Below, piece by piece: positions 1 through 64,000 of a stretch of DNA of 64,000 nucleotides. The notes under the pieces are model-generated. The model did not search any database and was not told where the DNA came from. It was given only the letters and a program-made list of their open reading frames with translations. Position numbers and translations under genes: made by a program. Position 1 is the stretch's first letter. Every line of letters starts with the position of its first letter. Origin of the DNA: Chelativorans xinjiangensis (GTDB lineage Bacteria; Pseudomonadota; Alphaproteobacteria; Rhizobiales; Rhizobiaceae); assembly GCF_009812055.1 (NCBI RefSeq), contig NZ_WQNH01000002.1, positions 124,001 to 188,000 on the forward strand, read 5' to 3'.

Positions 1-342
1 TCTGCGCGCTATGGCGGACAGGTCGGCGGGCGAGGCCATCACGGCGATGCCGAGGCTGCGCAGGAGCGGCGCCGGGCTCACGGGTTTCGGCTTGCGCGGG
101 GGCGGCAGGGAGACGACCAGACCGCGCGCGGCCGCGATGATCAGCCGCCGCGCGGCGGCCTCAGTCGGGCGCAGCAGGCTGAGTATGGCGCGCCAGAGAT
201 GGCGGGGCAGGGTCTTTCGAGGCTCGCCATCGGCTCGCACCTCAGGATGAGGACCCACGGCCGGCCCGGCCATGGCCACGAGCGATGCGACGATGCGCTT
301 CAGCGCCACGCGATCCCGCTCGATTGCCGCACGTCCGTCCAT
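1..342 (-). CDS. Hypothetical protein, C-terminus cut by window edge
   Basis: The frame is open from an ATG at 340-342 to the left edge, about 114 residues, with no stop in the window. A strong ribosome-binding site (AAAGGAGG) lies just upstream of the ATG. The product begins MDGRAAIERDRVALKR and continues with an Ala/Leu-rich stretch, a basic region and a Pro/Lys-rich segment near residues 80-90. I recognise no domain. It reads the same way as tatABC but is separated from tatC by a palindromic repeat, so it may be a separate transcription unit. In many Rhizobiales serS follows tatC; it is not seen here. Confidence 0.6.
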   Translation of the reverse strand, partial: MDGRAAIERDRVALKRIVASLVAMAGPAVGPHPEVRADGEPRKTLPRHLWRAILSLLRPTEAAARRLIIAAARGLVVSLPPPRKPKPVSPAPLLRSLGIAVMASPADLSAIARR

Positions 343-470
343 GGCTGCCTCCTTTCGTCCAAGTGGCGAGGATTATCGCACGGGTCGGGAGGGGCGTGAA
401 TGGGAATAGGAAAACATTCCTGACATGTGCTGACAGGGGTGCCGCACACGCCGGGCATTTCCCGCTGCTC

Positions 471-608
471 CCGCCTCCAAACGCGCGTCATCCCGGAAGC
501 CGGAGCGAAGCGGAGGCTGTCCGGGATCCATTCCGGAATGTGGACGAGTCACGGAATGGGTCCCGGACAAGCCTTCGGCTTTCCGGGATGACGCGCGTTT
601 GGGGGCGG
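471..608. repeat. Palindromic intergenic repeat with 28-bp arms
   Basis: Arms at 471-498 and 581-608 are reverse complements over 28 bases with one mismatch; the inner part (about 510-570) is also largely self-complementary. The CATCCCGGAA / TTCCGGGATG arms are typical of short palindromic repeats between genes in Rhizobiales. It ends 20 bases from the tatC stop, so a transcript would fold here and it may act as a 3' end. Confidence 0.75.
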
Positions 609-627
609 CAACCGGTTGCCCCCTCGC

Positions 628-1473
628 CTATTCGGCGGGGTTGGCTTTGCCCTCGGCCGAGGCTTCGGCCTTCTCTTTCTCCGCCTCTTCCCTCTCGCGT
701 CTGCGCTCCACCATCCGGGCGCACCAGATGGCGATCTCGTAGAGAAGGATGGTGGGAAGCGCGAGACCGATCTGGCTCACCGGATCCGGCGGTGTCAGCA
801 CCGCGGCGACCACGAAGGCGGCGACGATGGCGTATTTGCGCTTGTCGACCAGGCCCTGCGCGGTCAAGAGCCCCACCCGCGCCATCAGCGTCGTGACCAC
901 CGGCAGCTGGAAGACCAGGCCGAAGGACAGGATCAGCGTCATGATGAGGCCGAGATATTCGGAAACGCGCGGCAGGAGCGAAATCTGTACCTCGTTCTCC
1001 GGTCCCACCTGCTGCATGGACAGGAAGAACCACATCACCATCGGCGTAAAGAAGAAATAGACGAGCCCGCCGCCGATCAGGAACAGGAGGGGCGAGGCGA
1101 CGAGGAAGGGCAGGAAGGCCCGCCTTTCGTTGCGGTAGAGGCCCGGCGCCACGAACTTGTAGACCTGCAGGGCGATCACCGGGAAGGCCAGCACCAGCCC
1201 GCCGAACATGGCGAGCTTGATCTGCGTGAAGAAGAACTCCTGCGGCGCGGTGTAGATGAGGTCCACCTTCTCCGAATCGAGGCCCGCCCATTCGCTCGCC
1301 CACTGAAAGGGGATGACCAGGAGGTTGAAAATCTCCTTGGCGAAGAAGAAGCAGATGAGAAACGCGACGAAGAAGGCGGCGATCGCCCACATGAGACGCG
1401 AGCGCAGCTCGATCAGGTGCTCCATCAGCGGTGCTGATGACTTATCGATATCGTCGTCGTCTTTAGCGCTCAC
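628..1473 (-). CDS. tatC: Sec-independent protein translocase TatC
   Basis: TatC is the multispanning inner-membrane component of the twin-arginine translocase and, with TatB, binds the signal peptides of folded substrates. The 281-residue product has the conserved N-terminal HLIELRSRL region (about residues 19-27) and six hydrophobic segments (near 28-48, 88-110, 125-150, 175-195, 213-230 and 233-250). The charged Glu/Lys/Ala-rich cytoplasmic tail of about 30 residues is longer than in enterobacteria but usual in rhizobia. The start overlaps the tatB stop by 4 bases, which implies translational coupling in a tatABC operon. Confidence 0.97.
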   Translation of the reverse strand: MSAKDDDDIDKSSAPLMEHLIELRSRLMWAIAAFFVAFLICFFFAKEIFNLLVIPFQWASEWAGLDSEKVDLIYTAPQEFFFTQIKLAMFGGLVLAFPVIALQVYKFVAPGLYRNERRAFLPFLVASPLLFLIGGGLVYFFFTPMVMWFFLSMQQVGPENEVQISLLPRVSEYLGLIMTLILSFGLVFQLPVVTTLMARVGLLTAQGLVDKRKYAIVAAFVVAAVLTPPDPVSQIGLALPTILLYEIAIWCARMVERRREREEAEKEKAEASAEGKANPAE

Positions 1474-2015
1474 GACGCGGTTCCCGTTGTCTTCTTTTGA
1501 CGCGCGGCGGGCCTGGCCTCTGCCCGCTTGGCGGTGGGTTTGGCGCTCGGCGCCTTCTTCGTCGTAGCGGCTTTGGTCGCAGGCTTGGCAGCGCGTTTAG
1601 CCGTCTTGGGTTTGGCCGTAGTGGGCTTGGCCACTGTGGGCCCGGCGGGCGCAGGCTTCTCGCTCGCCGGCACGGCGGGTTTCGCCTCGGCGACGGCCGG
1701 AGCCGCCTTCGGTTTCATCGCCTCGTCAAGCCCGCTTCGGACCTCACGGCCCGCCTTTTCGAGCGGGCTGAGATGCTTCTTGATCTCGCCGCGCGGGTCG
1801 AGCTTTCGCGCATCGTCGACAAGGCCCTTCACGTCATCGAGCTCGGCCTCCCGAAGCGCCTCATCGAACTGCTTGCGGAAGTCGCCTGCCATCGAGCGCA
1901 GCTTTGTCGTCGTGCGGCCGAAGCCGCGCAGAACGCCGGGCAGATCCTTCGGCCCGACGACGACGATCAGCACGATCGCGATGACAAGAAGTTCAGGCCA
2001 TCCCAAGTCAAACAT
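1470..2015 (-). CDS. tatB: Sec-independent protein translocase TatB
   Basis: TatB is a single-span inner-membrane protein that forms the Tat substrate receptor with TatC. The product begins MFDLGWPELLVIAIVLIVVV, the classic short periplasmic end plus one transmembrane helix, then Gly-Pro and an amphipathic helix to about residue 75. The rest, to residue 181, is a low-complexity Ala/Lys/Pro/Thr tail, likely disordered, common in alphaproteobacterial TatB. It lies 42 bases after tatA and overlaps tatC by 4 bases. TatB rather than TatA is indicated by its length and its position between tatA and tatC. Confidence 0.95.
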   Translation of the reverse strand: MFDLGWPELLVIAIVLIVVVGPKDLPGVLRGFGRTTTKLRSMAGDFRKQFDEALREAELDDVKGLVDDARKLDPRGEIKKHLSPLEKAGREVRSGLDEAMKPKAAPAVAEAKPAVPASEKPAPAGPTVAKPTTAKPKTAKRAAKPATKAATTKKAPSAKPTAKRAEARPAARQKKTTGTAS

Positions 2016-2057
2016 CGGTCGTTTCCAAGGATACGGCGGCTGGCGCCAAGGTCAGCG

Positions 2058-2276
2058 TCAGGACTTGCTCGCCTTTTCCTTGGCGCTCTTCACCGGCTCG
2101 TTGGCCTGGTGCTCGACGGTCTTGGCCTCTTCGGCTTCGTCGTCGGACATGCCTTTCTTGAAGCTCTTGATGCCCTTTGCCATGTCGCCCATCAGCTCGG
2201 GGATCTTGCCGCGGCCGAACAGGAGCAGAACCACCACAAGCACGATGAGCCAGTGCCAGATCGATAGGGAACCCAT
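2058..2276 (-). CDS. tatA: Sec-independent protein translocase TatA
   Basis: This 72-residue protein begins [20 protein letters not shown], one membrane helix followed by the [18 protein letters not shown] amphipathic helix that defines TatA. TatA oligomers form the transient pore of the Tat system. It is the first gene of tatABC. The acidic and lysine-rich tail is short, as expected. A 122-bp repeat lies upstream (2348-2469), so the operon promoter must lie in or beyond it, or transcription reads through from scpAB and the ABC gene. Confidence 0.95.
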
Positions 2277-2347
2277 GATTATGATCTCTTTTGCCTGAAG
2301 TTCAGTTGTCGTTCTGATTTATGCGCTTTCGCGCCGTCTTTCAAACA

Positions 2348-2469
2348 CTAGTGGTCTGACCCAAACAGATGGTACCCATCCGTTTGGAAAAGTCAGCCCA
2401 CAAGCTATCAATCTGGTGGGGCGATTTGTCCTGACAGATGGGTGCCATCTGTCAGGATCGCACCACTAG
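2348..2469. repeat. 122-bp CTAG-bounded repeat, copy 1
   Basis: It begins CTAGTG and ends CACTAG and is repeated at 4343-4464 with 7 differences over 122 positions by my alignment. It contains two hairpins: CAGATGG/CCATCCG-type arms near 2366-2389 and TCCTGACAGATGG with CCATCTGTCAGGA near 2430-2457. The stop codon and last five codons of the ABC ATPase gene (2452-2466) lie inside it. It has no open reading frame of its own, so it would be a non-autonomous element. Confidence 0.85.
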
Positions 2470-3540
2470 AACGTCGCTGGGGCGCACGTTGAGCGATATG
2501 TCGCGCACGCCGGGTGCGAGCTGGCTGCGGCGGATGCGCGCGCGCACGTGATCCTCGCTCCCCTCGACCGCCAGTTCGAGAAGCACCACCACGCCGAGAA
2601 AGCGCCTGGAGACGATCCGCGCCGGCACGCCCTGCCCTTCCTCGCCCACCTCGAACCCGGAAAGCCGGACGGCCACCGTCACCGGCGTCCCATCGGCCAG
2701 ATCCGGTGCGGCAAACCGGCCGAGCGGCGTATCGGCCGTGCCGTTCGCCATTCGCGCCTCGAATAGGTTGAGCTCGGAGAAGAAGCCGGCGACGAAAAGA
2801 TCGGCCGGCCGCAGGTAGAGTTCCTCGGCCGTTCCCACCTGCACCAGCCGCCCGGCCCGCAGGAGCGCGATGCGGTCGCCGAGCCGCATCGCCTCCTCCG
2901 CATCGTGGGTCACCACGATTGCCGTCGCCCGGCTCTGGTGCAGGATGGCGAGCGTCTCGGCCCGCACCGTGTCCTTGAGCCTGGAATCGAGGCCGGAGAA
3001 CGGCTCGTCCATCAGAAGCACCGCGGGGCGCGGGGCAAGCGCCCGGGCCAGCGCCACGCGCTGCTGCTCGCCGCCCGAAAGCACATGCGGGTAGGCCCCG
3101 GCATAGCCCTCCAGCCCCACCCTCCTGAGCGCGATCATCGCCTCGTTCTTCGCCTCCTCGCGCGACAGCGCCGTGAGGCCGAAGCGCACGTTGTCGAGAA
3201 TGGTGAGATGCGGAAAGAGCGCGAAATCCTGGAAGACGAGGCCGATGGAGCGCTGCTCGGGCGGGAGGAAGACGTTGGGCCCGGCAATCTCCCGGTCGTT
3301 GAGGAGCACGCGGCCGGCGCTCTGGGTCTCGATGCCGGCGGCAATCCGCAGAAGCGTCGTCTTGCCGGAGCCCGACGGCCCCAGGAGACACAAGACCTCG
3401 CCCGGCTCGGCCGTCAGCGTCACATCATCGAGTGTGACCTGGTCGGGCGCGAAGCGGTGGCTGACCTGTTCGAACGCCAGGCGGGCGGCGAAGGTCACCC
3501 CGGCGGTCACCCGCGCCGGCTTTTCGTCCGTCTCGCTCAT
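2452..3540 (-). CDS. ABC transporter ATP-binding protein (FbpC/PotA type)
   Basis: This cytoplasmic ATPase of 362 residues has Walker A GPSGSGKTT (54-62), signature LSGGEQQR (about 154-161), Walker B VLLMDEP (about 174-180) and the VVTHDAEEA switch histidine near 210. A C-terminal TOBE-like segment (about 250-350) would contact solute in the iron(III)/polyamine/thiosulfate importer class. No permease or binding protein is adjacent, so the substrate cannot be named; iron(III) is the closest resemblance. The last residues (LVVRS) come from the 122-bp repeat, so the native C-terminus may have been altered. It sits between scpB and tatA. Confidence 0.85.
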   Translation of the reverse strand: MSETDEKPARVTAGVTFAARLAFEQVSHRFAPDQVTLDDVTLTAEPGEVLCLLGPSGSGKTTLLRIAAGIETQSAGRVLLNDREIAGPNVFLPPEQRSIGLVFQDFALFPHLTILDNVRFGLTALSREEAKNEAMIALRRVGLEGYAGAYPHVLSGGEQQRVALARALAPRPAVLLMDEPFSGLDSRLKDTVRAETLAILHQSRATAIVVTHDAEEAMRLGDRIALLRAGRLVQVGTAEELYLRPADLFVAGFFSELNLFEARMANGTADTPLGRFAAPDLADGTPVTVAVRLSGFEVGEEGQGVPARIVSRRFLGVVVLLELAVEGSEDHVRARIRRSQLAPGVRDISLNVRPSDVLVVRS

Positions 3541-3588
3541 CGTTATGGCGTTCTCATCCTTCCGGCGCTGTCCGTGCGCCGGAAGCGG

Positions 3589-4326
3589 TCAATCACCCTC
3601 GACACGCGGTGTCAACAGGCCGAGCTCTTCAAGGTCGATATCGGTGAGCGGATCCTCGTCCTCGCCGAGCATATCCGCGTCGGCCGGCGGCTGCGGCACG
3701 GAGAAGTTCGTGGGCATGCGGGAAGAAAGCAGCCCCGCCCCCCTCAATTCGTCGAGCCCAGGCAGATCGCGCAGCTCTTCGAGGCCGAAATGGTCGAGAA
3801 AATCGGTTGTCGTGCCGTAGGTGACGGGCCTGCCGGGCGTGCGGCGGCGGCCGCGCATGCGCACCCAGCCGGTCTCCAGAAGGATGTCGAGCGTGCCCTT
3901 GGAGGTCTCAACGCCGCGGATCTCCTCGATCTCGGCGCGCGTGACCGGCTGGTGGTAGGCGATGACGGCCAGCATCTCGAGGGCGGCGCGTGATAATTTC
4001 TTCTGCTGCGTCGACTGTCGGCTCATCAGGAATGCGAGGTCGCCGGCAGTGCGGAAGGCCCAGCAGTCGTCCACCCGCACGAGATTGACGCCGCGGCGCG
4101 TATAGTCGCTTTTCAATTCCTCCATAATCGCCGCGATATCGGTGCCGTCGGGCAGCCGCTCGGCCAGCGCCTTGGAAGGTACGGGCTCGGCGCTTGCAAA
4201 GACCAGTGCCTCGGCCATGCGCTTGGCCTCGACGAAGGCGATGCCATCTGCCGGCCGCTGCCGCGCGTCCTCCGCCGACCCGCCGTCCTCGGCACGGAAT
4301 GGAACCACGTTCGCGCTCTCGTTCAT
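3589..4326 (-). CDS. scpB: Segregation and condensation protein ScpB
   Basis: ScpB is the winged-helix kite subunit that, with ScpA, completes the SMC condensin complex for chromosome segregation. The 245-residue product has the core ALVFASAEPV at the first winged helix and ALEMLAVIAYHQPVTRAEI plus the IRGVETSKGTLDIL segment at the second. I chose the ATG at 4326 (MNESANVVPF), with GGGAAA upstream, over a longer frame that would start inside the repeat at 4343-4464. An acidic tail follows the fold. ScpA is upstream in the same direction, as in most Rhizobiales. Confidence 0.93.
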   Translation of the reverse strand: MNESANVVPFRAEDGGSAEDARQRPADGIAFVEAKRMAEALVFASAEPVPSKALAERLPDGTDIAAIMEELKSDYTRRGVNLVRVDDCWAFRTAGDLAFLMSRQSTQQKKLSRAALEMLAVIAYHQPVTRAEIEEIRGVETSKGTLDILLETGWVRMRGRRRTPGRPVTYGTTTDFLDHFGLEELRDLPGLDELRGAGLLSSRMPTNFSVPQPPADADMLGEDEDPLTDIDLEELGLLTPRVEGD

Positions 4327-4342
4327 GGCATTTCCCGGTTGT

Positions 4343-4464
4343 CTAGTGATCTGACCCAAACGGATGGTGCCCATCCGTTTGGAAAAGTCAGCCCACAAGC
4401 TATTAATCCGGTGGGGCGATTTGTCCTGACAGATGGGGACCATCTGTCAGGATCGCACCACTAG
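4343..4464. repeat. 122-bp CTAG-bounded repeat, copy 2
   Basis: This is the second copy of the element at 2348-2469, in the same orientation, with 7 differences in 122. It lies between scpA and scpB and supplies the final 20 or so codons and TAA stop of scpA (4403-4464). Both ends are CTAG and both internal hairpins are kept. Confidence 0.85.
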
Positions 4465-5332
4465 GCGATTTCGGCCCGTTTCGCATGTAGAGCGGTGCGA
4501 AGGGCTCGTGCTGGCGGATTTCCAATGCCCCTTCGCGCACCAATTCCAGGCTTGCGGCGAAGGTGCTGGCAACCGCCGTCTTCCGATCCTCCGGCCGCGT
4601 CAGATAGGCGATCAGGAAGCGGTCGAGCGCGGTCCACTCGGAGAGTTCGCCGACCATGCGGGTGAGGATGTCGCGCGCCTGCTTCAACGACCACACGCCG
4701 CGCTTGGCGATCTGCACATTGGTGATGGCGCGGCGCTGGCGCTGGCCGGCATAGGCGGTCAGGAGGTCGTAGAGGGTTGCCGAGTAGTCGCTCTTTTTCT
4801 GAACGACCACCGGCTCGGGCATGCCGCGGGCCAAGACGTCGCGCCCCAGTCGGTTGCGGTTGACGAGGCGGGCGGCCGCGTCGCGCATGGCCTCCAGCCG
4901 CTTCAGACGGAACTGCAGCAGCGCCGCCATTTCCTCGCCGGAGGGCTCCTCGTCGCCCTGCTGCTGGGGGATCAGGAGGCGCGACTTCAGATAGGCGAGC
5001 CACGCCGCCATCACCAGATAGTCGGCCGCGAGCTCCAGCCGCATACGCCGCACCCGCTCGACGAATTGCAGATACTGCTCCGCCAGCGCCAGGACGGAAA
5101 TCCGCGCCAGATCGACCTTCTGGTTGCGCGCCAGGTGCAGGAGCAGGTCGAGCGGCCCTTCGAAGCCTTCGACATCGACGGTCAGCGCCGGCTCGGAGAC
5201 GCCACGCTCGCCCTCCTCCGCCCACAGCTTGTCCATGGGGATGGGCTTGCCCGTTCCCCCCTGTCCCGCCGTCTTCTTCGCTGCCTCGGCCACTGTCAGC
5301 CGTTCCTTCTTCCCGCCTCTAGGCCAGGTCAT
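4403..5332 (-). CDS. scpA: Segregation and condensation protein ScpA, repeat-derived C-terminus
   Basis: ScpA is the kleisin that bridges SMC heads. The product has the diagnostic FEGPLDLLLHLARNQKVDL near the N-terminus, then AEQYLQFVERVRRMRLELAADYLVMAAWLAYLKSRLL-type helices and the C-terminal winged-helix TALDRFLIAYL region. Its last 20 residues, from SGAIL to IAPPD, are encoded by the 122-bp repeat, so the native end was replaced. The start is uncertain: ATG 5332 lies inside a palindromic repeat, GTG 5296 has GAAGGA upstream, and ATG 5236 (MDKLWAEE) matches where, from memory, related proteins start. nagZ is the next gene upstream. Confidence 0.9.
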   Translation of the reverse strand: MTWPRGGKKERLTVAEAAKKTAGQGGTGKPIPMDKLWAEEGERGVSEPALTVDVEGFEGPLDLLLHLARNQKVDLARISVLALAEQYLQFVERVRRMRLELAADYLVMAAWLAYLKSRLLIPQQQGDEEPSGEEMAALLQFRLKRLEAMRDAAARLVNRNRLGRDVLARGMPEPVVVQKKSDYSATLYDLLTAYAGQRQRRAITNVQIAKRGVWSLKQARDILTRMVGELSEWTALDRFLIAYLTRPEDRKTAVASTFAASLELVREGALEIRQHEPFAPLYMRNGPKSPSGAILTDGPHLSGQIAPPD

Positions 5333-5424
5333 CGTTCCATGGAATCGATGACCTGGTCCAACTCCTTGTTCTGTCGCAATTCCGAACGGAAAACCGGTCT
5401 CCACTTTTCCTGGAACTGCTCTAG
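5324..5424. repeat. Composite rhizobial repeat: palindrome plus 49-bp core
   Basis: A 33-base near-palindrome (5324-5356, arms CCAGGTCATCG / CGATGACCTGG) is followed by a core at 5376-5424 containing GCAATTCCGAACGGAAAACC and TTTTCCTGGAACTGCTCTAG. The same core occurs at 13894-13942. The CTAG at its end holds the nagZ stop codon. Such elements are scattered through Mesorhizobium-type genomes. Confidence 0.8.
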
Positions 5425-6440
5425 GCCGCAGCCTCGAACAGGCTCGCAAATTCAGCGCGCGCGACGGCCTCGTCCGTGTCGTCGTCGCCGCCGAGCATGG
5501 CAAGCGCGGCCTCCGCCCGCGCCTTCGACTTGCCCGTCAATTCCGGCGTTCGTTGGGCGACGGCCCGCATCTCGTCCATCACGCCGTTGCAGTGAAGGAC
5601 GACATCGCAACCGGCCGCAAGGATTGCCTGCGCGCGAGCGCCGTAATCCCCAGAAAGCGCGTTCATCGACACGTCGTCGCTCATCAAAAGCCCGTCGAAG
5701 CCGATCTCGCCGCGGATGATATCGGCGATTACCCGCGCCGAGGTGGTGGACGGGTTGTCCGGGTCGACCGCCGTGTACACCACATGCGCCGTCATCGCCA
5801 TGGGCAGGTCGCAAAGCGCCTTGAAGGGCACGAAGTCGCGCTCGCGCAGTTCGTCGAGCGGCGCCTCGACGCGCGGCAGCGCATGGTGGCTGTCCGCGCC
5901 GGCGCGCCCGTGGCCGGGAATGTGCTTCATCACCGGCAGGATGCCGCCCGCCAATAGCCCGTCCGCTGCCGCGCGGCCGAGCGCGGCCACCACTTCCGGC
6001 TCGCCGCAATAGGCGCGCTTGCCGATCACATCGTGCGCGCCGGGCACCGGCACGTCGAGTACCGGCAGGCAGTCGACCGAAAGGGCAAGGCGTGCAAGGT
6101 CGAAGGCGTGCAGGCGCGACATCAGCCACGCAGCGCGCAAGCCGGCCGCTTTGTCCCGGCCGCAAAGCGCCCCGAGCGCTGCTGCATGGGGATAGTCCGG
6201 CGCCAGCGGAGGACGCAGCCGCTGCACCCGCCCGCCCTCCTGATCGACGAAAATGGGCGCGTCCAGCCTGCCCACGCTCTCGCGCATTGCCGCCGCCAGA
6301 TCGCGCACCTGATCGGCCTCGGCGATATTGCGCGCAAACAGGATGAAGCCCCAGGGCCGCTCGTCGCGGTAGAAGGCCGCTTCGTCTGCCCTGAGCCGCG
6401 TGCCGGCAGCGCCCAGGATCATTGCTTTTGATTCGCTCAT
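5421..6440 (-). CDS. nagZ: Beta-N-acetylhexosaminidase NagZ (GH3)
   Basis: NagZ removes N-acetylglucosamine from anhydromuropeptides in the cytoplasm during peptidoglycan recycling. The 339-residue product carries the GH3 motifs FVDQEGGRVQRL (65-76), KHIPGHG (172-178) with the following DSHH histidine loop, and LLMSDDVSMNAL with the nucleophile aspartate in SDD (254-256). Length is normal for NagZ. It lies between the SPOR-domain gene and scpA, the standard rhizobial order. The stop TAG is part of the composite repeat just downstream. Confidence 0.95.
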   Translation of the reverse strand: MSESKAMILGAAGTRLRADEAAFYRDERPWGFILFARNIAEADQVRDLAAAMRESVGRLDAPIFVDQEGGRVQRLRPPLAPDYPHAAALGALCGRDKAAGLRAAWLMSRLHAFDLARLALSVDCLPVLDVPVPGAHDVIGKRAYCGEPEVVAALGRAAADGLLAGGILPVMKHIPGHGRAGADSHHALPRVEAPLDELRERDFVPFKALCDLPMAMTAHVVYTAVDPDNPSTTSARVIADIIRGEIGFDGLLMSDDVSMNALSGDYGARAQAILAAGCDVVLHCNGVMDEMRAVAQRTPELTGKSKARAEAALAMLGGDDDTDEAVARAEFASLFEAAA

Positions 6441-6580
6441 GCAGCGAGGATAGCGGCTAGCGGTGGCATTGGCACCTCCGAGTGCGGGACGGCGACCACT
6501 GGTGCAAGCCGGCCATGCAGTTCATGCAAGCAAAAACCGCCGCGGAGCGCGGCGGTTTCACAGGTCTTGCGTCTACCCGG

Positions 6581-9442
6581 CTACTTCGAAACGAAGCAGC
6601 TCCCGCCGGCCGCCTTGAGTTGCTCGCACAACCGGATCGCCTCGTCCTTCGAGGAGGATGGAATGCGCACCCGGTAGTAGGTGCCTTTGCCCTCGATGTC
6701 TGCCTTGACGATATTAACGCCCTTGCCCTGCAGCAGATTGCCGTGGCGCTGTGCCAGTTCCTGGTATGATTGTTGCGCGCCTTCGACGCTGGCCTGCGAG
6801 GATATCTGCACCGACCAACCGGATTCGGCGGCCGTCTGCGTGGGCTGCGGCTGGGCGGCGGCCACCTGCGTGGGCGTGCTCTGCTGCTGCGCCTGCGCGT
6901 TGGCATTGGCGGAGGGAGGCTGCGCGTTGGCCTGCTGCTGCGCCGGAGCGATATTGCTCGGTCGGGCGGGTGGGATCGGCCCGGAAGGCGGCACCGAAAC
7001 CGCGTTCGCAGCGGCTGCCTCGACGGTGTTGCCGTCGGCGTCGGCCTGCGCGTTCTGTGTTGCGGCGGACGGCTCATCCGTTGTTTCGGTTCGCGTGGCG
7101 GCAAGCGTCTCGGCGTCGTCCGCTGCGGCGGCATTCGCCACGCTGTCGGCATTGTCATCCGCCGTCTCGACCGGCTCCGGTACATCGTTCGGCACCATCG
7201 TGCCGTCCGGCTGCACGACGAACGAGCGGACACGGCGCGGCGTGAGCGTCGCCGTCTCGTTGCCGCCGGTAGCTTCCTCGACGGGATTCTCCAGCCGTTC
7301 CTCCAGCTTTGCCGCCCCGTTGTCACCCGTCTGCGGCTCCGCCGCGGGCAGGTCGACCGGCTCCTCGGTGGTCGAGACGAGCCGCGTCTGCCCTGGCTCG
7401 GCCTCCTCGGTTTCACCGGATACGCGCCTGTAGACCTGGTTATCCTGATTGGGGATGGTCGTGCCGCCCGGATTCTCAGGCCTCACCTTCACCGGCGTGT
7501 CGTCCGCCTTCACCAGGGCCGGCTCGTCGGCGTCACCCCCGCTGAAGGTGAGCGCGAACACCGTCACGCCGCCCAAAATGGCCACGCCGCCGACGATCGC
7601 CGCCGCCATTACCGCACGTGAACCGAAGCGGCGTCCGGCATCGGCCACGGGCGGCTCGGCGCCGGGCACCGGTATCAACTCGTCGGAAGTCGCGCTCCAC
7701 TCCCGGATGCCTTGATCGTGTCCGGAAGCAGGATGGCCGTAAACGTCTCCGCTTGGCTGCTGCGCTGCGTAGGCGGCAATCCCGGCTCCCACACCTGCAC
7801 CAATACCGGCTGACAGATAGTCGTCGATCTCCTGGTCGTCGGGCTCCTGCGGCGCATCGGCCGGGCGGGGCGCGGTTTCCATCCACGCATCGTCAAGCCC
7901 GTCGGCCGCCTCGTTCCCCTCGCCGAAAGCGCCAGCCAGCATCTCCTCGATCTCGTCGAGCTCCGCCTTCACCTCTTCTTTCTGATAGGGGACATCGGGC
8001 ACATCGAGGTTATCGGCCAGGGCGACGGCGCCTTCGGGCACCTCGACCGTATCGACCTCCGGCGGCATAGGATCGGCTGCCGGGGCCTCCGGCTCCGCAT
8101 CGCCTTCACCATCCTGATGCCAATCCTGATCGCCGAGGCCGGCAAAAAGGGCTTCCGGCGACCACTCACCCAGAACATCGCCGCCTTCCGTACCCGCCTG
8201 CGGTTCATCCGCCGGCACGTCCGCGTCGTCTCCAGCCCGCGTGGAAGCAGCCATCCACCCGTCTTCAGGGGCCTGGCTATAGGTCGCTCGGGCCGCATCG
8301 GCGGCAGAGAAGTACTCGGGCTCTTCGGAGGCAGGCTCGTCATCGCCGAACGAAGTGCCGTATTCGGCCTCTTCAGGGACCTGCGGCTCGTCGCCGATGG
8401 CTGCCGCGGCATCGGGCTCATGGTCGTGCAGAGGCTCCTCGTTACCGAACGAGGCACCGTACTCAGCCTCTTCAGGAGCCTGCGGCTCGTCGCTGATGGC
8501 TACTGCGGCATCGGGCTCATGGTCGTACAGAGGCTGGTCATTCCCGAGCGGGGCACCGTATTCAGCCTCTTCAGCAGCCTGCGGCTCGTCGCTGATGGCT
8601 GCCGCGGCATCGGGCTCATGGTCGTACAGAGGCTCGCCATTCCCGAACGGGGCACCGTATTCGGCAGCCTCTTCAGGAGCCTGCGGCTCATCGCCGATGG
8701 CTGCTGCGGCATCGGGTTCATGGCCGTACAGAGGCTCGTCATTCCCGAACGAGGCACCGTACTCAGCCTCTTCAGGGGCCTGCGGCTCGTCGCCGATGGC
8801 TGCTGCGGCATCGGGCTCGTGGCCGTACAGAGGCTCGTCATTCCCGAACGAGGCACCGTATTCAGCCTCTTCGGAGGGCGGCGGCTCGTCGCCGTCGGCT
8901 GCTGCGGCCTCGGCCTCCTGATCATACATGGCGAAGTCGGAATCAAGCGCCGCCAGATCCTCTTCGCGGATCATGAACGGATCGTCTCCGGCGCCTTCCT
9001 GCGTACCGCCTTCCTCCGCAAACCCGGCAGGCTCGGCATCGACATCGTCGGCCGCCTCACTATCCTCGATCGCGGCGGGCTCGCCGGCGGCGAACACGTC
9101 GTCGAATGCGCTGCCGAACGTGTCGTCGAGGGTGGGGTCGGGTTCCGAGGTCTCCTCGGCCATAAGGTCGGGCTCGGGCGCCTGAGCATACTGCCGGAAG
9201 CTGGCCTCCTCCTCATCGAGCGCTGTATCGGCTGCATAGGCCTGATCTGTCTCGTCGGCCAGATCCCCCAGCAACTCGTTCTCTAGTTCGAGGGTAAGAT
9301 TGTCTGCCGGTTCTTCTTGCTCCGGCTCCGACTTTGGAATGGGACGCGTGTCGTGGCCCATGATCCGTGTCAGTTCAGAGAACGGATCGTCTTGCGCCAG
9401 ATCTCTCGGCCCTGTGGCATTCGAATAATTACTGTCAGCCAT
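6581..9442 (-). CDS. SPOR-domain membrane protein with long acidic repeat region
   Basis: SPOR domains bind denuded septal peptidoglycan. The C-terminal 80 residues (SGWSVQISSQ to the final GGSCFVSK) are a clear SPOR fold. One transmembrane helix lies near residues 620-640 (VMAAAIVGGVAILGGVTVFA), so the N-terminal 600 or so residues are cytoplasmic. They are extremely acidic and hold five near-identical 33-residue repeats around residues 180-360 plus a partial sixth. A Pro/Ala/Gln-rich linker separates the helix from SPOR. At 953 residues it is unusually long. I prefer the ATG at 9442 (GGGAAAAGG upstream) to the GTG at 9454. It lies between argS and nagZ. Confidence 0.9.
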   Translation of the reverse strand: MADSNYSNATGPRDLAQDDPFSELTRIMGHDTRPIPKSEPEQEEPADNLTLELENELLGDLADETDQAYAADTALDEEEASFRQYAQAPEPDLMAEETSEPDPTLDDTFGSAFDDVFAAGEPAAIEDSEAADDVDAEPAGFAEEGGTQEGAGDDPFMIREEDLAALDSDFAMYDQEAEAAAADGDEPPPSEEAEYGASFGNDEPLYGHEPDAAAAIGDEPQAPEEAEYGASFGNDEPLYGHEPDAAAAIGDEPQAPEEAAEYGAPFGNGEPLYDHEPDAAAAISDEPQAAEEAEYGAPLGNDQPLYDHEPDAAVAISDEPQAPEEAEYGASFGNEEPLHDHEPDAAAAIGDEPQVPEEAEYGTSFGDDEPASEEPEYFSAADAARATYSQAPEDGWMAASTRAGDDADVPADEPQAGTEGGDVLGEWSPEALFAGLGDQDWHQDGEGDAEPEAPAADPMPPEVDTVEVPEGAVALADNLDVPDVPYQKEEVKAELDEIEEMLAGAFGEGNEAADGLDDAWMETAPRPADAPQEPDDQEIDDYLSAGIGAGVGAGIAAYAAQQPSGDVYGHPASGHDQGIREWSATSDELIPVPGAEPPVADAGRRFGSRAVMAAAIVGGVAILGGVTVFALTFSGGDADEPALVKADDTPVKVRPENPGGTTIPNQDNQVYRRVSGETEEAEPGQTRLVSTTEEPVDLPAAEPQTGDNGAAKLEERLENPVEEATGGNETATLTPRRVRSFVVQPDGTMVPNDVPEPVETADDNADSVANAAAADDAETLAATRTETTDEPSAATQNAQADADGNTVEAAAANAVSVPPSGPIPPARPSNIAPAQQQANAQPPSANANAQAQQQSTPTQVAAAQPQPTQTAAESGWSVQISSQASVEGAQQSYQELAQRHGNLLQGKGVNIVKADIEGKGTYYRVRIPSSSKDEAIRLCEQLKAAGGSCFVSK
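8346..8905. repeat. 99-bp in-frame tandem repeats in the SPOR-protein gene
   Basis: The start of the CCGAACG block recurs at 8346, 8445, 8544, 8643, 8745 and 8844: periods of 99, 99, 99, 102 and 99 bases. The one 102-base unit adds a single alanine, so the frame is kept. Each unit encodes a 33-residue acidic module of the form EEAEYGASFGNDEPLY followed by HEPDAAAAIGDEPQAP. Confidence 0.95.
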
Positions 9443-9541
9443 GCCTTTTCCCACACTCGGTCGGACGCGGGCAACGTCGCACTATACTTGGTTGGCCCTA
9501 CCAGTGCATTGTGGGCAAATGGTGACAGCTTCTGTCTACGA

Positions 9542-11299
9542 TCAGCGCATCTCCGCCGGCGCCTCCGCGCCCACGAGCGCCAGTCCCGACGTCACGACGT
9601 CGCAGACAGCCTGCACCAAGCCCAGCCTGGCGTGGGTCAACTCTGGATGGTTAACCTTAACAAAACGTAAGTCGTCTGTCTCCGTGCCGCGATTCCACTG
9701 TGCATGGAACTGACTGGCGAGGTCGTAGAGGTAGAATGCGATGCGGTGCGGCTCCAGCGCCTGGGCCGCGCTTTCGATGAGTCGCGGGTACTCCGCCAGC
9801 TTGCGGATGAGCGCGACTTCGCCCTCGTCCTTGAGCAGATGCAGCGCCGCGCGCATGGCGGCGCGGTCGAAATTCTCAACGCCGAGCTGCTCGCGCGCCT
9901 GGCGAAAGACCGAGTGGCAGCGCGCCGAGGCGTACTGCACGTAGAAAACCGGATTGTCCTTGGACTGCTCGGTCACCTTGGCGAAGTCGAAGTCGAGCGG
10001 CGCGTCGGACTTGCGGTAGAGCATCATGAAGCGCACGGGGTCGCGCCCCACCTCGTCGATCACATCGCGCAGGGTGACGAACTCCCCTGCCCGCTTGGAC
10101 ATGCGCACCGGCTCACCGCCGCGATAGAGCTTGACGAGCTGGCACAAAAGCACCGTCAGATGCAGCTTGCCGTCGGAAATGGCGCGGGCGAGCGCCTCCA
10201 GCCGCTTGACATAGCCGCCGTGGTCGGCGCCCAGCACATAGATCAGGTGCTCGAAGCCACGCGCGTATTTGTCCTTCATGTAGGCCACGTCGGCAGCGAA
10301 ATAGGTGAAGCTGCCATCGGACTTGATCAGCGGCCGGTCGATGTCGTCGCCCACCTCCGTCGACCGGAACAGCGTCTGCTCCCGGTCCTCCCAGTCTTCC
10401 GGCAACTGCCCCTTGGGCGGCGGCAGCTTGCCCTTGTAGACATGACCTTTCATGGTCAGGTCGTTGACGGCAGAGCGGATCACCCCGCCATTGCCGGCAT
10501 GAAGGGAGCGCTCGGAGAAGAAGACGTCATGATGCACGTTGAGGGCGGCGAGATCCTCGCGGATCATCGCCATCATGGCGTCGATGGCGCGGTCCTTGAC
10601 GATTTCGAGCGCCTCCGGCTCCGGCATCCACTGCAGCCTCGTGCCGAATTCGTCGGCCAGCGCCTTGCCGACCGGCTTGAGATAATCGCCCGGATAAAGC
10701 CCCTCGGGGATGGCGTCGATCTCTTCACCCAGCGCCTCGCGGTAGCGCAGCATCACCGACCGCCCCAGCACATCGATCTGCACACCGGCGTCGTTGATGT
10801 AGTATTCCTTGACGACGTCGTAGCCCGCGAACGCCAGAAGGTTCGCCAGCGCGTCGCCCACCACGGCGCCGCGACAGTGGCCGACATGCATCGGGCCGGT
10901 CGGGTTGGCCGAGACATATTCGACGTTCACCTTGTGCCCCGTGCCGACCGTCGAGCGGCCGTAGTCGGTACCAAGATCGAGCATCTCGCCGAGCCGGGCC
11001 TGCCAGAACGCGTCGCCGAGGCGCAGATTGACGAAGCCGGGGCCGGCCACGCTCGCTTCCGCCACGTCCGGGTCTTCGGCCAGCGCCGCGGCCAGCCGCT
11101 CGCCCAGCGCGCGCGGGTTTTCGCCCACCGCCTTCGACAGCACCATCGCTGCATTGGTGGCCAGATCGCCGTGGCTGGCGTCGCGCGGCGGCTCCACCGC
11201 CACGCGGGAGAGATCGAGCGCCCCGCCCTCCTTCGGCTCAAGCCCCAGCGCGTTGACGGCCTTGACGACCCGATCGGAAAAATCGGCAAAGATGTTCAT
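9542..11299 (-). CDS. argS: Arginyl-tRNA synthetase
   Basis: This class I synthetase charges tRNA-Arg with arginine. The 585-residue product has an N-terminal Add-1-like domain, the HIGH-equivalent HVGH in [17 protein letters not shown], the KMSKS-like RMSKRAGEF and a C-terminal anticodon-binding helical domain. I chose ATG 11299 ([12 protein letters not shown]) because upstream codons look non-conserved and Arg/Ser-rich. The SPOR gene follows about 100 bases downstream and dgt precedes it, the usual rhizobial order. Confidence 0.97.
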
Positions 11300-11359
11300 G
11301 GACGATGTCCCGGATTGAGAACCGCGCGGCAGCACGCGCCGCCGCAAGTGGCCTGCGCC

Positions 11360-12616
11360 CTATCGCAAATCAGGTGTGCGGTCAAACAGGCGCTCGTGCT
11401 CCTTGAGTGCATAGGTGTCGGTCATTCCTGCCAAAAAGTCCGCTACATCGCGCGCCTTGACGCGCTCCTCGGCCCGGTCGAGCCCCTCGCGCCAGCCTTC
11501 CGGCATCTCGCGCGGATTGGCGAAATAGGCGTCGAACAGATCGCGCACGACGCGGTCGGCGCGGCTGCGCACCTCAAGCACGTCCGGGTGGCGGTAGAGG
11601 TTTGCGTAGAGGAAGGACTTCAGCGCCTTCTCCTCGACCGCCATGGCCGGTGAGAAGGTGACCAATGTCCGCCCGGCGTCACGCACGTCCTCGACTGAGC
11701 GCGGCTGCAAGGCCTCGAGGTTCTCGCGCGCCGTGTCGATGACATCCTCGACCATGGCCGTGATCTGCCGGCGCATCAACTCGTGCCCGGTGCGCACCGG
11801 GTCGAGGCCGGGATAACGCTCCCCGACCGCGCGCAGGATCCGCCCCGGCAGGTCCACCCCGCGCAGCATGTCGAGCGTCAGGAGGCCGGCGCGCAGGCCG
11901 TCATCGATGTCGTGTGCGTTGTAGGCTATGTCGTCGGCGATCGCTGCGCATTGCGCCTCCACGCTGGCGAAGCGGGAAAGTTCGAGATCCTGCAGTTCCG
12001 AATAGTCGCGGATGGCTTGCGGCACGGGGCCGTTGAGGCCGTTGCCTTGCCTGTCGGTCAGCGGCCCATTGTGCTTGACGAGCCCCTCCAGCGTCTCCCA
12101 CGCCAGATTGAGACCGTCGAACTCCGCGTAGCGGCGCTCCAGCCTGGTGACGACGCGCAGCGACTGGGCGTTATGGTCGAAGCCGCCCCATGGCGCCATC
12201 TTGTCGTTCAGCGCCTCCTCGCCCGTATGCCCGAAGGGCGTGTGGCCGAAATCGTGCACCAGCGCCACCGCCTCGGCCAGGTCCTCGTCACAGCAAAGGG
12301 CGCGGGCGAGTCCCCTGGCGATCTGCGCCACCTCGATGGAGTGGGTAAGCCGCGTGCGATAGTGATCGCCCTCATGCGCGATGAAGACCTGCGTCTTGTG
12401 CTTGAGCCTGCGAAAGGCCGTGGAATGGATGATGCGGTCGCGGTCGCGCTGGAAGGGCGTGCGCGTCGGGCTTTCGGGCTCCTCGCAAAGGCGCCCGCGC
12501 GAGAGCGCCGGATCACAGGCATAGGCCGCGCGCGGCCGGTAGCCGAAGCCGATGCCATGAAGATGTGCCGGGCTTGCCATATCCGCCGCTTGTTGACTCG
12601 CCGCCTCGCCGTTCAT
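11360..12616 (-). CDS. dgt: Deoxyguanosinetriphosphate triphosphohydrolase-like protein
   Basis: This HD-superfamily enzyme is predicted to hydrolyse dNTPs to nucleoside and triphosphate. Metal-binding motifs are visible: H in TRLTHSIEV and [10 protein letters not shown], followed by the [16 protein letters not shown] aspartate motif. Length (418) fits the shorter dGTPase-like class rather than E. coli Dgt. The start is ATG 12616; ATG 12580 (MASPAHLHG) is an alternative. It is divergent from erpA with only 35 bases between start codons, so promoters overlap. Confidence 0.92.
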
Positions 12617-12651
12617 ACCTATTCGACATAAGCGAATGCAAGGTGATCTCC

Positions 12652-13002
12652 ATGGGCATTGACGCCAAAATCGACATGAAGGGCGTGGAACTGACTGAAG
12701 CCGCGGCCAAGCGCATCGCCAAGATCCTCGGCGAAGAGCCCGGCAAGATCGCGTTGCGCGTGTCCGTGGAGGGCGGCGGCTGCTCGGGATTCTCCTACAA
12801 ATTCGACCTTGCCGACAGCCGCAACGACGACGACGTCGCCATCGAGAAGGACGGCGCTTTGGTGCTGATCGACGACCTGTCGCTCGTCTATATGGGCGGT
12901 TCGGTCATCGATTTCGTCGACGACCTCATCGGCCAGTCCTTCCAGATCAAGAACCCCAACGCCGTCGCTTCCTGCGGCTGTGGCACCAGCTTCTCCATCT
13001 AA
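12652..13002 (+). CDS. erpA: Iron-sulfur cluster insertion protein ErpA/IscA type
   Basis: This 116-residue A-type carrier delivers Fe-S clusters to target enzymes. The three ligand cysteines are present: one in [11 protein letters not shown] and two in the C-terminal [10 protein letters not shown]. The start ATG 12652 has AAGGTGA six bases upstream; the longer open frame into the dgt gene was rejected. It is the first plus-strand gene, followed 58 bases later by xth. Confidence 0.93.
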
Positions 13003-13060
13003 GCGCGCATCTCGCGGCAAATGGTTTGACCGTTGCCGCGATTCCTCTACTGTGCGCGCC

Positions 13061-13840
13061 ATGAAGATCGCCACCTGGAACATAAACGGCGTCAAGGCGC
13101 GCATAGACAATCTTCTGCACTGGCTGCAGGAGGCGGGCCCCGACATTGTCTGCCTGCAGGAGATCAAGTCGGTCGACGAACAGTTTCCGCGCGAGCCGAT
13201 AGAAGCGCTCGGCTACCACGTGGAAACCAGTGGCCAGAAGGGCTTCAACGGCGTCGCTATCCTGTCGAAGCTACGCTTCGACGAGGTCAACCGCGGTCTT
13301 CCGGGCAACGAGGCCGATGAACAGGCGCGCTTCATCGAAGGGGTCTTCTCCACGGAGACGGGCGCCCTCAGGGTCGCCTCGCTCTATCTGCCCAACGGCA
13401 ACCCGGTCGCCAGCGAGAAGTTCGCCTATAAGCTCGGCTGGATGGAGCGGCTCGAAGGCTGGACAAGGGCGCGGCTGGCGCTGGAGGAGCCTTTGGTGCT
13501 TGCGGGCGACTACAACGTCATCCCTGAACCCGCCGACGCCAAGAACGCCGACGCATGGCTCGGCGATGCGCTCTACCAGCCGGAAAGCCGGCAGGCCTTT
13601 CGCAGGCTCGCCAATCTCGGCATGACCGACGCCCTGCGCGCCGTCAGCGACGAGCCGGGCGTCTACACCTTCTGGGACTACCAGGCCGGCGCCTGGCAGA
13701 AGAACAACGGCATCCGCATCGACCACCTGATGCTGTCACCGGAGGCCGCGGACCGGCTGTCTTCGACCTCCGTGCAGAAGCACACCCGTGCCTGGGAAAA
13801 GCCGTCGGACCACGTGCCGGTGGTGGTGGAGCTGATTTAG
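13061..13840 (+). CDS. xth: Exodeoxyribonuclease III / AP endonuclease
   Basis: This Mg-dependent enzyme cuts abasic sites and has 3'-5' exonuclease activity in base-excision repair. Family motifs are MKIATWNINGVKAR at the start, CLQEIKSVD (metal-binding Glu), SLYLPNGN, GDYNVIPEP and the C-terminal DHVPVV histidine. The product has 259 residues, a normal length. The start is ATG 13061. Its stop TAG is also the first triplet of a palindromic repeat. Confidence 0.95.
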   Translation: MKIATWNINGVKARIDNLLHWLQEAGPDIVCLQEIKSVDEQFPREPIEALGYHVETSGQKGFNGVAILSKLRFDEVNRGLPGNEADEQARFIEGVFSTETGALRVASLYLPNGNPVASEKFAYKLGWMERLEGWTRARLALEEPLVLAGDYNVIPEPADAKNADAWLGDALYQPESRQAFRRLANLGMTDALRAVSDEPGVYTFWDYQAGAWQKNNGIRIDHLMLSPEAADRLSSTSVQKHTRAWEKPSDHVPVVVELI

Positions 13841-13942
13841 ATCCTTTCATCATTTCACAGAAACGATGAAAGGATCTAACCTTTTGATTTCACGCAATTC
13901 CGGACGGAAAACCGGTTTCCACTTTTCCTGGAATTGCTCTAA
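13838..13942. repeat. Composite rhizobial repeat, second copy
   Basis: The 14-base arms TAGATCCTTTCATC (13838-13851) and GATGAAAGGATCTA (13865-13878) form a perfect hairpin, followed by the same core as at 5376-5424 (13894-13942: GCAATTCCGGACGG to TGGAATTGCTCTA). The hairpin arms differ from the first copy, but the core is nearly the same. It probably also acts as the xth 3' end. Confidence 0.8.
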
Positions 13943-13966
13943 GACATAGGCGCGTGCCTTCACCAT

Positions 13967-14077
13967 CGTGGTTCGACAAGCTCACCATGAGGGCGAAGGC
14001 AGACCACCGTCGTGCAAGCCTCGAGGTTGAAGGTTGGGCGCGCACGGAAGCCCTCATGGTGAGCTTGTCGAACCACG
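13967..14077. repeat. Inverted repeat with perfect 27-bp arms
   Basis: Arms at 13967-13993 and 14051-14077 are exact reverse complements (CGTGGTTCGACAAGCTCACC... and its complement), separated by 57 bases. It lies between the convergent xth and exoR ends, where it may be a bidirectional 3' structure. The GTTCGACAAGCTCACC motif is a familiar alphaproteobacterial intergenic repeat. Confidence 0.85.
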
Positions 14078-14093
14078 AGGGCGGGCCTCAGCC

Positions 14094-14894
14094 CTATTCC
14101 ATCCCGTTCGACAGATAATCCTCGGCCAGCGCGATCGCCGTGCGGCGGTCGGACTCGGCGGCCACGGCAAATGCCTCCTCCTGCATGGCGCGGATCCAGG
14201 GAACGTCGGCAGGTGCCGCCCGCTCCAGCGCCGCGGTCATCAGTGCCAACCCGCGCACCACCTTGCCACTATGGAACAGGAGATTGCCAAGGGTCGCCTG
14301 GGCGCCGGCATGGCCCTTCTCGGCGGAGAGCTGCAGCCAGCGTGCGGCCTGTTGAACGTTTTGCGTCCCGCCCTCGCCGGTCAGGAACATGTGGCCGAGC
14401 TCGTATTGCGCCGATGCGTTGCGGTATGCAGCGGCCGCACGCATGAAATATTGCTGCGCGGCGGCCGGATTGGCCTCGACCGGCGAGCCGGGAATGCCTG
14501 TCTTCAGGTATCGGCCGACGGCCACCAGCGCATCCGACACATAGCTTTCGTCACGGCTGCCGGGCCGCACATCCTGCTGGGCGACCTCGGAGAAGAACTT
14601 GAAGGCCTCATAGTCGTTGCGGGCAACGCCGTCGCCTTCGGCATACATGCGGGCAAGCTTCCAGCTCGCGCCGACCTGGCCGTTCTCGGCGGCGTAGCGG
14701 TAGGCCTCCACCGCTTCTTCCTTCTTGCCGCTCTTGTAGGCGGAGAAACCGAAGCGGAAGACGGCCCAGGGGCTGCGCTCGCGCGGCTGTTGTACCACCA
14801 CGTTCTCATCGAGCGCGAGCGCAGGGCCGATGGGGCCCATCAGCACCAGTGCGGCGGCGGTAAAGCCGCCCGTGATTTGCTTAGATATCCGCAT
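14094..14894 (-). CDS. exoR: ExoR, periplasmic exopolysaccharide regulator (Sel1 repeats)
   Basis: ExoR of rhizobia is a secreted periplasmic protein that binds and inhibits the ExoS sensor of the ExoS/ChvI two-component system, controlling succinoglycan, motility and symbiosis or virulence genes. The 266-residue product has a Sec signal peptide (about 1-28, ending GPALALD), the [21 protein letters not shown] start of the repeat domain and Sel1 repeats ([43 protein letters not shown]). The start overlaps the 3' end of ilvD by 14 bases, suggesting co-transcription. Confidence 0.9.
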
Positions 14895-16605
14895 AGCAGT
14901 GGGTTTCTTTCTCCCCGCCGGGATGGGTCACGGCGCCGTAGCGAGCCGAACCGACCGTCTGCGCGTATTTCCAGATCGCGCCGGACTGGTAATCCGTTTC
15001 GCGGGGCGTCCAGCCCTTCAGGCGCTCGGCAAGCTCTTCCTCGCTGAGTGCCACATCGATCGTGCCTTCCACCGCATCGATGGTGATGACGTCGCCGTCA
15101 CGCAGAAGGCCGATGGGCCCGCCGGTGGCAGCCTCCGGCCCCACATGGCCGATGCAGAAGCCGCGCGTGGCGCCGGAGAAGCGCCCGTCGGTGATCAGCG
15201 CCACCTTGTCGCCCATGCCCTGGCCGTAGAGGGCGGCGGTGGTGGCCAGCATCTCGCGCATGCCGGGGCCGCCCTTGGGGCCCTCGTAGCGAATCACCAG
15301 CACTTCGCCTTCCTCGTAGCGGCGCTCGTTGACGGCGGCGAAGCACTCCTCTTCCGAATCGAAGCAGCGCGCCGGGCCGGAGAACCTCAAGTTCTTCATG
15401 CCGGCGACCTTCACGATGGCTCCCTCGGGCGCCAGATTGCCTTTCAGGCCGACGACGCCGCCGGTGGGGCTGATGGGCTTGTTGGCCGGGTACACCACGT
15501 CCTGCGCGTCATTCCACTGAACGCGCTCCATGTTCTCGGCCACCGTGCGGCCGGTCACCGTCATGCAGTCGCCGTGCAGGTAGCCGTTATCCAGCAGCGT
15601 CTTCATCAGAAGCGGGATGCCGCCAGCCTCGAACATGTCCTTGGCGACATATTTGCCGCCCGGCTTCAGGTCGGCGATGTAAGGGGTCTTCTTGAAGATC
15701 TCCGCCACATCGAAGAGATCGAACTTGATGCCCGCCTCATGGGCGATGGCCGGCAGGTGCAGCGCCCCGTTGGTCGAGCCGCCCGAGGCGGCGACCACGG
15801 CCGCCGCGTTCTCGAGCGCCTTGCGGGTGACGATGTCGCGCGGGCGGATCTGCTTGGCGATCAGCTCCATCACCTTCTCGCCCGAGGCGTAGTTGAAGCG
15901 GTCGCGCATCTCGTAGGGCGCCGGCGCGCCGCAGGAGTAGGGCAGCGCCAGGCCGATGGCTTCGGCCACGGTCGCCATGGTGTTGGCGGTGAACTGCGCC
16001 CCGCAGGAGCCGGCCGACGGACAGGCCGCCTGCTCGATCTCAAACAGGTCATCGTCGGACATGGTCCCGACCGAATGCTGGCCCACGGCCTCGAAGACGT
16101 CCTGGACGGTGATCTGGCGCCCGCGAAAGGTGCCGGGCAGGATGGAACCGCCGTAGATGAAGACCGACGGCACGTTGAGCCGCACCATGGCCATCATCAT
16201 GCCCGGCAGCGACTTGTCGCAGCCGGCGAGCCCCACCAGGGCATCGTAGCAGTGGCCGCGCATGGTCAGCTCGACGGAATCGGCGATGACGTCGCGCGAT
16301 ACCAGCGAGGCCTTCATGCCCTGATGGCCCATGGCGATGCCGTCGGTGACGGTGATGGTGGTGAACTCGCGCGGCGTGCCGCTGGCGGCGGCCACGCCCT
16401 TCTTGACCACCTGAGCCTGGCGCATCAGCGAAATGTTGCACGGAGCGGCTTCGTTCCAGCAGGTGGCGACGCCTACCAGCGGCTGTGCGATCTCCTCCGG
16501 CGAAAGACCCATGGCGTAGAGGTAGGACCGATGCGGCGCACGCGCCGGGCCGACGGTCACGTGGCGGCTGGGAAGTTTTGCCTTTGAAATCGCTCGAGCA
16601 TCCAT
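14881..16605 (-). CDS. ilvD: Dihydroxy-acid dehydratase
   Basis: This Fe-S enzyme of valine, isoleucine and leucine synthesis dehydrates 2,3-dihydroxy acids to 2-keto acids. Cluster cysteines appear in [20 protein letters not shown] and [12 protein letters not shown]; the substrate and metal motifs [18 protein letters not shown] and PTGGVVGL are intact. At 574 residues it belongs to the shorter IlvD form. The start ATG 16605 has AAGGTGA five bases upstream. exoR overlaps its 3' end. Confidence 0.95.
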
Positions 16606-16757
16606 AATTCACCTTTGCCGCGGCTTTGCGGCTTCTCCTGACACGCGTTTTCGTAGCGGCGCGGTCCGAGAGATGTTTTCGGTGCGCCCGGTTTATGGCG
16701 GGAAATTGACGTATCGTCCCCGCACAGTTCTAGCGCATAGCATCTTGAGAAAGTGTT

Positions 16758-16789
16758 GCCGATCCGCAACATTTTGATAGCGGATCGGC
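16758..16789 (-). terminator. Probable terminator after terC
   Basis: A perfect 10-base stem (GCCGATCCGC / GCGGATCGGC) with a 12-base loop lies 14 bases beyond the terC stop. On the minus strand it is followed by AACACTTTCTC, only moderately T-rich. Confidence 0.6.
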
Positions 16790-16803
16790 AGATAGGACGC
16801 GGG

Positions 16804-17733
16804 TTAACGCTCCGTCTCGGAGCTCTCCTCGCGATGCAGTATGGAGGCCACCACCGAGGCGCCGATAATGAGCGCGGTCACGCCGAGCGCCACCATCGAG
16901 GGGATCTCGATATATTGGGCAAACAGCATCTTCAGGCCGATGAAGACGAGAACCAGCGACAGCCCGGTCTTCAGGTGGCGGAACGTGCGCAGCATACCCG
17001 ACAGCACGAAGAACAGCGCGCGCAGGCCGAGGATGGCGAAGACATTGGAGGAAAAGACGATAAAGGCATCGTTTGAAACCGCCAGTACCGCCGGAATGGA
17101 GTCCACGGCAAAGACCAGGTCGGTGATCTCGACCGTCACCAGCACGACAAAGAGCGGCGTCATGTAGAGAAGGCCGTTACGGCGGGTGAGGAACCTCGCC
17201 CCGTCATATTCCGGCGTGACGCGGCCGGTGCGCATGAGCAACTTGACGGCGAAGCTTTCGCCGGGGTCGACCATGTCGTCGCCGCTCGTCATCATCTTGA
17301 AGCCGGAGAAGATGAGGAGCCCGCCCAGCGCCATGGCCACCACGTGGAACTGGTCCACCAGCTTCACGCCCGGCACGATGAGCGACAGCCGCATGACGAT
17401 GGCGCCGACGATGCCGTAGAACAGCACCCGGTACTGGGCTTCCGCCGGCACCTTGAAATAGGTGAAGATGAGCGCGATGACGAAGATGTTGTCGAGGGAG
17501 AGCGCCTGCTCGATCAGATAGCCGGTAAGGAACTCGGCTCCCCGGTCCGCGCCGGCAAAGGCGAACACCCCGCCGGCGAACAGCATCGCCAGTCCCACAT
17601 AGGCGCCCACCGTACGGCACGCCCCGGACGTCGAGATGACGTGATCCCGGCGGTGAAGAACGAAAAGGTCGACAAAGAGAATAATGGCGACAAACGCCAG
17701 GAAGCCGGGCCACAGCCAATCATGCAATGTCAT
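16804..17733 (-). CDS. TerC family integral membrane protein
   Basis: This polytopic inner-membrane protein of 309 residues is related to Alx/TerC, several members of which export manganese. Hydrophobic segments run nearly throughout, with family motifs EQALSLDNIFVIALIFTYF and VEITDLVFAVDSIPAV, whose acidic residues lie within membrane helices and are thought to bind metal. A charged loop around residues 180-205 separates the halves. I looked for a yybP-ykoY manganese riboswitch in the 240 bases upstream and could not identify one. Substrate is inferred from family only. Confidence 0.88.
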   Translation of the reverse strand: MTLHDWLWPGFLAFVAIILFVDLFVLHRRDHVISTSGACRTVGAYVGLAMLFAGGVFAFAGADRGAEFLTGYLIEQALSLDNIFVIALIFTYFKVPAEAQYRVLFYGIVGAIVMRLSLIVPGVKLVDQFHVVAMALGGLLIFSGFKMMTSGDDMVDPGESFAVKLLMRTGRVTPEYDGARFLTRRNGLLYMTPLFVVLVTVEITDLVFAVDSIPAVLAVSNDAFIVFSSNVFAILGLRALFFVLSGMLRTFRHLKTGLSLVLVFIGLKMLFAQYIEIPSMVALGVTALIIGASVVASILHREESSETER

Positions 17734-17918
17734 TTGTTAGGTTGAAGGTTGCGCCGCGTGAGCGCGTTGTCGATCGGTCCGACATCACAGGCAACGCCTT
17801 GCCTGCCAGAGGGGCCCGGCCCGGGTGACATACCCCATCTATCTGCGGTAGTTTGGCTTCGGTTTCAAGCCCTTCGGCGCAGTTTGCCGCAACTTCCGGC
17901 CGCTCGCCGTACAAGAAA

Positions 17919-17940
17919 GACCCGGCACGAAGGCCGGGTC
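17919..17940 (-). terminator. Rho-independent terminator after the FadL-type gene
   Basis: The stem GACCCGGC / GCCGGGTC has a six-base loop, followed on the minus strand by TTTCTTGT. It lies 31 bases after the stop at 17972 and separates this gene from terC. Confidence 0.8.
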
Positions 17941-17971
17941 GAGATACAGATCGAACGGATCTGCCGCGGTA

Positions 17972-19126
17972 TTACCATTTCACCTTGTAGGAGGCCGAGA
18001 GGATGCCGGCCCAGCCGTTATCCACGGCAGCGCCAAAATCCGGCGCGCCAGCGCCGGTGATCTCGGCCGAGGTCAAATAGACCAAGGCCCCGCCGAGCCG
18101 CAATTCCCCGCCCAAATCATCCTTGAGGCTGACGCCCGAGGCTAGCATCCACTTTTCGCTGCGGTAATCGTAGCCAGTCGAGACACCCTGGTCCCATTGC
18201 AGGCTGACTACACCGGAAACGCGCTCGTTGAACGCATGGCCCACACCGCCGGTGATCGTCCAGCCGTCTTTCCAGTGGTAGAGATTGGCACTGTCTACCG
18301 GCCCAGCGGAGACGATCAACTGTTCGTTCACCGACCAGTCGGTCCATTTCACCGATCCAAAGGCCAGCCACCCAGGGGCGATGCCCGTCTGCAACTTGAA
18401 CTCCACACTCTGCGGTAACTCACCGGAACCCGTTGCCGGAAGTATGCCGCCGGGGGCACCGAGCGCTTCGAATAGCGGGCTCGTCGCAAAGCCCGAGGCG
18501 TCATGGCTTGTTGCCGAGCGGTACATGACCTGAGCGCGGAGGGCGATATCTGGAATTTCATAGCCCAAGCCGGCGCGCCATCCATAAGCATTGCTGGTCA
18601 GTTCCATCGCGAGCGGCGCCCCCGAGAACGGAGGTACTATCGGATTGGACGCTAAATCGTAGCTGAAACGCTCGATAAAACCGCCGCCCAGGACTGACAG
18701 ACGGCCCCGTCCCATCTCGACGAAAGCAGCACAGGTCCCGCCGAACTCAGCCACCGTGAAGGTTTCCTCCACCGTACCCTTCGGGCCGTATGGCGCCGAA
18801 TAGCTTGAAGCCGCACCGTACGGCGTCGTGAATGTCCCCGCGCAAGAGAGGTTGTCGGTGATCTTGAACTTTACCGCGGCTGAGGGGATCATGTAGGTGT
18901 CGAGGTAGTCGCTCCCTACAACACTTGTGCCGGGGGCCTGCATAACCGGATCGGCCGTGAATTCGTGTCCCGGCATCACAATCGTCGCGCCGGCCCGGAA
19001 ATTGAAATTCCCGTCCTCGTAGAGGATATCCGTGTCCGCCGTGCCGCGGGAAAAACCGCCCGCCTGGGCACTCGCGGCCATGAGGACGACACCCATAGCC
19101 GAATATCCAAAAAGACTGAAACGCAT
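17972..19126 (-). CDS. OmpP1/FadL-family outer membrane transport protein
   Basis: This is a predicted 14-strand outer-membrane beta-barrel for hydrophobic compounds such as long-chain fatty acids. The 384-residue product has a signal peptide ending ASAQAGGFSRG, with a mature N-terminus typical of FadL (GGFSRGTADTDILY). Alternating-hydrophobicity strands run to a C-terminal aromatic residue (SYKVKW), the BAM signal. The ribosome site GGGAGG precedes ATG 19126. It has its own terminator and a long upstream region, so it is probably monocistronic and separately regulated. The ligand is unknown. Confidence 0.88.
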   Translation of the reverse strand: MRFSLFGYSAMGVVLMAASAQAGGFSRGTADTDILYEDGNFNFRAGATIVMPGHEFTADPVMQAPGTSVVGSDYLDTYMIPSAAVKFKITDNLSCAGTFTTPYGAASSYSAPYGPKGTVEETFTVAEFGGTCAAFVEMGRGRLSVLGGGFIERFSYDLASNPIVPPFSGAPLAMELTSNAYGWRAGLGYEIPDIALRAQVMYRSATSHDASGFATSPLFEALGAPGGILPATGSGELPQSVEFKLQTGIAPGWLAFGSVKWTDWSVNEQLIVSAGPVDSANLYHWKDGWTITGGVGHAFNERVSGVVSLQWDQGVSTGYDYRSEKWMLASGVSLKDDLGGELRLGGALVYLTSAEITGAGAPDFGAAVDNGWAGILSASYKVKW

Positions 19127-19457
19127 TACGAGGACCCTCCCTTACCTTTAAGCGCTCTTGTGAAGGCAGGATAACAAGGCTGTTATCGCAGACAATTAAC
19201 TTCGCGCGTCGCGCAGCGGGAGAAGGCCAGCTCTTACCTGTACGTAAGCCCCATTTTGGCGGATAAGAGATGCTGCGGCGGTGCAAAACGTGGCGAGGTC
19301 ATGCCCATTTTGGCCGCAAATCAGCCGTTTTTCAGCAACAAACGCCGGCCGCGAAAGCCGCTGTTGCAAAAACGTGACATCTCTCCAAAAAGATGAACTA
19401 ACGGAGGAAGAGGCGGCTACGCACTACCTCTTTTGAGCTTTCGGGACCCTCGCGGAG
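19127..19457. other. Intergenic region upstream of the FadL-type gene
   Basis: This stretch of about 330 bases holds the GGGAGG ribosome site of the FadL-type gene near 19136-19144 and presumably its promoter. I see no convincing gene, RNA or repeat; short open frames here are continuations of shadow frames of valS. Confidence 0.5.
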
Positions 19458-19482
19458 GGGCCGGGACGAATCGGCCCGGCCC
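19458..19482 (-). terminator. GC-rich hairpin after valS
   Basis: The stem GGGCCGGG / CCCGGCCC with a nine-base loop begins 12 bases past the valS stop. It has no T-run, so it may be a weak or Rho-assisted terminator. Confidence 0.5.
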
Positions 19483-19494
19483 GCGGGCGGGCGC

Positions 19495-22278
19495 TCAGCC
19501 CGCCTCGCGCACGCGCGCCAGGGCGGCGTCCAGCCGCGCCCTGGCCTCGCCAAACTCGGCCAGCTTCTCACGCTCGGCGGCGACGATCTCCTCCGGCGCA
19601 TTGGCGACGAACTTGTCATTGCCGAGCTTCTTTTCCAGGCGCTGGACCTCGCCCGCCATCTTGGCGATTTCCTTCTCCAGCCGCGCAACCTCGGCCGTAA
19701 GGTCGATGAGGTCGCCGAGCGGCAGGCAGAAAGTCGCCTCGCCCAGCAGGATCTGTGCCGAACCCTTCGGCGCTTCTCCGGCAAAGCCCACCTCGCCGAC
19801 GCGCGCCAGCCGCCGGATGGCCGGATCGTGGCGGGCAAGACGCGCCCGCGTCGTCTCGTCGGCACCGACGGCGATCAGCGGCGCCACGGATGCAGGCGGC
19901 ACGTTCATCTCGGCGCGCACGGAACGGATGCCGGAGACGAGCTCGACCAGCCAGTTGATGTCGGCTGCCGCCTCGTCGTCCTCGAAATCCGGCTGCGGCC
20001 AGCGCGTCAGGGCCAGGAGGTCGTCACGGCCGCCCTCGCCCGCCGTCAGCGCCCACAATTCCTCCGTCATGAACGGCATCATGGGGTGGAGAAGCTTGTA
20101 GATATCGTCCAGCACATAGGCGGCGCAAGCCCGCGCCTCGGCCTTGGCCGCCTCGTCCTTCCCGGAAAAGACGGGCTTCAGCAGTTCCAGATACCAATCG
20201 CAGAACAGGCTCCAGACGAAACGGTAGGCCGCCCCCGCCGCCTCGTTGAAGCGGTAGGAGGTGATGCCCTCGGTAACCGCCGCGGCAGCCTTCGTCAGCT
20301 CCGTCAATATCCAGCGATTGATCGCCAGCTTGGCGTTCTCCGGCCGGAATGCGGCATCGCCCGCAACGCCGTTCATTTGCGCGAAGCGCGTGGCGTTCCA
20401 CAGCTTGGTGCCGAAGTTGCGGTAGCCCGCCACCCGCGCCGGGTCGAGCTTCACGTCGCGCCCCTGGGCGGCCATGATGGCCAGCGTGAAGCGCAGCGCG
20501 TCGGCGCCGTACTCATCGATCAGTTCCAGCGGGTCGATGACGTTGCCCTTCGACTTCGACATCTTGGCGCCGTGCTTGTCGCGCACCAGCGCATGGACAT
20601 AGACCGTGTGGAACGGCTCCTCGTCCATGAAATGCAGGCTCATCATCATCATGCGGGCGACCCAGAAGAAGATGATGTCGAACCCGGTAACGAGAACGGA
20701 GGTCGGATAATAGGTCTTGAGCGCCGGCGTCTTGTCCGGCCAGCCGAGCGTCGAGAAAGGCCACAAGGCAGACGAGAACCAGGTATCCAGCACGTCCTCG
20801 TCGCGGGTCAGGATGTCGCCGGGTGCGAAATTCTCGAGCTTCTCCTCCACCCAGGCCTTCCACGGACCTTCAAGGGCGATGTAGTGCTGGATCGCCGCTT
20901 CCAGGGCCGTCTCTTCATCCCTCTCGACGAAGACCTGCCCGTCAGGGCCGTACCAGGCCGGGATCCGGTGTCCCCACCAGAGCTGGCGCGAGATGCACCA
21001 GGGCTGGATGTTCTCCATCCACTCGAAGTAGGTTTTCTCCCAGTTCTTCGGCACGAAGGCGGTGCGTCCGGCGCGCACCGATTCGATCGCCGGCTTGGCG
21101 AGCGTCTTGGCGTCGACGTACCACTGGTCGGTGAGAAATGGCTCGATGATCGTCGATTTCGACTTTTCGTCGTGCGGCACCATGTGGACGTGGTCTTCGA
21201 TCTTGCCGACCAGCCCGCCCTCTTCCATGATCCTGACGATCAGCTTGCGCGCCTCGAACCGGTCGAGCCCGTGCAACTGCTGCCACACGCCGCGCTGCAT
21301 CTCGTTCGGCTCGAGGCCTTCGAGGAAATCCTCGTTCTCCAGGATATCGATGGCCGCTTCGGCGGTCATGACATTGATCGCGCGCAGGCGGTGCCGCTTG
21401 CCGACCTCGAAGTCGTTGAAGTCGTGCGCCGGCGTGATCTTCACCGCACCGCTGCCCTTTTCCGGGTCGGAATATTCGTCGGCGACGATGGGTATCCTCC
21501 GCCCGACGATGGGCAGGATGACGTTCTTGCCGACCAGGTGCTTGTAGCGCTCGTCGTCCGGGTTCACCGCGACGGCGGTGTCGCCCAGCATTGTCTCGGG
21601 CCGCGTCGTGGCGACGGTGAGATAGGTTCTCTGGTCCTCGGGGTCGAAGGCCATGCCTTCGATCGGATAGCGGAAATGCCAGAGATGGCCGTTGACCTCG
21701 ACCTGCTCCACCTCCAGATCGGAGATCGCCGTGAGGAGCTTCGGGTCCCAGTTGACCAGCCGCTTGTCGCGGTAGATGAGCCCCTGCTTGTAAAGCGTGA
21801 TGAAGACTTCGAGAACGGCCTTCGAAAGCCCCTCGTCCATGGTGAAGCGCTCACGGTCCCAGTCGCAGGAGGCGCCGAGGCGCTTCAACTGGTTCATGAT
21901 GGCGCCGCCCGACTCCTCCTTCCACTCCCAGACCTTCTCGATGAACTTCTCGCGGCCGAGCTTGCGCCGGTTCATCTGGCGCTCCATCAGCTGCCGCTCG
22001 ACCACCATCTGCGTGGCGATCCCGGCATGATCCATGCCCGGCTGCCATAGGACGTTCTTGCCGCGCATGCGCTCGAAGCGCACCATGATGTCCTGCAGCG
22101 TGTTGTTGAGCGCGTGGCCGATGTGCAGCGAGCCGGTCACATTGGGCGGCGGAATGACGATGGTGAAGGTTTCGGCGCCGGGTTCGGCCCCGGCGCCGGC
22201 GGAGAAGGCGCCCGCCTCTTCCCAGCGTTCGGCGATTTTCGTCTCGACGCCCGCGGCGTCATAGGTCTTTTCAAGCAT
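19495..22278 (-). CDS. valS: Valyl-tRNA synthetase
   Basis: This class I synthetase charges tRNA-Val. The 927-residue product has HIGH in [22 protein letters not shown] in [14 protein letters not shown], the editing domain with [20 protein letters not shown], an anticodon-binding domain and the C-terminal coiled coil ([18 protein letters not shown]) specific to ValRS. Length is normal. It lies downstream of popZ in the same direction. Confidence 0.97.
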
Positions 22279-22428
22279 GAGGGATGTCCGCGCTTGCCGG
22301 CGTATTTATCGGTGCCCGGTGTAAAGCCGAAGGGTCCGAGCAAGTCAACCGCCACTGGCGCGGGACAGGCGGAAGGCTAGCGCATCGGCTCGAAAACCGG
22401 AGCCCGGGATGACGAAGGATGACCCGCC

Positions 22429-23055
22429 CTACGTCCCGCGGGCCACGCGCTCGATCTCTTCGCGCACCAGTCTTTCCACCAGTTGCGGCAGATTGTTGTC
22501 GAGCCATTCCTGCAGCATCGGCCGCAGCATTTCTTCGGCGGCCTCGCCAAGGCTCTTGCGGCGGCTTGCCTCGAAGGCCTCGCTGAGCTCCTCGAAGGCG
22601 GCCGCGACCTTGCGGCCGGACACTTCCGATAGAATGGCCGGGCGGCTGTCTCCGGAAGGCCGGGGGGCAGGCGTCGCCGCTTGCGGCGCAGGCTCGCCCA
22701 TCGGCGACTGCGACGACCCGGACGTATCGAGCGGACGTGGCGCGGCGGCCTTCGGTTCCTCGCCGCCGGTCTCGTCCGCCGGGGCGGCATCTGGCTGCCG
22801 GCTTTCCGGCTGGAGCCATTCGAAAGCCCGGCCGGTCTCGTTCTTCGCTTCCGGGGCCTTCTTTTCCGCAACCGGTTCCGGCTGCGGCGTGGCGGCCGGC
22901 TTCAATTCATCGCGGAAGGCTTCGACCTCGCCGGCGCCGTCCGCCTCGGATTTGACGTCCTTATGTCCGGATTCGCCATCCTCGATGATGCGCCGGATCG
23001 AAGCGAGTATCTCCTCCATCGAGGGTTCGCGCTGCGCGCTGCCTGCCTGTGCCAT
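22429..23055 (-). CDS. popZ: PopZ-type polar organizing protein (DUF2497)
   Basis: In Caulobacter and Agrobacterium, PopZ forms a polar matrix that anchors the chromosome origin through ParB and recruits polarity factors. The ends are diagnostic: N-terminal PSMEEILASIRRIIEDGE and C-terminal EMLRPMLQEWLDNNLPQL with LVERLVREEIERVARG, the oligomerisation helices. The middle is a low-complexity acidic, Pro/Ala-rich linker. I chose ATG 23055 (MAQAGSAQREPSME), the usual family start as I recall it; an ATG at 23094 is possible. It lies between tolC and valS, as in other rhizobia. Confidence 0.9.
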   Translation of the reverse strand: MAQAGSAQREPSMEEILASIRRIIEDGESGHKDVKSEADGAGEVEAFRDELKPAATPQPEPVAEKKAPEAKNETGRAFEWLQPESRQPDAAPADETGGEEPKAAAPRPLDTSGSSQSPMGEPAPQAATPAPRPSGDSRPAILSEVSGRKVAAAFEELSEAFEASRRKSLGEAAEEMLRPMLQEWLDNNLPQLVERLVREEIERVARGT

Positions 23056-23228
23056 TGCCGATAATTCCGCCACTTTGTCTGCCCCGCCGATCATCCGACC
23101 GCTGTGTCGCGGACAGAACGTCCTTGCGAATCACCACACAAGGGTAACGAAGGCTTGCGCGGGTGAGAATCCCTCAACGCGGATTTACGGTTCTTTCACA
23201 CAGAAGTTGCCGGGACTGCCCGACCGCA

Positions 23229-24593
23229 TCACCGCCCGTCCGGCGTACGCAGGCCGAACCACTTGTCCTTGACCGCGTTGTAATGCTCTTCCGGCCGATA
23301 AGTGGCAACCTGAAGGCCAAGCTGGCTCGGCGAAAGCTGCCCCATGGCCGAGACGATGGCATAGCTGGCCACCACCACGTTCCGCTGGGCCTCCAAGAGA
23401 TCGATCTGCGCGTCGATGACATCGGCCTGAGCATCCAGCACATCGAGCGTGGTACGCTGTCCTACGTCGCGCTCCTCTATGACGCCGTTGAGGGCAAGCT
23501 GCGCGGCATTGACCAGTTCCCGGTTGGCCGACACGCTCTCGACCGCCGCACGGTACTGGGTCCAGGCCGATGTGATGGCCTGGCGCACGGTGTCACGGGT
23601 CACATCGACGTTGATGCGCGCCTGGCCGAGCGATTCCTTCGACTGGCGGACCCGCGCTGAGTTCTCACCACCCTGGTAGATGGGCACCGTCAGGCTGAGG
23701 CCGATGGAGGCGGAATTGGTGGTTCCGTCCTGAATGCGCGTGGGGCTCGAGTCGGAGTAGCTCGTCCCCACGTTGCCGGTCGCCGACAATTGCGGCAGAA
23801 GGGCACCTTCCGTCGCCTTCACGGAGAAAGCCGCCGCGTCCACCTGATGCTGCCTCGCGATGACGGCCGGATGCTGCGCGAGCGCCAACCCCACCGCCTG
23901 TTCCAGGCTCGACGGCAGAAGCCTCGTCAGCGGGCTCGGGGTCTTCAGCGTGCCGGGCTCCTCGCCCACCAGTTCCCGATAGGTCGCCGCACTCGCCGCA
24001 ACTTGGGCGCGCGCCGCCGAAAGTTGCGCCAGGGCGGCCTGCCGGCTTGCCTCGGCCTGGGCCACGTCGGTGCGTGTACCCTCGCCCACCTCGAAACGCG
24101 AGCGCGCCGAGCGCACCTGCTCTTCCAGGAATTCGAGGTTGCGGGCCCTGAACACGGAGATCTGGCGGTCGCGGATGACATCCATGTAAGCGCTCGCCGC
24201 GTCGAACAGGGTGTTCAATTCCTCGTTGCGCAGCGATTCGTTGGCGGCGCGCACCTGAGCTTCCGCCGCACGCACATTGTTGCGCGTCTGAAAGCCGTCG
24301 AAGATCGGTTGCTGCAGGTTGATGCCGAACTCACCGGTGCGGATTTCCGTGCCGCCGGTACTGCTCAGTTGCAAAGAGCCGGTTGCCGAGATACGCGGCC
24401 GCAAACCCGATTTGGCAATCGCCACGTCCTCGTCGGTAACGCGGACGCCGGCGCGTGAGGCGTTGAGACTGGAATTGTTCTGGTAAGCCTTGGCGAGGGC
24501 CCCCTCGATTGTTTCGGCGCTGGCCGGGACGGGAGCGAGAACAAGGGCTGAGACAGCAAGAACAGGGAGCAAGCAACGGCGAAAGAACGGCAC
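23229..24593 (-). CDS. tolC: TolC family outer membrane efflux protein
   Basis: TolC is the trimeric outer-membrane channel shared by RND efflux pumps and type I secretion systems. The product has a signal peptide (PVLAVSALVLAPVPASA, cleavage before ETIEGAL), two homologous halves of long coiled helices, and the repeated family pattern LQQPIFDGFQTRNNVRAAEA and LTVPIYQGGENSARVRQSKE. The GERDVGQRTTLDVLDAQ-type motif (IEERDVGQRTTLDVL) is present. I favour a GTG start at 24593 (GAGG seven to ten bases upstream), giving 454 residues; the open frame extends to 24698. Confidence 0.92.
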   Translation of the reverse strand: MPFFRRCLLPVLAVSALVLAPVPASAETIEGALAKAYQNNSSLNASRAGVRVTDEDVAIAKSGLRPRISATGSLQLSSTGGTEIRTGEFGINLQQPIFDGFQTRNNVRAAEAQVRAANESLRNEELNTLFDAASAYMDVIRDRQISVFRARNLEFLEEQVRSARSRFEVGEGTRTDVAQAEASRQAALAQLSAARAQVAASAATYRELVGEEPGTLKTPSPLTRLLPSSLEQAVGLALAQHPAVIARQHQVDAAAFSVKATEGALLPQLSATGNVGTSYSDSSPTRIQDGTTNSASIGLSLTVPIYQGGENSARVRQSKESLGQARINVDVTRDTVRQAITSAWTQYRAAVESVSANRELVNAAQLALNGVIEERDVGQRTTLDVLDAQADVIDAQIDLLEAQRNVVVASYAIVSAMGQLSPSQLGLQVATYRPEEHYNAVKDKWFGLRTPDGR

Positions 24594-24773
24594 GACCAAC
24601 CTCACATTGTGCTTCGCACAGGCCTCTCGTGCCCGTACGGCTTGTTTTCTGGGCCTTTGCGGCCTGAGCACCCCCCGGGGCACGCGGGCAAACCGCATGA
24701 TTCCGGTTTTACGAGCAAGACGTTACATCATAAGCTCGATCAAATCCGTTGCGCATGCGCAACAGGCCGCCTC

Positions 24774-25451
24774 TCAAAAAACAAATCCTTTCTCCAGCTC
24801 GAAGCCCGGCAGCGGCTTCACCGCGGCATTGAACTCCTCCCGCGATGATAACACCCCGTCCTCCTTGACGAACAGATGCGCCCGCGCCGCATTGCCATGG
24901 CCGACCACCGCGACCAGGCGGCCGCCCTCGCCCAACTGGTCGAGAATCGCCTCAGGCACGGTTTCCACGGCGCCGCCAATGAAGATGACGTCGTAGGGCG
25001 CTTCGCTCGGGTGCCCTTTCTCCAGCGGGCCGGTGACGACCGTAACGTTGACGCAGTCGAGATCGGCGAGGGTGGAGGCGGCGATCTCGGCCAAGGCCGG
25101 ATCGCACTCCAGCGCCACCACGAAGCTCGCGATCCGGGAGATGACGGCGGTCGAGTAGCCGGTCGCGCAACCGACATCGAGAACGAGGTCCGACGGCTTC
25201 ACGCCGGCAAGCTGCACCAGCCGTCCGAACTGCGCCGGCTCCATGAGATAGCGCGCCGGCTGGCCCTCGGTAGCCGCCGAGACTTCCAGATCTTCGTCGA
25301 TATAGGCAAGACTGCGGCGCCGGCTGGGCACGAAGGCCTCGCGGGGAATTTCGCGAACCGCCTCGAGAAGCGGCACGTTGGTCACGTCGCGCGTGCGAAG
25401 CTGGCCCTCGATCATCTTGGCGCGCTGCACGGAAAAATCGGCGTTCATCAC
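24774..25451 (-). CDS. pcm: Protein-L-isoaspartate O-methyltransferase family protein
   Basis: This SAM-dependent enzyme family methylates isoaspartyl residues in aged proteins. The 225-residue product has RDVTNVPLLEAVREIPREAF at the N-terminus and the SAM-binding LVLDVGCATGYSTAVI near residues 85-100. The canonical VL(D/E)IGTGSGY form is modified to DVGCATGY, as in the rhizobial paralogue upstream of tolC, so activity on isoaspartate is not certain. It is the last chromosomal gene before the prophage. Confidence 0.88.
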   Translation of the reverse strand: MMNADFSVQRAKMIEGQLRTRDVTNVPLLEAVREIPREAFVPSRRRSLAYIDEDLEVSAATEGQPARYLMEPAQFGRLVQLAGVKPSDLVLDVGCATGYSTAVISRIASFVVALECDPALAEIAASTLADLDCVNVTVVTGPLEKGHPSEAPYDVIFIGGAVETVPEAILDQLGEGGRLVAVVGHGNAARAHLFVKEDGVLSSREEFNAAVKPLPGFELEKGFVF

Positions 25452-25620
25452 CCTCGTTCCCGTCTCCGGCGCGCCGAGCGCGCTCCCTTTCCCCTCAAAG
25501 GTGCGGGCGCTGCCGCACCGTCAATGTTAAAACTGGAGGCCTCGCCCGGAATGCCGCCCCCGTTGAATGGAAACGCTTTTATGTGGAACGTGAGGCCTTA
25601 TCAAGGGCCATTTCTGATAG

Positions 25621-25648
25621 CCTTGTGTAACGCGTGTTCCGCACAAGG
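25621..25648 (+). promoter_or_regulatory. Leader hairpin before first prophage gene
   Basis: The perfect 7-base stem CCTTGTG / CACAAGG with a 14-base loop ends 17 bases before the ATG at 25666, with GGAGTGGAGAGAG between. It could be an operator or an mRNA leader structure. The rest of 25452-25620 shows no tRNA or obvious direct repeat. Confidence 0.45.
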
Positions 25649-25665
25649 AATAGGAGTGGAGAGAG

Positions 25666-25878
25666 ATGAGCACGATTAGCGAACAGTTGCGTCAAGAGGC
25701 ATCAATACCGGAAAAGGGCTACCCTCTACTGGGCGAAGCCGCCGACACCATCGACGCGCTTGTGGCGGCTTTGGAGGCGGCACGAAAGCAGATTGTCAGT
25801 GATGGCCCGTTTGAACCTGTCATCGAGCAGATCGACGCAGCGCTTGCACTGGCGCGCAAAGGGAGTGGAGAGAGATGA
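25666..25878 (+). CDS. Small phage protein, unknown
   Basis: This 70-residue, mostly helical protein contains EAADTIDALVAALEAARKQI, a pattern common in small phage proteins of unknown role. The ribosome site GGAGTGGAGAG directly precedes ATG 25666. The next gene overlaps its stop by 4 bases and uses an almost identical ribosome site, so the two are co-translated. It is transcribed away from the late genes. Confidence 0.75.
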   Translation: MSTISEQLRQEASIPEKGYPLLGEAADTIDALVAALEAARKQIVSDGPFEPVIEQIDAALALARKGSGER

Positions 25879-26123
25879 GTGAAACACCGGAAGATGGAGT
25901 GGTCGAAGTCGATGTACGGGTACAGCCCATTCTAGACGCACTAATCACAGAGAATGCGCTACTTCGGGAAAGGGTGCAAAACGCAGGAGGCGCATCGGCC
26001 ATCCGCTTCAAGGGCAATCTTATCATCGTTCACCCCGACTTCCCTCCGCACATTTGGGACGGGAAAAAGATGAGCCCGATAGAGCAATGCGCCCCACTGA
26101 ATCAAACATCCCCCTCATCCTAG
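25875..26123 (+). CDS. Small phage protein, unknown
   Basis: An 82-residue product starts in an ATGA overlap with the preceding gene, with GGAGTGGAGAGAG immediately upstream, the same 13 bases as before its neighbour. It has an acidic N-terminus, a helical segment (ILDALITENALLRERV) that could form a coiled coil, and a hydrophobic strand (IRFKGNLIIVHPDF). No family is recognised. Confidence 0.7.
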   Translation: MSETPEDGVVEVDVRVQPILDALITENALLRERVQNAGGASAIRFKGNLIIVHPDFPPHIWDGKKMSPIEQCAPLNQTSPSS

Positions 26124-26176
26124 CCCTAGCCGCGCTCTTTGCGGTCGGGGTGGCGGTGTGGGAGGCTTGGGGTTAG
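26087..26176 (+). CDS. 29-residue single-span membrane microprotein
   Basis: ATG 26087 opens a 29-codon frame (MRPTESNIPLILALAALF and on) that is one hydrophobic helix flanked by a charged N-terminus and ending EAWG. It overlaps the 3' end of the preceding gene in another frame and ends exactly at the convergent stop of the DUF4406 gene (TAG 26174-26176). The ribosome site is weak. The compact packing with both neighbours and the clean hydrophobic helix favour a real gene, but it is not proven. Confidence 0.45.
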   Translation: MRPTESNIPLILALAALFAVGVAVWEAWG

Positions 26177-26457
26177 AGGTAGATTACCTCGTGCCCGAGG
26201 GCTTCGGACAACGCTAGTTCTGCCTTCGCCCCCTTGGAGTTCTCCCAGCCGGGAAGCATGGCAATAGCATCAGCATGAGCGCATATCCACGCTACATCAA
26301 TGGCGAAGCACTCACGAATGCCGGCATTAAGGGGACTGCTTTCTGCGGGGTTGAACACGAAATACCCGGTCGCGCGAAGCTGCTCAGCAGCCGCATTGAA
26401 TGCGGGATAGTTCAGGTCGTCGTGACCTCGCATAGGGCCGCTCAGGTAGACGTTCAT
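26173..26457 (-). CDS. DUF4406 protein, nucleoside deoxyribosyltransferase-like
   Basis: The 94-residue product begins MNVYLSGPMRGHDDLNYPAF, the hallmark YLSGPM(R/T)G of the DUF4406 family, related to nucleoside 2-deoxyribosyltransferases. It continues with DVAWICAHADAIAMLPGWENSKGAKAE-type features, in which the LPGW..S.GA motif forms the nucleotide pocket. It would be a cytoplasmic nucleotide-modifying or -sensing enzyme. I chose ATG 26457 because it overlaps the upstream stop as ATGA and has AGGTGG upstream. Confidence 0.85.
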   Translation of the reverse strand: MNVYLSGPMRGHDDLNYPAFNAAAEQLRATGYFVFNPAESSPLNAGIRECFAIDVAWICAHADAIAMLPGWENSKGAKAELALSEALGHEVIYL

Positions 26458-26786
26458 TGCTGGGCCACCTCGCCGGCACATGAGGCATAGCCCGCCATGT
26501 CCACGTAATCATCCAAGTTGAGGTCGCCCGACTGCGTGCGTGCAACCTTCATGAGAACCATCATGATACCCACGTCGTGGGCCGATAGGTCTGCACCGGG
26601 TTCCTTGCGGGTATGAAGCCATGCGTTCCACATGGTGGCGATGCGGTCGAAGTTGTCCCTCTTGGCCCCGTGTTGGCGGTCCCTATCTCCGCCGACAAGC
26701 TCTGCCGCTCTGGATGCTATATCGGTAGCTCGCATGACAGTGTGGTCTTCAAGCGGGCCGAACGTCTCTGTTGCAATATCGCTCAC
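26454..26786 (-). CDS. DUF6378-type phage protein
   Basis: The 110-residue product starts with GTG 26786, overlapping the upstream stop as GTGA, with AGGAG eight bases before it. The sequence AAELVGGDRDRQHGAKRDNF followed by MVLMKVARTQSGDLNLDDYVD matches a small helical phage family (DUF6378) that resembles nucleotide pyrophosphohydrolase-like helical proteins. Function is unknown. It is coupled to the DUF4406 gene downstream. Confidence 0.75.
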   Translation of the reverse strand: MSDIATETFGPLEDHTVMRATDIASRAAELVGGDRDRQHGAKRDNFDRIATMWNAWLHTRKEPGADLSAHDVGIMMVLMKVARTQSGDLNLDDYVDMAGYASCAGEVAQQ

Positions 26787-27805
26787 TTATAGCGCTCCTG
26801 AAGGTCGAGCATTGAAAGGAAATTGGAGCCCTCAACACGACCGCCACTCAGGCGAAGCTCAGCCACTCCATAGGAGTATCCGGTGGTCGCCCCATCTGCA
26901 TATTTGGGGATATAGCCATAGGGCATCGCAGACCCCACGTTGGTGACGGTGATGGAGTTGTTGATGCCTATCTTCGGCACCGTGACGTGGTTCCACCGGT
27001 GGGTATGGCCAAAAACGATGGAGTGCGTACTCTGGTTGCCGATGTTCTGCTCCGGGTAGCGGCCTCCGATGGGCTTGCCCATGATGCTGATAGGCACGTG
27101 GGTGAAGCCTACACCCTCCATGAACAGCCAGTGCCGGTACGGCGTCACGCGCCATCGATAGCGGGCGAAGAACTGATCAAGCTGGAGTGTCAATGTGCCC
27201 TTGAGGTTCGGTGCGGCTTCCTCCAAACGCCAGACGCGGAACTCGTGATTGCCCAGCACCACGTCATGCGGGATTTCACCGATGCCAACCTCTCGATGAT
27301 ACTCATCAAGCGATTCCTCGCCAGATTCGATGTCCTCCTGAAATGCCGGGCGCTGCTGCTGGCTCGCTGATCCTGGTGCGCTGTGGAACTCACAGCTCTC
27401 CATGTCGAAGAAATCGCCAATCTGGATAACGTTGTCCGGGCGCGTTTCTGCCACATAGCGCCCTATCCAGCGCATGGGTTCTATCTCCATGCCGGGCCTG
27501 CGATGCATATCACCTATGACGACGACGCGCCGGGACGGTAAGTCTCTGGCGGCCATTGGATTATATGCTCGCACCCGGACGCGGGGCTTACTGCTTCCGA
27601 GGTCGCCGATATCCGGGGCGTATGCGTCTTGGGCGGGCCCGTGATTACGGGCATCCAACCCGCATTGTATCCAGCGTTGGGCCTTCTTCCATTCGATACC
27701 AAGAGCTTCGGCAACGTCTGAATAGCGCGGTCTCCCAAGGCTGTCCCAAATCTCAAGGGCACGCACAACACGCGGATCGTCCGCGCGGAGCCGGGGTGTG
27801 GGCAT
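26783..27805 (-). CDS. HTH plus calcineurin-like phosphoesterase protein
   Basis: All metallophosphoesterase motifs are present: VVVIGDMHRRP (GDxH), VIQIGDFFDM (GDxxD), VVLGNHEFRV (GNHE) and IVFGHTHRW (GHTH). Before them (about residues 5-55) is a helix-turn-helix-like region, PRYSDVAEALGIEWKKAQRW. The result is a 340-residue cytoplasmic phosphodiesterase or phosphatase with a possible DNA-binding end. I chose ATG 27805 (AGGATAGG upstream) over an upstream ATG that overlaps the next gene. It follows the lysis genes closely. Confidence 0.82.
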   Translation of the reverse strand: MPTPRLRADDPRVVRALEIWDSLGRPRYSDVAEALGIEWKKAQRWIQCGLDARNHGPAQDAYAPDIGDLGSSKPRVRVRAYNPMAARDLPSRRVVVIGDMHRRPGMEIEPMRWIGRYVAETRPDNVIQIGDFFDMESCEFHSAPGSASQQQRPAFQEDIESGEESLDEYHREVGIGEIPHDVVLGNHEFRVWRLEEAAPNLKGTLTLQLDQFFARYRWRVTPYRHWLFMEGVGFTHVPISIMGKPIGGRYPEQNIGNQSTHSIVFGHTHRWNHVTVPKIGINNSITVTNVGSAMPYGYIPKYADGATTGYSYGVAELRLSGGRVEGSNFLSMLDLQERYK

Positions 27806-27809
27806 TCGC

Positions 27810-28022
27810 CTATCCTTTGATGAATGGAAGGAATTTGGCGGCTGTGCCGGCAGCGAAGCCGCCGACCGATGCCATGGCGATGATGGCCCACCGGGCCCCA
27901 CGGGCCTGCATGAGGAAGCCATGCATCTCGTCAACCTTGGAGGACATCTTCAAGAGGTCGTCGCTCAAGTTGGAGACGTGGACCTCAAGGCGGGCAATTC
28001 TCTCGCGCTCGTCGGCGGTCAT
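27810..28022 (-). CDS. XhlA-like membrane protein, lysis cassette
   Basis: This 70-residue protein has an N-terminal coiled coil (ERERIARLEVHVSNLSDDLL) and one C-terminal transmembrane helix (WAIIAMASVGGFAAGTAAKF). That layout matches XhlA-type phage proteins, which associate with holins at the membrane. The ATG 28022 shares a base with the holin stop. It lies between the phosphoesterase and holin genes. Confidence 0.65.
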   Translation of the reverse strand: MTADERERIARLEVHVSNLSDDLLKMSSKVDEMHGFLMQARGARWAIIAMASVGGFAAGTAAKFLPFIKG

Positions 28023-28387
28023 CAGCGCCTCCTCTCGAAAGGACGCGTCAGGAAGTAGGCGCCGAACACAATCATCTGGAGTTGCCAAAACTCCGGTGAG
28101 AGCGCGTCAGTTGTTCCCCACCCGAGAACCTTGTCCCACACGACGATTTTTGCGTCATAGATCACGAACGGAGCCGCAAATGCCGGCCTTATCCAGCGTG
28201 TCATCCATGAGCCCTGCTCGGCTGCGAGGACGGCCTGACGAGCTTGAAGTTGGGTAATGAGTTTGTCGGCCTCGATGCGCTCGGAATCGTTCTGTGCGCG
28301 CAACCGTGCTTCGTAAGCGCGGTTAAGCTCTCGGCCTATGGCGGCAATACCACCGCCAGTCAGCCAAGATAGGATGGCGCCGAACAT
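28022..28387 (-). CDS. Holin-like protein (3TM, GTA/phage type)
   Basis: This 121-residue membrane protein begins MFGAILSWLTGGGIAAIGRE, then a basic coiled helix (about 20-58), and two hydrophobic segments in WIRPAFAAPFVIYDAKIVVW and MIVFGAYFLTRP. It resembles the three-span holin family next to endolysins in alphaproteobacterial phages and gene transfer agents. It overlaps neighbours by one base on each side. Role: inner-membrane hole formation at lysis, by context. Confidence 0.75.
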   Translation of the reverse strand: MFGAILSWLTGGGIAAIGRELNRAYEARLRAQNDSERIEADKLITQLQARQAVLAAEQGSWMTRWIRPAFAAPFVIYDAKIVVWDKVLGWGTTDALSPEFWQLQMIVFGAYFLTRPFERRR

Positions 28388-28578
28388 CAGTAGCGCTCAC
28401 CCACTGGCGTCGTCGTGATCTTGCGTAGCCACATGTTGGCGAGCACAACGAAGAGGGCATAGTACGGAACCCAAACGTCCGGCAGGACGTCGCGGAATTC
28501 CGTCAGTTCCATAATGGGCAAAATCGCCATGAGCGCATTCGCAATAAGCGTGCGCCAGCCTTTCAACTTCGCTAGCAT
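28387..28578 (-). CDS. Small membrane protein of the lysis cassette
   Basis: The 63-residue product has two likely membrane segments (LIANALMAILPIMELTEF and YYALFVVLANMWLRKI). Its position between endolysin and holin, joined by TGATG overlaps on both sides, suggests a second holin or an antiholin. The family resembles small phage proteins with a KGWRT...N start. Specific role not determinable. Confidence 0.7.
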   Translation of the reverse strand: MLAKLKGWRTLIANALMAILPIMELTEFRDVLPDVWVPYYALFVVLANMWLRKITTTPVGERY

Positions 28579-29402
28579 CAGAATAACCTTTCGATGAGTG
28601 CAGTGATCTTGTCCCAGAACAGCGCGAGAGACGTGCCGATGACGGCGACAAGGGCGACGATGCCGCTCTTTCCGCCAGACTTGCCCGTTGGCGGCGTTTC
28701 GGGTTCCGGGGTGTCCGGGAGCGGCGGAAGGGGCTCGCGCGTGCTGGCGGGTGCTTTCTGTGCTGAATGGCCGGCGGCCGTCAGGGCAGAGTGGAAAGCA
28801 CGGTGATATTTGGCGATATCGCCGTCCGTTCCATCCTTGCCGTTGACGATCCGGCGTGGGTGGTGGGCCGGAGGTGCCGATAGATCTTCCGGGAAGGCAT
28901 AATCGGAAAGCTTGCGACCGGTGTAGAGGCCCTCGGCCATGCCGATCACAGCGCTATCCGCACCCGTGCGCGGCTTCAGAAGCTCCTCAGGATACCTGAT
29001 TAGATCCACGCCAAGCCGCGTACCCATCTTGAGATAGTTCTTGTAGTGGGTTGTCTGGATTGGGCCACGGCCAAACCACCCTTCGCGCCAATAGGGCGTC
29101 TTGACCCAAGATAGCTGACCGGCCTTCCATGCCCTTTCCAGCCGGGCGATAACCGTGGCGTCGGACGGGCTCTTGTCCTTGTGCGAGGCGTAGACCGTTT
29201 CCTTGATGGGAAGCATATAGCCGCCCGTCTCGTGGTAGACCTGTGCTAGGATGTTGGCGACGTAGTGCGGGTCGGTGACACGGTTGCGGGTGCAGGAATC
29301 CAGAATAGCCTCCGTACCCCGCACCTGTCCCTGCGATAGCGACGTGCCAAACACCCCGCTCTCACGACGCCGGAGCGCCGCGAAGAATTTCGCTCGATCC
29401 AT
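28578..29402 (-). CDS. Endolysin, GH19 chitinase/lysozyme-like, membrane-anchored
   Basis: The 274-residue product has a GH19-type catalytic domain (about 1-170): AYVLAQVYHETGG-like ILAQVYHETGGYMLPIKE carrying the catalytic Glu and YWREGWFGRGPIQTTHYKNY, the substrate groove motif. A Pro-rich linker (about 205-240) precedes a C-terminal hydrophobic helix (IVALVAVIGTSLALFW), so it is tail-anchored rather than soluble. It would cut peptidoglycan during lysis. ATG 29402 has AAGGAT upstream; the longer frame was rejected. Confidence 0.88.
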   Translation of the reverse strand: MDRAKFFAALRRRESGVFGTSLSQGQVRGTEAILDSCTRNRVTDPHYVANILAQVYHETGGYMLPIKETVYASHKDKSPSDATVIARLERAWKAGQLSWVKTPYWREGWFGRGPIQTTHYKNYLKMGTRLGVDLIRYPEELLKPRTGADSAVIGMAEGLYTGRKLSDYAFPEDLSAPPAHHPRRIVNGKDGTDGDIAKYHRAFHSALTAAGHSAQKAPASTREPLPPLPDTPEPETPPTGKSGGKSGIVALVAVIGTSLALFWDKITALIERLF

Positions 29403-29425
29403 AATGGTATCCTTGGGTTTTTGGA

Positions 29426-29623
29426 TTAGGGCTTGCGATGCTTGTGCAGGAGCCACCACTCCAGTTCCGAGCCGCAATGATCGGGCTCGATGAGATGTGA
29501 TGCCAGTTTGCAAAACACGCAATTAACGCCCCACCGGTAAGCAATTCGGGCGCACAATGTCTGCGGCCACTCCCCTCCCGTAAGCCAGTTTGCCATGCGG
29601 GAGAGATGCCCGAGAAACGTCAT
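29426..29623 (-). CDS. Small phage protein of the LTGGE/DHC type
   Basis: The 65-residue product starts MTFLGHLSRMANWLTGGEWP and contains LCARIAYRW and PDHCGSE. The pattern LTGGE...L(C/S)AR...DHC recurs, as I recall, in small proteins near lysis genes of proteobacterial phages; function unknown. A GAGG ribosome site precedes ATG 29623. Four cysteines are notable for so short a protein. Confidence 0.65.
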   Translation of the reverse strand: MTFLGHLSRMANWLTGGEWPQTLCARIAYRWGVNCVFCKLASHLIEPDHCGSELEWWLLHKHRKP

Positions 29624-29630
29624 TCCAGCC

Positions 29631-29756
29631 TCACCCGAATAGCAGCTCGACCAGCAGAACAGACGGCACAAGCAACGCCACGCCCATCATCGCCATTACT
29701 CCGACAAAGCCGATGGCCACGTAGAGCCCAAGGCGGTAGAAGTCTTTCGCTTCCAT
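29631..29756 (-). CDS. 41-residue single-span membrane protein
   Basis: A frame of 41 codons, MEAKDFYRLGLYVAIGFVGV and on, forms one long hydrophobic helix after a charged N-terminus. AAGGA lies about ten bases upstream. It ends 8 bases before the next gene and is probably co-transcribed with the lysis cassette. No family recognised. Confidence 0.55.
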   Translation of the reverse strand: MEAKDFYRLGLYVAIGFVGVMAMMGVALLVPSVLLVELLFG

Positions 29757-29858
29757 CGTGTGGGCGTCCTTGATTTTTTGTGTGGGTGGTGGGATAGGGA
29801 ATTTGCCTGCTAGATGGCAGTAAGACAGACGGTGCGACATAGGGGGTGACGAGCAAAT

Positions 29859-30413
29859 ATGTCGAACAGACCAACCAATGTATTTGTCCTTTGCGCAGGA
29901 CGCTGCGGGTCAACCACATTCATAAAAGCATGTCGCCACATGACGAACTTCACGACTGCCCATGAAGGCAGAGCGCGCGCCTTCGGTCCCTATAAGTTCA
30001 CCTACCCAGAACACCATATAGAGGCGGACAATCGCTTATCTTGGATGCTGGGTCGACTAGAAACGGCTTATGGAGACCGTGCTTTTTATGTCCACCTTAC
30101 CCGCGATCTGGATGCTGTAGCCGAAAGCCATGCAAAACGCATGACCCCTGGTAGCAATAGCATCGCTCAAGCGTATAGACAGTCGATATTATCCCGTCAC
30201 GAAGAAGAGGGGCCAAATCTAGCGATAGCGCGCGACATGCTTATAACCATTACGGAGAACATTCGCTATTTTCTCTCGAATAAAACGCACGTCATGCACA
30301 TTAAACTTGAGTGTGCCGAGGAAGACTTTAGGGAATTTTGGCGTTGGGTTGGCGCAACAGGAGATATGGAAGCGGCTTTACTGGAGTGGCGGATAAGGCA
30401 CAACGCTTCTTGA
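29859..30413 (+). CDS. Sulfotransferase family protein (phage accessory gene)
   Basis: The 184-residue product opens with VFVLCAGRCGSTTFIKAC, the PAPS 5'-phosphosulfate-binding loop of the sulfotransferase fold. A YVHLTRDLDAVAESHAKR segment matches the 3'-phosphate-binding Arg/Ser motif. The C-terminal FREFWRWVGATGDMEAALLEW resembles the family's terminal helix. It would transfer sulfate from PAPS to a glycan or other acceptor; the acceptor is unknown. It is on the opposite strand to the late genes and converges on the tail-spike gene, the position of an accessory lysogenic gene. Local GC is lower than the host genes. Confidence 0.8.
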   Translation: MSNRPTNVFVLCAGRCGSTTFIKACRHMTNFTTAHEGRARAFGPYKFTYPEHHIEADNRLSWMLGRLETAYGDRAFYVHLTRDLDAVAESHAKRMTPGSNSIAQAYRQSILSRHEEEGPNLAIARDMLITITENIRYFLSNKTHVMHIKLECAEEDFREFWRWVGATGDMEAALLEWRIRHNAS

Positions 30414-30440
30414 TTTGGGAGGGGTTGCCTTTCTCTGCTT

Positions 30441-33122
30441 CTAAGTTCTGGAAAGCTCTCTCCTGGTCCATGCAGCCTCCAAGGCAAGCGCCTCTTCATA
30501 GCGCACGCCATAGCGCCACTCTCCGGTCTCGCGCTCAACTTCCACCTCAACGTCAACAGTCTCCACCACCGGCACCGAGCTAAGAAGTGGAACTTTTCGG
30601 TAGACCCGGTGATCAGGCGTCGACGCTTCTACGTCCAGTTCATCATGCATTACTGGTACGCCGCTCTCGTCCACAACGGGCAACGTGCGTTCCTTCGGAC
30701 GCCTCACGGTCTTTTTAGTGCGGCGTTGCACGATGCGATCATCGACCACCTCTTCGACAAGGCCGTCGATTTCGACTTCTTCGAAGACGTGCTGTTCTTC
30801 TTGGCGGATTTCGATTGCCGTTTCTATGACTGGATCACGACACAGTAGGCCAATCTCAAAGGCATCGAGGCCACGCGCAGCAAAGGCGCGCTCTATCTGC
30901 TGTGCGACCAGCCCAACGTGCCAACGGGCAGTTTCTCCCTTTTCCTCAACGGCATGTTTCCACTTATACCGAGACCACCGCACATCACCCCATGCGTCGA
31001 GCCATTCGTCAGGTACGGCCTCGATGTCCTGCTTCTCTCGCTCGTCAGACGTGTTGATCGTCGCATTACCCGCGAACACCTCGGACCAGCGGAAAGAAGC
31101 GGAGCCTAGAGTCCTGACGTTGTCCTGCGTAGGGCGGACGACGCCTCCGAATACATTGTCGATGGCGTTGTAGGTCAGGGTTCCCATTCCAAGAGTAGCC
31201 GACCCGCCCGACGCCAAGATACGTGTGTCGTAGGCACTATTGTTGCCCGAGGTGTGAAACGCGATGTAGCGCCCCGAGCCTGTGGCGGTGGTAGGCGTGC
31301 CCGCCTCAACGTCCCCTGTACCCTTGAGCAACCATCTACGGTCATTGCTGGTGTCTTCTACATATAGAGCGGTCCCTCCAAAATTGGAGCGAAGACGAAT
31401 GCCCTCTTTCAGCGCACTGGTGGTCTTGTAGTAATAGCCAACGTCCTGGCTGTCTGCCACATAGCCGTAGTGCCACCATCCGCGCGCCACGAACGCCGCT
31501 TGAGACTTGAAGTGATCCGCCGTCCCCTCAGCAACAGACGCCGCCAGATAGCCCCACACGCGGTTCGTGGCGTCATCAACCGTAGAGGTACTTGCCCCCT
31601 TCAGGTTCCTGTTGCTTATCTCTGCGCCTATCGCCTGGGTGGAAACACCCGCTAGAGACAGGTTGGTGACAAAGTTTGCGCCCCAAATCTTATTGACCGC
31701 GCCGACCAGCAGCCCTGTTCCGTTGGCCGGGGTCTGGATGCCAGCCGCGCTGTTAAGCGCCTCGTACCAACCATCCTTGACGGTGAGGACCGTCGAAGTC
31801 CAGCTTTCGAGGACGCCGATATATTTAGGGGAGTGCTTTGTTTCGATAACCGTCCCTTTGCGGAGACGAAGCAATTCATCCGCACTTAGCGCGGCGATTG
31901 TGGCTGTGGTCGACGTGTAGTTGGCTGTGGATTTGTCCGCGATAGCCGCCTGTGAATACGCTGCCCCTATCAGAGCTACCCCGTCCCGTTGCGCGTAATC
32001 AGCCAAGGCGGCCGGGGAGGCAACGCCGGTTATGGGGCTGGGTTTATCCGAATAGCCTCCGCCAAAGGTGACAGTGAAGCCGGCTGCATCATCCAAAATC
32101 CCGTATGGGTAGCCGTGAGTTACATGGACCCCCGGTCGCATCGTCCTGCCATTAAGGAAATCAGAAATGGTGCCCGCAAACCTTGCCCCATTATCCAAAA
32201 TCCAAGTGACGTTCTTGTTGTTGACATCGACCAAGCTCGTCAGATTATAGTCACCTGCAGGAACCCGAACGGCGCAAGTGTCGGCGCGCGGAACCGTACT
32301 GGTATTGTTCGGTGGGCCCAGCGTATCGAATGCGACGGCCGCTTGCGCTGCGGCGGAAAATGCTGCCGTATCGTCTGTAACACCATCGCCAACAGCACCG
32401 AAGTCTTTGACGCTCGGGATTTCCTCAATCTTCGACCGGAGCGTTCTGGCCACGCCGCCCGTGTAGGATGGCGTGAATTGGTCAAGAACATTAATTGCGG
32501 CGTCATCGGTCGCCGCACCCAGCAGCGCAAGGCCGGTGGTGCCTAGTGTGGTGGTCCCGGAGGAAAGGGTGGTGAGGTTGGCATCGTACGCCTGTACGTC
32601 CGTGCCAATTGTCAGTCCAAGACTGGCCCGCGCCGTCGCGCCGCTCTCCGCAACCCAGTTTGTGCCATTCCCGACGATGATGTTGCTATCGGTTTTGGCG
32701 AGCCCAGAGATGTCGTCCAGTGCGGCATTCCATGCCTGCACATCTGTACCGATCTCCAGGCCGAGATTGGTGCGTGCACCCGCTGCCGTTGATGCATTTG
32801 TGCCGCCCTGCGCAATGGCAAAGATGCCGTCGCCGTTTGGATCATAAATGCTCTTGAGCATCTCATCGTCGCCAATGGTGCCGGTGGCATCGCCCGCAGT
32901 ATCAACGGAATCGACAACCAGAATGTAGGGGTCGAAGGCGGCCGCGATTGGAGAGACGAAAATCAGATCGTTGACACGGACGCCGTACTCCCCGGCCCCG
33001 GCGAAATAGCCGGTCGCGGTGACGGTGGCCTGGCCATCGTCGGTGCGATAGCTGATAAACCGCATGCCCTCACCGCCAATGGGCTGGACGATGACGCCGA
33101 GGGTCGCCTGAGTGAATGCCAT
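30441..33122 (-). CDS. Tail spike/fibre with S74 self-cleaving chaperone domain
   Basis: This 893-residue trimeric receptor-binding protein has an N-terminal adaptor (about 1-90) and a pectate-lyase-like beta-helix entry motif VKDFGAVGDGVTDDTAAF (about 235-255). A long beta-rich shaft follows, and the C-terminal peptidase S74 domain begins NTSDEREKQDIE, whose Ser and Lys form the autoproteolysis dyad, followed by WHVGLVAQQIE. In known members this domain folds the trimer and is then cleaved off. It converges with the sulfotransferase gene, and a terminator lies upstream. Confidence 0.88.
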   Translation of the reverse strand: MAFTQATLGVIVQPIGGEGMRFISYRTDDGQATVTATGYFAGAGEYGVRVNDLIFVSPIAAAFDPYILVVDSVDTAGDATGTIGDDEMLKSIYDPNGDGIFAIAQGGTNASTAAGARTNLGLEIGTDVQAWNAALDDISGLAKTDSNIIVGNGTNWVAESGATARASLGLTIGTDVQAYDANLTTLSSGTTTLGTTGLALLGAATDDAAINVLDQFTPSYTGGVARTLRSKIEEIPSVKDFGAVGDGVTDDTAAFSAAAQAAVAFDTLGPPNNTSTVPRADTCAVRVPAGDYNLTSLVDVNNKNVTWILDNGARFAGTISDFLNGRTMRPGVHVTHGYPYGILDDAAGFTVTFGGGYSDKPSPITGVASPAALADYAQRDGVALIGAAYSQAAIADKSTANYTSTTATIAALSADELLRLRKGTVIETKHSPKYIGVLESWTSTVLTVKDGWYEALNSAAGIQTPANGTGLLVGAVNKIWGANFVTNLSLAGVSTQAIGAEISNRNLKGASTSTVDDATNRVWGYLAASVAEGTADHFKSQAAFVARGWWHYGYVADSQDVGYYYKTTSALKEGIRLRSNFGGTALYVEDTSNDRRWLLKGTGDVEAGTPTTATGSGRYIAFHTSGNNSAYDTRILASGGSATLGMGTLTYNAIDNVFGGVVRPTQDNVRTLGSASFRWSEVFAGNATINTSDEREKQDIEAVPDEWLDAWGDVRWSRYKWKHAVEEKGETARWHVGLVAQQIERAFAARGLDAFEIGLLCRDPVIETAIEIRQEEQHVFEEVEIDGLVEEVVDDRIVQRRTKKTVRRPKERTLPVVDESGVPVMHDELDVEASTPDHRVYRKVPLLSSVPVVETVDVEVEVERETGEWRYGVRYEEALALEAAWTRRELSRT

Positions 33123-33136
33123 GTGCTTATCCCAAT

Positions 33137-33163
33137 AAAAAAGCCGCCCTGCGGAGGCGGCTT
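33137..33163 (-). terminator. Rho-independent terminator before tail-spike gene
   Basis: The stem AAGCCGCC / GGCGGCTT with a seven-base loop is followed on the minus strand by TTTTTTATT. It ends the 33189-33836 transcript, so the tail spike needs read-through or its own promoter. Confidence 0.85.
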
Positions 33164-33188
33164 GAAAGGCTTCGATTGTCTGGTGTTA

Positions 33189-33467
33189 CTAAGAGAGTTT
33201 CGCTTGCCGGCGCAGGATCGCGGCCGTCATGCACTCCAGTTGTTCTTGTTCGCGCTGCTCTTCAGATTCGGCGTGGGCTGCTGCGCGGCTCCCGTCCTCA
33301 TCTCGCGCGGCTTCTTCGCGGCGGCGCAATTCCTCGCGCCAAGCCGCTTCGATCCTCTGTTGTTGCAGACGCTTGAGGGCGAGGCGCTTTTCTTCGTCAG
33401 TCCTTGCCCTGGCCTGCGCCGCGAGCGAACGCCGCACAGCCCGCTTTAGGGCGTGCAAGGTAATCAT
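33189..33467 (-). CDS. Charged helical phage protein, unknown
   Basis: This 92-residue product is dominated by Arg, Glu and Ala (LKRLQQQRIEAAWREELRRR) and is predicted to be one long coiled coil. It follows the appendage gene at 33471 by 3 bases and ends before a terminator. Possible roles are a tail-assembly chaperone or fibre adaptor, but there is no direct evidence. Confidence 0.65.
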   Translation of the reverse strand: MITLHALKRAVRRSLAAQARARTDEEKRLALKRLQQQRIEAAWREELRRREEAARDEDGSRAAAHAESEEQREQEQLECMTAAILRRQAKLS

Positions 33468-33470
33468 GGC

Positions 33471-33836
33471 TCATGTGTCTTGGGTTAGCGAAATAGAGGT
33501 TGTGCCGATGGTGATCGGGTTGGACGCCGACACCCACCAGACCGTTGCGGCGAGGGTAGAGCCATCCGTCACAAAGACGCGTGTGCCACGCACCACATCG
33601 TTGTTATTGGCGAAGTCCTTGGCTCTACGCCAAACTCCGGTGTCTGCCACATAGATGCCATTCTCGCTTGCCGTAGTCTGGTTCTTCACCAGCACCCGGT
33701 CATCCGCAACGACCGCAACGCCGTCGATGGTCTGTTCGCCGGATAGCGTGATGTTCGCTGTGGTGGCGACACGGCACGGGCCCTTGATGGCGGCGGATGA
33801 AGACAGTCCGTCCGTGCGGTCGATGTTGATTGCCAT
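33471..33836 (-). CDS. Phage tail-appendage (fibre-type) protein
   Basis: The 121-residue product contains TIDGVAVVADDRVLVKNQTT and SENGIYVADTGVWRRAKDF, a beta-rich module that recurs in phage tail fibres and spikes. Here it stands alone as a small protein, perhaps an adaptor or a minor appendage. ATG 33836 was chosen; the longer frame runs through a terminator hairpin. Confidence 0.75.
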   Translation of the reverse strand: MAINIDRTDGLSSSAAIKGPCRVATTANITLSGEQTIDGVAVVADDRVLVKNQTTASENGIYVADTGVWRRAKDFANNNDVVRGTRVFVTDGSTLAATVWWVSASNPITIGTTSISLTQDT

Positions 33837-33850
33837 GAGCTTCTCCATGC

Positions 33851-33876
33851 AAAAAGGCCGCCCATCTGGACGGCCT
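33851..33876 (-). terminator. Rho-independent terminator
   Basis: The stem AGGCCG / CGGCCT is followed on the minus strand by TTTTTG. It would stop transcription coming from the internal virion genes before the appendage genes. Confidence 0.75.
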
Positions 33877-33899
33877 CGCAAGATGTGACTATATGTAAC

Positions 33900-33934
33900 G
33901 AACCCGCCGAGCGTTGTGGCGCTGCGACGGGTTC
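33900..33934 (+). promoter_or_regulatory. Conserved leader hairpin, copy 1
   Basis: GAACCCGCCGAGCG and CGCTGCGACGGGTTC pair as a 7-base outer and 4-base inner stem. The 35 bases match 42341-42375 at 33 positions. The hairpin ends 28 bases before ATG 33963, with the ribosome site AGGAGGT in between. Confidence 0.7.
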
Positions 33935-33962
33935 TAACCAGCCAACCTGATAGGAGGTCGAC

Positions 33963-34256
33963 ATGGCTACCCGATATCTAATTCCCGTTAAGTTCCTCGG
34001 CAATGCGGCAATTCTGTCCGCCGCCGTTTTCCTTGCCTCGTGCGCCGCGCACCCGGATCGAATCAAGCCCGTGTCCTATGCCGACGCCACATGCACCGAT
34101 GCAGACCGACAGCGCCTTGCCGATCTAATCCAGGTGCAGAAGGCAACCGCGAGAAACGATGCCGTTGGCGTGTTCCTTATCGGTCTTCCGATGGGGCGCA
34201 TCGCAGGCGGCAACCATGCCCCGGAAATTGCACGCCTCAAGGGCGCATGCTCTTGA
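33963..34256 (+). CDS. Small lipoprotein, phage accessory
   Basis: The 97-residue product has a type II signal peptide with lipobox LASC (about residues 24-27): a basic N-terminus, hydrophobic core AAILSAAVFLASCAA, and cysteine as the mature first residue. The mature part is short, with two more cysteines that could pair. AGGAGG precedes ATG 33963. Whether it goes to inner or outer membrane is not clear; exclusion or spanin-like roles are possible. It is paired with a membrane protein whose start overlaps its 3' end. Confidence 0.72.
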   Translation: MATRYLIPVKFLGNAAILSAAVFLASCAAHPDRIKPVSYADATCTDADRQRLADLIQVQKATARNDAVGVFLIGLPMGRIAGGNHAPEIARLKGACS

Positions 34257-34504
34257 CGCGGTGGTTGAAGTTCATGGGCGCGGCGGTGGGATGGTCTCTC
34301 ATCTGCCGCGCCATTCTCGAACTCGCTCCCGTTCATCCAATCGCCGTGTTTTTCGTCTGGGTCGTCGGCTTTCTCTGGCTCACCGGATGGATAGCCGCAG
34401 GCCCGAAAGACGCTGACGATCTCGTCAAATACTGCCTCGCCACGCTGGCGCTCATAGCCCTTGGCGGCAGCGTCCTTTTCCTTCTGATCGCCCCATTCAC
34501 CTGA
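34247..34504 (+). CDS. Small multi-span membrane protein, phage accessory
   Basis: The 85-residue product has about three hydrophobic segments (MGAAVGWSLICRAILELAPV, IAVFFVWVVGFLWLTGWIAA, YCLATLALIALGGSVLFLLI). Its ATG lies 10 bases inside the lipoprotein gene, so the two are coupled. It converges with the virion gene at 34497 and overlaps its 3' end by 8 bases. No family recognised. Confidence 0.65.
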   Translation: MLLTRWLKFMGAAVGWSLICRAILELAPVHPIAVFFVWVVGFLWLTGWIAAGPKDADDLVKYCLATLALIALGGSVLFLLIAPFT

Positions 34505-37085
34505 ATAGGCCGGGGAACGCCTCTCGCTCGACCGAGCTGCGCTGCCCGTATTCCTTGCGGCGCCGAGTCTCCTGGCGCTTGAGATAACCTGGGCTCACCG
34601 CGTCACGCATCGAATTGAGGAACAGATAATCCAGCGCCGGGCGGGTATAGAACAGATTCACGAACGGCGTGTTCTGAAGTCCGATAGACAGAGCGTCAGC
34701 CGCCGACGCATCTCCGTCCCTCGCTTTCATAAGGAATGTCATGCTGTCGAGTACGGAGCCGATGGATGGGCCGATTACCGTTTCCGCCAATCCCCCGCCA
34801 AACCGATTTGTTTGCGCGAACAGGAAATCGCCATAGATACCGAAGGCCCCACCCTGGAGGGCTGCGGCCTGCCACGTCTTGACATCGGTCGGATCGCGCG
34901 GAGGCCAGTATCCCCGGATAATATCCTTCATGGTCATAGACATGTAGCCCGCTATGGTCATGCCGGCGAGGAGGGCGCCGATATGCGCGGTCTTGTCCAG
35001 AATGGTGGCATCCTTGCGGTGGCCGAATAGCGCCCTGCCGACGATGCGGTTGGCGAAAGTGAAGGGAAACCCCTTGAACTGCCCGACGAAGCGGATGGCC
35101 TCACCCGCCGCAGTGCCGGGCCTGAGGCCCTGCGTCATAATCCTGCGCGTTGAGGCATCGACCTCCACCACGCCATAGCTCGTCTCGTCGGCAAAGAAGC
35201 GCAGAACCGACAATTCCAGATCGCGCCGGCCATCCTCAATAATCTGCGCCCGCTTGGCTTCAAATGCCTCATCGCTCTTGCTGGCCTTGCGTGCCGCCGC
35301 GATCCGGTCGGCAACCAGCGGCTCAATCGCAGCATCATCCAGTTCGCGGATACGATCCGGCGTTACGTATTCCTTTCCCTCAACCTCGCGGAACCGCGAC
35401 TTGCGGATGGCGTCCCATTTTTTCGCATTGATCCCATGCAGGCCCAAGACATGCTTATAGTTTGCCGGAAGGCTGTCGAAGTCCGTTTTCGCCCGCATGC
35501 CCATCTCCGCAGAGATGACGCGCCCCGCCGTGGCCCTCTGCACGTCGGTCCACCAAGTCAGGCCATTCCATTTGAAGAACGACTCCTGAAGACGGGATAG
35601 CCTGCCTACGGGGCCATCGGTGGCGGCGGCCGGGGCAACGATATGGCCGATCAGACCGTCAAACCCCTCACCGATCATGTAGGAGATTTCCGCGAACTCG
35701 CCTTTCGGACGGCCCTTGCGCAGCCCATCCAGTTGTGCCGTGAGGCCACGGAAGAAGCTGGTGCCACGAAACATGGAGGCTACAGCCGGGGTGATCGTAT
35801 CTGAAAGGGCCGTGATCGTCGCTCCGCCAAGCTTTGCCATGGACTGAACGGCACGGATATCGGAGCCAATCTTCGCGGCGGTGACGTTGACAGGACGAGA
35901 GATCATGCCTGTCGAGACATCAAGCGCTTGTTTGAGCTTTCCAGCCTCAGCATCAAGCCCCCGCATGCGCTTCTGCTTTTCAGCTGGGCTCAACTTCGGA
36001 TCATCCTTGATCCGGCGTTTCATTCCATCGACCAGCGAACCGAACATGACTTCCGGGTTTGGCCCAAGCGCTTCCATATTGGCTGCAACCCGCGCGGCCC
36101 TCCTGAGATGCGAGATCATGCCCGACACGGTGTTGCCGTATCCGAACTCCTCACGATAGGCCAAGGCTGCATCGCCGTCCTTGAAATGCAGGACGCGGGA
36201 CTTGCCGAGTGATCGTGCTAGATTGGCCGGGTTCACCCTCTGGCCTTTCTCCTTTGGTGTCGCCCTGTTCGGAAATCCGGTGACGAGCGTATCGTAGACA
36301 TCGCCAAGAAGCTCCTTAACCTGGGCTTCATCGACGGCATCGGGGAATGTGCGGTCCATGTCGAGGCGCGGCAGGATAGCATCTGTCCATGCTTCCTTGC
36401 CGGCAGCGATCATCCTCACATCGTCATGGATCTGCGCCCCTGCCCAGCCGTCGAGCTTGCCTATCGAGGCCCCAAGCTTGTTCAGATCGGTGCGGCTCAA
36501 CTCGGCATAGGAGGCGAACAGCTTGGCGACGTACTGCGCATCCTTGTTCTTGGTGATGCCCGGCGTACCACCCTCACGCAACTCTGACATCTCGCGCATG
36601 ATATCCGCGTCCATCTTCGGATCGCGCAGCGTGTTGACCATGTACGGGCGGTTCTTCTGCAATTCAGCGAAGAGACCACCCAGATAGCGTGCCTCATAGG
36701 CGAGGTTCAAGGCGGCTACGGAATTGCGCCCACCCTCAACGCCGCGCTGTGTCCCCTCCAGAACGGCAAGGAGGGCCCTCTGTGGCGACAGCCCCGCCCT
36801 CATAAGCCCGTCGATGGCCTGGTCCATTCTGTCGCGCACAAGCACATTCATGGCGGCATGCCGGCGCTGCATCGCGGCGGCAATCTTGGTGCGCTCCGCT
36901 TCCCTCTCTGCAAAGGTGCGCAGCTTGTCGGCCATGCCGTCGAGATTGCCTTCGGCCTGAAGCTTCTGCTTATAGTCAAAAACGCGCTGGAACGCCTCGT
37001 TGACTTCTTCCTTGCTAAGCCTGTCGCCCGCTGCCTTGCTGGCGGCGTCGAAACAGCCGGGACCGATGTTGGGGCGGATTCTCAT
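34497..37085 (-). CDS. Large internal virion protein (gp16-position)
   Basis: The 862-residue product is mainly helical with amphipathic segments and small hydrophobic stretches (for example IGALLAGMTIAGYMSMTMKD near 720). It has no recognisable enzyme motif. It is the last of four consecutive large or medium genes after tail tubular B, the place of the T7 ejection-protein gene 16. It overlaps the upstream gene by 4 bases. Predicted role: injected into the cell envelope to form the DNA-ejection conduit; this rests on size and synteny. Confidence 0.7.
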   Translation of the reverse strand: MRIRPNIGPGCFDAASKAAGDRLSKEEVNEAFQRVFDYKQKLQAEGNLDGMADKLRTFAEREAERTKIAAAMQRRHAAMNVLVRDRMDQAIDGLMRAGLSPQRALLAVLEGTQRGVEGGRNSVAALNLAYEARYLGGLFAELQKNRPYMVNTLRDPKMDADIMREMSELREGGTPGITKNKDAQYVAKLFASYAELSRTDLNKLGASIGKLDGWAGAQIHDDVRMIAAGKEAWTDAILPRLDMDRTFPDAVDEAQVKELLGDVYDTLVTGFPNRATPKEKGQRVNPANLARSLGKSRVLHFKDGDAALAYREEFGYGNTVSGMISHLRRAARVAANMEALGPNPEVMFGSLVDGMKRRIKDDPKLSPAEKQKRMRGLDAEAGKLKQALDVSTGMISRPVNVTAAKIGSDIRAVQSMAKLGGATITALSDTITPAVASMFRGTSFFRGLTAQLDGLRKGRPKGEFAEISYMIGEGFDGLIGHIVAPAAATDGPVGRLSRLQESFFKWNGLTWWTDVQRATAGRVISAEMGMRAKTDFDSLPANYKHVLGLHGINAKKWDAIRKSRFREVEGKEYVTPDRIRELDDAAIEPLVADRIAAARKASKSDEAFEAKRAQIIEDGRRDLELSVLRFFADETSYGVVEVDASTRRIMTQGLRPGTAAGEAIRFVGQFKGFPFTFANRIVGRALFGHRKDATILDKTAHIGALLAGMTIAGYMSMTMKDIIRGYWPPRDPTDVKTWQAAALQGGAFGIYGDFLFAQTNRFGGGLAETVIGPSIGSVLDSMTFLMKARDGDASAADALSIGLQNTPFVNLFYTRPALDYLFLNSMRDAVSPGYLKRQETRRRKEYGQRSSVEREAFPGLFR

Positions 37086-38833
37086 ATCAGGCAGCTCACA
37101 GCAGCTTTGAGGGCTTTGCCCCAGGCATCGCCGTTTTCATATGTCGTCGTAGCATCTGCGAGGGCGGCCTCGTCATCCTCTGTCAGCCTGCCCTCTGTGC
37201 GCAATTGCTCGATCTCCGGTTCCTCAAAATAGGCGCCTGTCTCTGGATCGACGCGGTATTGTGCGGCCATCGCCTTGAAGTCGTCAGGTCTGGCTATGGC
37301 CTGTTCGGCTTGTGCGCGGCCCTCAGGAAGCGTTTCTGGTCTTGCCGGCGTCGTGTCCACCGCTGCGCGCGAACGAAGGCTACGGACCTTCTCAAGGCCA
37401 GATGCAAGGGCATCAACTTCACGGCGAACCCTGGCGAAGTCCTCTCGGGCAGCGGCGAGTGCAGTTCGCGCCCGCTTGGCCTGTTTCTCGGGGCCGATAC
37501 GGGTCTCGCGGTCAACCCTCGCAACGGCGTCCGCGTCAAGGCTTTCGACAATCAGGTCTCGCTCTGCCTCAAGCACCTCACGGCGACGGGCTGCCGGCCC
37601 TGCCGCCAGTTCGTCCTCTATGGCGCGCAGGCGTTCTGCGGAGGCCTCATCGACAAGTGCGACAGCATCGGACTCGCGCCGCGCCGTCAGCCCCTCCTCA
37701 ATCTCGGCTACCTTCTCCTGCGCCGCCGTGAACTTCTCTTCCGCCGCTCGATAGCGTTGCGCCAGTTCAGGCGACGTGGCAAGAACATCCTCCCGTACGG
37801 CGGCCTCGAACTCACGCACCGTTGCGGGGCGATTGTCAATGACGCGGCCCACGGCAGTCGAACCGAACAGGTCTTCACGATCAAGAGGCGCGAAGAGATC
37901 GGGTGATCTAGCCGGGTTGTTCTCCCGCATGATGCGCGCCAGCGGGTCGGTCGCATTCGGTGAGAGCCTGACCTCACCATCATTGATCAGCCCGCCGACC
38001 GCCTCGTTCAACGCAATGCGGGCTTCCTGCGTGTTGCGCAGTGTGGATAGCCGGGCCTCTATCTCCCTTTGCTGCGCCTCGAATCCACGCCGGCCGAGAA
38101 GACCAAAACCGGTGCCAAAGGCTCCACCAATCAAGGCGGCTGTGGCGATCTCCGTGACAAGGCGCTGCCACGAAACATCATCGCCAAAGGATTCGCGCGC
38201 CTCTCTGGTGGCAATGCCAAAGGCGGCAGTGTTCGCGGCGGCGTCAATGGCTGCCGTCGCGGCGGAACCTCGCACGAAACCAAAACGGGCTATGTTCGCG
38301 GCCCTGACGGATTGCCCGGCGATGGGCACGTAGTTGATGGGATCGACCGCCTGCCCGGCGAGATTGCCGAGAAACGACGTGATGGGCCTCTTCGACGCGA
38401 AATACTCCCGCACCCTTTGTGTGTCATACCAAGTCGCCAAGGCAGCGGCCCGGTCCTCCGTCATCGCCTCATCCCATGGGACTTCCTTACGGAAATAGGG
38501 GGACTGCTGGTAGGCATCCTGCGAAAGAGGGGTCTGGTCCTGGTTGATCTGGCCCTGAATGGCTCTCCGGCCAACCTCATAGGCTTGCAGAAGCGGATTG
38601 ACGAATGGCAGGATGATGTTCTGCCTGCGCCGCTGATCATCGTTAACGACGCCTTCCGGTATCGCTGTATGCCTCAGGGCCGTGCCAAGACCGAAGCTTT
38701 CGACTATACCCCCCTTGGCCTGGTCCCAGAACGTCGCGCCAAGGTTCATTGGCTGATCCAGAGCGGCATCGAAAAGATCGATGCTGGTAGCCCCGCGATA
38801 AGCCGGCCCCTGGCGGAAGCTGTATAAGCTCAT
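37082..38833 (-). CDS. Internal virion/ejection protein, coiled-coil rich
   Basis: The 583-residue product starts MSLYSFRQGPAYRGATSID. A Gly/Ala-rich middle (about 155-240) with possible membrane-active helices (IATAALIGGAFGTGFGLLG) is followed by a long Glu/Arg/Ala coiled coil (about 345-510). It lies between two other giant virion proteins with 4-base overlaps on both sides. Assignment as an ejectosome component is from position and composition only. Confidence 0.65.
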   Translation of the reverse strand: MSLYSFRQGPAYRGATSIDLFDAALDQPMNLGATFWDQAKGGIVESFGLGTALRHTAIPEGVVNDDQRRRQNIILPFVNPLLQAYEVGRRAIQGQINQDQTPLSQDAYQQSPYFRKEVPWDEAMTEDRAAALATWYDTQRVREYFASKRPITSFLGNLAGQAVDPINYVPIAGQSVRAANIARFGFVRGSAATAAIDAAANTAAFGIATREARESFGDDVSWQRLVTEIATAALIGGAFGTGFGLLGRRGFEAQQREIEARLSTLRNTQEARIALNEAVGGLINDGEVRLSPNATDPLARIMRENNPARSPDLFAPLDREDLFGSTAVGRVIDNRPATVREFEAAVREDVLATSPELAQRYRAAEEKFTAAQEKVAEIEEGLTARRESDAVALVDEASAERLRAIEDELAAGPAARRREVLEAERDLIVESLDADAVARVDRETRIGPEKQAKRARTALAAAREDFARVRREVDALASGLEKVRSLRSRAAVDTTPARPETLPEGRAQAEQAIARPDDFKAMAAQYRVDPETGAYFEEPEIEQLRTEGRLTEDDEAALADATTTYENGDAWGKALKAAVSCLI

Positions 38834-41415
38834 TGCGCGCCGCCCATGGTGCCGAATGACCTAGAACGCTCCTCAAGGAATTGACGCTCCCGTTCTTCCT
38901 CGTTCAGAAGCTCACGTACAGGGGTAGCATCAATTGCTTCCTGCGTAGTGAAAATGATCGGCTCCCCATTCTGGTCGGAAACCGCAAGCCCGGTGAAAGG
39001 GTCGATGAACGCAAAGCCGTCGCCTGAGTTGCGGAAGTATCCCTCCGCCATCACGTTGTCGATGTAGTTCTGCGTTGCGGCGTCAAGAACAGCACGGGTG
39101 CTATCTGCGGTCGGGGCGTCGGAAGGAACGGTAAGTGCTGTGGCGAGCGCTCCTCGGACATCAGGCAAGAGCCCCTCCAGCCCGTTGATGATGGCCTGTC
39201 CGTCATCGCCTGCCGGCACCAATATCTGTGCATTGACGGCAGAATTGCCGGTGAACACATTGACATCGCCGTAAAGGTCTTTCGCCACGGCGGCGACAGC
39301 ACTCGATAGGGATTCGCCTTTGCGGATACGCACCTGCACGGCATTGTTGATGAGCTTCTGGTCCCTCTGGGCGCGGACGAAGTTCTCCGTCGATCCATCC
39401 GACAGTCCATAGTAGACATCGCCAATCTGACCCACATCCATAAGCTCTGATTGAATAGTCTCATCGATAGCGGCCGGCTTCTCCGGGGATTGGCCGGGCA
39501 GTTTTGCCGGGTCGATCATGGCGGCGCGGAAGAGTCGCCTTGCTGCTCCTTCATCGCCCCGAGCGGCCGCCTCAATGGCACCTTCCGTGATATCCGGCAA
39601 TCCAGCCTCAACCAACTGATCAAACAGCGCGCGGCGCTGCATGGGATCGGACGTGCCGAGAATGGTTTGCGTCACCGCAGCAATGCGCTGGTCTTCCGGT
39701 AATTCCTCATCTTCAAATTTGCCGATAGCCGCGTCGGCAAGGTTCGCCGGCAGAAGGCGCGGCCTCTCGATGCCGAGTTGGCGTTGTGCCGCAGCGGTTT
39801 CCGCAAGGGCGTTCTGATAACTCCCCGGCGCGGACATATCGCCACTCCATGCGCGCTCGACCTCAGGGAAGGTTTGGCGCGTATAGGCGGCTGGATCGGC
39901 GTTGCGGGCCTTCAGGGTGGCGCTGGCGGCACCGGAAAGCACCTCGAAGCGCTTTTGCTCAAGAGCGGCATTGTCGCCGGACGAAACCGGCGTTGCCGCA
40001 GCAACCATCTCCTGTATCTGCGCAGGCGACATGGTGCGCATTTCGAAGGCTTGTTCGGATGTCTCGATGGAAGTCTGGAATGCGTTGTACTTTTGTGGCC
40101 CGTCCTGCGGCCCATAGGCATCAACGAATTGCTCAATGGACGGAAGGGACCCATCATAACGGCCCGTGTTCTGGATCGCCGCAGGGGCGTTATTGGCGGC
40201 AACCTCGATGAATCCCTGAAGCTCGACGTTCTTGCGTGTACGCGCGGCGTCGGCCTCGCGCTGGAGTTTGGCCTGATGTTCCGGCGAAAGGCGCTGATAC
40301 CAGTCCGGATTTACTTCCTGACCAGCCGCACGGGCTGCAAAATTCAGACGGCCAGAATAATTATGTCCGCCACGCGGGTTTTTCGATGTCCACCCTGCGG
40401 GGCGCTCATACCCGATAAAGGCGGCGGTGGCCTCATCAACGGTCTTCGCATCTTTCAGCGCTCTGAATGCCGCCGTTTCCTGACTCTGAAGCTCAACATC
40501 GACAAAGGCAAGCTGTGTCTCGAAGTCCTGCCAATCGAGATTGTTCGATGCCGCATAGCGCTTGAGGCGATTAAGCCGCTCGCCACGCCATTGAGCGATG
40601 CCGAATGCGGTCCCGCCATCACCCACTGCGCCCGAGGGGCGCAAGTTGCTTTCCGCAATCAAATTGCCGACGATACCCGCCGCCTGTACCTTGGAATAGC
40701 CGCGCGATTCATAAAACGCCATGGCGGCAGCGGCACGGTCACTTACTTCGGCGGGGAGTGGTTTAGCAACTACGGAAGGGTCGCGCTCGATGGCCAACTG
40801 GCCACGACTGAAATCAGCATCCTCAATATACTGCTGCCTGCGCTGGTCTGCCTGTTCCGGCGTCAGGAGTCCAGACGAAAGGCCTGCGGCAATCGCCCCC
40901 TCGATATCACCTCGCGCCTTAGCCTTTACGTCATCGCTCGTGTCGGGATCGACATAGAGACGGCGATTGGCTTCCAATGCCTCATCGAACGCGACGGTTT
41001 CAGCCTGGCGTTTGATGGCCCTGCCACGGTCGAAGATCGTATCGTTGGTGCGTGCCGCATCGGCTTGAGCGCTGGCCTCCCATCGCGCGCGCATGTTCCT
41101 GTCACGGATGAGGTGAGCGCCGTTCTTGACAACCTCGCCTGTCCTCTCCGGGGCGCGCTTGTCGAACGTGGCATAGTCAGGATCGTCCTCGAACGCGTTC
41201 TGTGTGGCGAGGAGCTGTTCGGTCTTGTATGCTTCAGCCCGTGCGATATCGACAGCGTTCTGGCTCTGCTCGATCTCTGCGCCGAGTGCGGCGATATCCT
41301 GGCCAGCCGAGGCAATTCCGCGCCCGATGCCAGACGTATCGACCGAGGCTATTGCCCGACCGCTGCGAAGCGATACGGGGCCGCTTAAATCTGATTTGGT
41401 CGGCAACCTAGCCAT
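38830..41415 (-). CDS. Internal virion protein with phage tail lysozyme domain
   Basis: The 861-residue product carries, at about residues 225-365, AAMAFYESRGYSKVQAAGIV then GNLIAESNLRPSG and GGTAFGIAQWRGERL. This is the phage tail lysozyme fold with Glu in AES as the likely catalytic acid. The flanks are long helical regions. In T7 a lytic transglycosylase in gp16 opens peptidoglycan during ejection; here the activity sits in the neighbouring protein. It would cut a local hole in the wall for genome entry. Confidence 0.82.
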   Translation of the reverse strand: MARLPTKSDLSGPVSLRSGRAIASVDTSGIGRGIASAGQDIAALGAEIEQSQNAVDIARAEAYKTEQLLATQNAFEDDPDYATFDKRAPERTGEVVKNGAHLIRDRNMRARWEASAQADAARTNDTIFDRGRAIKRQAETVAFDEALEANRRLYVDPDTSDDVKAKARGDIEGAIAAGLSSGLLTPEQADQRRQQYIEDADFSRGQLAIERDPSVVAKPLPAEVSDRAAAAMAFYESRGYSKVQAAGIVGNLIAESNLRPSGAVGDGGTAFGIAQWRGERLNRLKRYAASNNLDWQDFETQLAFVDVELQSQETAAFRALKDAKTVDEATAAFIGYERPAGWTSKNPRGGHNYSGRLNFAARAAGQEVNPDWYQRLSPEHQAKLQREADAARTRKNVELQGFIEVAANNAPAAIQNTGRYDGSLPSIEQFVDAYGPQDGPQKYNAFQTSIETSEQAFEMRTMSPAQIQEMVAAATPVSSGDNAALEQKRFEVLSGAASATLKARNADPAAYTRQTFPEVERAWSGDMSAPGSYQNALAETAAAQRQLGIERPRLLPANLADAAIGKFEDEELPEDQRIAAVTQTILGTSDPMQRRALFDQLVEAGLPDITEGAIEAAARGDEGAARRLFRAAMIDPAKLPGQSPEKPAAIDETIQSELMDVGQIGDVYYGLSDGSTENFVRAQRDQKLINNAVQVRIRKGESLSSAVAAVAKDLYGDVNVFTGNSAVNAQILVPAGDDGQAIINGLEGLLPDVRGALATALTVPSDAPTADSTRAVLDAATQNYIDNVMAEGYFRNSGDGFAFIDPFTGLAVSDQNGEPIIFTTQEAIDATPVRELLNEEERERQFLEERSRSFGTMGGAQ

Positions 41416-41421
41416 TCATCG

Positions 41422-41964
41422 TCACCCGAAGGCCCGGCCGAAGCCGCGCGCAGCCTGCCCAAAGCCGCCAATGGTAGAGCCGAGAAGCGATGCCCGGCCG
41501 CTGGCGCGCCTGCCCTTTGCGGAATCCAAGAGGCCACGGGCGCGACTCTCACCACCAAACCCGACCGTGCGGGCGTTGAAATCCGCCGCGCCCGCCGTAT
41601 CCGTCATCAGCTTGACGATGGTCGGCGCATCTGTGCCAGCTCCGGCGCCGGAAGCGGCGGCCAAAGCCTGCTGGCGAGACTGGATAAGCTGGCCCTCACG
41701 GCGCTTCTGCTGCGCTTCGCGCTGGGCAGCAGCGCGCTCCTCGGCGGCCTTCTGCTCAAGCTGCTGCGCCTCGAACTTGGCGGACTGGTTTGCGGCGGAG
41801 CCGGCCGCGACGGTACCCACGGCGCCAACGCCCGTCCCGATAGCCGATAGTGTCTGACCGAGGGTGATGCCCGATGACGCTGCTGCGCCCGCGCCAGCTG
41901 CCGCGCCACCACCGCCAAGGGCAGTAATCAGGGGCCCGATTAGCGGGAGACCTGCCATCGCCAC
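41422..41964 (-). CDS. Internal virion protein, gp14-like
   Basis: The 180-residue product has a Gly/Ala-rich hydrophobic N-terminus (LITALGGGGAAAGAGAAASS, VGAVGTVAAGSAA) followed by a Gln/Glu/Arg coiled coil (FEAQQLEQKAAEERAAAQRE) and a basic Gly/Arg/Phe-rich end. This composition and the position between the gp13-like gene and the large virion proteins match T7 gp14, which enters the outer membrane during ejection. It overlaps the gp13-like gene by 25 bases. Confidence 0.72.
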   Translation of the reverse strand: MAMAGLPLIGPLITALGGGGAAAGAGAAASSGITLGQTLSAIGTGVGAVGTVAAGSAANQSAKFEAQQLEQKAAEERAAAQREAQQKRREGQLIQSRQQALAAASGAGAGTDAPTIVKLMTDTAGAADFNARTVGFGGESRARGLLDSAKGRRASGRASLLGSTIGGFGQAARGFGRAFG

Positions 41965-42317
41965 ACCTCCGTACCGTCCTCGACGGCATAGAATTCAAAT
42001 CCAAGCATTTTGCAGAGCTTCTCAGACGTTGAAAATTGCATATCACGGGGCGTGAAGACTTCACTTGCCCCAAGCTGAACGGCATGGCGAAGGCACTTCC
42101 GAGCCTCGCGACGGATCACAAATCCATGACCCGGGCGATAGTTTTCGACGTGGAAGAAGATCCACGTCCTACCCCCACCCCACGCCAAGCCCCAACAGGC
42201 GATTAACTCTTCATCCTCGATTGCCGCTTTGGCATAGACCGGTAGATCAATGTCAAGGCCGGATGCCCGCACGATCTCACGCGGGTTGACGGTGACGATT
42301 AGGGTGTTTGATTTCAT
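41940..42317 (-). CDS. GNAT-fold virion protein, gp13-like
   Basis: The 125-residue product ends LCKMLGFEFYAVEDGTEVWR, the strand-helix-strand close of a GNAT fold, similar to the end of T7 gp13, and follows tail tubular B as gene 13 does in T7. The central GHGFVIRREARKCLRHAVQL could correspond to the acetyl-CoA loop helix, but the canonical Q/RxxGxG/A is not clear, so catalysis is doubtful. I chose ATG 42317 (MKSNTLIVTV). Confidence 0.68.
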   Translation of the reverse strand: MKSNTLIVTVNPREIVRASGLDIDLPVYAKAAIEDEELIACWGLAWGGGRTWIFFHVENYRPGHGFVIRREARKCLRHAVQLGASEVFTPRDMQFSTSEKLCKMLGFEFYAVEDGTEVWRWQVSR

Positions 42318-42340
42318 CAACCGCCCGTAGTACAAACAGC

Positions 42341-42375
42341 GAACCCGCCGAGCGTTGGAGCGCTGCGACGGGTTC
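42341..42375 (+). promoter_or_regulatory. Conserved leader hairpin, copy 2
   Basis: This copy differs from 33900-33934 at 2 of 35 positions, both in the loop, so the stem is unchanged. It ends 27 bases before GTG 42403, with AAAGGA between. It lies in the gap between divergent genes, as copy 1 does. Confidence 0.7.
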
Positions 42376-42402
42376 TGACCGAAACGACGAAAGGACCGTC
42401 GA

Positions 42403-42996
42403 GTGGCTAAATCCCGTTTATGTTCGATTCCAGACTGTGGCAAGCCCGTCAGGGCTAGAGGCTATTGCTCCGCCCACTATGACCGCTGTCGAAAGTATGG
42501 TGATCCTCTTGCCGGCGGCGCGCCACGCGTGCCTAAAGGTGAGGCACTTCGCTGGCTCTACGCGGTGGCTATTCCTTATAAAGGTAACGACTGTCTGATT
42601 TGGCCCTTTGCCAAAGGCGGGAACGGATATGGCCAAGTTTGGATGGACGGTCGATATAGGGTCGCCAGTCGTATTGTCTGCGAAGAGGCTAACGGTTCGC
42701 CGCCAACCCCAAAGCATGAAGCCGCCCATAACTGTGGCTTCGGTGATCGTGGCTGCGTAAATCCAGAGCACCTACAATGGAAAACGCACGCCGGTAACCA
42801 GATGGACCGCGTCGAACACGGCACCCACCACCGTGGGGAGCGTCAGTGGATGGCTAAACTCACCATTCCCGACGTACGCCAAATCAGAAAACTCAGAGGC
42901 GAGATTTCGCAGTCGAAGATAGCCATAATGTTCGGGGTAAGCCAGGCCACCGTCGCCGACATCCACCTACGCAGGAAGTGGGCATGGCTACCCTAA
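42403..42996 (+). CDS. HNH endonuclease, free-standing homing type
   Basis: The 197-residue product has an N-terminal zinc module (CSIPDCGKPVRARGYCSAHY, then KYGDP) and an HNH core KHEAAHNCGFGDRGCVNPEH. A C-terminal helix-turn-helix, ISQSKIAIMFGVSQATVADI, likely gives DNA specificity. The start is GTG 42403 with AAAGGA seven bases upstream. It is inserted on the opposite strand between tail tubular B and the gp13-like gene and overlaps the former's stop by 4 bases, typical of intronless homing endonucleases. It has the same domain order as the gene at 59387-59983. Confidence 0.88.
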   Translation: MAKSRLCSIPDCGKPVRARGYCSAHYDRCRKYGDPLAGGAPRVPKGEALRWLYAVAIPYKGNDCLIWPFAKGGNGYGQVWMDGRYRVASRIVCEEANGSPPTPKHEAAHNCGFGDRGCVNPEHLQWKTHAGNQMDRVEHGTHHRGERQWMAKLTIPDVRQIRKLRGEISQSKIAIMFGVSQATVADIHLRRKWAWLP

Positions 42997-45686
42997 TCAT
43001 TTGCCGTTACCGCTACCGTCATCCCGAGCGCCATCATCGTGTACGGGCTCGCACATTCTATGTGCACGCGGGAATCCAGAGACCACCCACCGCCTAGATC
43101 GAAGGGCACCTCGTCATGCACCGTGCTTAGCACAATATCGGGCGGTGTCTTGCCGAGAACCTTGCTGGGCATGTCGTACATCTTCTCGAAACTCGAGCCG
43201 AAGCGGATGCCCTTACGGGTGAAATCCGTCATGATAAGCCCAAGCTCATCAACGGTTTTCTTGACCAACATGCTTGTGCCCGAGGCGCTGCCGTATGCTA
43301 ATCTTGCGCTCTTGTACCGCATGCGGTAGGGCAGTCCGACAACGACATTTGTCACTGCGGACGGCAATGTGATCTCCCCAGAGCCGCTAACTGTGAATTC
43401 GGCACGAACACCCGGCGATGTTTCTACCGGGGCGCCATCGGCCCATGCGACAACGGTTTCGCCAATTAGATGTGTGAGCCCCGATACAGTTGCGGAAGCC
43501 GGGCTATTTGTCGCCACAAGGTGGGAGTCCATTACGCGACAAAGAGTGTCAGGCTTGACCTCGCTATCTTGAGACATTTTCTCGACATACCTCACCGTTC
43601 CGCCATTCACCGTGCGGTTAACGACGAAATACACCCTGTCCTGTGTCGTTGCGGGGAGAACGGCGACACTCTCAAAATCGCCATCCGTCTCCATGGGGAC
43701 GAAGGCAAGCACCTCCTGGTCGGGTTCATAGACACAGCAAATGCAATCGCCGTCATTCGTGACGATCCAGACCCTTGTGTCGGGTCGGCGCTGGACCGCA
43801 AGTGTCTTGACACCGGCCGAGAACAGATCGGTTGTGAGCTTCGAAAGCTGCGTGGCGTTGTAATCTGCCGTGGCGCCGTCAAAGATGATCTCAAGAACGG
43901 CCCGGCCGGCTCGCTCTATCACAAGCCCCCTGCCGTCGAGCTTCGCCGGATCAATGGCTGCAACGCCAGTTGTTGCCGAATCCCTTATTCCGATATTCGT
44001 CGGTGTCAGGGGCTCATCAAGCGATGAGGACTTTGCAACGGCGATAGCTCCCTCTGTCCCGATAATAAGGCGCTGGAGAGCCAGCAGCCATTGTGTGTCA
44101 TTGACGCCGCCAGTGGCGATGGAGCGAGAGATAGGACCGGCATCTCCCTCCAATTCCTCATCAAAGCTCTCGAAGGCGTCGGAGACAGAACCCCACAGAC
44201 GATCCGAACCAGACCACCAGAGACGGCCATCGGAAAAGGTGCCGGCAGAGGGCCATATCTGGGCGGCTGACCATTCTCCCTCGCGCCAGTCGCTCGTAAA
44301 TGTCGTTCTTGAAAACGGCTTTAGCACTTCGATGTTAACGACTGTGGGGCTCGAATAGCCGACGACCCGCGCCACGCCAAAATTGCCGCCACCACCATAG
44401 GTTAGCGAGACCGTCGCAACCCCGGAAGTGTAATCTCCTAGATTGAACAAAACCCGGTACCACTGGATGACATTATCGAGAGAAGTACCAGGGTCTATGG
44501 TCAAATTTGTCTGGTTCATCGTGTAGGTGGGCCCCTGATTAATAAACCCGGAATCCGGCCCGTCATATGACCTTTGAAGTGTCAGCGTTCCAGACCATGT
44601 GCCAGAAATGTTGAGGATGAAGTTATTGTCGCTACCAACGCCCGTCACACGGATTGCCTCAGTGGGGAAGTCCTCCGCCGATAGATTGGATTGCGTATGC
44701 TGACTGCCGTGGAACAGACGAAAAATCGCGCCGACATGGTTTGACGTAAAGAAATTAGCTGATGCCGTCAGCGTGCCATTGCCCTCGATGATGCTTGGCT
44801 TGAGCCTAATGCCCCTTGTCCCGCCTGCACCGAAGGGGCCATCATCGGATTGATAGAGGACTACCGACCATGACCGCAACGCCCGGCGCTCTATGCGGCG
44901 TTGCTGATAGCCTCGACACGCTACGAACACCACATCAGCGGACTGCGCGAACCGCATAAGGTCCAGATCGGCCTCAAGCCATGGTGTCGGCAATTCCATT
45001 ACGCCCGCGCCCTCGACCGTGATCGAGTCCACACGCTTCAAATTTGGGTCTTCACTCTGAAATTTGAGGTGGAAACTTGCCGTTGTCGGGGTAAATGCGA
45101 GGGAATGAGTACCGGTGCGCAGAGTAGTTTCCGCAATATACTCATCGCCGCCCGATGTTGAGCCGCAGCGGAACGTGACCGGGCCGCGCTCTACCACAAT
45201 GCGCAGGGCGTGTTCCGTGCCCTGCTCGTTGACCGTGACGGTCTGGGTTGCGCTGGCGCTGGAGCCACGCGCTAAGGCCGTGAGATTGAGATAGCCGCCC
45301 GATACTGTAGACGTAGCTCCCGCCGTGGCGGTCAGCGTCCAGCCGGTCCCGGAACTGAACGTGCCGCTGGTCACGGTGGCGGTCACTGCGGGGCGGGTGA
45401 TCAGCACATCGCTATTGCGCACTCGCATGGAGGCATTGGAGAACTCCATCAATGCCGCGTCGGTGGCGCCGAACACAAACTCCTTCAGTCGCGTGACGGC
45501 GTTGCCGTCCGTCGAGGATAAATACTCCAGACCGGGGCGCATAAAGCCCGGACCCGTTGCCTTCGGCAGGAGGTTTGTCTGAACTTCAGCGGCAAGCCGC
45601 ATGCGCTCCAGATCGACGCGGGGGAGCGCTGTCGCGTCCTGCACGCCGGTGGCGAACGAGTGAAAATAGGTGTTGAGGCGCCCCAT
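42993..45686 (-). CDS. Tail tubular protein B (gp12-like)
   Basis: The 897-residue, beta-rich nozzle protein starts MGRLNTYFHSFATGVQDATA, followed by DLERMRLAAEVQTNLLPKAT and GFMRPGLEYLS, the opening pattern of phage tail tubular B or stabilisation proteins. It is longer than T7 gp12 (about 794). It would form the hexameric distal tail nozzle that receives the fibres. It follows tail tubular A by 3 bases. Confidence 0.85.
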   Translation of the reverse strand: MGRLNTYFHSFATGVQDATALPRVDLERMRLAAEVQTNLLPKATGPGFMRPGLEYLSSTDGNAVTRLKEFVFGATDAALMEFSNASMRVRNSDVLITRPAVTATVTSGTFSSGTGWTLTATAGATSTVSGGYLNLTALARGSSASATQTVTVNEQGTEHALRIVVERGPVTFRCGSTSGGDEYIAETTLRTGTHSLAFTPTTASFHLKFQSEDPNLKRVDSITVEGAGVMELPTPWLEADLDLMRFAQSADVVFVACRGYQQRRIERRALRSWSVVLYQSDDGPFGAGGTRGIRLKPSIIEGNGTLTASANFFTSNHVGAIFRLFHGSQHTQSNLSAEDFPTEAIRVTGVGSDNNFILNISGTWSGTLTLQRSYDGPDSGFINQGPTYTMNQTNLTIDPGTSLDNVIQWYRVLFNLGDYTSGVATVSLTYGGGGNFGVARVVGYSSPTVVNIEVLKPFSRTTFTSDWREGEWSAAQIWPSAGTFSDGRLWWSGSDRLWGSVSDAFESFDEELEGDAGPISRSIATGGVNDTQWLLALQRLIIGTEGAIAVAKSSSLDEPLTPTNIGIRDSATTGVAAIDPAKLDGRGLVIERAGRAVLEIIFDGATADYNATQLSKLTTDLFSAGVKTLAVQRRPDTRVWIVTNDGDCICCVYEPDQEVLAFVPMETDGDFESVAVLPATTQDRVYFVVNRTVNGGTVRYVEKMSQDSEVKPDTLCRVMDSHLVATNSPASATVSGLTHLIGETVVAWADGAPVETSPGVRAEFTVSGSGEITLPSAVTNVVVGLPYRMRYKSARLAYGSASGTSMLVKKTVDELGLIMTDFTRKGIRFGSSFEKMYDMPSKVLGKTPPDIVLSTVHDEVPFDLGGGWSLDSRVHIECASPYTMMALGMTVAVTAND

Positions 45687-45689
45687 GAC

Positions 45690-46304
45690 TCAGCCGTCCT
45701 TGCCGAAACGGCGCGAGAAGCGGGAACGCACAACCCTGCCAGCCGGCGAATACTTCACGCTCTCGTCAAATGCATCGAGCGTCTTGGCCTTCGTCAGGCG
45801 CTCCTTGTACAGGGAGTAGAGATCGTTGCGGTTGCCGCGATCATTGGAGATGGGAAGCCCGCTTTCGAAGGCCAGATATGCCTCAAGGGCTTTGGCAAAG
45901 GGCTGCCGCCATGCGCCGATGTTGAGCCCGTAGGCCGCGTCATTCGACACATAGCGGACATAGAGCGTGTCGACATTGGCGAACCACTTGCCGGCCTCGT
46001 CCTCATAGTCCTCGAATCCGATGCGGAAGGTGGCCTCATTCGAGATACCGGCCGTCCGCACCCAATCGTCGGGCTTCAGGAAGCCGTAATCCCACCCGAA
46101 CAGCGGTTCCTCATCGTCATCGGCCGTCATCTCGACGGCACGAATGCCGAAGTTCCAGAGCCCCTGCGTCAGAAGGTGCTCGACGGCATCATCCCAAGCA
46201 TCGTCAAGCTGATACCGCTCGGGCCTGTCATCCGTGAGGGTGGCAAGCTCGTGCGGTCCAAGGAGGCGCAGGGCGCCCTTGTAGATGCGTAGTTTGTCAG
46301 CCAT
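45690..46304 (-). CDS. Tail tubular protein A (gp11-like adaptor)
   Basis: The 204-residue product is similar in size to T7 gp11 (about 196). It contains YKGALRLLGPHELATLTDDR near the N-terminus and WDDAVEHLLTQGLWNFGIRA, both typical of the tubular A family, and YVRYVSNDAAYGLNIGAWRQPFAKAL-type features. It forms the dodecameric ring between connector and nozzle. It lies directly upstream of tubular B, as in T7-like phages. Confidence 0.88.
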   Translation of the reverse strand: MADKLRIYKGALRLLGPHELATLTDDRPERYQLDDAWDDAVEHLLTQGLWNFGIRAVEMTADDDEEPLFGWDYGFLKPDDWVRTAGISNEATFRIGFEDYEDEAGKWFANVDTLYVRYVSNDAAYGLNIGAWRQPFAKALEAYLAFESGLPISNDRGNRNDLYSLYKERLTKAKTLDAFDESVKYSPAGRVVRSRFSRRFGKDG

Positions 46305-46316
46305 CGAGCGGGTTCC

Positions 46317-46808
46317 CTACGCTGCCACGCCCATGGCCTTCGCGGCGTGCTGGATAGCCGCCTGATAGGCTGCGGGTTTGGTCTTGTGCGTGGCGACGGT
46401 TTCGGGAGGATCGATTGTCCTCACCAGCCATCCGGCCTTGGGCGAAAACTGGACCTTGTAGTTGGCGGGGATGTCCGGCAGGTCTTCGTCACTGACCTCA
46501 GGCGCGGCAGCCTTCGGCCTCTCGTTCGTGAAGGCACGCACCACGCGCATCTGCACGAGCCCGACCTCCTTGCCGACAACGCGGAGCTGAACGTCAAGGC
46601 TGAAGTCCTTGGCCAGCACATCTACCAGATCACCCGGATTGAGCGCGGCGTGATGATGAGCCCAGAAGGCGGGGCGCTTGAGATCGTCCAGCGTCACATC
46701 GGGGTCGACCCAGACATGGCGGCGCGTGATGGTGAAGTCTGCCGGCTTCGGGCGGGACGTGGCCGGAAGCCTCTTGAGCTTCGCAGCCGAAGGGGTTTCG
46801 GAAGTCAT
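46317..46808 (-). CDS. Phage structural-region protein, unknown
   Basis: The 163-residue product has a basic Pro/Lys N-terminus and a folded middle (FWAHHHAALNPGDLVDVLAK). No family is recognised. It lies between the small head protein at 46926 and tail tubular A, so a head-completion or accessory role is possible but unproven. Confidence 0.7.
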   Translation of the reverse strand: MTSETPSAAKLKRLPATSRPKPADFTITRRHVWVDPDVTLDDLKRPAFWAHHHAALNPGDLVDVLAKDFSLDVQLRVVGKEVGLVQMRVVRAFTNERPKAAAPEVSDEDLPDIPANYKVQFSPKAGWLVRTIDPPETVATHKTKPAAYQAAIQHAAKAMGVAA

Positions 46809-46845
46809 GATTGCCTCTTGATTTTTGGGAGAGAGCGCGCGGTTC

Positions 46846-46871
46846 GGGGGCCAGTCCGAAGACCAGCCCCC
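46846..46871 (-). promoter_or_regulatory. Strong hairpin between head and tail genes
   Basis: An 11-base stem with two GU-type pairs and a TTCG tetraloop (minus strand GGGGGCTGGTC TTCG GACTGGCCCCC read in two arms). There is no T-run, so RNA processing, stability control or partial termination is more likely than simple termination. Confidence 0.5.
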
Positions 46872-46925
46872 ACGACCGCACGAGGGGAGAGGCAGCCCCG
46901 CGACCGTAAAGCCGCGAGACTGCGG

Positions 46926-47210
46926 TTAGTCGGTGTCGGTGCCGGTGATGGTCACCCCATCGGACAGGTCAACGCCGCCCGTAGCAGAGGCCGAAGTCAC
47001 CCAGCACAAAGCACCCGTGATAGGGCTCGCGTCATTGTCGAGCACAATCACAAGGTCGCCCTTGCGCATGCCAAGGTCCCAGCCGTTGGAAAAGTATCCA
47101 TCGACACGAACCACAGTCACCGCGTCGGCCGAGCTGTAGTACCAGAGGCGACGACCGCCACTGAGTGCACCGGCCCAGAGTTCCGGAGGATTCGAAGTGC
47201 TATAAGCCAT
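46926..47210 (-). CDS. Small head/decoration-type phage protein
   Basis: A 94-residue beta-rich product containing DAVTVVRVDGYFSNGWDLGM and RKGDLVIVLDNDASPITGAL. The xVxGYFxN...GMRxGDLVxV pattern is found in small proteins next to podovirus capsids and resembles the N-terminal adaptor of the tail spike at 30441 (FISYRTDD..., ATGYFAGAGEYGVRVNDLIFV). It lies 13 bases after the capsid gene. Role inferred. Confidence 0.7.
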   Translation of the reverse strand: MAYSTSNPPELWAGALSGGRRLWYYSSADAVTVVRVDGYFSNGWDLGMRKGDLVIVLDNDASPITGALCWVTSASATGGVDLSDGVTITGTDTD

Positions 47211-47223
47211 GTTTCAGCCCTCC

Positions 47224-48060
47224 TTAGGTGGCCACGTAGGCCGAGCCGTCGTGAGTGATCTTCACGATGCCCGTATCCTGGAGAATCTTGGCGGCATGGT
47301 ACGTGGTCGCACGGCTCCACGAGGAATCCTGCTTGTCGTCGTAGCCGATGGAGATGGACTCCTCGGAGACGCGCACCGCATAGCCGAGGGCCGAACGGTG
47401 GAACATGTAGCAGATTTCCGCAGTGGTACCGACGCCCGTGACACGCGCGCTTTCGATCCAGTTGATGCCAAACCAGCGCAGCATCTTGCGAGCCGGGCCG
47501 GAGAAAGGCTTCACGTCGACATACTCGGCAGAGGCGAACTCACGGGTCTGCATGAGATAGCCCATGAATGCCGGCGACACGACGGCGAACATGTTGTCCG
47601 CTTCCGTGGTATCGACATCATTGTTGCCGAGGATGACCTTGGCGCCCGCAACGGTGTTGAGCGAGGCCGTGCCGGAACCGTAGTCCTGCGTGGCATTCGC
47701 CAGTTCCGCGAGGATGGTCAGGTCGATGTCACGGTTGATGACGTTCATCGACGCCATCTGCATGACACGCTTCTGATCGCCCTGAGACGCGAAGATGTTG
47801 AAGGAAGTCAGCTCATACGGAGCGTGCTTCTCGACCAGCGTTGCAGTGACCTGCGTGTTGGTCGGGTTGCCGTACGGGATCTGACCGTTTGTACCGCGCG
47901 TGACGGCGGTATCGCCACCCGACCCCGAGACGAGGAAGGTGGCCTGGTTGCCGTTAATAACGGATTCCTTCGTGGTGCTCGCCTTGAGCAGGCTCACGCG
48001 CTGCTCAAAAGACGCCACGAATTCACGCCGATATTGAACGACGGCAGCTTCGACAGCCAT
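47224..48060 (-). CDS. Major capsid protein
   Basis: The 278-residue product follows the scaffold gene and precedes the tail genes. It has an N-arm (QYRREFVASFEQRVSLLKAS), an extended E-loop region and a helical spine segment (ADNMFAVVSPAFMGYLMQTR), consistent with the HK97 fold. The assignment rests on position, size and absence of another candidate. A terminator and about 180 bases lie between it and the scaffold gene, so it probably has its own promoter and high expression. Confidence 0.82.
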   Translation of the reverse strand: MAVEAAVVQYRREFVASFEQRVSLLKASTTKESVINGNQATFLVSGSGGDTAVTRGTNGQIPYGNPTNTQVTATLVEKHAPYELTSFNIFASQGDQKRVMQMASMNVINRDIDLTILAELANATQDYGSGTASLNTVAGAKVILGNNDVDTTEADNMFAVVSPAFMGYLMQTREFASAEYVDVKPFSGPARKMLRWFGINWIESARVTGVGTTAEICYMFHRSALGYAVRVSEESISIGYDDKQDSSWSRATTYHAAKILQDTGIVKITHDGSAYVAT

Positions 48061-48241
48061 TGTCGTTTCCTTTCGGTTGAAGTTTTCGTGTGCTCAGAGC
48101 CGCGCATTCGAGGGTGGCCGACGGCGTCGCGGGGCCTCTTGCGAGGGGTGGCCGCTATCCGTTCGGGGCTGTCATGCTTGGCAGTTGGTGGGGTTGGCTT
48201 GGCCTGGGGCCGCTATGCGGGGTGTCCGGCGTTCAGCCACT

Positions 48242-48265
48242 AAAAAACCCCGCTCGCTGGCGGGG
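48242..48265 (-). terminator. Rho-independent terminator after scaffold gene
   Basis: The stem CCCCGC / GCGGGG with a six-base loop is followed on the minus strand by TTTTTTA. It lies 31 bases beyond the scaffold stop and upstream of the capsid gene. Confidence 0.88.
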
Positions 48266-48295
48266 CGTTCATTCACCGGACGATGCCGGGAATTC

Positions 48296-49231
48296 CTATT
48301 TTGCGCGACGCTGTTCCTTTTCGAGGATGGTCGCGTATTCCTTATCGAGGCCCTTTTCGTAGTACTCATCGATATTGGAATTCATGATCTGCTCGATTTC
48401 CTGCTTGCGCGCGGTGTGCTTGCGCTCGGAATCCGAATTGGCGAAGGTCGCATCACCGAACATGTCGCGACCCATATCGGACGCCCATGCAACGAATTCC
48501 GGTACCGCGCCGAGGGTGCGGCCATCGGGAAGGCGCGCCTGATGCCATTCATTGCCGCCAGGTACGCTTTCCATGAAACGATTTGCTAGCGTGATGTTGG
48601 CCTTGTATTCGCGGCCCCAATCCTTGCGGAGGGCCTCCTCTGCCGTTTCTGCCGCCTCTGCATCGGCGGCGGTCCGTTGCGCCTCCAATTCCTCAACGGT
48701 GTCGAAGTACCATTCGGGAGCAAAGTCGATAACCGTCTGAGGCGCGCCCTTGCTGTGCATCCATTCGGTGAACGAGGCCAGCATCGGCTTGTCGTCGTCC
48801 GTCATGCGCTTGGTGACAGTCTCCGGCAAGATATAGCCGGTCGGATCGTCAGGGATGCCCTGCTCTTTGCGCCATTCGGCGATGGCCTTTTCGTCCGAGG
48901 CGTCGGGCATCTCGCGCTTGATCTTGCCGGAGCGGATCAGCTTGTCCTTTTCGACAAAGGATTTCACAAAGTTGCGCAGTGAGCCGTAGCGCTTCAGGAG
49001 TTTAAGCGCGTCCTCGTCGCCGCCAGCACCAATCTCGCGCCAGTCGTCTGGAAGAGACGAGGCGGACGGTTCGTCGCCCTTCGGCGAGTCGGGATCACCC
49101 TCAGGTGGGTCTTTGGGCGCCCGGTCGCCACCCGGAGGATCGCCAGCAGGCGGATCGGCCGGAGGGTCAATCGGTGTCGGGTTGGGGTTCTGCGGATCGA
49201 CGGGATCAGCAGCCGGGTCTAGTTCGCTCAT
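48296..49231 (-). CDS. Capsid scaffolding protein
   Basis: The 311-residue product has a Pro/Asp/Gly-rich acidic N-terminus (DPAADPVDPQNPNPTPIDPP), helical middle segments (LKLLKRYGSLRNFVKSFVEK) and a charged helical C-terminus (YYEKGLDKEYATILEKEQRR) that would contact capsid. Low complexity and position just before the capsid gene are typical of podovirus scaffolds. It overlaps the Bbp19-like gene by 4 bases. Confidence 0.8.
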   Translation of the reverse strand: MSELDPAADPVDPQNPNPTPIDPPADPPAGDPPGGDRAPKDPPEGDPDSPKGDEPSASSLPDDWREIGAGGDEDALKLLKRYGSLRNFVKSFVEKDKLIRSGKIKREMPDASDEKAIAEWRKEQGIPDDPTGYILPETVTKRMTDDDKPMLASFTEWMHSKGAPQTVIDFAPEWYFDTVEELEAQRTAADAEAAETAEEALRKDWGREYKANITLANRFMESVPGGNEWHQARLPDGRTLGAVPEFVAWASDMGRDMFGDATFANSDSERKHTARKQEIEQIMNSNIDEYYEKGLDKEYATILEKEQRRAK

Positions 49232-49533
49232 GCCTCTGCCTCTGGTTTCTTGCCTCTACGCGGAGACCGCTTTGTGGTGGCGGTCTCCAATGCCTTCAAC
49301 GTATCGTCACGCAGCATCTTGACGATCTGGGAGCCGACGAAGCGCCGACCCTCATGGAACGCCGTGGCGGTCGGGTCGGACTTGCGGTAGCTCATGTCAT
49401 ACAGGTTGCTGGCGGCGTTGATGATCCAGTCCATCGCCAGTTTCTGTTGGCCGTCATTCGCCTTGCCAGCGATGCATGCGCGGACGGCCATCAACACGAC
49501 CTTGTCGTATTTGGCCGGGGAATGGGCCTCCAT
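49228..49533 (-). CDS. Bbp19-like phage protein
   Basis: The 101-residue product contains SDPTATAFHEGRRFVGSQIV, matching the xxxF.eGrR.vg..l pattern of the small Bbp19-type family found between portal and scaffold genes. The end is basic. It overlaps both neighbours by a few bases. Function unknown; a virion assembly role is likely from position. Confidence 0.7.
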   Translation of the reverse strand: MEAHSPAKYDKVVLMAVRACIAGKANDGQQKLAMDWIINAASNLYDMSYRKSDPTATAFHEGRRFVGSQIVKMLRDDTLKALETATTKRSPRRGKKPEAEA

Positions 49534-49811
49534 CAGTGCAGGTCGCCCGGAAGGATGATGCTGCTGGCGCTGGACCGCATTGCATCCATGCCCATATCGA
49601 CGTTTGCCACGGCCATTTCTCGGAGTTGGCGGCGGACGTTCCTGTTTGTGTTCGGATCGCGCATGATGGCGGCGCCGGCACAGAACGCCAGGACACCGAC
49701 AATCCCTTCGATCTTCATCGGGGATTGCGTGGTGTGCTGCATGATGACATCGCCAATGGCGAGCATCAGGCGCTCGTGGCTTTCGTCCACCTTCGTCTTT
49801 ACGATGGCCAT
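49533..49811 (-). CDS. Small phage head-region protein, unknown
   Basis: A 92-residue helical product with a hydrophobic segment (GIVGVLAFCAGAAIMRDP) and RQLREMAVANVDMGMDAM. It is the first gene after the gap downstream of the connector gene and shares a base with the Bbp19-like gene. No family recognised. Confidence 0.68.
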   Translation of the reverse strand: MAIVKTKVDESHERLMLAIGDVIMQHTTQSPMKIEGIVGVLAFCAGAAIMRDPNTNRNVRRQLREMAVANVDMGMDAMRSSASSIILPGDLH

Positions 49812-49851
49812 AGGTTTTGCCTCTCTATGGTCGTTGTGGTAGATTTGCGGA

Positions 49852-50073
49852 ATGACAGATTATGTGCGGACGGCAACAATCGTAGGCATTGAGCGTCACC
49901 CGATTGGGCGCGCCGCGAACTCCATCGAATGCGATATCTGTCAGCGCTTCGCCGTCATTCCTCGCGGTGGCCTAGACGAACTCCGCCAAGCGGGTTGGCG
50001 CATTCAAGAGCGGCAGATACTCTCACCCGACAGGGACGATGACGTTATTCGGGACATCTGCCCAGATCACTAG
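49852..50073 (+). CDS. Small plus-strand phage protein, unknown
   Basis: The 73-residue product has a CDIC pair (IECDICQRFAV) and a late cysteine near the end (DICPDH), so it could be a small metal-binding protein. It lies opposite to the structural genes, fills a gap of 260 bases, and its stop overlaps the connector stop by 4 bases. The ribosome site is weak (GCGGA next to ATG). Confidence 0.55.
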   Translation: MTDYVRTATIVGIERHPIGRAANSIECDICQRFAVIPRGGLDELRQAGWRIQERQILSPDRDDDVIRDICPDH

Positions 50074-51716
50074 GCCAATCCGGCCTGCTGAAGCTGGGTT
50101 GTGGCACCGGCAACATCACTCGCCACGCCTGCACCCTCACGAAGCGCTGCCGCAGCCGCCTGCAAGCCCTCAACAGCCTTCGCGGCCTCTTCCTCGCTCT
50201 GCTGCACCTCTTCGTCATTGAACCAGTCTGCTGGCGCACCAGTGCCCTTCACGGCGTCCTTGGTCATGTCCTTGAACTTCATGAGGGTCGGCACGGTCTG
50301 GTCAAATTCCGCCGCACCAGCCAGGATTTGCACGCTCTCCTGGAACGCCTGGACATTCGCCCTGCCCTCTGCGGTATGTAGTGGGCTATCAAACGTAAAT
50401 GTGACATCGGCCTCGGACAGCGCATCGGGCATTTCGCGGACATTGAACTGATCGTTGCGCACCGCCATCTGGAACGCCACGTCGAGCAGCGGCAGGTGAT
50501 ATTCGCTCTCGACCGGGCCGAAGAACGGCAACACAGCCCTGCGGAACTCAGCAAGACGGGCCTGCGTTTCAAACGCTGTCATCTCCCTTTGTGCGGGGAG
50601 CAGAAGCTTGTTGAGCAGGAATGCCTCGGCAATCAGGTTGCGAACGTCCGCCTTCATCTCAAGGCCGGCGTTGAACCCCTGATGCGGCTCCTCGAACATC
50701 ATGGCGTCACGGATATTCTCGTCTGCCTCCAGATCTACATAGGTCATGCCGCCGGCGTAGCGGTTAATCGCATCGCGGAATATCTCGCCCCGGCCGTACA
50801 TCGGCGGGTCAAGGGCCTTTTCTCCCTGCTCCAGAACAATGCGGGCGATGGATTGCAGCATGCGCCCATCGGGCAACGCCGTAATCGCAGCCGGTGAGAA
50901 GCCCTGCGGGTAGTTCGATATCGTCTTCCAGCGGGGAATGACGTAGTTGAAGACGGGCAAGCCGCCCTCGCCCAGTACGATTTCATGCTCGCAATCGATA
51001 TAGAGAGAGACGAAGGACAAATCCTTGAACTTGCGGCGCTTCGCCTTGTCGTCGCCGTAAATCTCATCGAGCGGCAGAACGATGTGGCGCAGCTTGAATT
51101 CCTTGGTCGGCTCCTTCTGCGCTGCGTCCTTGATGGACTGGTGCGCGTTCTTCGCCCACATTGGTCGGCTCATGATACCTCGAGCCGTCATCATCACGTT
51201 GCGCTGGTTGTGGTCGATCTTGCCGACGCCGTTTTCCATCCACGCGCATTCCTTAGGATGCCATGAACGGAACAGGAAGTGCGATCTGTCAGGGCTCTCT
51301 TCCACCGACAACACCGGATTGCCAAACGCAACCCAGTCGTGATCCGCCTCGCCCGTGGCGCGCACGAAGTTGGCGCGACGGTCATAGATCAGATTGCGGA
51401 AATGCTTCGTCGTGTGCTCCATCCAGCGGGCGCTCGACGGGTCTTCGTTCAGATACTCCTCTGACGTCTTGACATCAAACCATTCGCCCTGGCGCAGCAT
51501 GGCGGAGGGTGCATTGCCGAGCGTCTCCCGCGCCAGCACCGGGAAGGAATCCATGATGCCGGTAGCGAAGTCCTCGCCAAGCGTGAAGCTCTCCGTGAAA
51601 TCGGCGCGCAGCGGATAGAAGTTCTCCGCTATCTCCTGGCACAGCTCATCGTACTGGACCTTCTTCTTGAAGAGCCCATCGCCTATTTTGGTGAGTTCGC
51701 GCGCGCGGCTGTCCAT
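50070..51716 (-). CDS. Head-tail connector / portal protein (T7 type)
   Basis: The 548-residue product is close to the T7 gp8 length (536). Features: DELCQEIAENFYPLRADF near the N-terminus, the portal-clip region, and RNLIAEAFLLNKLLLPAQRE with MTAFETQARLAEFRRAVLPF, characteristic of the podovirus Head-tail_con family. The C-terminus is acidic and Ala-rich. It forms the dodecameric DNA entry ring. It lies downstream of the terminase with two small genes between. Confidence 0.9.
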   Translation of the reverse strand: MDSRARELTKIGDGLFKKKVQYDELCQEIAENFYPLRADFTESFTLGEDFATGIMDSFPVLARETLGNAPSAMLRQGEWFDVKTSEEYLNEDPSSARWMEHTTKHFRNLIYDRRANFVRATGEADHDWVAFGNPVLSVEESPDRSHFLFRSWHPKECAWMENGVGKIDHNQRNVMMTARGIMSRPMWAKNAHQSIKDAAQKEPTKEFKLRHIVLPLDEIYGDDKAKRRKFKDLSFVSLYIDCEHEIVLGEGGLPVFNYVIPRWKTISNYPQGFSPAAITALPDGRMLQSIARIVLEQGEKALDPPMYGRGEIFRDAINRYAGGMTYVDLEADENIRDAMMFEEPHQGFNAGLEMKADVRNLIAEAFLLNKLLLPAQREMTAFETQARLAEFRRAVLPFFGPVESEYHLPLLDVAFQMAVRNDQFNVREMPDALSEADVTFTFDSPLHTAEGRANVQAFQESVQILAGAAEFDQTVPTLMKFKDMTKDAVKGTGAPADWFNDEEVQQSEEEAAKAVEGLQAAAAALREGAGVASDVAGATTQLQQAGLA

Positions 51717-51971
51717 TTAGGCGACCGTCACGCGGTGGAAGGAGCCGATGTGGAATACGGCATCGCTCGGACAGCCGGCCGCAGACCAATAGGCGGCAAC
51801 GGTATGGCTGATGTCATTGCCGGGACGCTGGTCAGGGTTTTGCTTCAATCTATAAACGCGCCATCTCAGTATGCGTCCCATGCAGCCCACCTCTTGATCG
51901 CGAACGACCTTGAACGGGCCGCTCTCAACATAGTCCGGAGGCATGCAATCGGGGCTGAATGCCGGAAACAT
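51717..51971 (-). CDS. Small phage protein, unknown
   Basis: The 84-residue product contains FKVVRDQEVGCMGRILRWRV and a Cys/His-bearing end. It is linked to neighbours by a TGATG overlap upstream and abuts the connector ATG downstream (TAAATG). No family recognised; co-translation with the connector suggests a virion or packaging role. Confidence 0.65.
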   Translation of the reverse strand: MFPAFSPDCMPPDYVESGPFKVVRDQEVGCMGRILRWRVYRLKQNPDQRPGNDISHTVAAYWSAAGCPSDAVFHIGSFHRVTVA

Positions 51972-52210
51972 CAGCCGGCCTGCCCGAGAAGGCTATTGGT
52001 GAAGGCCTGCGTGCCGGCACCGCCGCCGCTGCGTTGCGACAGGATGGTGGACGTGCGGCCCGAGCGCGCGGCTATCTGGCGGCGCTTGCGCTCTTCGGCC
52101 TCCATGCTCTCCGGGTCTTCCGGGTCGGGCATACGGACAGGCTTTGCGACCTCGGGCATTTTAGGCTTGAAAAGGTTTCCGATGGGAGTATCCTCCGAGT
52201 TGCAACCCAT
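51971..52210 (-). CDS. Small structural-region phage protein
   Basis: The 79-residue product begins MGCNSEDTPIGNLFKPKMPE, then a Pro/Asp-rich part and RRQIAARSGRTSTILSQRSG with a GGxGTQAFTNSLLG end. The RxGR.STILTG...G...T..LLG pattern recurs in small proteins beside podovirus connector genes. The MGCNSE start resembles a Cys-bearing phage motif, but there is no signal sequence. Role unknown. Confidence 0.7.
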   Translation of the reverse strand: MGCNSEDTPIGNLFKPKMPEVAKPVRMPDPEDPESMEAEERKRRQIAARSGRTSTILSQRSGGGAGTQAFTNSLLGQAG

Positions 52211-52224
52211 GAAAGGATTGACAG

Positions 52225-52524
52225 TTGCCTCGTTTCTACGATCATACCGGGCAGACGTTCGGGCGGCTTTTTGTCGTTGGCAATAACGGCCAGCATCCCA
52301 AAACTTATGAGCGTCTATTCCTTTGCCGCTGCGAGTGCGGGACCGAAGTCACCGTCGCTGGAAGTCAATTACGACGCGGGAAATCAACTTCCTGCGGATG
52401 CCTGCGTTCAGAGCGCGTACTGGGCCTTGGGCGCACCACGTTTTATATGCGCTTATACCAAGGCTGGAATGTATATGACGCGGCAACCACGCCCGCAAAA
52501 CCAGGACAGTCCGCAAAGCGTTGA
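52225..52524 (+). CDS. Zinc-binding homing-endonuclease-like remnant
   Basis: The 99-residue product has RFYDHTGQTFGRLFVVGNNG, then CRCECGTEVTVAGSQLRRGK and SCGCL. This is the CxCxCG...SCGCL module at the N-terminus of many phage HNH/AP2 endonucleases. No HNH or AP2 core follows; the frame ends soon after. The start is TTG 52225 with AAGGA eight bases upstream, since the nearby ATG is out of frame. It is on the opposite strand between terminase and the small connector-region genes, so it is probably a truncated mobile gene. Confidence 0.65.
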   Translation: MPRFYDHTGQTFGRLFVVGNNGQHPKTYERLFLCRCECGTEVTVAGSQLRRGKSTSCGCLRSERVLGLGRTTFYMRLYQGWNVYDAATTPAKPGQSAKR

Positions 52525-52537
52525 TCGTTTGATTCGC

Positions 52538-54100
52538 CTAGCGTCTCCGTTTTTTCATGTGCGCATACCCGACATTGACCTTCGGCCTGCCGGATGGATT
52601 GTTGTGAACACGGATACGGGCTGAGACGCTGCTTTCGCCCTCGCTCCACGCCATGACGACCGCGTCGCCTTTGTCGGTGGACCGACCGAGACGCTTGCGG
52701 ATGTCTTCCTTTTTCTCGATCTGAATGCCCGCGCTGGTCAGTTTCCAGCACGGCGACGTGAGGTCTGCCAGCAACTCTTGATCAGTCGGGAGTGCGATGG
52801 GTTCCCCAAGGTTGGGCTCTAGAGCCTCCCTAAACTTCCACCAAAGCTCTGCCCGCTTGTTGAAAAAGGCCAGCTTGCCGTCGCGCGTTCGCTTCTTGGA
52901 GGCGTTCGCAACGTTGATGCCGCGCACGTCGATACCGGAAACGTTGTTCTTCAGATGTGAAAACGTCCCGGACCCAACCCCGATGACATCAACCGCGACC
53001 GGGCACTTGTCCCGCATGAGCGTGATTGCCTTGGCCGCCGTGTCAATTGGGTCTTTCGTTTCCCTACCGGGCACCGTCACCAGTTCATCGAACCAGTGCC
53101 CATGCCTGCGGGCGAATACAGAGTTGTCCTCTCCACCAAGGGCCGGGTCTATGGCGAGACAAGACATACCCATTCCCTCGGGTGCCTTCTCCTGCCACCG
53201 CGCCATGGCGGCGCGAACCCATTCCGTGGGGATGACTTGGTAGTCATCGTCCTTGAACGCGGTCTGGAAGCCACCCATGAGCAGGGAGCGATACGGCTCG
53301 GGGAGAGCGTCAAGCTGCCTTTCGTAGTCCGTGGCGGCGTAATACGGGTTGTCCTTCACCGACGCCGGGATATAGGTCCGTGACGTTGGCCGGATGATCT
53401 TGCCGTTGACCTCCCGCACATCGTCAGGGCCATCGACCCATTCGTCCTTGCCGTCCTCGTTCGAGACCACCCACCGCAGTTCACCCGGCCTGGCGGGGTC
53501 TGGATAGCGCGGGTCCAGCCAGGGAGCGAACATCTGGTTCACCCACAGCCCCTCAGCGGTCAGCGGCGGGTTGGTCGCCAGCACAGTGCGGCAACGCTGG
53601 CCCGGTATTTCGGTACGCACCCAGCCCATCAGGAACCGGATCTGCGATTCCGCGAAGTGGGTAGCCTCATCTATGCCGAGGAAGTCACGGCCCTGGCCCA
53701 TCGTGCCCTGCTCATCACCGACACGGTGAGCGGCGCGGAAATTGATGACCTGGTCTTCTGATATTCTGAGGCGAGGAGGAGGCGAACCGTTGAAGCCGTT
53801 GCGGCCGCCATTGATGGTCAGCGCGTCCTCGATAATCCTTTCCAGATCGCCGTATTCCCGGCGCATGATGAGCGAGCGCTTGTGCTCGTTGAACGCCAGT
53901 CCGAGAATGAGCTGACTCTTTCCCCCGCCAGGTTCGCCGCCATACAACAGGCAGTCGGCCTCACTGAAATAGGCGTCGGTCTGTGGCCCGTCGTTGGGCA
54001 CCCACCACATCTTGGACGTGCCGGCGAACGCCTCCTTGGTCAGGTCTGCCCTTTCCTTCTCGCCAAGCGTGCCGAGGCGAGCCAGGATATCGTCAAGCAT
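52538..54100 (-). CDS. terL: Terminase large subunit
   Basis: This packaging motor is 520 residues long. The ATPase has Walker [11 protein letters not shown] (about 54-63), Walker [11 protein letters not shown] (about 140-149) and a coupling motif TVLATNPP. The nuclease domain has [20 protein letters not shown] (first catalytic Asp) and a later [11 protein letters not shown] aspartate. It overlaps the small subunit by 8 bases. It resembles terminases of podoviruses with terminal repeats or headful packaging; the type cannot be set from sequence alone. Confidence 0.93.
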
Positions 54101-54596
54101 CCTGACGCGTGGCCTTGTTCAGCAGGAAGGCGACACGACGGGCAACCTCAAGGTCTGAGGTATCCTTGGTCTCGATTGGACCACCATCCTTGCCGGTGTG
54201 CTCCTGCTTTTCCGCAAGGCCCAGATCGCGGGCGATGATGTTGGCATTGAGCAGGTCAGCAGCAGCACCAGAGAACTTCTGATCGCGGATGATTTCTTCG
54301 GCTCGCGTAACGACCGGCAAATAATCTTCTCTTCCTCGATATTCGTCCCATGTGCGCCGGCTGATATCGAGGAAGATGCACAAGCCGCCAATCGTCATGG
54401 CTCGCATCTTGCAGACTGGCTCGTGCGTGGTGACGCCCTGGTAGGAGACGAGCTTGTCTTCCCACAGCGGGTTCTCTTCAACCCACTCGAAATACTCGAC
54501 GCAGGCTGTCCACAAGTCCTCGGGCGCAGCAAAGATTGGATTGCGCCCGTGGGAGCTACGGGCTTTCCAGAACTGGTTTCCTTTAGGAGCGGCCAT
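54093..54596 (-). CDS. terS: Terminase small subunit
   Basis: The 167-residue product begins [20 protein letters not shown], the typical start of small subunits in this class, followed by AYLDISR-like [20 protein letters not shown], the DNA-recognition helix region, and a C-terminal oligomerisation segment. It recognises the packaging site and recruits the large subunit. An in-frame ATG three codons upstream is possible. It lies immediately upstream of terL. Confidence 0.85.
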
Positions 54597-54598
54597 CT

Positions 54599-54886
54599 TT
54601 ACCACAAGTCGCCGGCATCGACGACAACCGTGCGGACGCCCGCCTTCTTATAGTGAGCATGGAGTTCGTACATCTTCTTATCGAATTCCGCCGTGAATTC
54701 CGCCGCAGCGTACCGCCGTCTGCGCTCCATGATGCCGCGAAGCACAAATAGGCGCTCGGGGAGATCGTTCGCCCACAAGCCGGAGCGATGTGCCCTTTCA
54801 ATGAGCCGAGCGCCCTCCTGTGAGGCTTGCTGATAAGAGAACCCGTCGTATTGATGTGTGTCGCACTCGCGTGTCTCGATGGTCAT
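54599..54886 (-). CDS. Small phage protein upstream of terminase, unknown
   Basis: A 95-residue helical product with many aromatic and basic residues ([20 protein letters not shown]) and no recognised family. It ends 2 bases before the terS ATG, so it is translationally linked to packaging. A terminator-like hairpin lies just upstream (54907-54942). Confidence 0.68.
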
Positions 54887-54906
54887 TGATTTTTGCCTCT
54901 CAATGA

Positions 54907-54942
54907 AAAGCCCGGCCCCATCGAATGATAGAGCCGGGCTTT
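54907..54942. terminator. Bidirectional Rho-independent terminator
   Basis: The perfect 10-base stem AAAGCCCGGC / GCCGGGCTTT with a 16-base loop is flanked by A-run and T-run. It ends the 54961 transcript on the minus strand, so the terminase genes need another promoter within 54886-54960 or antitermination. Confidence 0.85.
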
Positions 54943-54960
54943 GTTACAGTGTTACACTAA

Positions 54961-55482
54961 TTAGGTAACGGTTGCAGAGAACGGCGTTGCTTCCGTCCCG
55001 GTTGCCGAACCGGTCACGCGCACGTGCCAGAGATCGGCTGCGATATCGACCAGCTCGACCATATCGCCCTTAACGCCGCCGGTCGTGGTGCCGTTGAAGG
55101 TGATTGTGTCGCTATCGGCGGCGGTCTCAAAGCCCGACACACTGTTGTCGGTGTCGTTGGCGATCAGTGCGACACCAGTCACGGTATCGTTGCCAACGAC
55201 CTTGATCGTGGTCGTATTAGACGTAACCGTCGTGCCGACGATGAATTTGTATGCCACCCCCGAGCCCGAGGCCGCAGGAAGCGTCACGGCGATGCCTGCG
55301 GCGCGATTGAGCGTGACAACGCGGCTGTCGTGGCCATCTGCCGTAACAGTGAGCGTGGCTGCCGTGGCGTCAACGACACGCGTGGTGGGGATAATGGTCT
55401 GATTCGCACCGTGCTTGACAAGGAGCGAGCCGTCCTGCGCAAGCCCGAGACGCTTGCCGTGAATCGAGGTTAGAATGTCCAT
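54961..55482 (-). CDS. Beta-rich phage structural protein
   Basis: The 173-residue product begins MDILTSIHGKRLGLAQDGSL and is rich in Thr/Val/Gly (TLTVTADGHDSRVVTLNRAA), with GSGVAYKFIVGTTVTSNTTT. These modules resemble capsid decoration or fibre-like proteins. It is one of three consecutive beta-rich proteins upstream of the terminase. Role inferred. Confidence 0.72.
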   Translation of the reverse strand: MDILTSIHGKRLGLAQDGSLLVKHGANQTIIPTTRVVDATAATLTVTADGHDSRVVTLNRAAGIAVTLPAASGSGVAYKFIVGTTVTSNTTTIKVVGNDTVTGVALIANDTDNSVSGFETAADSDTITFNGTTTGGVKGDMVELVDIAADLWHVRVTGSATGTEATPFSATVT

Positions 55483-55563
55483 GTGTGGATCTCCGATTGC
55501 TTGTTGCTGTTGCTGGGGAGGGTTTGCCCGGATGAAGCGACGGGCGCGCTATCGGTTGCGGCT

Positions 55564-56091
55564 CTATCCTGCCGCCCATATCTCAAGTTCAGCGTTGCGT
55601 GTGCTTACCAGTGTAGCGGGGAGTATGCGTATCCAGACGTGATCCCACAGCGTTGTGGTGTCGTTGCTGTTGATCGTCTTGACCTCGCGCACAGAGGTAT
55701 CCGTGAAGGTTATGCTGCCTAGCAACGTGCCCTCTGAACTGAGGGTTGGCGCGACGCCCTGCTTTGCCCGCAATTCAATTGTTGCGTCGCCATTGTCGTT
55801 GACGAGGAAGCCCTGGTTGTTTGCGCCGTAGCAGACGATATGGTCTATGGCCGCCGGGACGGCGAGCGTCTTACCCACGAAGGCGTCAAGCGTGGCGGTT
55901 TTAGCCGACGACGACGCCCCGCTCTGATCATCAATGCCGTCGAATGAGGCAGCTAAGCCGCCCACCTCCGTCATGTCACCAATGGCTGTGCCCGACGTGC
56001 GATCGATCAAGACGGGCGCTACCTCAGCGGCGCGGTAAAACGGCCCGAACGCATGGTCCGGCCAGAACGCAGACATCATGCAAAGCATCAC
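55564..56091 (-). CDS. Beta-rich phage structural protein
   Basis: The 175-residue product has SFDGIDDQSGASSSAKTATL and LRAKQGVAPTLSSEGTLLGS followed by HVWIRILPATLVSTRNAELE, a pattern of jelly-roll-like appendage proteins. It overlaps the preceding gene by 4 bases. Starts other than ATG 56091 a few codons downstream are possible. Function inferred as virion component. Confidence 0.68.
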   Translation of the reverse strand: MMLCMMSAFWPDHAFGPFYRAAEVAPVLIDRTSGTAIGDMTEVGGLAASFDGIDDQSGASSSAKTATLDAFVGKTLAVPAAIDHIVCYGANNQGFLVNDNGDATIELRAKQGVAPTLSSEGTLLGSITFTDTSVREVKTINSNDTTTLWDHVWIRILPATLVSTRNAELEIWAAG

Positions 56092-56432
56092 ACATACGCG
56101 ATGTTGAGCCCAACAACATCGGCGGCGGTCAGGGCACCCGTGTCAGCATCCGCAACGCCGGTGGTCAGGGCGAAGGCAAGACCCGTCTTGAAATAAACCG
56201 GCACCGGGAAGTCGAGCGCGAAAGCCGTCGACGCTGGCAGCGGTATTGTCATGAACGGCGTATCGGTGCCGACAGTCGGGGCCGATGCCTTGTCGTAGAG
56301 CTTCAGGTACCGGAGCGCGGCAGCGGCATTGTAGCCGATTATCGAATACATCTCTGCCGGCGCTGCCTTGGCCGATGTCGCATTCGTGCTTGCCGCAGCC
56401 GATACCAGGCGCGTAACTGCTGTAATGGTCAT
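56088..56432 (-). CDS. Small phage structural protein
   Basis: A 114-residue Ala/Thr-rich product whose LRYLKLYDKASAPTVGTDTP and LDFPVPVYFKTGLAFALTTG match small proteins that, as I recall them, lie beside the structural genes of tailed phages. It is the first of a three-gene set ending at a terminator. A virion surface role is likely, not proven. Confidence 0.7.
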   Translation of the reverse strand: MTITAVTRLVSAAASTNATSAKAAPAEMYSIIGYNAAAALRYLKLYDKASAPTVGTDTPFMTIPLPASTAFALDFPVPVYFKTGLAFALTTGVADADTGALTAADVVGLNIAYV

Positions 56433-56461
56433 GCTGGCAGTCCTTTCGCCGGCCTAACCGG

Positions 56462-56710
56462 CTATTGCTTGGCACGCCAAAATGGCGCATCGTACACTAT
56501 GAGCCAACGCCACGAAGAGCGTTGACGGAATTCCCCATAGCGAATTTTCGGCGGCCACCATTCTATTTGTCTACTATGGCCCTCGTTAAGCGCGCTACCA
56601 ATCACCAGCCTGCCATAATAACAATAGCAATAGATGTGGCGGGTACCGAGACGAATGTTTAGGATCGCCCTAGCAAATGTAATTCGCCACGGAAGTTGTA
56701 TAGCTACCAT
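56462..56710 (-). CDS. Possible small phage protein, low confidence
   Basis: An 82-codon frame rich in Tyr, Trp, Arg and Ile (RHIYCYCYYGRLVIGSALNE) lies in an AT-richer stretch. AGGGA is about nine bases upstream of ATG 56710. It follows the strand and order of neighbours, but overlapping frames exist on the other strand and no family is recognised, so it may be non-coding or foreign DNA. Confidence 0.35.
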   Translation of the reverse strand: MVAIQLPWRITFARAILNIRLGTRHIYCYCYYGRLVIGSALNEGHSRQIEWWPPKIRYGEFRQRSSWRWLIVYDAPFWRAKQ

Positions 56711-56777
56711 ATTCAGAGTCCCTAACGCTCGCGGAGCGCGATACTGGGCAGTCCTTTCGGAGATTGCCGGGGATGGG

Positions 56778-56975
56778 TCAGGAATGCTGACGGAACTTCA
56801 CGAAGCCAATGGGTGCCATCTCCTCGACGGCGTAAAGCTCATTGCCTCGCGCATCGAGAAGGCCCGTTGGGATCGGCTTGGGATCTAGCTCGTAGACAGT
56901 GCGGGCGAGGAAGTCTGTGCCGTTCGCGTCCCAATCGTCTCTGTTAGCGCGGGGCTTGGTGCAGTAGCGGCGCAT
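56778..56975 (-). CDS. Small phage protein, unknown
   Basis: The 65-residue product starts MRRYCTKPRANRDDWDANGT and contains LLDARGNELYAVEEMAPIGF, a phrase typical of small rhizobial phage proteins. Function unknown. It lies between the 47-residue protein and the doubtful frame at 56462. Confidence 0.65.
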   Translation of the reverse strand: MRRYCTKPRANRDDWDANGTDFLARTVYELDPKPIPTGLLDARGNELYAVEEMAPIGFVKFRQHS

Positions 56976-57009
56976 TATAGAACGTCACCCCATCCGTCGT
57001 TCTTGCGCA

Positions 57010-57153
57010 TCACGCGCCTTCACACTCATCAGCCGGCACCCACTTGTCGCAGATCCGCACCAGCGCCGTTCCATCGGGCTGTACGGTCTGGGCGGTTACT
57101 GTGCCGATGGTGATGAAAGTTCCATCGTGGTGCTGGAGGAGCATGCCAAGCAT
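57010..57153 (-). CDS. 47-residue phage protein, unknown
   Basis: A frame of 47 codons (MLGMLLQHHDGTFITIGTVT to DKWVPADECEGA) has an AGGGA ribosome site eight to nine bases before ATG 57153. It is the first minus-strand gene at the divergent early/late junction. Two cysteines; beta-strand character. No family recognised. Confidence 0.6.
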   Translation of the reverse strand: MLGMLLQHHDGTFITIGTVTAQTVQPDGTALVRICDKWVPADECEGA

Positions 57154-57193
57154 GGTGGGTTCCCTTTCTTCGAAAAAAAATTGCGATGCCCTA

Positions 57194-57222
57194 TTGTAAT
57201 CCGTAGTCCGATAGACTACATT
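57194..57222 (+). promoter_or_regulatory. Predicted early promoter with palindromic operator
   Basis: TTGTAA (57194-57199) and TACATT (57217-57222) are spaced 17 bases apart, a sigma-70-like promoter for the plus-strand operon. The perfect palindrome GTAGTC-CGATA-GACTAC (57203-57219) sits in the spacer and overlaps the -10, where a repressor would block transcription. It lies between divergent genes starting at 57153 and 57250. Confidence 0.55.
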
Positions 57223-57249
57223 GAGATTATCAGCAAGGGAGATAGACAG

Positions 57250-57558
57250 ATGACCAACACGGCCTGCGAAGTTTTCGAAATCACTGACAGCCGGGGCGAT
57301 AAGTTTCTCAAAGCCTACAGCCCGGCACAGTACGACAAGGCGCTGATCGGCCGCATGAAGAACCTGCGCGGCGCATACTGCCGCAAGGACGAGCGCGGCT
57401 TTGTCTGGGCCATCGCAGCCGACCACGCCTGTGCCGACGAATTTCGGGCCGCATTCGACGCCGCCGCCCAGCGCATCAGTGCCTCGGCCGGCTCTTCGAT
57501 CAACGGCAAGAACCTCGCCCATCACATGTACAACCCCAATGGCGCGCTGTACGGCTAA
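57250..57558 (+). CDS. Early-region phage protein, unknown
   Basis: The 102-residue product contains SPAQYDKALIGRMKNLRGAY and CADEFRAAFDAAAQRISASA; no family is recognised. AGGGAG lies eight bases before ATG 57250. It is the first gene of a four-gene plus-strand operon that ends in an HTH regulator. Confidence 0.7.
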   Translation: MTNTACEVFEITDSRGDKFLKAYSPAQYDKALIGRMKNLRGAYCRKDERGFVWAIAADHACADEFRAAFDAAAQRISASAGSSINGKNLAHHMYNPNGALYG

Positions 57559-57568
57559 GGAGGATATT

Positions 57569-57889
57569 ATGGTTACTATCATTCAAGCCGACGAAACCGA
57601 AACTGGCCCAAGGCTGCGCAAGACGCTTGTCGATAAGCACGGGGTCGAATGCGTCCTGGAGCGAACGGCTATTGGCGGCATCGTGACCGGAGACTACACC
57701 AAGCCCAAGATCGATCTCTATTCTTACGTGCGCCCATCCAACGGCGAGAGAATGTGGTTTGTCGAGGCGGAGCTTTTCTTTCCGCCCGACGTCCAAATGT
57801 GGCGATCCTATTCGCTCGATGAATCCCCGAGCGACGAACAGATCATAGAAATCGTTGCATCCGACCTACAGGCCGGGTCTCACCTATGA
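57569..57889 (+). CDS. Early-region phage protein, unknown
   Basis: The 106-residue product contains VECVLERTAIGGIVTGDYTK and WFVEAELFFPPDVQMWRSYS and may be a small alpha/beta domain. A strong site GGAGGA precedes ATG 57569 by five bases. It follows the previous stop by 10 bases, so is co-transcribed. Confidence 0.7.
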   Translation: MVTIIQADETETGPRLRKTLVDKHGVECVLERTAIGGIVTGDYTKPKIDLYSYVRPSNGERMWFVEAELFFPPDVQMWRSYSLDESPSDEQIIEIVASDLQAGSHL

Positions 57890-57963
57890 GGCAGCTTCCA
57901 TAATTGTCGCCTCTCACGAGGGGCGTGGATCGAAACCGGTCAATCCGACGCAAAGAGGACACC

Positions 57964-58371
57964 ATGGCAGCTTATTCCAAAGCCCGGCAAGCCGATGAAG
58001 CCTTCTTCGAGGACTGGTCCGAATGGGCCAGCCTTGATGACCTCCCGGAACTGCCGCGCATCAATGGGCAGCGCATGCGCCGCCACCGTGTTCCCCTCGG
58101 GTCGCAGCACCATCGCTATTACTGCCGGCTCTCTCTCGGCATGGCGGGCGCACCACATTTCGAGTTATCACTACCCCCTGCTGCGACCATCCTTTCGATT
58201 GTCGAAGCTATTCCCGGTGCGCGAATGCATCCGCGCGCGACGGGAGAATCCCGCGATGCCGCATGGAGTGGATTGGCGAGCACGCGATATATCCCGGCCG
58301 AGAATTGGTACCATCTTCGCGCCGCCCTCCCGGCTATCAAACAAGCCGTCTGCGCATGGGTGCGCCGATGA
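57964..58371 (+). CDS. Early-region phage protein, unknown
   Basis: The 135-residue product contains EDWSEWASLDDLPELPRING and ILSIVEAIPGARMHPRATGE. No family recognised. AAGAGGA precedes ATG 57964. Its stop overlaps the HTH gene start by 4 bases (ATGA), so it may act with that regulator. Confidence 0.7.
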   Translation: MAAYSKARQADEAFFEDWSEWASLDDLPELPRINGQRMRRHRVPLGSQHHRYYCRLSLGMAGAPHFELSLPPAATILSIVEAIPGARMHPRATGESRDAAWSGLASTRYIPAENWYHLRAALPAIKQAVCAWVRR

Positions 58372-58583
58372 CCCTCACCGACAAAAAAACACGCGCCCAG
58401 CGCTTCCGAGAAATCAGGGAGCGCCTTGGCATTTCGCAAGAGGCCTATGCCGATGCCCTTGGTGTCCCTGGCGGTAGGCAGCGCATCTATAAGCTCGAAG
58501 TGGGCCGCGCCGATATCCCCGAGCCGGTCTTTCGCCTTGCGCTCATGATGGGACAGCACGGACTGCCAAACCAGATCCACTAG
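58368..58583 (+). CDS. XRE-type helix-turn-helix protein
   Basis: This 71-residue DNA-binding protein has an HTH, FREIRERLGISQEAYADALG, followed by VPGGRQRIYKLEVGRADIPE, the usual XRE/Cro layout. It has no extra domain, so it is more like a Cro-type regulator than a cleavable repressor. A plausible target is the palindrome in the operon promoter at 57203-57219, which would make it autoregulatory. It is the last gene of the early plus-strand operon. Confidence 0.82.
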   Translation: MTLTDKKTRAQRFREIRERLGISQEAYADALGVPGGRQRIYKLEVGRADIPEPVFRLALMMGQHGLPNQIH

Positions 58584-58615
58584 GTCATGCCTTTAGACCA
58601 ATGCAGCGGAGTGAA

Positions 58616-58681
58616 TTGCCCGCGCTACCCACTCGCTAAGAGCTAGGATTGCTTCTGTGGTGGTCGATGGGTGGCGGGCAA
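58616..58681. terminator. Long stem-loop at convergent gene ends
   Basis: TTGCCCGC (58616-58623) pairs with GCGGGCAA (58674-58681), and ACCCA (58627-58631) with TGGGT (58668-58672), around a 36-base loop. It lies in the 196-base gap between the HTH gene and the convergent gene ending at 58780. There is no T-run. It could be a 3' end structure for either strand or a small RNA. Confidence 0.45.
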
Positions 58682-58779
58682 ATGAAAAGGCCGCGCGACT
58701 GACTGTCGGCGGCCCGTCGGAAGACAAACTTCCTGTTGTGAATATCTGCGCAGGAAAATACATTGGTGCGAAGCCCCAG

Positions 58780-59394
58780 TCAAGCCCTTGCGAAGTGGCG
58801 AGACAGTGCGTTCCCCAATTCTCTCAGGGCGCCGATCATGTACGCGTGTTCCTCCTCTCTCAGCACACAGTAATCGAGCGCGGCCCATAGGTTGTGCGAC
58901 CGTTCCGCGTTCTGCATCTGCTGGATTGCCTCGGATGCATCCTTGTGAGCAGTGATGACAGACGTGCGCCATTCGGCTGTTGCGTCGTCGTCGCCCTCAT
59001 TGGCCGATAGGCGCGGCTCGTAATAAGCGCCCGGCGCTCCAATAGCCTTGAGATAGTCGTTATGCAGCTCGCGGTATTGCAGGAGAGCGAAATACTGCCG
59101 TGTCGAGATGCTTTGAGAGGGTTGCGACGGCTCCATACCCCTGCCGCGCTTCTCCCATTCCTGATAGAGCTTCTTCCACGCCATGTAGGCCATGTGAAGC
59201 CGGCCAAGATATGTCGCTGCATGCTGATCCTTGGCGCGTTCAACGCTGATTTTATGCATTCTGGCCCTGGCTTCCAATGCGAGTTTCGATGGCGGGTCTT
59301 TGGCGCGTGAGATTTGCCCGGATTCCGTGCGATATACGTCTTCCTTCTTGGGCCTGCCCCGGCGCTTCTGGCTCTTGGTTTTCGCCTTACCCAT
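58780..59394 (-). CDS. Phage protein with AT-hook-like basic N-terminus
   Basis: The 204-residue product starts MGKAKTKSQKRRGRPKKEDV, in which RRGRPKK resembles an AT-hook minor-groove binder. The rest is helical (YLGRLHMAYMAWKKLYQEWE; LWAALDYCVLREEEHAYMIG). It could bind DNA, but no family is recognised. It overlaps the HNH gene by 8 bases and is the last gene of the right-hand minus-strand operon. Confidence 0.7.
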   Translation of the reverse strand: MGKAKTKSQKRRGRPKKEDVYRTESGQISRAKDPPSKLALEARARMHKISVERAKDQHAATYLGRLHMAYMAWKKLYQEWEKRGRGMEPSQPSQSISTRQYFALLQYRELHNDYLKAIGAPGAYYEPRLSANEGDDDATAEWRTSVITAHKDASEAIQQMQNAERSHNLWAALDYCVLREEEHAYMIGALRELGNALSRHFARA

Positions 59395-59983
59395 GAAGAG
59401 CCCACCGCCTTCCGGATACAATGCCGCATATCGTAGAGTATGAAACTCCGTACTCATCAGCGAGTTTCTTCTGTTGTCCGCGCCGACCCGTATAGCGCCT
59501 TCGAATCGTCGCCACCTGTTCGTCTGTAAGTTTTGCCAATGGGTGCCTTTCGCACTTGAGCCGCGTGCCGTGTGCTTCTTTATCGGCCTCGTTCTCGGCC
59601 TTAGTAGCCCATCGCACATGATTGGGCGCGACACATCCCATCCTTCCGCGACCGCAGTTGTGCGCCGCTTCATGTTGTGTGGGGGGTAGCCCATACAGAC
59701 TCTCACATATGTATCGAGAGACTTGCATGTTCCTACCGTTAACCCTGATTTTCGCGTATCCTTTATTATCATGATGAAATGGCCATACTAGGCACTCCTC
59801 TCCCTGGTAGGACAGGTGTTCCTCGATCCATTTCAGCGTGTCGCCACGATCTGGGTAATCTATCTCTGTAACGAGCGGATCGCCGTGCTTAAGCCATCGC
59901 TGGTAGTGCTTCGAGCACCACTCTCTTTTGCAAGCCGTCCTCGCGCACCCATCAATCCGACAAGGAAAGTTTTTCGCCTTCAT
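59387..59983 (-). CDS. HNH endonuclease, homing type
   Basis: The 198-residue product has an N-terminal zinc module (CRIDGCARTACKREWCSKHY, then LKHGDP), an HNH core EAAHNCGRGRMGCVAPNHV and a C-terminal helix-turn-helix (KKLADEYGVSYSTICGIVSG). It has the same domain order as the protein at 42403-42996 and is clearly related. It starts in an ATGA overlap with the gene upstream, with GGAGACGGA before ATG. Confidence 0.88.
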   Translation of the reverse strand: MKAKNFPCRIDGCARTACKREWCSKHYQRWLKHGDPLVTEIDYPDRGDTLKWIEEHLSYQGEECLVWPFHHDNKGYAKIRVNGRNMQVSRYICESLYGLPPTQHEAAHNCGRGRMGCVAPNHVRWATKAENEADKEAHGTRLKCERHPLAKLTDEQVATIRRRYTGRRGQQKKLADEYGVSYSTICGIVSGRRWALHG

Positions 59984-60273
59984 TCCGTCTCCTCGCTGAG
60001 AGCGGCGTCAATCATGGCGCGGTATGCGTCATAGTCGCTGCGAGCATCGCCGGTTTCACCGACATCTTGCGTGCCGTTATTCTTCTGACGCCAGAAGGCC
60101 GCGATCATCTCAACTTCCGGCTCGCGCATGGCCTCTATGGCTGCGCGGGCGCAAGAAACGTAAAACTCCCAATTGCGCTTGTCCTCGCGCGGTACGTCAA
60201 AATCGTATTTGTCTGGGTAGTGGCCGTCGTCACTGCAAATTGCCCGCGCCACGCGCTCAATCATGTTCATCAT
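59980..60273 (-). CDS. Small phage protein, paralogue of 62508-62786
   Basis: The 97-residue product has IERVARAICSDDGHY, then CARAAIEAMREPE and MIDAALSEETE. The same frame of motifs (IERVAEAL, YARAAIEAMR, ILDAALNEE) is in the protein at 62508. The family is common in rhizobial prophages; function unknown. It starts in an ATGA overlap. Confidence 0.75.
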   Translation of the reverse strand: MMNMIERVARAICSDDGHYPDKYDFDVPREDKRNWEFYVSCARAAIEAMREPEVEMIAAFWRQKNNGTQDVGETGDARSDYDAYRAMIDAALSEETE

Positions 60274-60476
60274 TCCGTCTCCCGCTTCACGATCTTGCCG
60301 CAGCGCACGCAAACGTCATGCACGTATGTTTTGGGCTTCATGATCTCGAAAAACTCCAGGGTAGCGCGTTCAAAAGACTTGAAGCGCGATAGGTCTGGCG
60401 GCCCGAGATCATAGCGGGCCTCAAATCTGCACCCGCCAATCCACTTCCCCAATCTCTCGCACCTGTCGGTCATCAT
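60270..60476 (-). CDS. Small cysteine-containing phage protein
   Basis: A 68-residue product with a C-terminal CVRCGK pair and an earlier cysteine (RLGKWIGGCRFEARYDLGPP), possibly a small zinc-binding protein. It ends KRETE and is joined to both neighbours by 4-base overlaps bearing the same GGAGACGGA ribosome site. No family recognised. Confidence 0.68.
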   Translation of the reverse strand: MMTDRCERLGKWIGGCRFEARYDLGPPDLSRFKSFERATLEFFEIMKPKTYVHDVCVRCGKIVKRETE

Positions 60477-61075
60477 TCCGTCTCCTGCGCCATGCGCTCG
60501 ATGTGCTTGCGGATGCCGTAAGGCTCCCGTTCCGTGCCCGTATAGCCAAGGACACGCTCTGCCGCTTTCCGTGCGATTTGCGCCTCATGTAGCGTTTTGA
60601 ACGATCCGAGATAAACGTGGCGAGGGCCATTCCAGATGCGCGCCACCCAACGGCCGTCTCCTGGCTTGGAATTGTATTGCGGTTTCCAATTGACGCCATG
60701 AACGCCAGATGTGTTGTTGATGCGTCTACTACTGTTGCGCTGGTTTCCGCTCTTCGTGACTTTGCGGAGATTGGAGAGGCGATTGTCGTCGCGATTGCCG
60801 TTGATGTGGTCAATCTCGTATTGAGGATATTCGGCCCACTCCCCATGGATCATAAGCCAAATCACCCGGTGGGCAGAGTGGTAGGTGCCATCGATCAAGA
60901 CCTTGATATAGCCATCTTGGTTGGGGCAACCGGCTGGCTTGCCTATGCGCTTAAGGTGGTCGCTGTAGCGCGGTGGCGAGAACTCCTCGCGCGGACGTTC
61001 CTTGAACGTCAGGACTCCAGTCTCTGGATCGTAATTGAAATATTCACGCGCACGTGCTTGTGTCGGCTTAGCCAT
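60473..61075 (-). CDS. HNH plus AP2-type homing endonuclease
   Basis: The 200-residue product starts MAKPTQARAREYFNYDPETG, with the LxxxFxYDPETGxLTFK strand pair, then an HNH core YEIDHINGNRDDNRLSNLR and a C-terminal AP2 DNA-binding domain (GVHGVNWKPQYNSKPGDGRW; VYLGSFKTLHEAQIARKAAE). The AP2 domain sets specificity in related phage endonucleases. AGGGACG precedes ATG 61075. It appears integrated into an overlapping operon. Confidence 0.9.
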   Translation of the reverse strand: MAKPTQARAREYFNYDPETGVLTFKERPREEFSPPRYSDHLKRIGKPAGCPNQDGYIKVLIDGTYHSAHRVIWLMIHGEWAEYPQYEIDHINGNRDDNRLSNLRKVTKSGNQRNSSRRINNTSGVHGVNWKPQYNSKPGDGRWVARIWNGPRHVYLGSFKTLHEAQIARKAAERVLGYTGTEREPYGIRKHIERMAQETE

Positions 61076-61181
61076 TTCGGGCGTCCCTATCGCTCGTCTG
61101 GTCAGGGCTGGTTTCGGTGCTCGCAACACCAAATCAGCCCGTCTTTTATAGACTATTTCACCAATTTCGGCAAACACTTAG

Positions 61182-61727
61182 CTACCTCACCGCGCGAAGA
61201 AATCGGCCCATGGCGGCACGTTTTTTCGGATAAGCATTCTTCCCTGACAGGCAGGTAGTATGATCACGGCCGCCGATGAGTCTGCCAATCTCCGGAAGCG
61301 AGCGTTTGGTGAGCCGGCAGGTCCAGTACATGACGGCTTGGCGCGCCAACACGGTTCTCTTATCCCTCCGATTTGCCAGTAACTCCGCCCGGTTCATGCC
61401 GAATACGCGGCAGATGCGGCGCTCGATGGATTGGTACGAGTGCCATTTGGCAGAGACATGCACCTTGGGCTTGCCGGCGACGATCCATTCCAGCTCGCGT
61501 ATCTTCGCAGCCATGACATCAATCTCACGGCGCAGGGCGATGACGACTTGGCTCTCAGGCACAATAACGGGCTCTGGGGCCGGAGGTGGTGGTGGTTCAC
61601 GGTGCCGACGCGCCGCAGCCCTCATGCGCTCCTGAGCCGCTTTGTATTGCGCGTGGAGCTGTGCCTGGGTGCGGGTTGGATTTGTCGTGTATTGAGCGTC
61701 GTTTGTCGTGCATTGCGGTTCGCTCAT
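61182..61727 (-). CDS. DnaA domain IV-like replication protein
   Basis: The 181-residue product ends in a DnaA C-terminal domain: IERRICRVFGMNRAELLANR, then RQAVMYWTCRLTKRSLPEIG and GGRDHTTCLSGKNA, the DnaA-box-binding HTH and signature. No AAA+ domain is present; the N-terminal half is a Pro/Arg linker and a short coiled coil (VIALRREIDVMAAKIRELEW). It could bind DnaA boxes and open, borrow or block an origin. GAAGGAGG precedes ATG 61727. It is followed by a helicase-loader-like gene upstream in the same operon. Confidence 0.85.
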   Translation of the reverse strand: MSEPQCTTNDAQYTTNPTRTQAQLHAQYKAAQERMRAAARRHREPPPPPAPEPVIVPESQVVIALRREIDVMAAKIRELEWIVAGKPKVHVSAKWHSYQSIERRICRVFGMNRAELLANRRDKRTVLARQAVMYWTCRLTKRSLPEIGRLIGGRDHTTCLSGKNAYPKKRAAMGRFLRAVR

Positions 61728-61729
61728 GG

Positions 61730-62224
61730 CTATTCCTCCTTCGGCATGGACTGGAGGCTGGCGCGCGCCAAAATCTCCGCTGCCTTCCTGGCTCGTTCTT
61801 TCTGGTGCGCCTGCCCCTCCGGGGTGGAGAGCCATTGCTGATGGCGCTTCCATTCCTCTGCCTCGTCCAATTGGCTTTGGATGGCCTTCTGTTTCATCTG
61901 GCGGGAGGCTTCGATTTCGACGTGCTTGCGGGCCGCGAAGGCGATTTCCTCGGCAGCGGGGAGTTTGCCCCGTGCGCGGCGTTCGACGCGGCCCTGAATG
62001 AAATCCGTTACGGCCTGCTCGATGGCCCACGCAGGGATGCCCTGAACGGCAAGGACATATGCTCGCACTTTCGCATCGATCAGCTCTTGCGCATGGCTGG
62101 CGCTCTTGTCTGACCAAGGCTCTGGATAAGCAGCGAAGAGCATGGCTAGCGGCTGGCGCGCCTCGTCTATCGATAGAGGCGAGAGCGGTAGCTTGCTCTG
62201 GGTCTGGGTGGCTGGGAGTGTCAA
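61730..62224 (-). CDS. Possible helicase-loader-type replication protein
   Basis: The 164-residue product contains AMLFAAYPEPWSDKSASHAQ, then YVLAVQGIPAWAIEQAVTDF and KLPAAEEIAFAARKHVE, the spacing typical of G39P-like phage replication proteins in which a short helical domain precedes a helicase-binding tail. The C-terminal half is charged helix. It ends 2 bases before the DnaA-like gene. The assignment is tentative. Confidence 0.55.
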   Translation of the reverse strand: MTLPATQTQSKLPLSPLSIDEARQPLAMLFAAYPEPWSDKSASHAQELIDAKVRAYVLAVQGIPAWAIEQAVTDFIQGRVERRARGKLPAAEEIAFAARKHVEIEASRQMKQKAIQSQLDEAEEWKRHQQWLSTPEGQAHQKERARKAAEILARASLQSMPKEE

Positions 62225-62511
62225 TGGTGCCTCGCGTATAGGGCATCGACAAGGGCGTGACCGGTGGAGGGGGGGGCACCTGGGCGCGGGCGATCACGCG
62301 GCCATGAGGCGTTGAAACCTTGCCAGCACTTCTCAATCATAATTTCAGCGGCCTCGTTTGGGTCTCCCCACTCGGAAAACCGCTTGGCAAGAAGCTTCGC
62401 GGCAAAGGGGGTGAGCTTGGCCTTCTTTGTCACACGCCGATATTCCTCGACGGCACGGGCGTGTTCTTCATCGAGACCGCCAGCCATGAGATTTTCGAGG
62501 ATTTTCTTCAT
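62221..62511 (-). CDS. Small phage protein of the replication operon
   Basis: A 96-residue product with KLTPFAAKLLAKRFSEWGDP and AEIMIEKCWQGFNASW, resembling the C-terminal helicase-contact segments of phage replication accessory proteins. It is coupled by 4-base overlaps to both neighbours. Function inferred only from position. Confidence 0.6.
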   Translation of the reverse strand: MKKILENLMAGGLDEEHARAVEEYRRVTKKAKLTPFAAKLLAKRFSEWGDPNEAAEIMIEKCWQGFNASWPRDRPRPGAPPSTGHALVDALYARHH

Positions 62512-62786
62512 TTCGCGCTCTCCTCGTTGAGAGCGGCGTCTAAGATCGCATTGAAGATCGCCCGGCTGTCTCCATTCTCGGAATACGCTTCCTCGCCAGC
62601 TATTCGGATGGGTTCAGGGCAATCGGTGCCGTCCTCGTTAAAGCGCATTGCCTCTATGGCGGCGCGGGCGTACCCACGATAGCGATCCTTGATGCTCTCA
62701 CCCATTTCGGACCAGTCGCCAAGATCATCGTCAGTCCCGATAGGGAACAGTGCTTCTGCAACGCGCTCAATAATGCTCTGTGTCAT
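62508..62786 (-). CDS. Small phage protein, paralogue of 59980-60273
   Basis: The 92-residue product begins MTQSIIERVAEALFPIGTDD, contains YARAAIEAMRFNEDGTD and ends ILDAALNEESAK. It shares its start, middle and end motifs with the protein at 59980, indicating duplication within the prophage. ATG 62786 overlaps the DUF1064 stop by 4 bases. Function unknown. Confidence 0.75.
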   Translation of the reverse strand: MTQSIIERVAEALFPIGTDDDLGDWSEMGESIKDRYRGYARAAIEAMRFNEDGTDCPEPIRIAGEEAYSENGDSRAIFNAILDAALNEESAK

Positions 62787-63166
62787 GCCTTCACAATCTC
62801 CACATCCAGCCCGAGAAGCGATTTCATGAGTTTGCGCTTGATCTTGAATTCCTTCGTCTCGAAGCCCTTCACGTCGATCACCCGGAAGCGATTTTCGATG
62901 TTGTCCCAGAAGGCTGCATCGGCGCGATAGGTGGTGATGAGCATTCCGTCCGGGCCTATCAGCGCGAATGGCCTCTGAAACTCGATGGCGCTCACCTCTC
63001 CCGCTTTCTCGCGGAGCAGGAGCGTCTCGCAATACGCGGCTTCCGCCTTGCTGTCGTAGGTGCGGCCGTCCACCGTCACCTTGCGGGCGTTGAACTTGTT
63101 GCGCTTGGGCTTCTTGGCCATGGCGCGATATTCTTTGGCTGAGATGGGGCTCATGGCGCGGATCAT
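62783..63166 (-). CDS. DUF1064 predicted nuclease
   Basis: The 127-residue product contains KFNARKVTVDGRTYDSKAEA, LREKAGEVSAIEFQRPFALI, TYRADAAFWDN and VIDVKGFETKEFKIKRKLMK. The ordered E, D and DVKG are the catalytic pattern of a PD-(D/E)xK nuclease or Holliday-junction resolvase-like fold. It would process replication or packaging intermediates. ATG 63166 overlaps the upstream stop; ATG 63154 is an alternative. Confidence 0.82.
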   Translation of the reverse strand: MIRAMSPISAKEYRAMAKKPKRNKFNARKVTVDGRTYDSKAEAAYCETLLLREKAGEVSAIEFQRPFALIGPDGMLITTYRADAAFWDNIENRFRVIDVKGFETKEFKIKRKLMKSLLGLDVEIVKA

Positions 63167-63603
63167 TCTCCAACCCTCATAGATGGGCGCTCGATGCGCT
63201 TCGGCGCGTCCGCCTCGATGGGCGGCTCGTGAAACGTCATCTCGCCACCGTCGCCGTCCATGGTAATCTGCACGCCATTGCCGCTCTCTATGGCGCCCTG
63301 CAATTGCTCTGCGGCTTGTGCGCTGTAGGGGAGACGGTGATAACGAGGGGGCTCACCGTCCAAGAGGACATAGATCGCCTCGTCAACGTCGATCCTGGCG
63401 CCAAGCACCTCGTACTCGCCGGGCGGAAGGCCACCATCGGCGGGCTTGCCGAGCATCGAGGTCAGGGCAAGCCACACCGCAGCCAACGCTAACGGCAATG
63501 CGGCTACCGCGATGTAGCGGCTGGCCGTAGGACGGCGCGCCCAAATTGTGAGCCATGCGAAGGCGGCGAGGATGGTGGTCAAGGCTAGCCAGGCGGTGGT
63601 CAT
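63163..63603 (-). CDS. Two-span membrane protein with LPPGEY domain
   Basis: The 146-residue product starts MTTAWLALTTILAAFAWLTI (helix 1), then a second helix ASRYIAVAALPLALAAVWLA. A soluble beta-rich part after residue 60 contains GGLPPGEYEVLGARIDVDEA. The GLPxGEY motif recurs in the upstream protein at 63698. ATG 63603 is chosen because it forms an ATGA overlap with the 33-residue gene. Function unknown. Confidence 0.7.
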   Translation of the reverse strand: MTTAWLALTTILAAFAWLTIWARRPTASRYIAVAALPLALAAVWLALTSMLGKPADGGLPPGEYEVLGARIDVDEAIYVLLDGEPPRYHRLPYSAQAAEQLQGAIESGNGVQITMDGDGGEMTFHEPPIEADAPKRIERPSMRVGE

Positions 63604-63701
63604 TCGTCCCAATCCTCTCTGCCAAACACGATAATGTCGTAGGCAATCCCGCCGACAGCGAGCGCGAGGATGGCAATAGACATGACGATGATGATGGTCA
63701 T
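63600..63701 (-). CDS. 33-residue membrane microprotein
   Basis: The frame of 33 codons reads MTIIIVMSIAILALAVGGIA with an acidic end, FGREDWDE, giving one membrane helix with a cytoplasmic or periplasmic acidic tail. GAGGAG lies six bases before ATG 63701. It overlaps both neighbours by 4 bases as ATGA. The perfect operon fit makes it a likely real gene despite its size. Confidence 0.7.
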   Translation of the reverse strand: MTIIIVMSIAILALAVGGIAYDIIVFGREDWDE

Positions 63702-64000
63702 CTTCTGCTCCTCAGTGGACGAAAGACGTGATCGACGCTGCCGGGAATGACATCTCCGTCTCCGTCGAGCTTGAACCGCACGACGGTCTTTTCCTGCGCG
63801 GCGCGAAGCACCACCGTCTCTTGAAAAAGCAATGCCTGCCGTCTGCCAAATTCGCCCTTACGGACCTCGACGGCGACCGTCACCGGCGAATTGGGAAGGC
63901 GGAAACCATGCAGGTTGATGATGTATTCTCCAGCAGGCAGGCCGCGACTGTAGGCGTGCTCCATGTTGAGCGGCATGGGGTCCGACGACGTGCCGAGGTC
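63698..64000 (-). CDS. LPAGEY-domain protein, N-terminus beyond window
   Basis: The open frame continues upstream of the internal Met at 63976 to the edge (DLGTSSDPMPLNMEHAYSRG), so the true start is outside. The visible 100 residues are beta-rich: RGLPAGEYIINLHGFRLPNS, then TVAVEVRKGEFGRR and VVRFKLDGDGDVIPGS. It shares LPxGEY with the protein at 63163. It would be the first visible gene of a three-gene membrane-associated set. Function unknown. Confidence 0.7.
   Translation of the reverse strand, partial: DLGTSSDPMPLNMEHAYSRGLPAGEYIINLHGFRLPNSPVTVAVEVRKGEFGRRQALLFQETVVLRAAQEKTVVRFKLDGDGDVIPGSVDHVFRPLRSRR

Follow-up and report, generated by a model that had tools for sequence, protein, structure and literature searches.

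In a prophage of Chelativorans xinjiangensis, two genes with different products are preceded by nearly the same hairpin. What does this repeat do, and which strand carries its function? Most likely, each of the twin hairpins forms one end of a small antisense RNA that spans the start of a phage gene and turns it down, as SymR does to the SymE toxin in E. coli. The best reading is that of a swappable module, similar to SymR, FinP and RepX, which controls homing endonucleases together with other mobile or orphan genes.

The window is the whole stretch of DNA that was analyzed, 64,000 nucleotides long. The tail genes of its prophage are on the minus strand, and the two genes in question are transcribed against them. 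The first (33963..34256, plus strand) is a lipoprotein-like gene of 97 amino acids without a match in Pfam, PHROG or NCBIfam. The second (42403..42996, plus strand) encodes an HNH endonuclease of the Pfam family HNH_3. The preliminary description reported a 35-base hairpin before each gene, at 33900-33934 and 42341-42375, with 33 of the 35 bases the same and the 2 differences both in the loop, and gaps of 28 and 27 bases to the start codons. Positions, sequences and spacing were all confirmed, with copy 1 leading to ATG 33963 and copy 2 to GTG 42403.

The hairpin sequence pattern has two matches in the window, against none expected from 100 shuffles, and these are also the only two in the 5.69-Mb genome at up to three mismatches. 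The likeness between the copies extends past the hairpin. On the 5' side a sigma-70-like promoter ends 4 bases upstream (copy 1: 33867..33895, plus strand, TGGACG, 17 nt, TATATG, seen in the identical locus L009; copy 2: 42308..42336, plus strand, TTGATT, 17 nt, TACAAA, seen in the identical locus L004). On the 3' side are TAACC or TGACC, then a second small hairpin that encloses the ribosome site, then TGGCT.

A third copy, recognized by its structure, is invisible to the sequence pattern. A covariance model detected it on the minus strand (61067-61152), with a stem (GGGCTG paired with CAGCCC) unrelated in sequence to those of copies 1 and 2. The gene that it precedes is another HNH_3 endonuclease gene (60473..61075, minus strand), for which the start at 61075 is proposed because the mechanical reading frame start, 61177, lies upstream of the module. 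The sense promoter of this copy was placed by eye at 61145..61173 (minus strand; TTGCCG, 17 nt, TATAAA). The model finds three copies only in the host genome. A search for the motif in the rest of the prophage and in related phages, as had been suggested, thus gave a third copy at an HNH gene start and a motif that recurs at gene starts in the phages.

Three further features of the window can be recorded here. A plus-strand sulfotransferase-like gene, identified by eye at 29859-30413, lies amid the minus-strand tail genes and has no module. An HNH paralogue of the gene at 42403 (43% identical; 59387-59983) is, by eye, co-directional with its neighbours and also has none. The bacterial flank of the prophage contains a 122-base direct repeat, 94% identical, at 2348-2469 and 4343-4464.

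Relatives of the module were collected by pattern scans, five over viral contigs and a sixth over genome and viral contigs. By eye, chance accounts for L045, for 9 of 11 new loci in one viral scan and for 4 of 12 in another. In the other relatives the hairpin is directly 5' of a gene start, mostly that of an HNH endonuclease beginning ATGGCT. A covariance model built from 23 sequences (R1) recovered 86 copies at E ≤ 1e-6, in 72 sources, and detected the module in 20 of 397 genomes of the window's order. A second model (R2), whose training sequences came from phage contigs, two Henriciella records and genomes belonging to the order and family of the window, detected it in 31 genomes out of 385 at class level and in 41 out of 299 at phylum level, with E set at 1e-4 per genome; the E-values are rough, and the order, class and phylum samples overlap, each including the host's own genome. 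The module-bearing genomes appear to belong to Pseudomonadota. Inspection of 36 loci from the class and phylum searches left 27 that were kept and 9 that looked doubtful (L124, L126, L129, L130, L132-L136). The doubtful loci, some of them perhaps misdisplayed by being cut at the wrong place, are excluded from the strand, antisense-promoter and N-terminus tallies and from the later model scan.

Three loci (L032, L034 and L042) have the module without the usual start-codon context. A related promoter and hairpin precedes genes that look TnpB-like by eye (L034, L037, L041 and L032), with another start context, and may be a separate element. In L042 a promoter and hairpin of the same kind (3155-3266) stops a few bases before a tRNA gene.

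The preliminary description attributed the repeat to a shared regulator, an RNA-binding protein or the end of a mobile cassette. Part of that view holds, since a shared control element with kept pairing and fixed spacing is indeed found at accessory genes; a sense leader bound by a common regulator is not upheld. Stems vary in sequence from copy to copy, some of them completely, and they do so even within one phage, L072, which has four copies with four different stems; this makes a shared sequence-specific binder unlikely. A sense leader read by a common protein was rejected because the stems change while the pairing stays, and because the mismatches, described below, favour the other strand. 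Also unsupported is the idea that loops are always private within a phage, as two of the three copies in L006 have an identical hairpin.

The different stems of L072 also bear on a DNA-level explanation. Palindromes that adjoin the -10 box, and that occur in two or more copies in several phages, could be operators just 3' of the promoter, to which one repressor, from the phage or the host, would bind. Such an operator is extremely unlikely, since the stems in L072 differ and yet keep their pairing and asymmetric bulges, and since an excess of A.C over G.U mismatches would be unexpected for a DNA site.

This excess is found when the two strands are compared. An A.C mismatch on one strand is a G.U pair on the opposite strand, so a surplus of A.C on the gene strand suggests that selection keeps the antisense-strand RNA paired. 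When 18 pairs are counted over the two hairpins, with the C.A of the window copies among them, the gene strand has 109 A.C and 16 G.U mismatches. Both window hairpins, copies 1 and 2, have this C.A mismatch, which is G.U on the complement. For the first hairpin (P1), 98 distinct copies counted without the C.A pair give 79 A.C and 11 G.U, a tally in which three rows are part matches read on the other strand that count the wrong way. The 31 leaders unseen by the model give 31 A.C and 4 G.U in P1. Covariance models prefer G.U over A.C, so any detection bias should oppose the observed excess. For the second hairpin (P3) the bias is not clear (14 against 6, P 0.058; 3 against 4 in held-out leaders), and binomial P values overstate the case because the sequences are related. 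On these counts, the conserved RNA appears to be the strand opposite the gene.

The complementary strand also folds more stably, at -24.5 and -24.6 kcal/mol for hairpins 1 and 2, against -21.4 kcal/mol for the gene strand of both. Folded as longer RNAs, the antisense strands of copies 1, 2 and 3 form two stem-loops with z-scores of -6.8, -4.6 and -5.8, against -3.3, -2.4 and -3.6 for the sense leaders; SymR, for comparison, has -5.3. All three copies thus have two stem-loops on the antisense strand, with a strand bias that is clear in the first hairpin only. The second hairpin contains the ribosome site, and its sequence varies while its pairing is kept.

Covariation can be seen in the alignment of 86 copies, where 16 of 17 pairs have changes on both sides. 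Double changes fill 265 cells, against 19-45 when the partner position is slid, and the covariation score is 0.519 against at most 0.077, counts that are favoured by an alignment fitted to the structure. RNAalifold, run on a plain MAFFT alignment of 47 leaders, supports four inner-stem pairs with double changes and does not recover the second hairpin.

A structured leader on the sense strand, in which a 5' stabilizing hairpin and a ribosome-site hairpin tune translation and no antisense RNA is made, would fit some of these observations. The sense promoter places the hairpin at about +1, the ribosome-site hairpin varies in sequence with its pairing intact, and P3 has no clear strand bias. Such a leader is nevertheless improbable. 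It does not account for A.C being far above G.U on the sense strand of P1, for the better antisense z-scores in all three window copies, or for the AT-rich motif in codons 5-7 and the matches to symR and finP that are described below. Three other ideas about the leader were tried and rejected: CsrA-like binding to GGA in the second hairpin loop (several loops have no GGA wholly inside), an RNA thermometer (the ribosome site is often in an open loop), and pairing of a loop with the ribosome site within the leader (by eye, there is no consistent complementarity).

Upstream of 49 non-redundant copies are TTG near -33, TAnAAA at -10 to -5 and AGC beside the hairpin, with no conservation at -40 to -34. 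The promoter of window copy 1 fits this TTG-17-TAnAAA pattern. This sigma-70-like pattern implies that the mRNA starts at about the hairpin, which is followed by T(A/G)ACC, the small ribosome-site hairpin and the start codon. The hairpin adjoins the sense -10 box, and the complement of this box gives a U-rich tail, mostly GCT(A/T)TTTnTA, with a modest U-tract; as a terminator tract, the tail GCTnTTTnTA is weak.

For the opposite direction, a -10 element, [AT]TA, is found in codons 5-7 (CDS 16-19) of unrelated genes. Among 63 non-redundant genes it is at CDS 17 in 25 and at CDS 16 in 12, and at any other position in at most 4. Held-out genes have the same motif at CDS 16 or 17 in 21 of 30, and no other position between 8 and 57 has more than 3; in window copies 1 and 3 the element is weak. 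A candidate -35 element, TTG at CDS 41-39 (CAA at CDS 39), occurs in 23 of the 63 non-redundant genes and in all three window copies. As it occurs in only 2 of the 30 held-out genes, it may be family-specific and is at most tentative as a general feature. In 62 of 113 cases the stretch from the hairpin to codon 2 measures 70-71 nt. Eight loci (L089, L090, L095, L099, L103, L116, L138 and L139) encode otherwise different proteins with the common start MADSDNT or similar, a kind of N-terminus that the antisense promoter may explain.

The candidate antisense promoters of the window can be placed accordingly: at 33975..34003 (minus strand) in the lipoprotein gene, with TTGCCG, 17 and TAGATA, a weak -10; at 42417..42443 (minus strand) in the first HNH gene, with TTGCCA, 15 and CATAAA; and at 61035..61063 (plus strand) in the second, with TTGAAA, 17 and TTGTGT, again a weak -10. 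At the three window copies, simple consensus scans detected promoters on neither strand and only one terminator-like site, which is formed by another stem. The predicted antisense RNAs are 33893..33968 (minus strand, about 76 nt, two stem-loops), 42334..42408 (minus strand, about 75 nt) and 61070..61147 (plus strand, about 78 nt). The ends of the first are modelled on SymR, and it would span both the ribosome site of the lipoprotein gene and its start codon. Fold, covariation and strand bias mark the hairpins of copies 1 (33900..33934) and 2 (42341..42375), both read on the minus strand, as the predicted antisense terminator stem-loops (SLII). In copy 3 the predicted terminator stem-loop, from the covariance model, is at 61105..61140 on the plus strand.

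The comparison with E. coli symE/symR was prompted by a SymE-like gene downstream of one module. R2 was built without symR. Over 6 kb of E. coli K-12 it nevertheless ranks the symE/symR leader first, with 21.7 bits (E 7.2e-6), the next match having 8.3 bits. In the F plasmid, of which 3.5 kb were scanned, the best match is the leader of traJ, the site of finP, with 14 bits (E 0.0015), followed by 10.4 bits. This traJ match stops at the traJ start, finP itself being unannotated in that record, and it is weak.

According to PMC1891008, SymR is a 77-nt RNA that is transcribed from a promoter inside symE and represses translation, and two silent changes in CATTCT within symE abolish it. CATTCT is at CDS 13-18 of symE, so the symR -10 is placed like the module's antisense -10. 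The annotated SymR start is the complement of CDS position 6, which matches the predicted start of the module RNA; a start at that position would explain the nearly invariant GCT second codon. Module and SymR (RF01809) thus agree in a length of about 77 nt, a start at codon 2, two stem-loops over the ribosome site and start codon, and an antisense promoter within the target gene with its -10 at the same codons. They differ in that the targets of the module are mostly homing endonucleases and orphan genes.

Other RNAs have the same design. RepX of RSF1010 and FinP each place two stem-loops over a ribosome site and start codon, and their targets are termed invariable in PMC8136791. In the same paper the linker of RepX (R1162-RSF1010 RNA, RF00043) is GUUA, the complement of the module's UAAC; its target is a replication gene, in contrast to those of the module, and it is FinO-bound in Salmonella. 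FinP likewise blocks the start region of its target, traJ, but is FinO-dependent and has the linker GACA. The host genome, the one genome searched, has no match to the FinO/ProQ-domain chaperone family PF04352. The Rfam model RF00043 is in the mRNA sense and ends in the start codon, AAUGGCU, so Rfam may list this antisense family in inverted orientation. Searches of open-access PMC listed no paper whose title or opening abstract lines connect homing endonucleases or HNH genes with RNAs like SymR or FinP.

No Rfam family reaches its gathering score at the window copies or at the phage loci searched, and the symR model (gathering score 61 bits) has no match at any window copy. Below that score, the symR model matches two SymE-linked loci on the antisense strand, with 47.6 bits at L137 and 36.1 at L142. 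These two lie opposite symE, as SymR does, while the window copies lie opposite a lipoprotein-like gene and two HNH genes. The R1162 RNA model gives 39.7 and 29.6 bits at the two SymE-linked loci (L137 below threshold), and the FinP model 31.9 bits (threshold 45) at one of them. The module is therefore not filed as Rfam symR, because it fails the score test, even though it would be SymR-like in its working.

The two-hairpin architecture, the wobble strand bias of P1, the sense promoter, the antisense -10 and the likeness to symR and finP are results of computation. The production of an antisense RNA, the position of its two ends and the repression of its target are inferred. The sense promoter would begin the target mRNA at the hairpin, and a second promoter, within about the first 14 codons of the target, would fire backwards. 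The resulting RNA of about 75-78 nt would start at the complement of codon 2 (AGCCAU...), form two stem-loops linked by GUUA or GUCA, and stop at the hairpin, where the complement of the sense -10 box supplies the U-rich tail. It would be complementary to the mRNA at the ribosome site and start codon, and the leader of this mRNA would fold into mirror-image hairpins. Pairing of the two RNAs, presumably begun by contacts between loops, would block translation and expose the duplex to decay. The outcome would be a low leak of endonuclease or other accessory product from the resident prophage. RNA structure also keeps the translation of homing endonucleases low in phage T4. There the mRNA itself hides its own ribosome site, whereas the module is proposed to act through a separate antisense RNA.

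The targets can be surveyed across the relatives. Pfam was searched with 20 locus proteins and the window proteins, and NCBIfam with 10 proteins, including four new loci. Above the cut-off are HNH_3, alone or with NUMOD4 or AP2; NUMOD3 in L040 and in L067, which also has a below-cut-off GIY-YIG match; phage integrase in L092 (below cut-off in L088); and the Pfam SymE_toxin family in L137 and L142. Below it are Peptidase_S24 (L065), HIPIP (L075) and an AcrIIA3-like match (L093). Of the ten proteins in the second Pfam set, eight have no family. In L052 and L074 the product is a short protein that, by eye, begins with a hydrophobic, signal-like stretch.

When HNH loci were picked by protein alone (the best 80 of 484 relatives), 51 had the module, counting L194, whose start is further upstream. 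Both flanking genes are opposite in 23 of these 51, against 1 of the 29 loci without it. For the upstream neighbour alone, 31 of the 51 loci with the module have it in opposite orientation, against 7 of 28 without it where a neighbour was called (P 0.004). These counts come from a rough reading-frame caller and related loci, and opposite orientation is a tendency rather than a rule.

The cultured Rhizobium phage RHph_N3_2 has the module at a solitary HNH gene (QIG72944.1), and four other annotated HNH genes viewed there are all without it. The model, scanned over 38.8 of the phage's 43.1 kb, gives one further site only, before another gene. In RHph_X2_25 a second antisense-oriented HNH gene has no module. 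Two Rhizobium phage loci (L080:17733-17813 and L081:22393-22475) have the module upstream of a small minus-strand gene beside structural genes, annotated as DUF1515 in RHph_N3_2 and as hypothetical in RHph_Y25.

L148, with 63% identity over 67 residues, is the only relative of the window lipoprotein that was found beyond the same prophage. This relative has no module and a different N-terminus, so the window gene probably acquired its module. The hairpin might instead be simply the end of a mobile cassette, a recognition structure for transposition without a regulatory role. Several unrelated endonuclease and transposase-like genes do have it in common. That role is very improbable all the same, since conservation extends from the -35 box as far as about codon 7, with the ribosome site and start codon in register, and since the module also precedes SymE, integrase and orphan genes. 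A mobile-cassette origin of the module would be compatible with its proposed use as a source of antisense RNA.

As a source of antisense RNA, the window repeat would belong to a widespread architecture, known from SymR, RepX and FinP and found here on phage accessory genes. It can be proposed tentatively that SymR, RepX, FinP and the phage modules form one superfamily of promoter-plus-antisense-RNA cassettes passed between genes, with each copy kept private by its own loops, so that newly gained mobile genes arrive silenced. In this somewhat doubtful proposal the cassette would, throughout Pseudomonadota, have joined genes for homing endonucleases, integrases, SymE toxins and lipoproteins, as well as many short orphan genes.

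Plasmids and toxin-antitoxin systems offer the textbook cases of cis-antisense RNAs over a start codon, each with one target. Here the same architecture precedes a wide range of unrelated genes, among them many that are selfish or orphan. If it is expressed, the module would account for the common Met-Ala start and AT-rich codons 5-7 of unrelated proteins. It would also provide an RNA marker for finding type I toxin-like genes without likeness between proteins. The endonuclease targets could themselves be toxic, and an expressed module would be a general answer to how homing endonucleases persist harmlessly in prophages.
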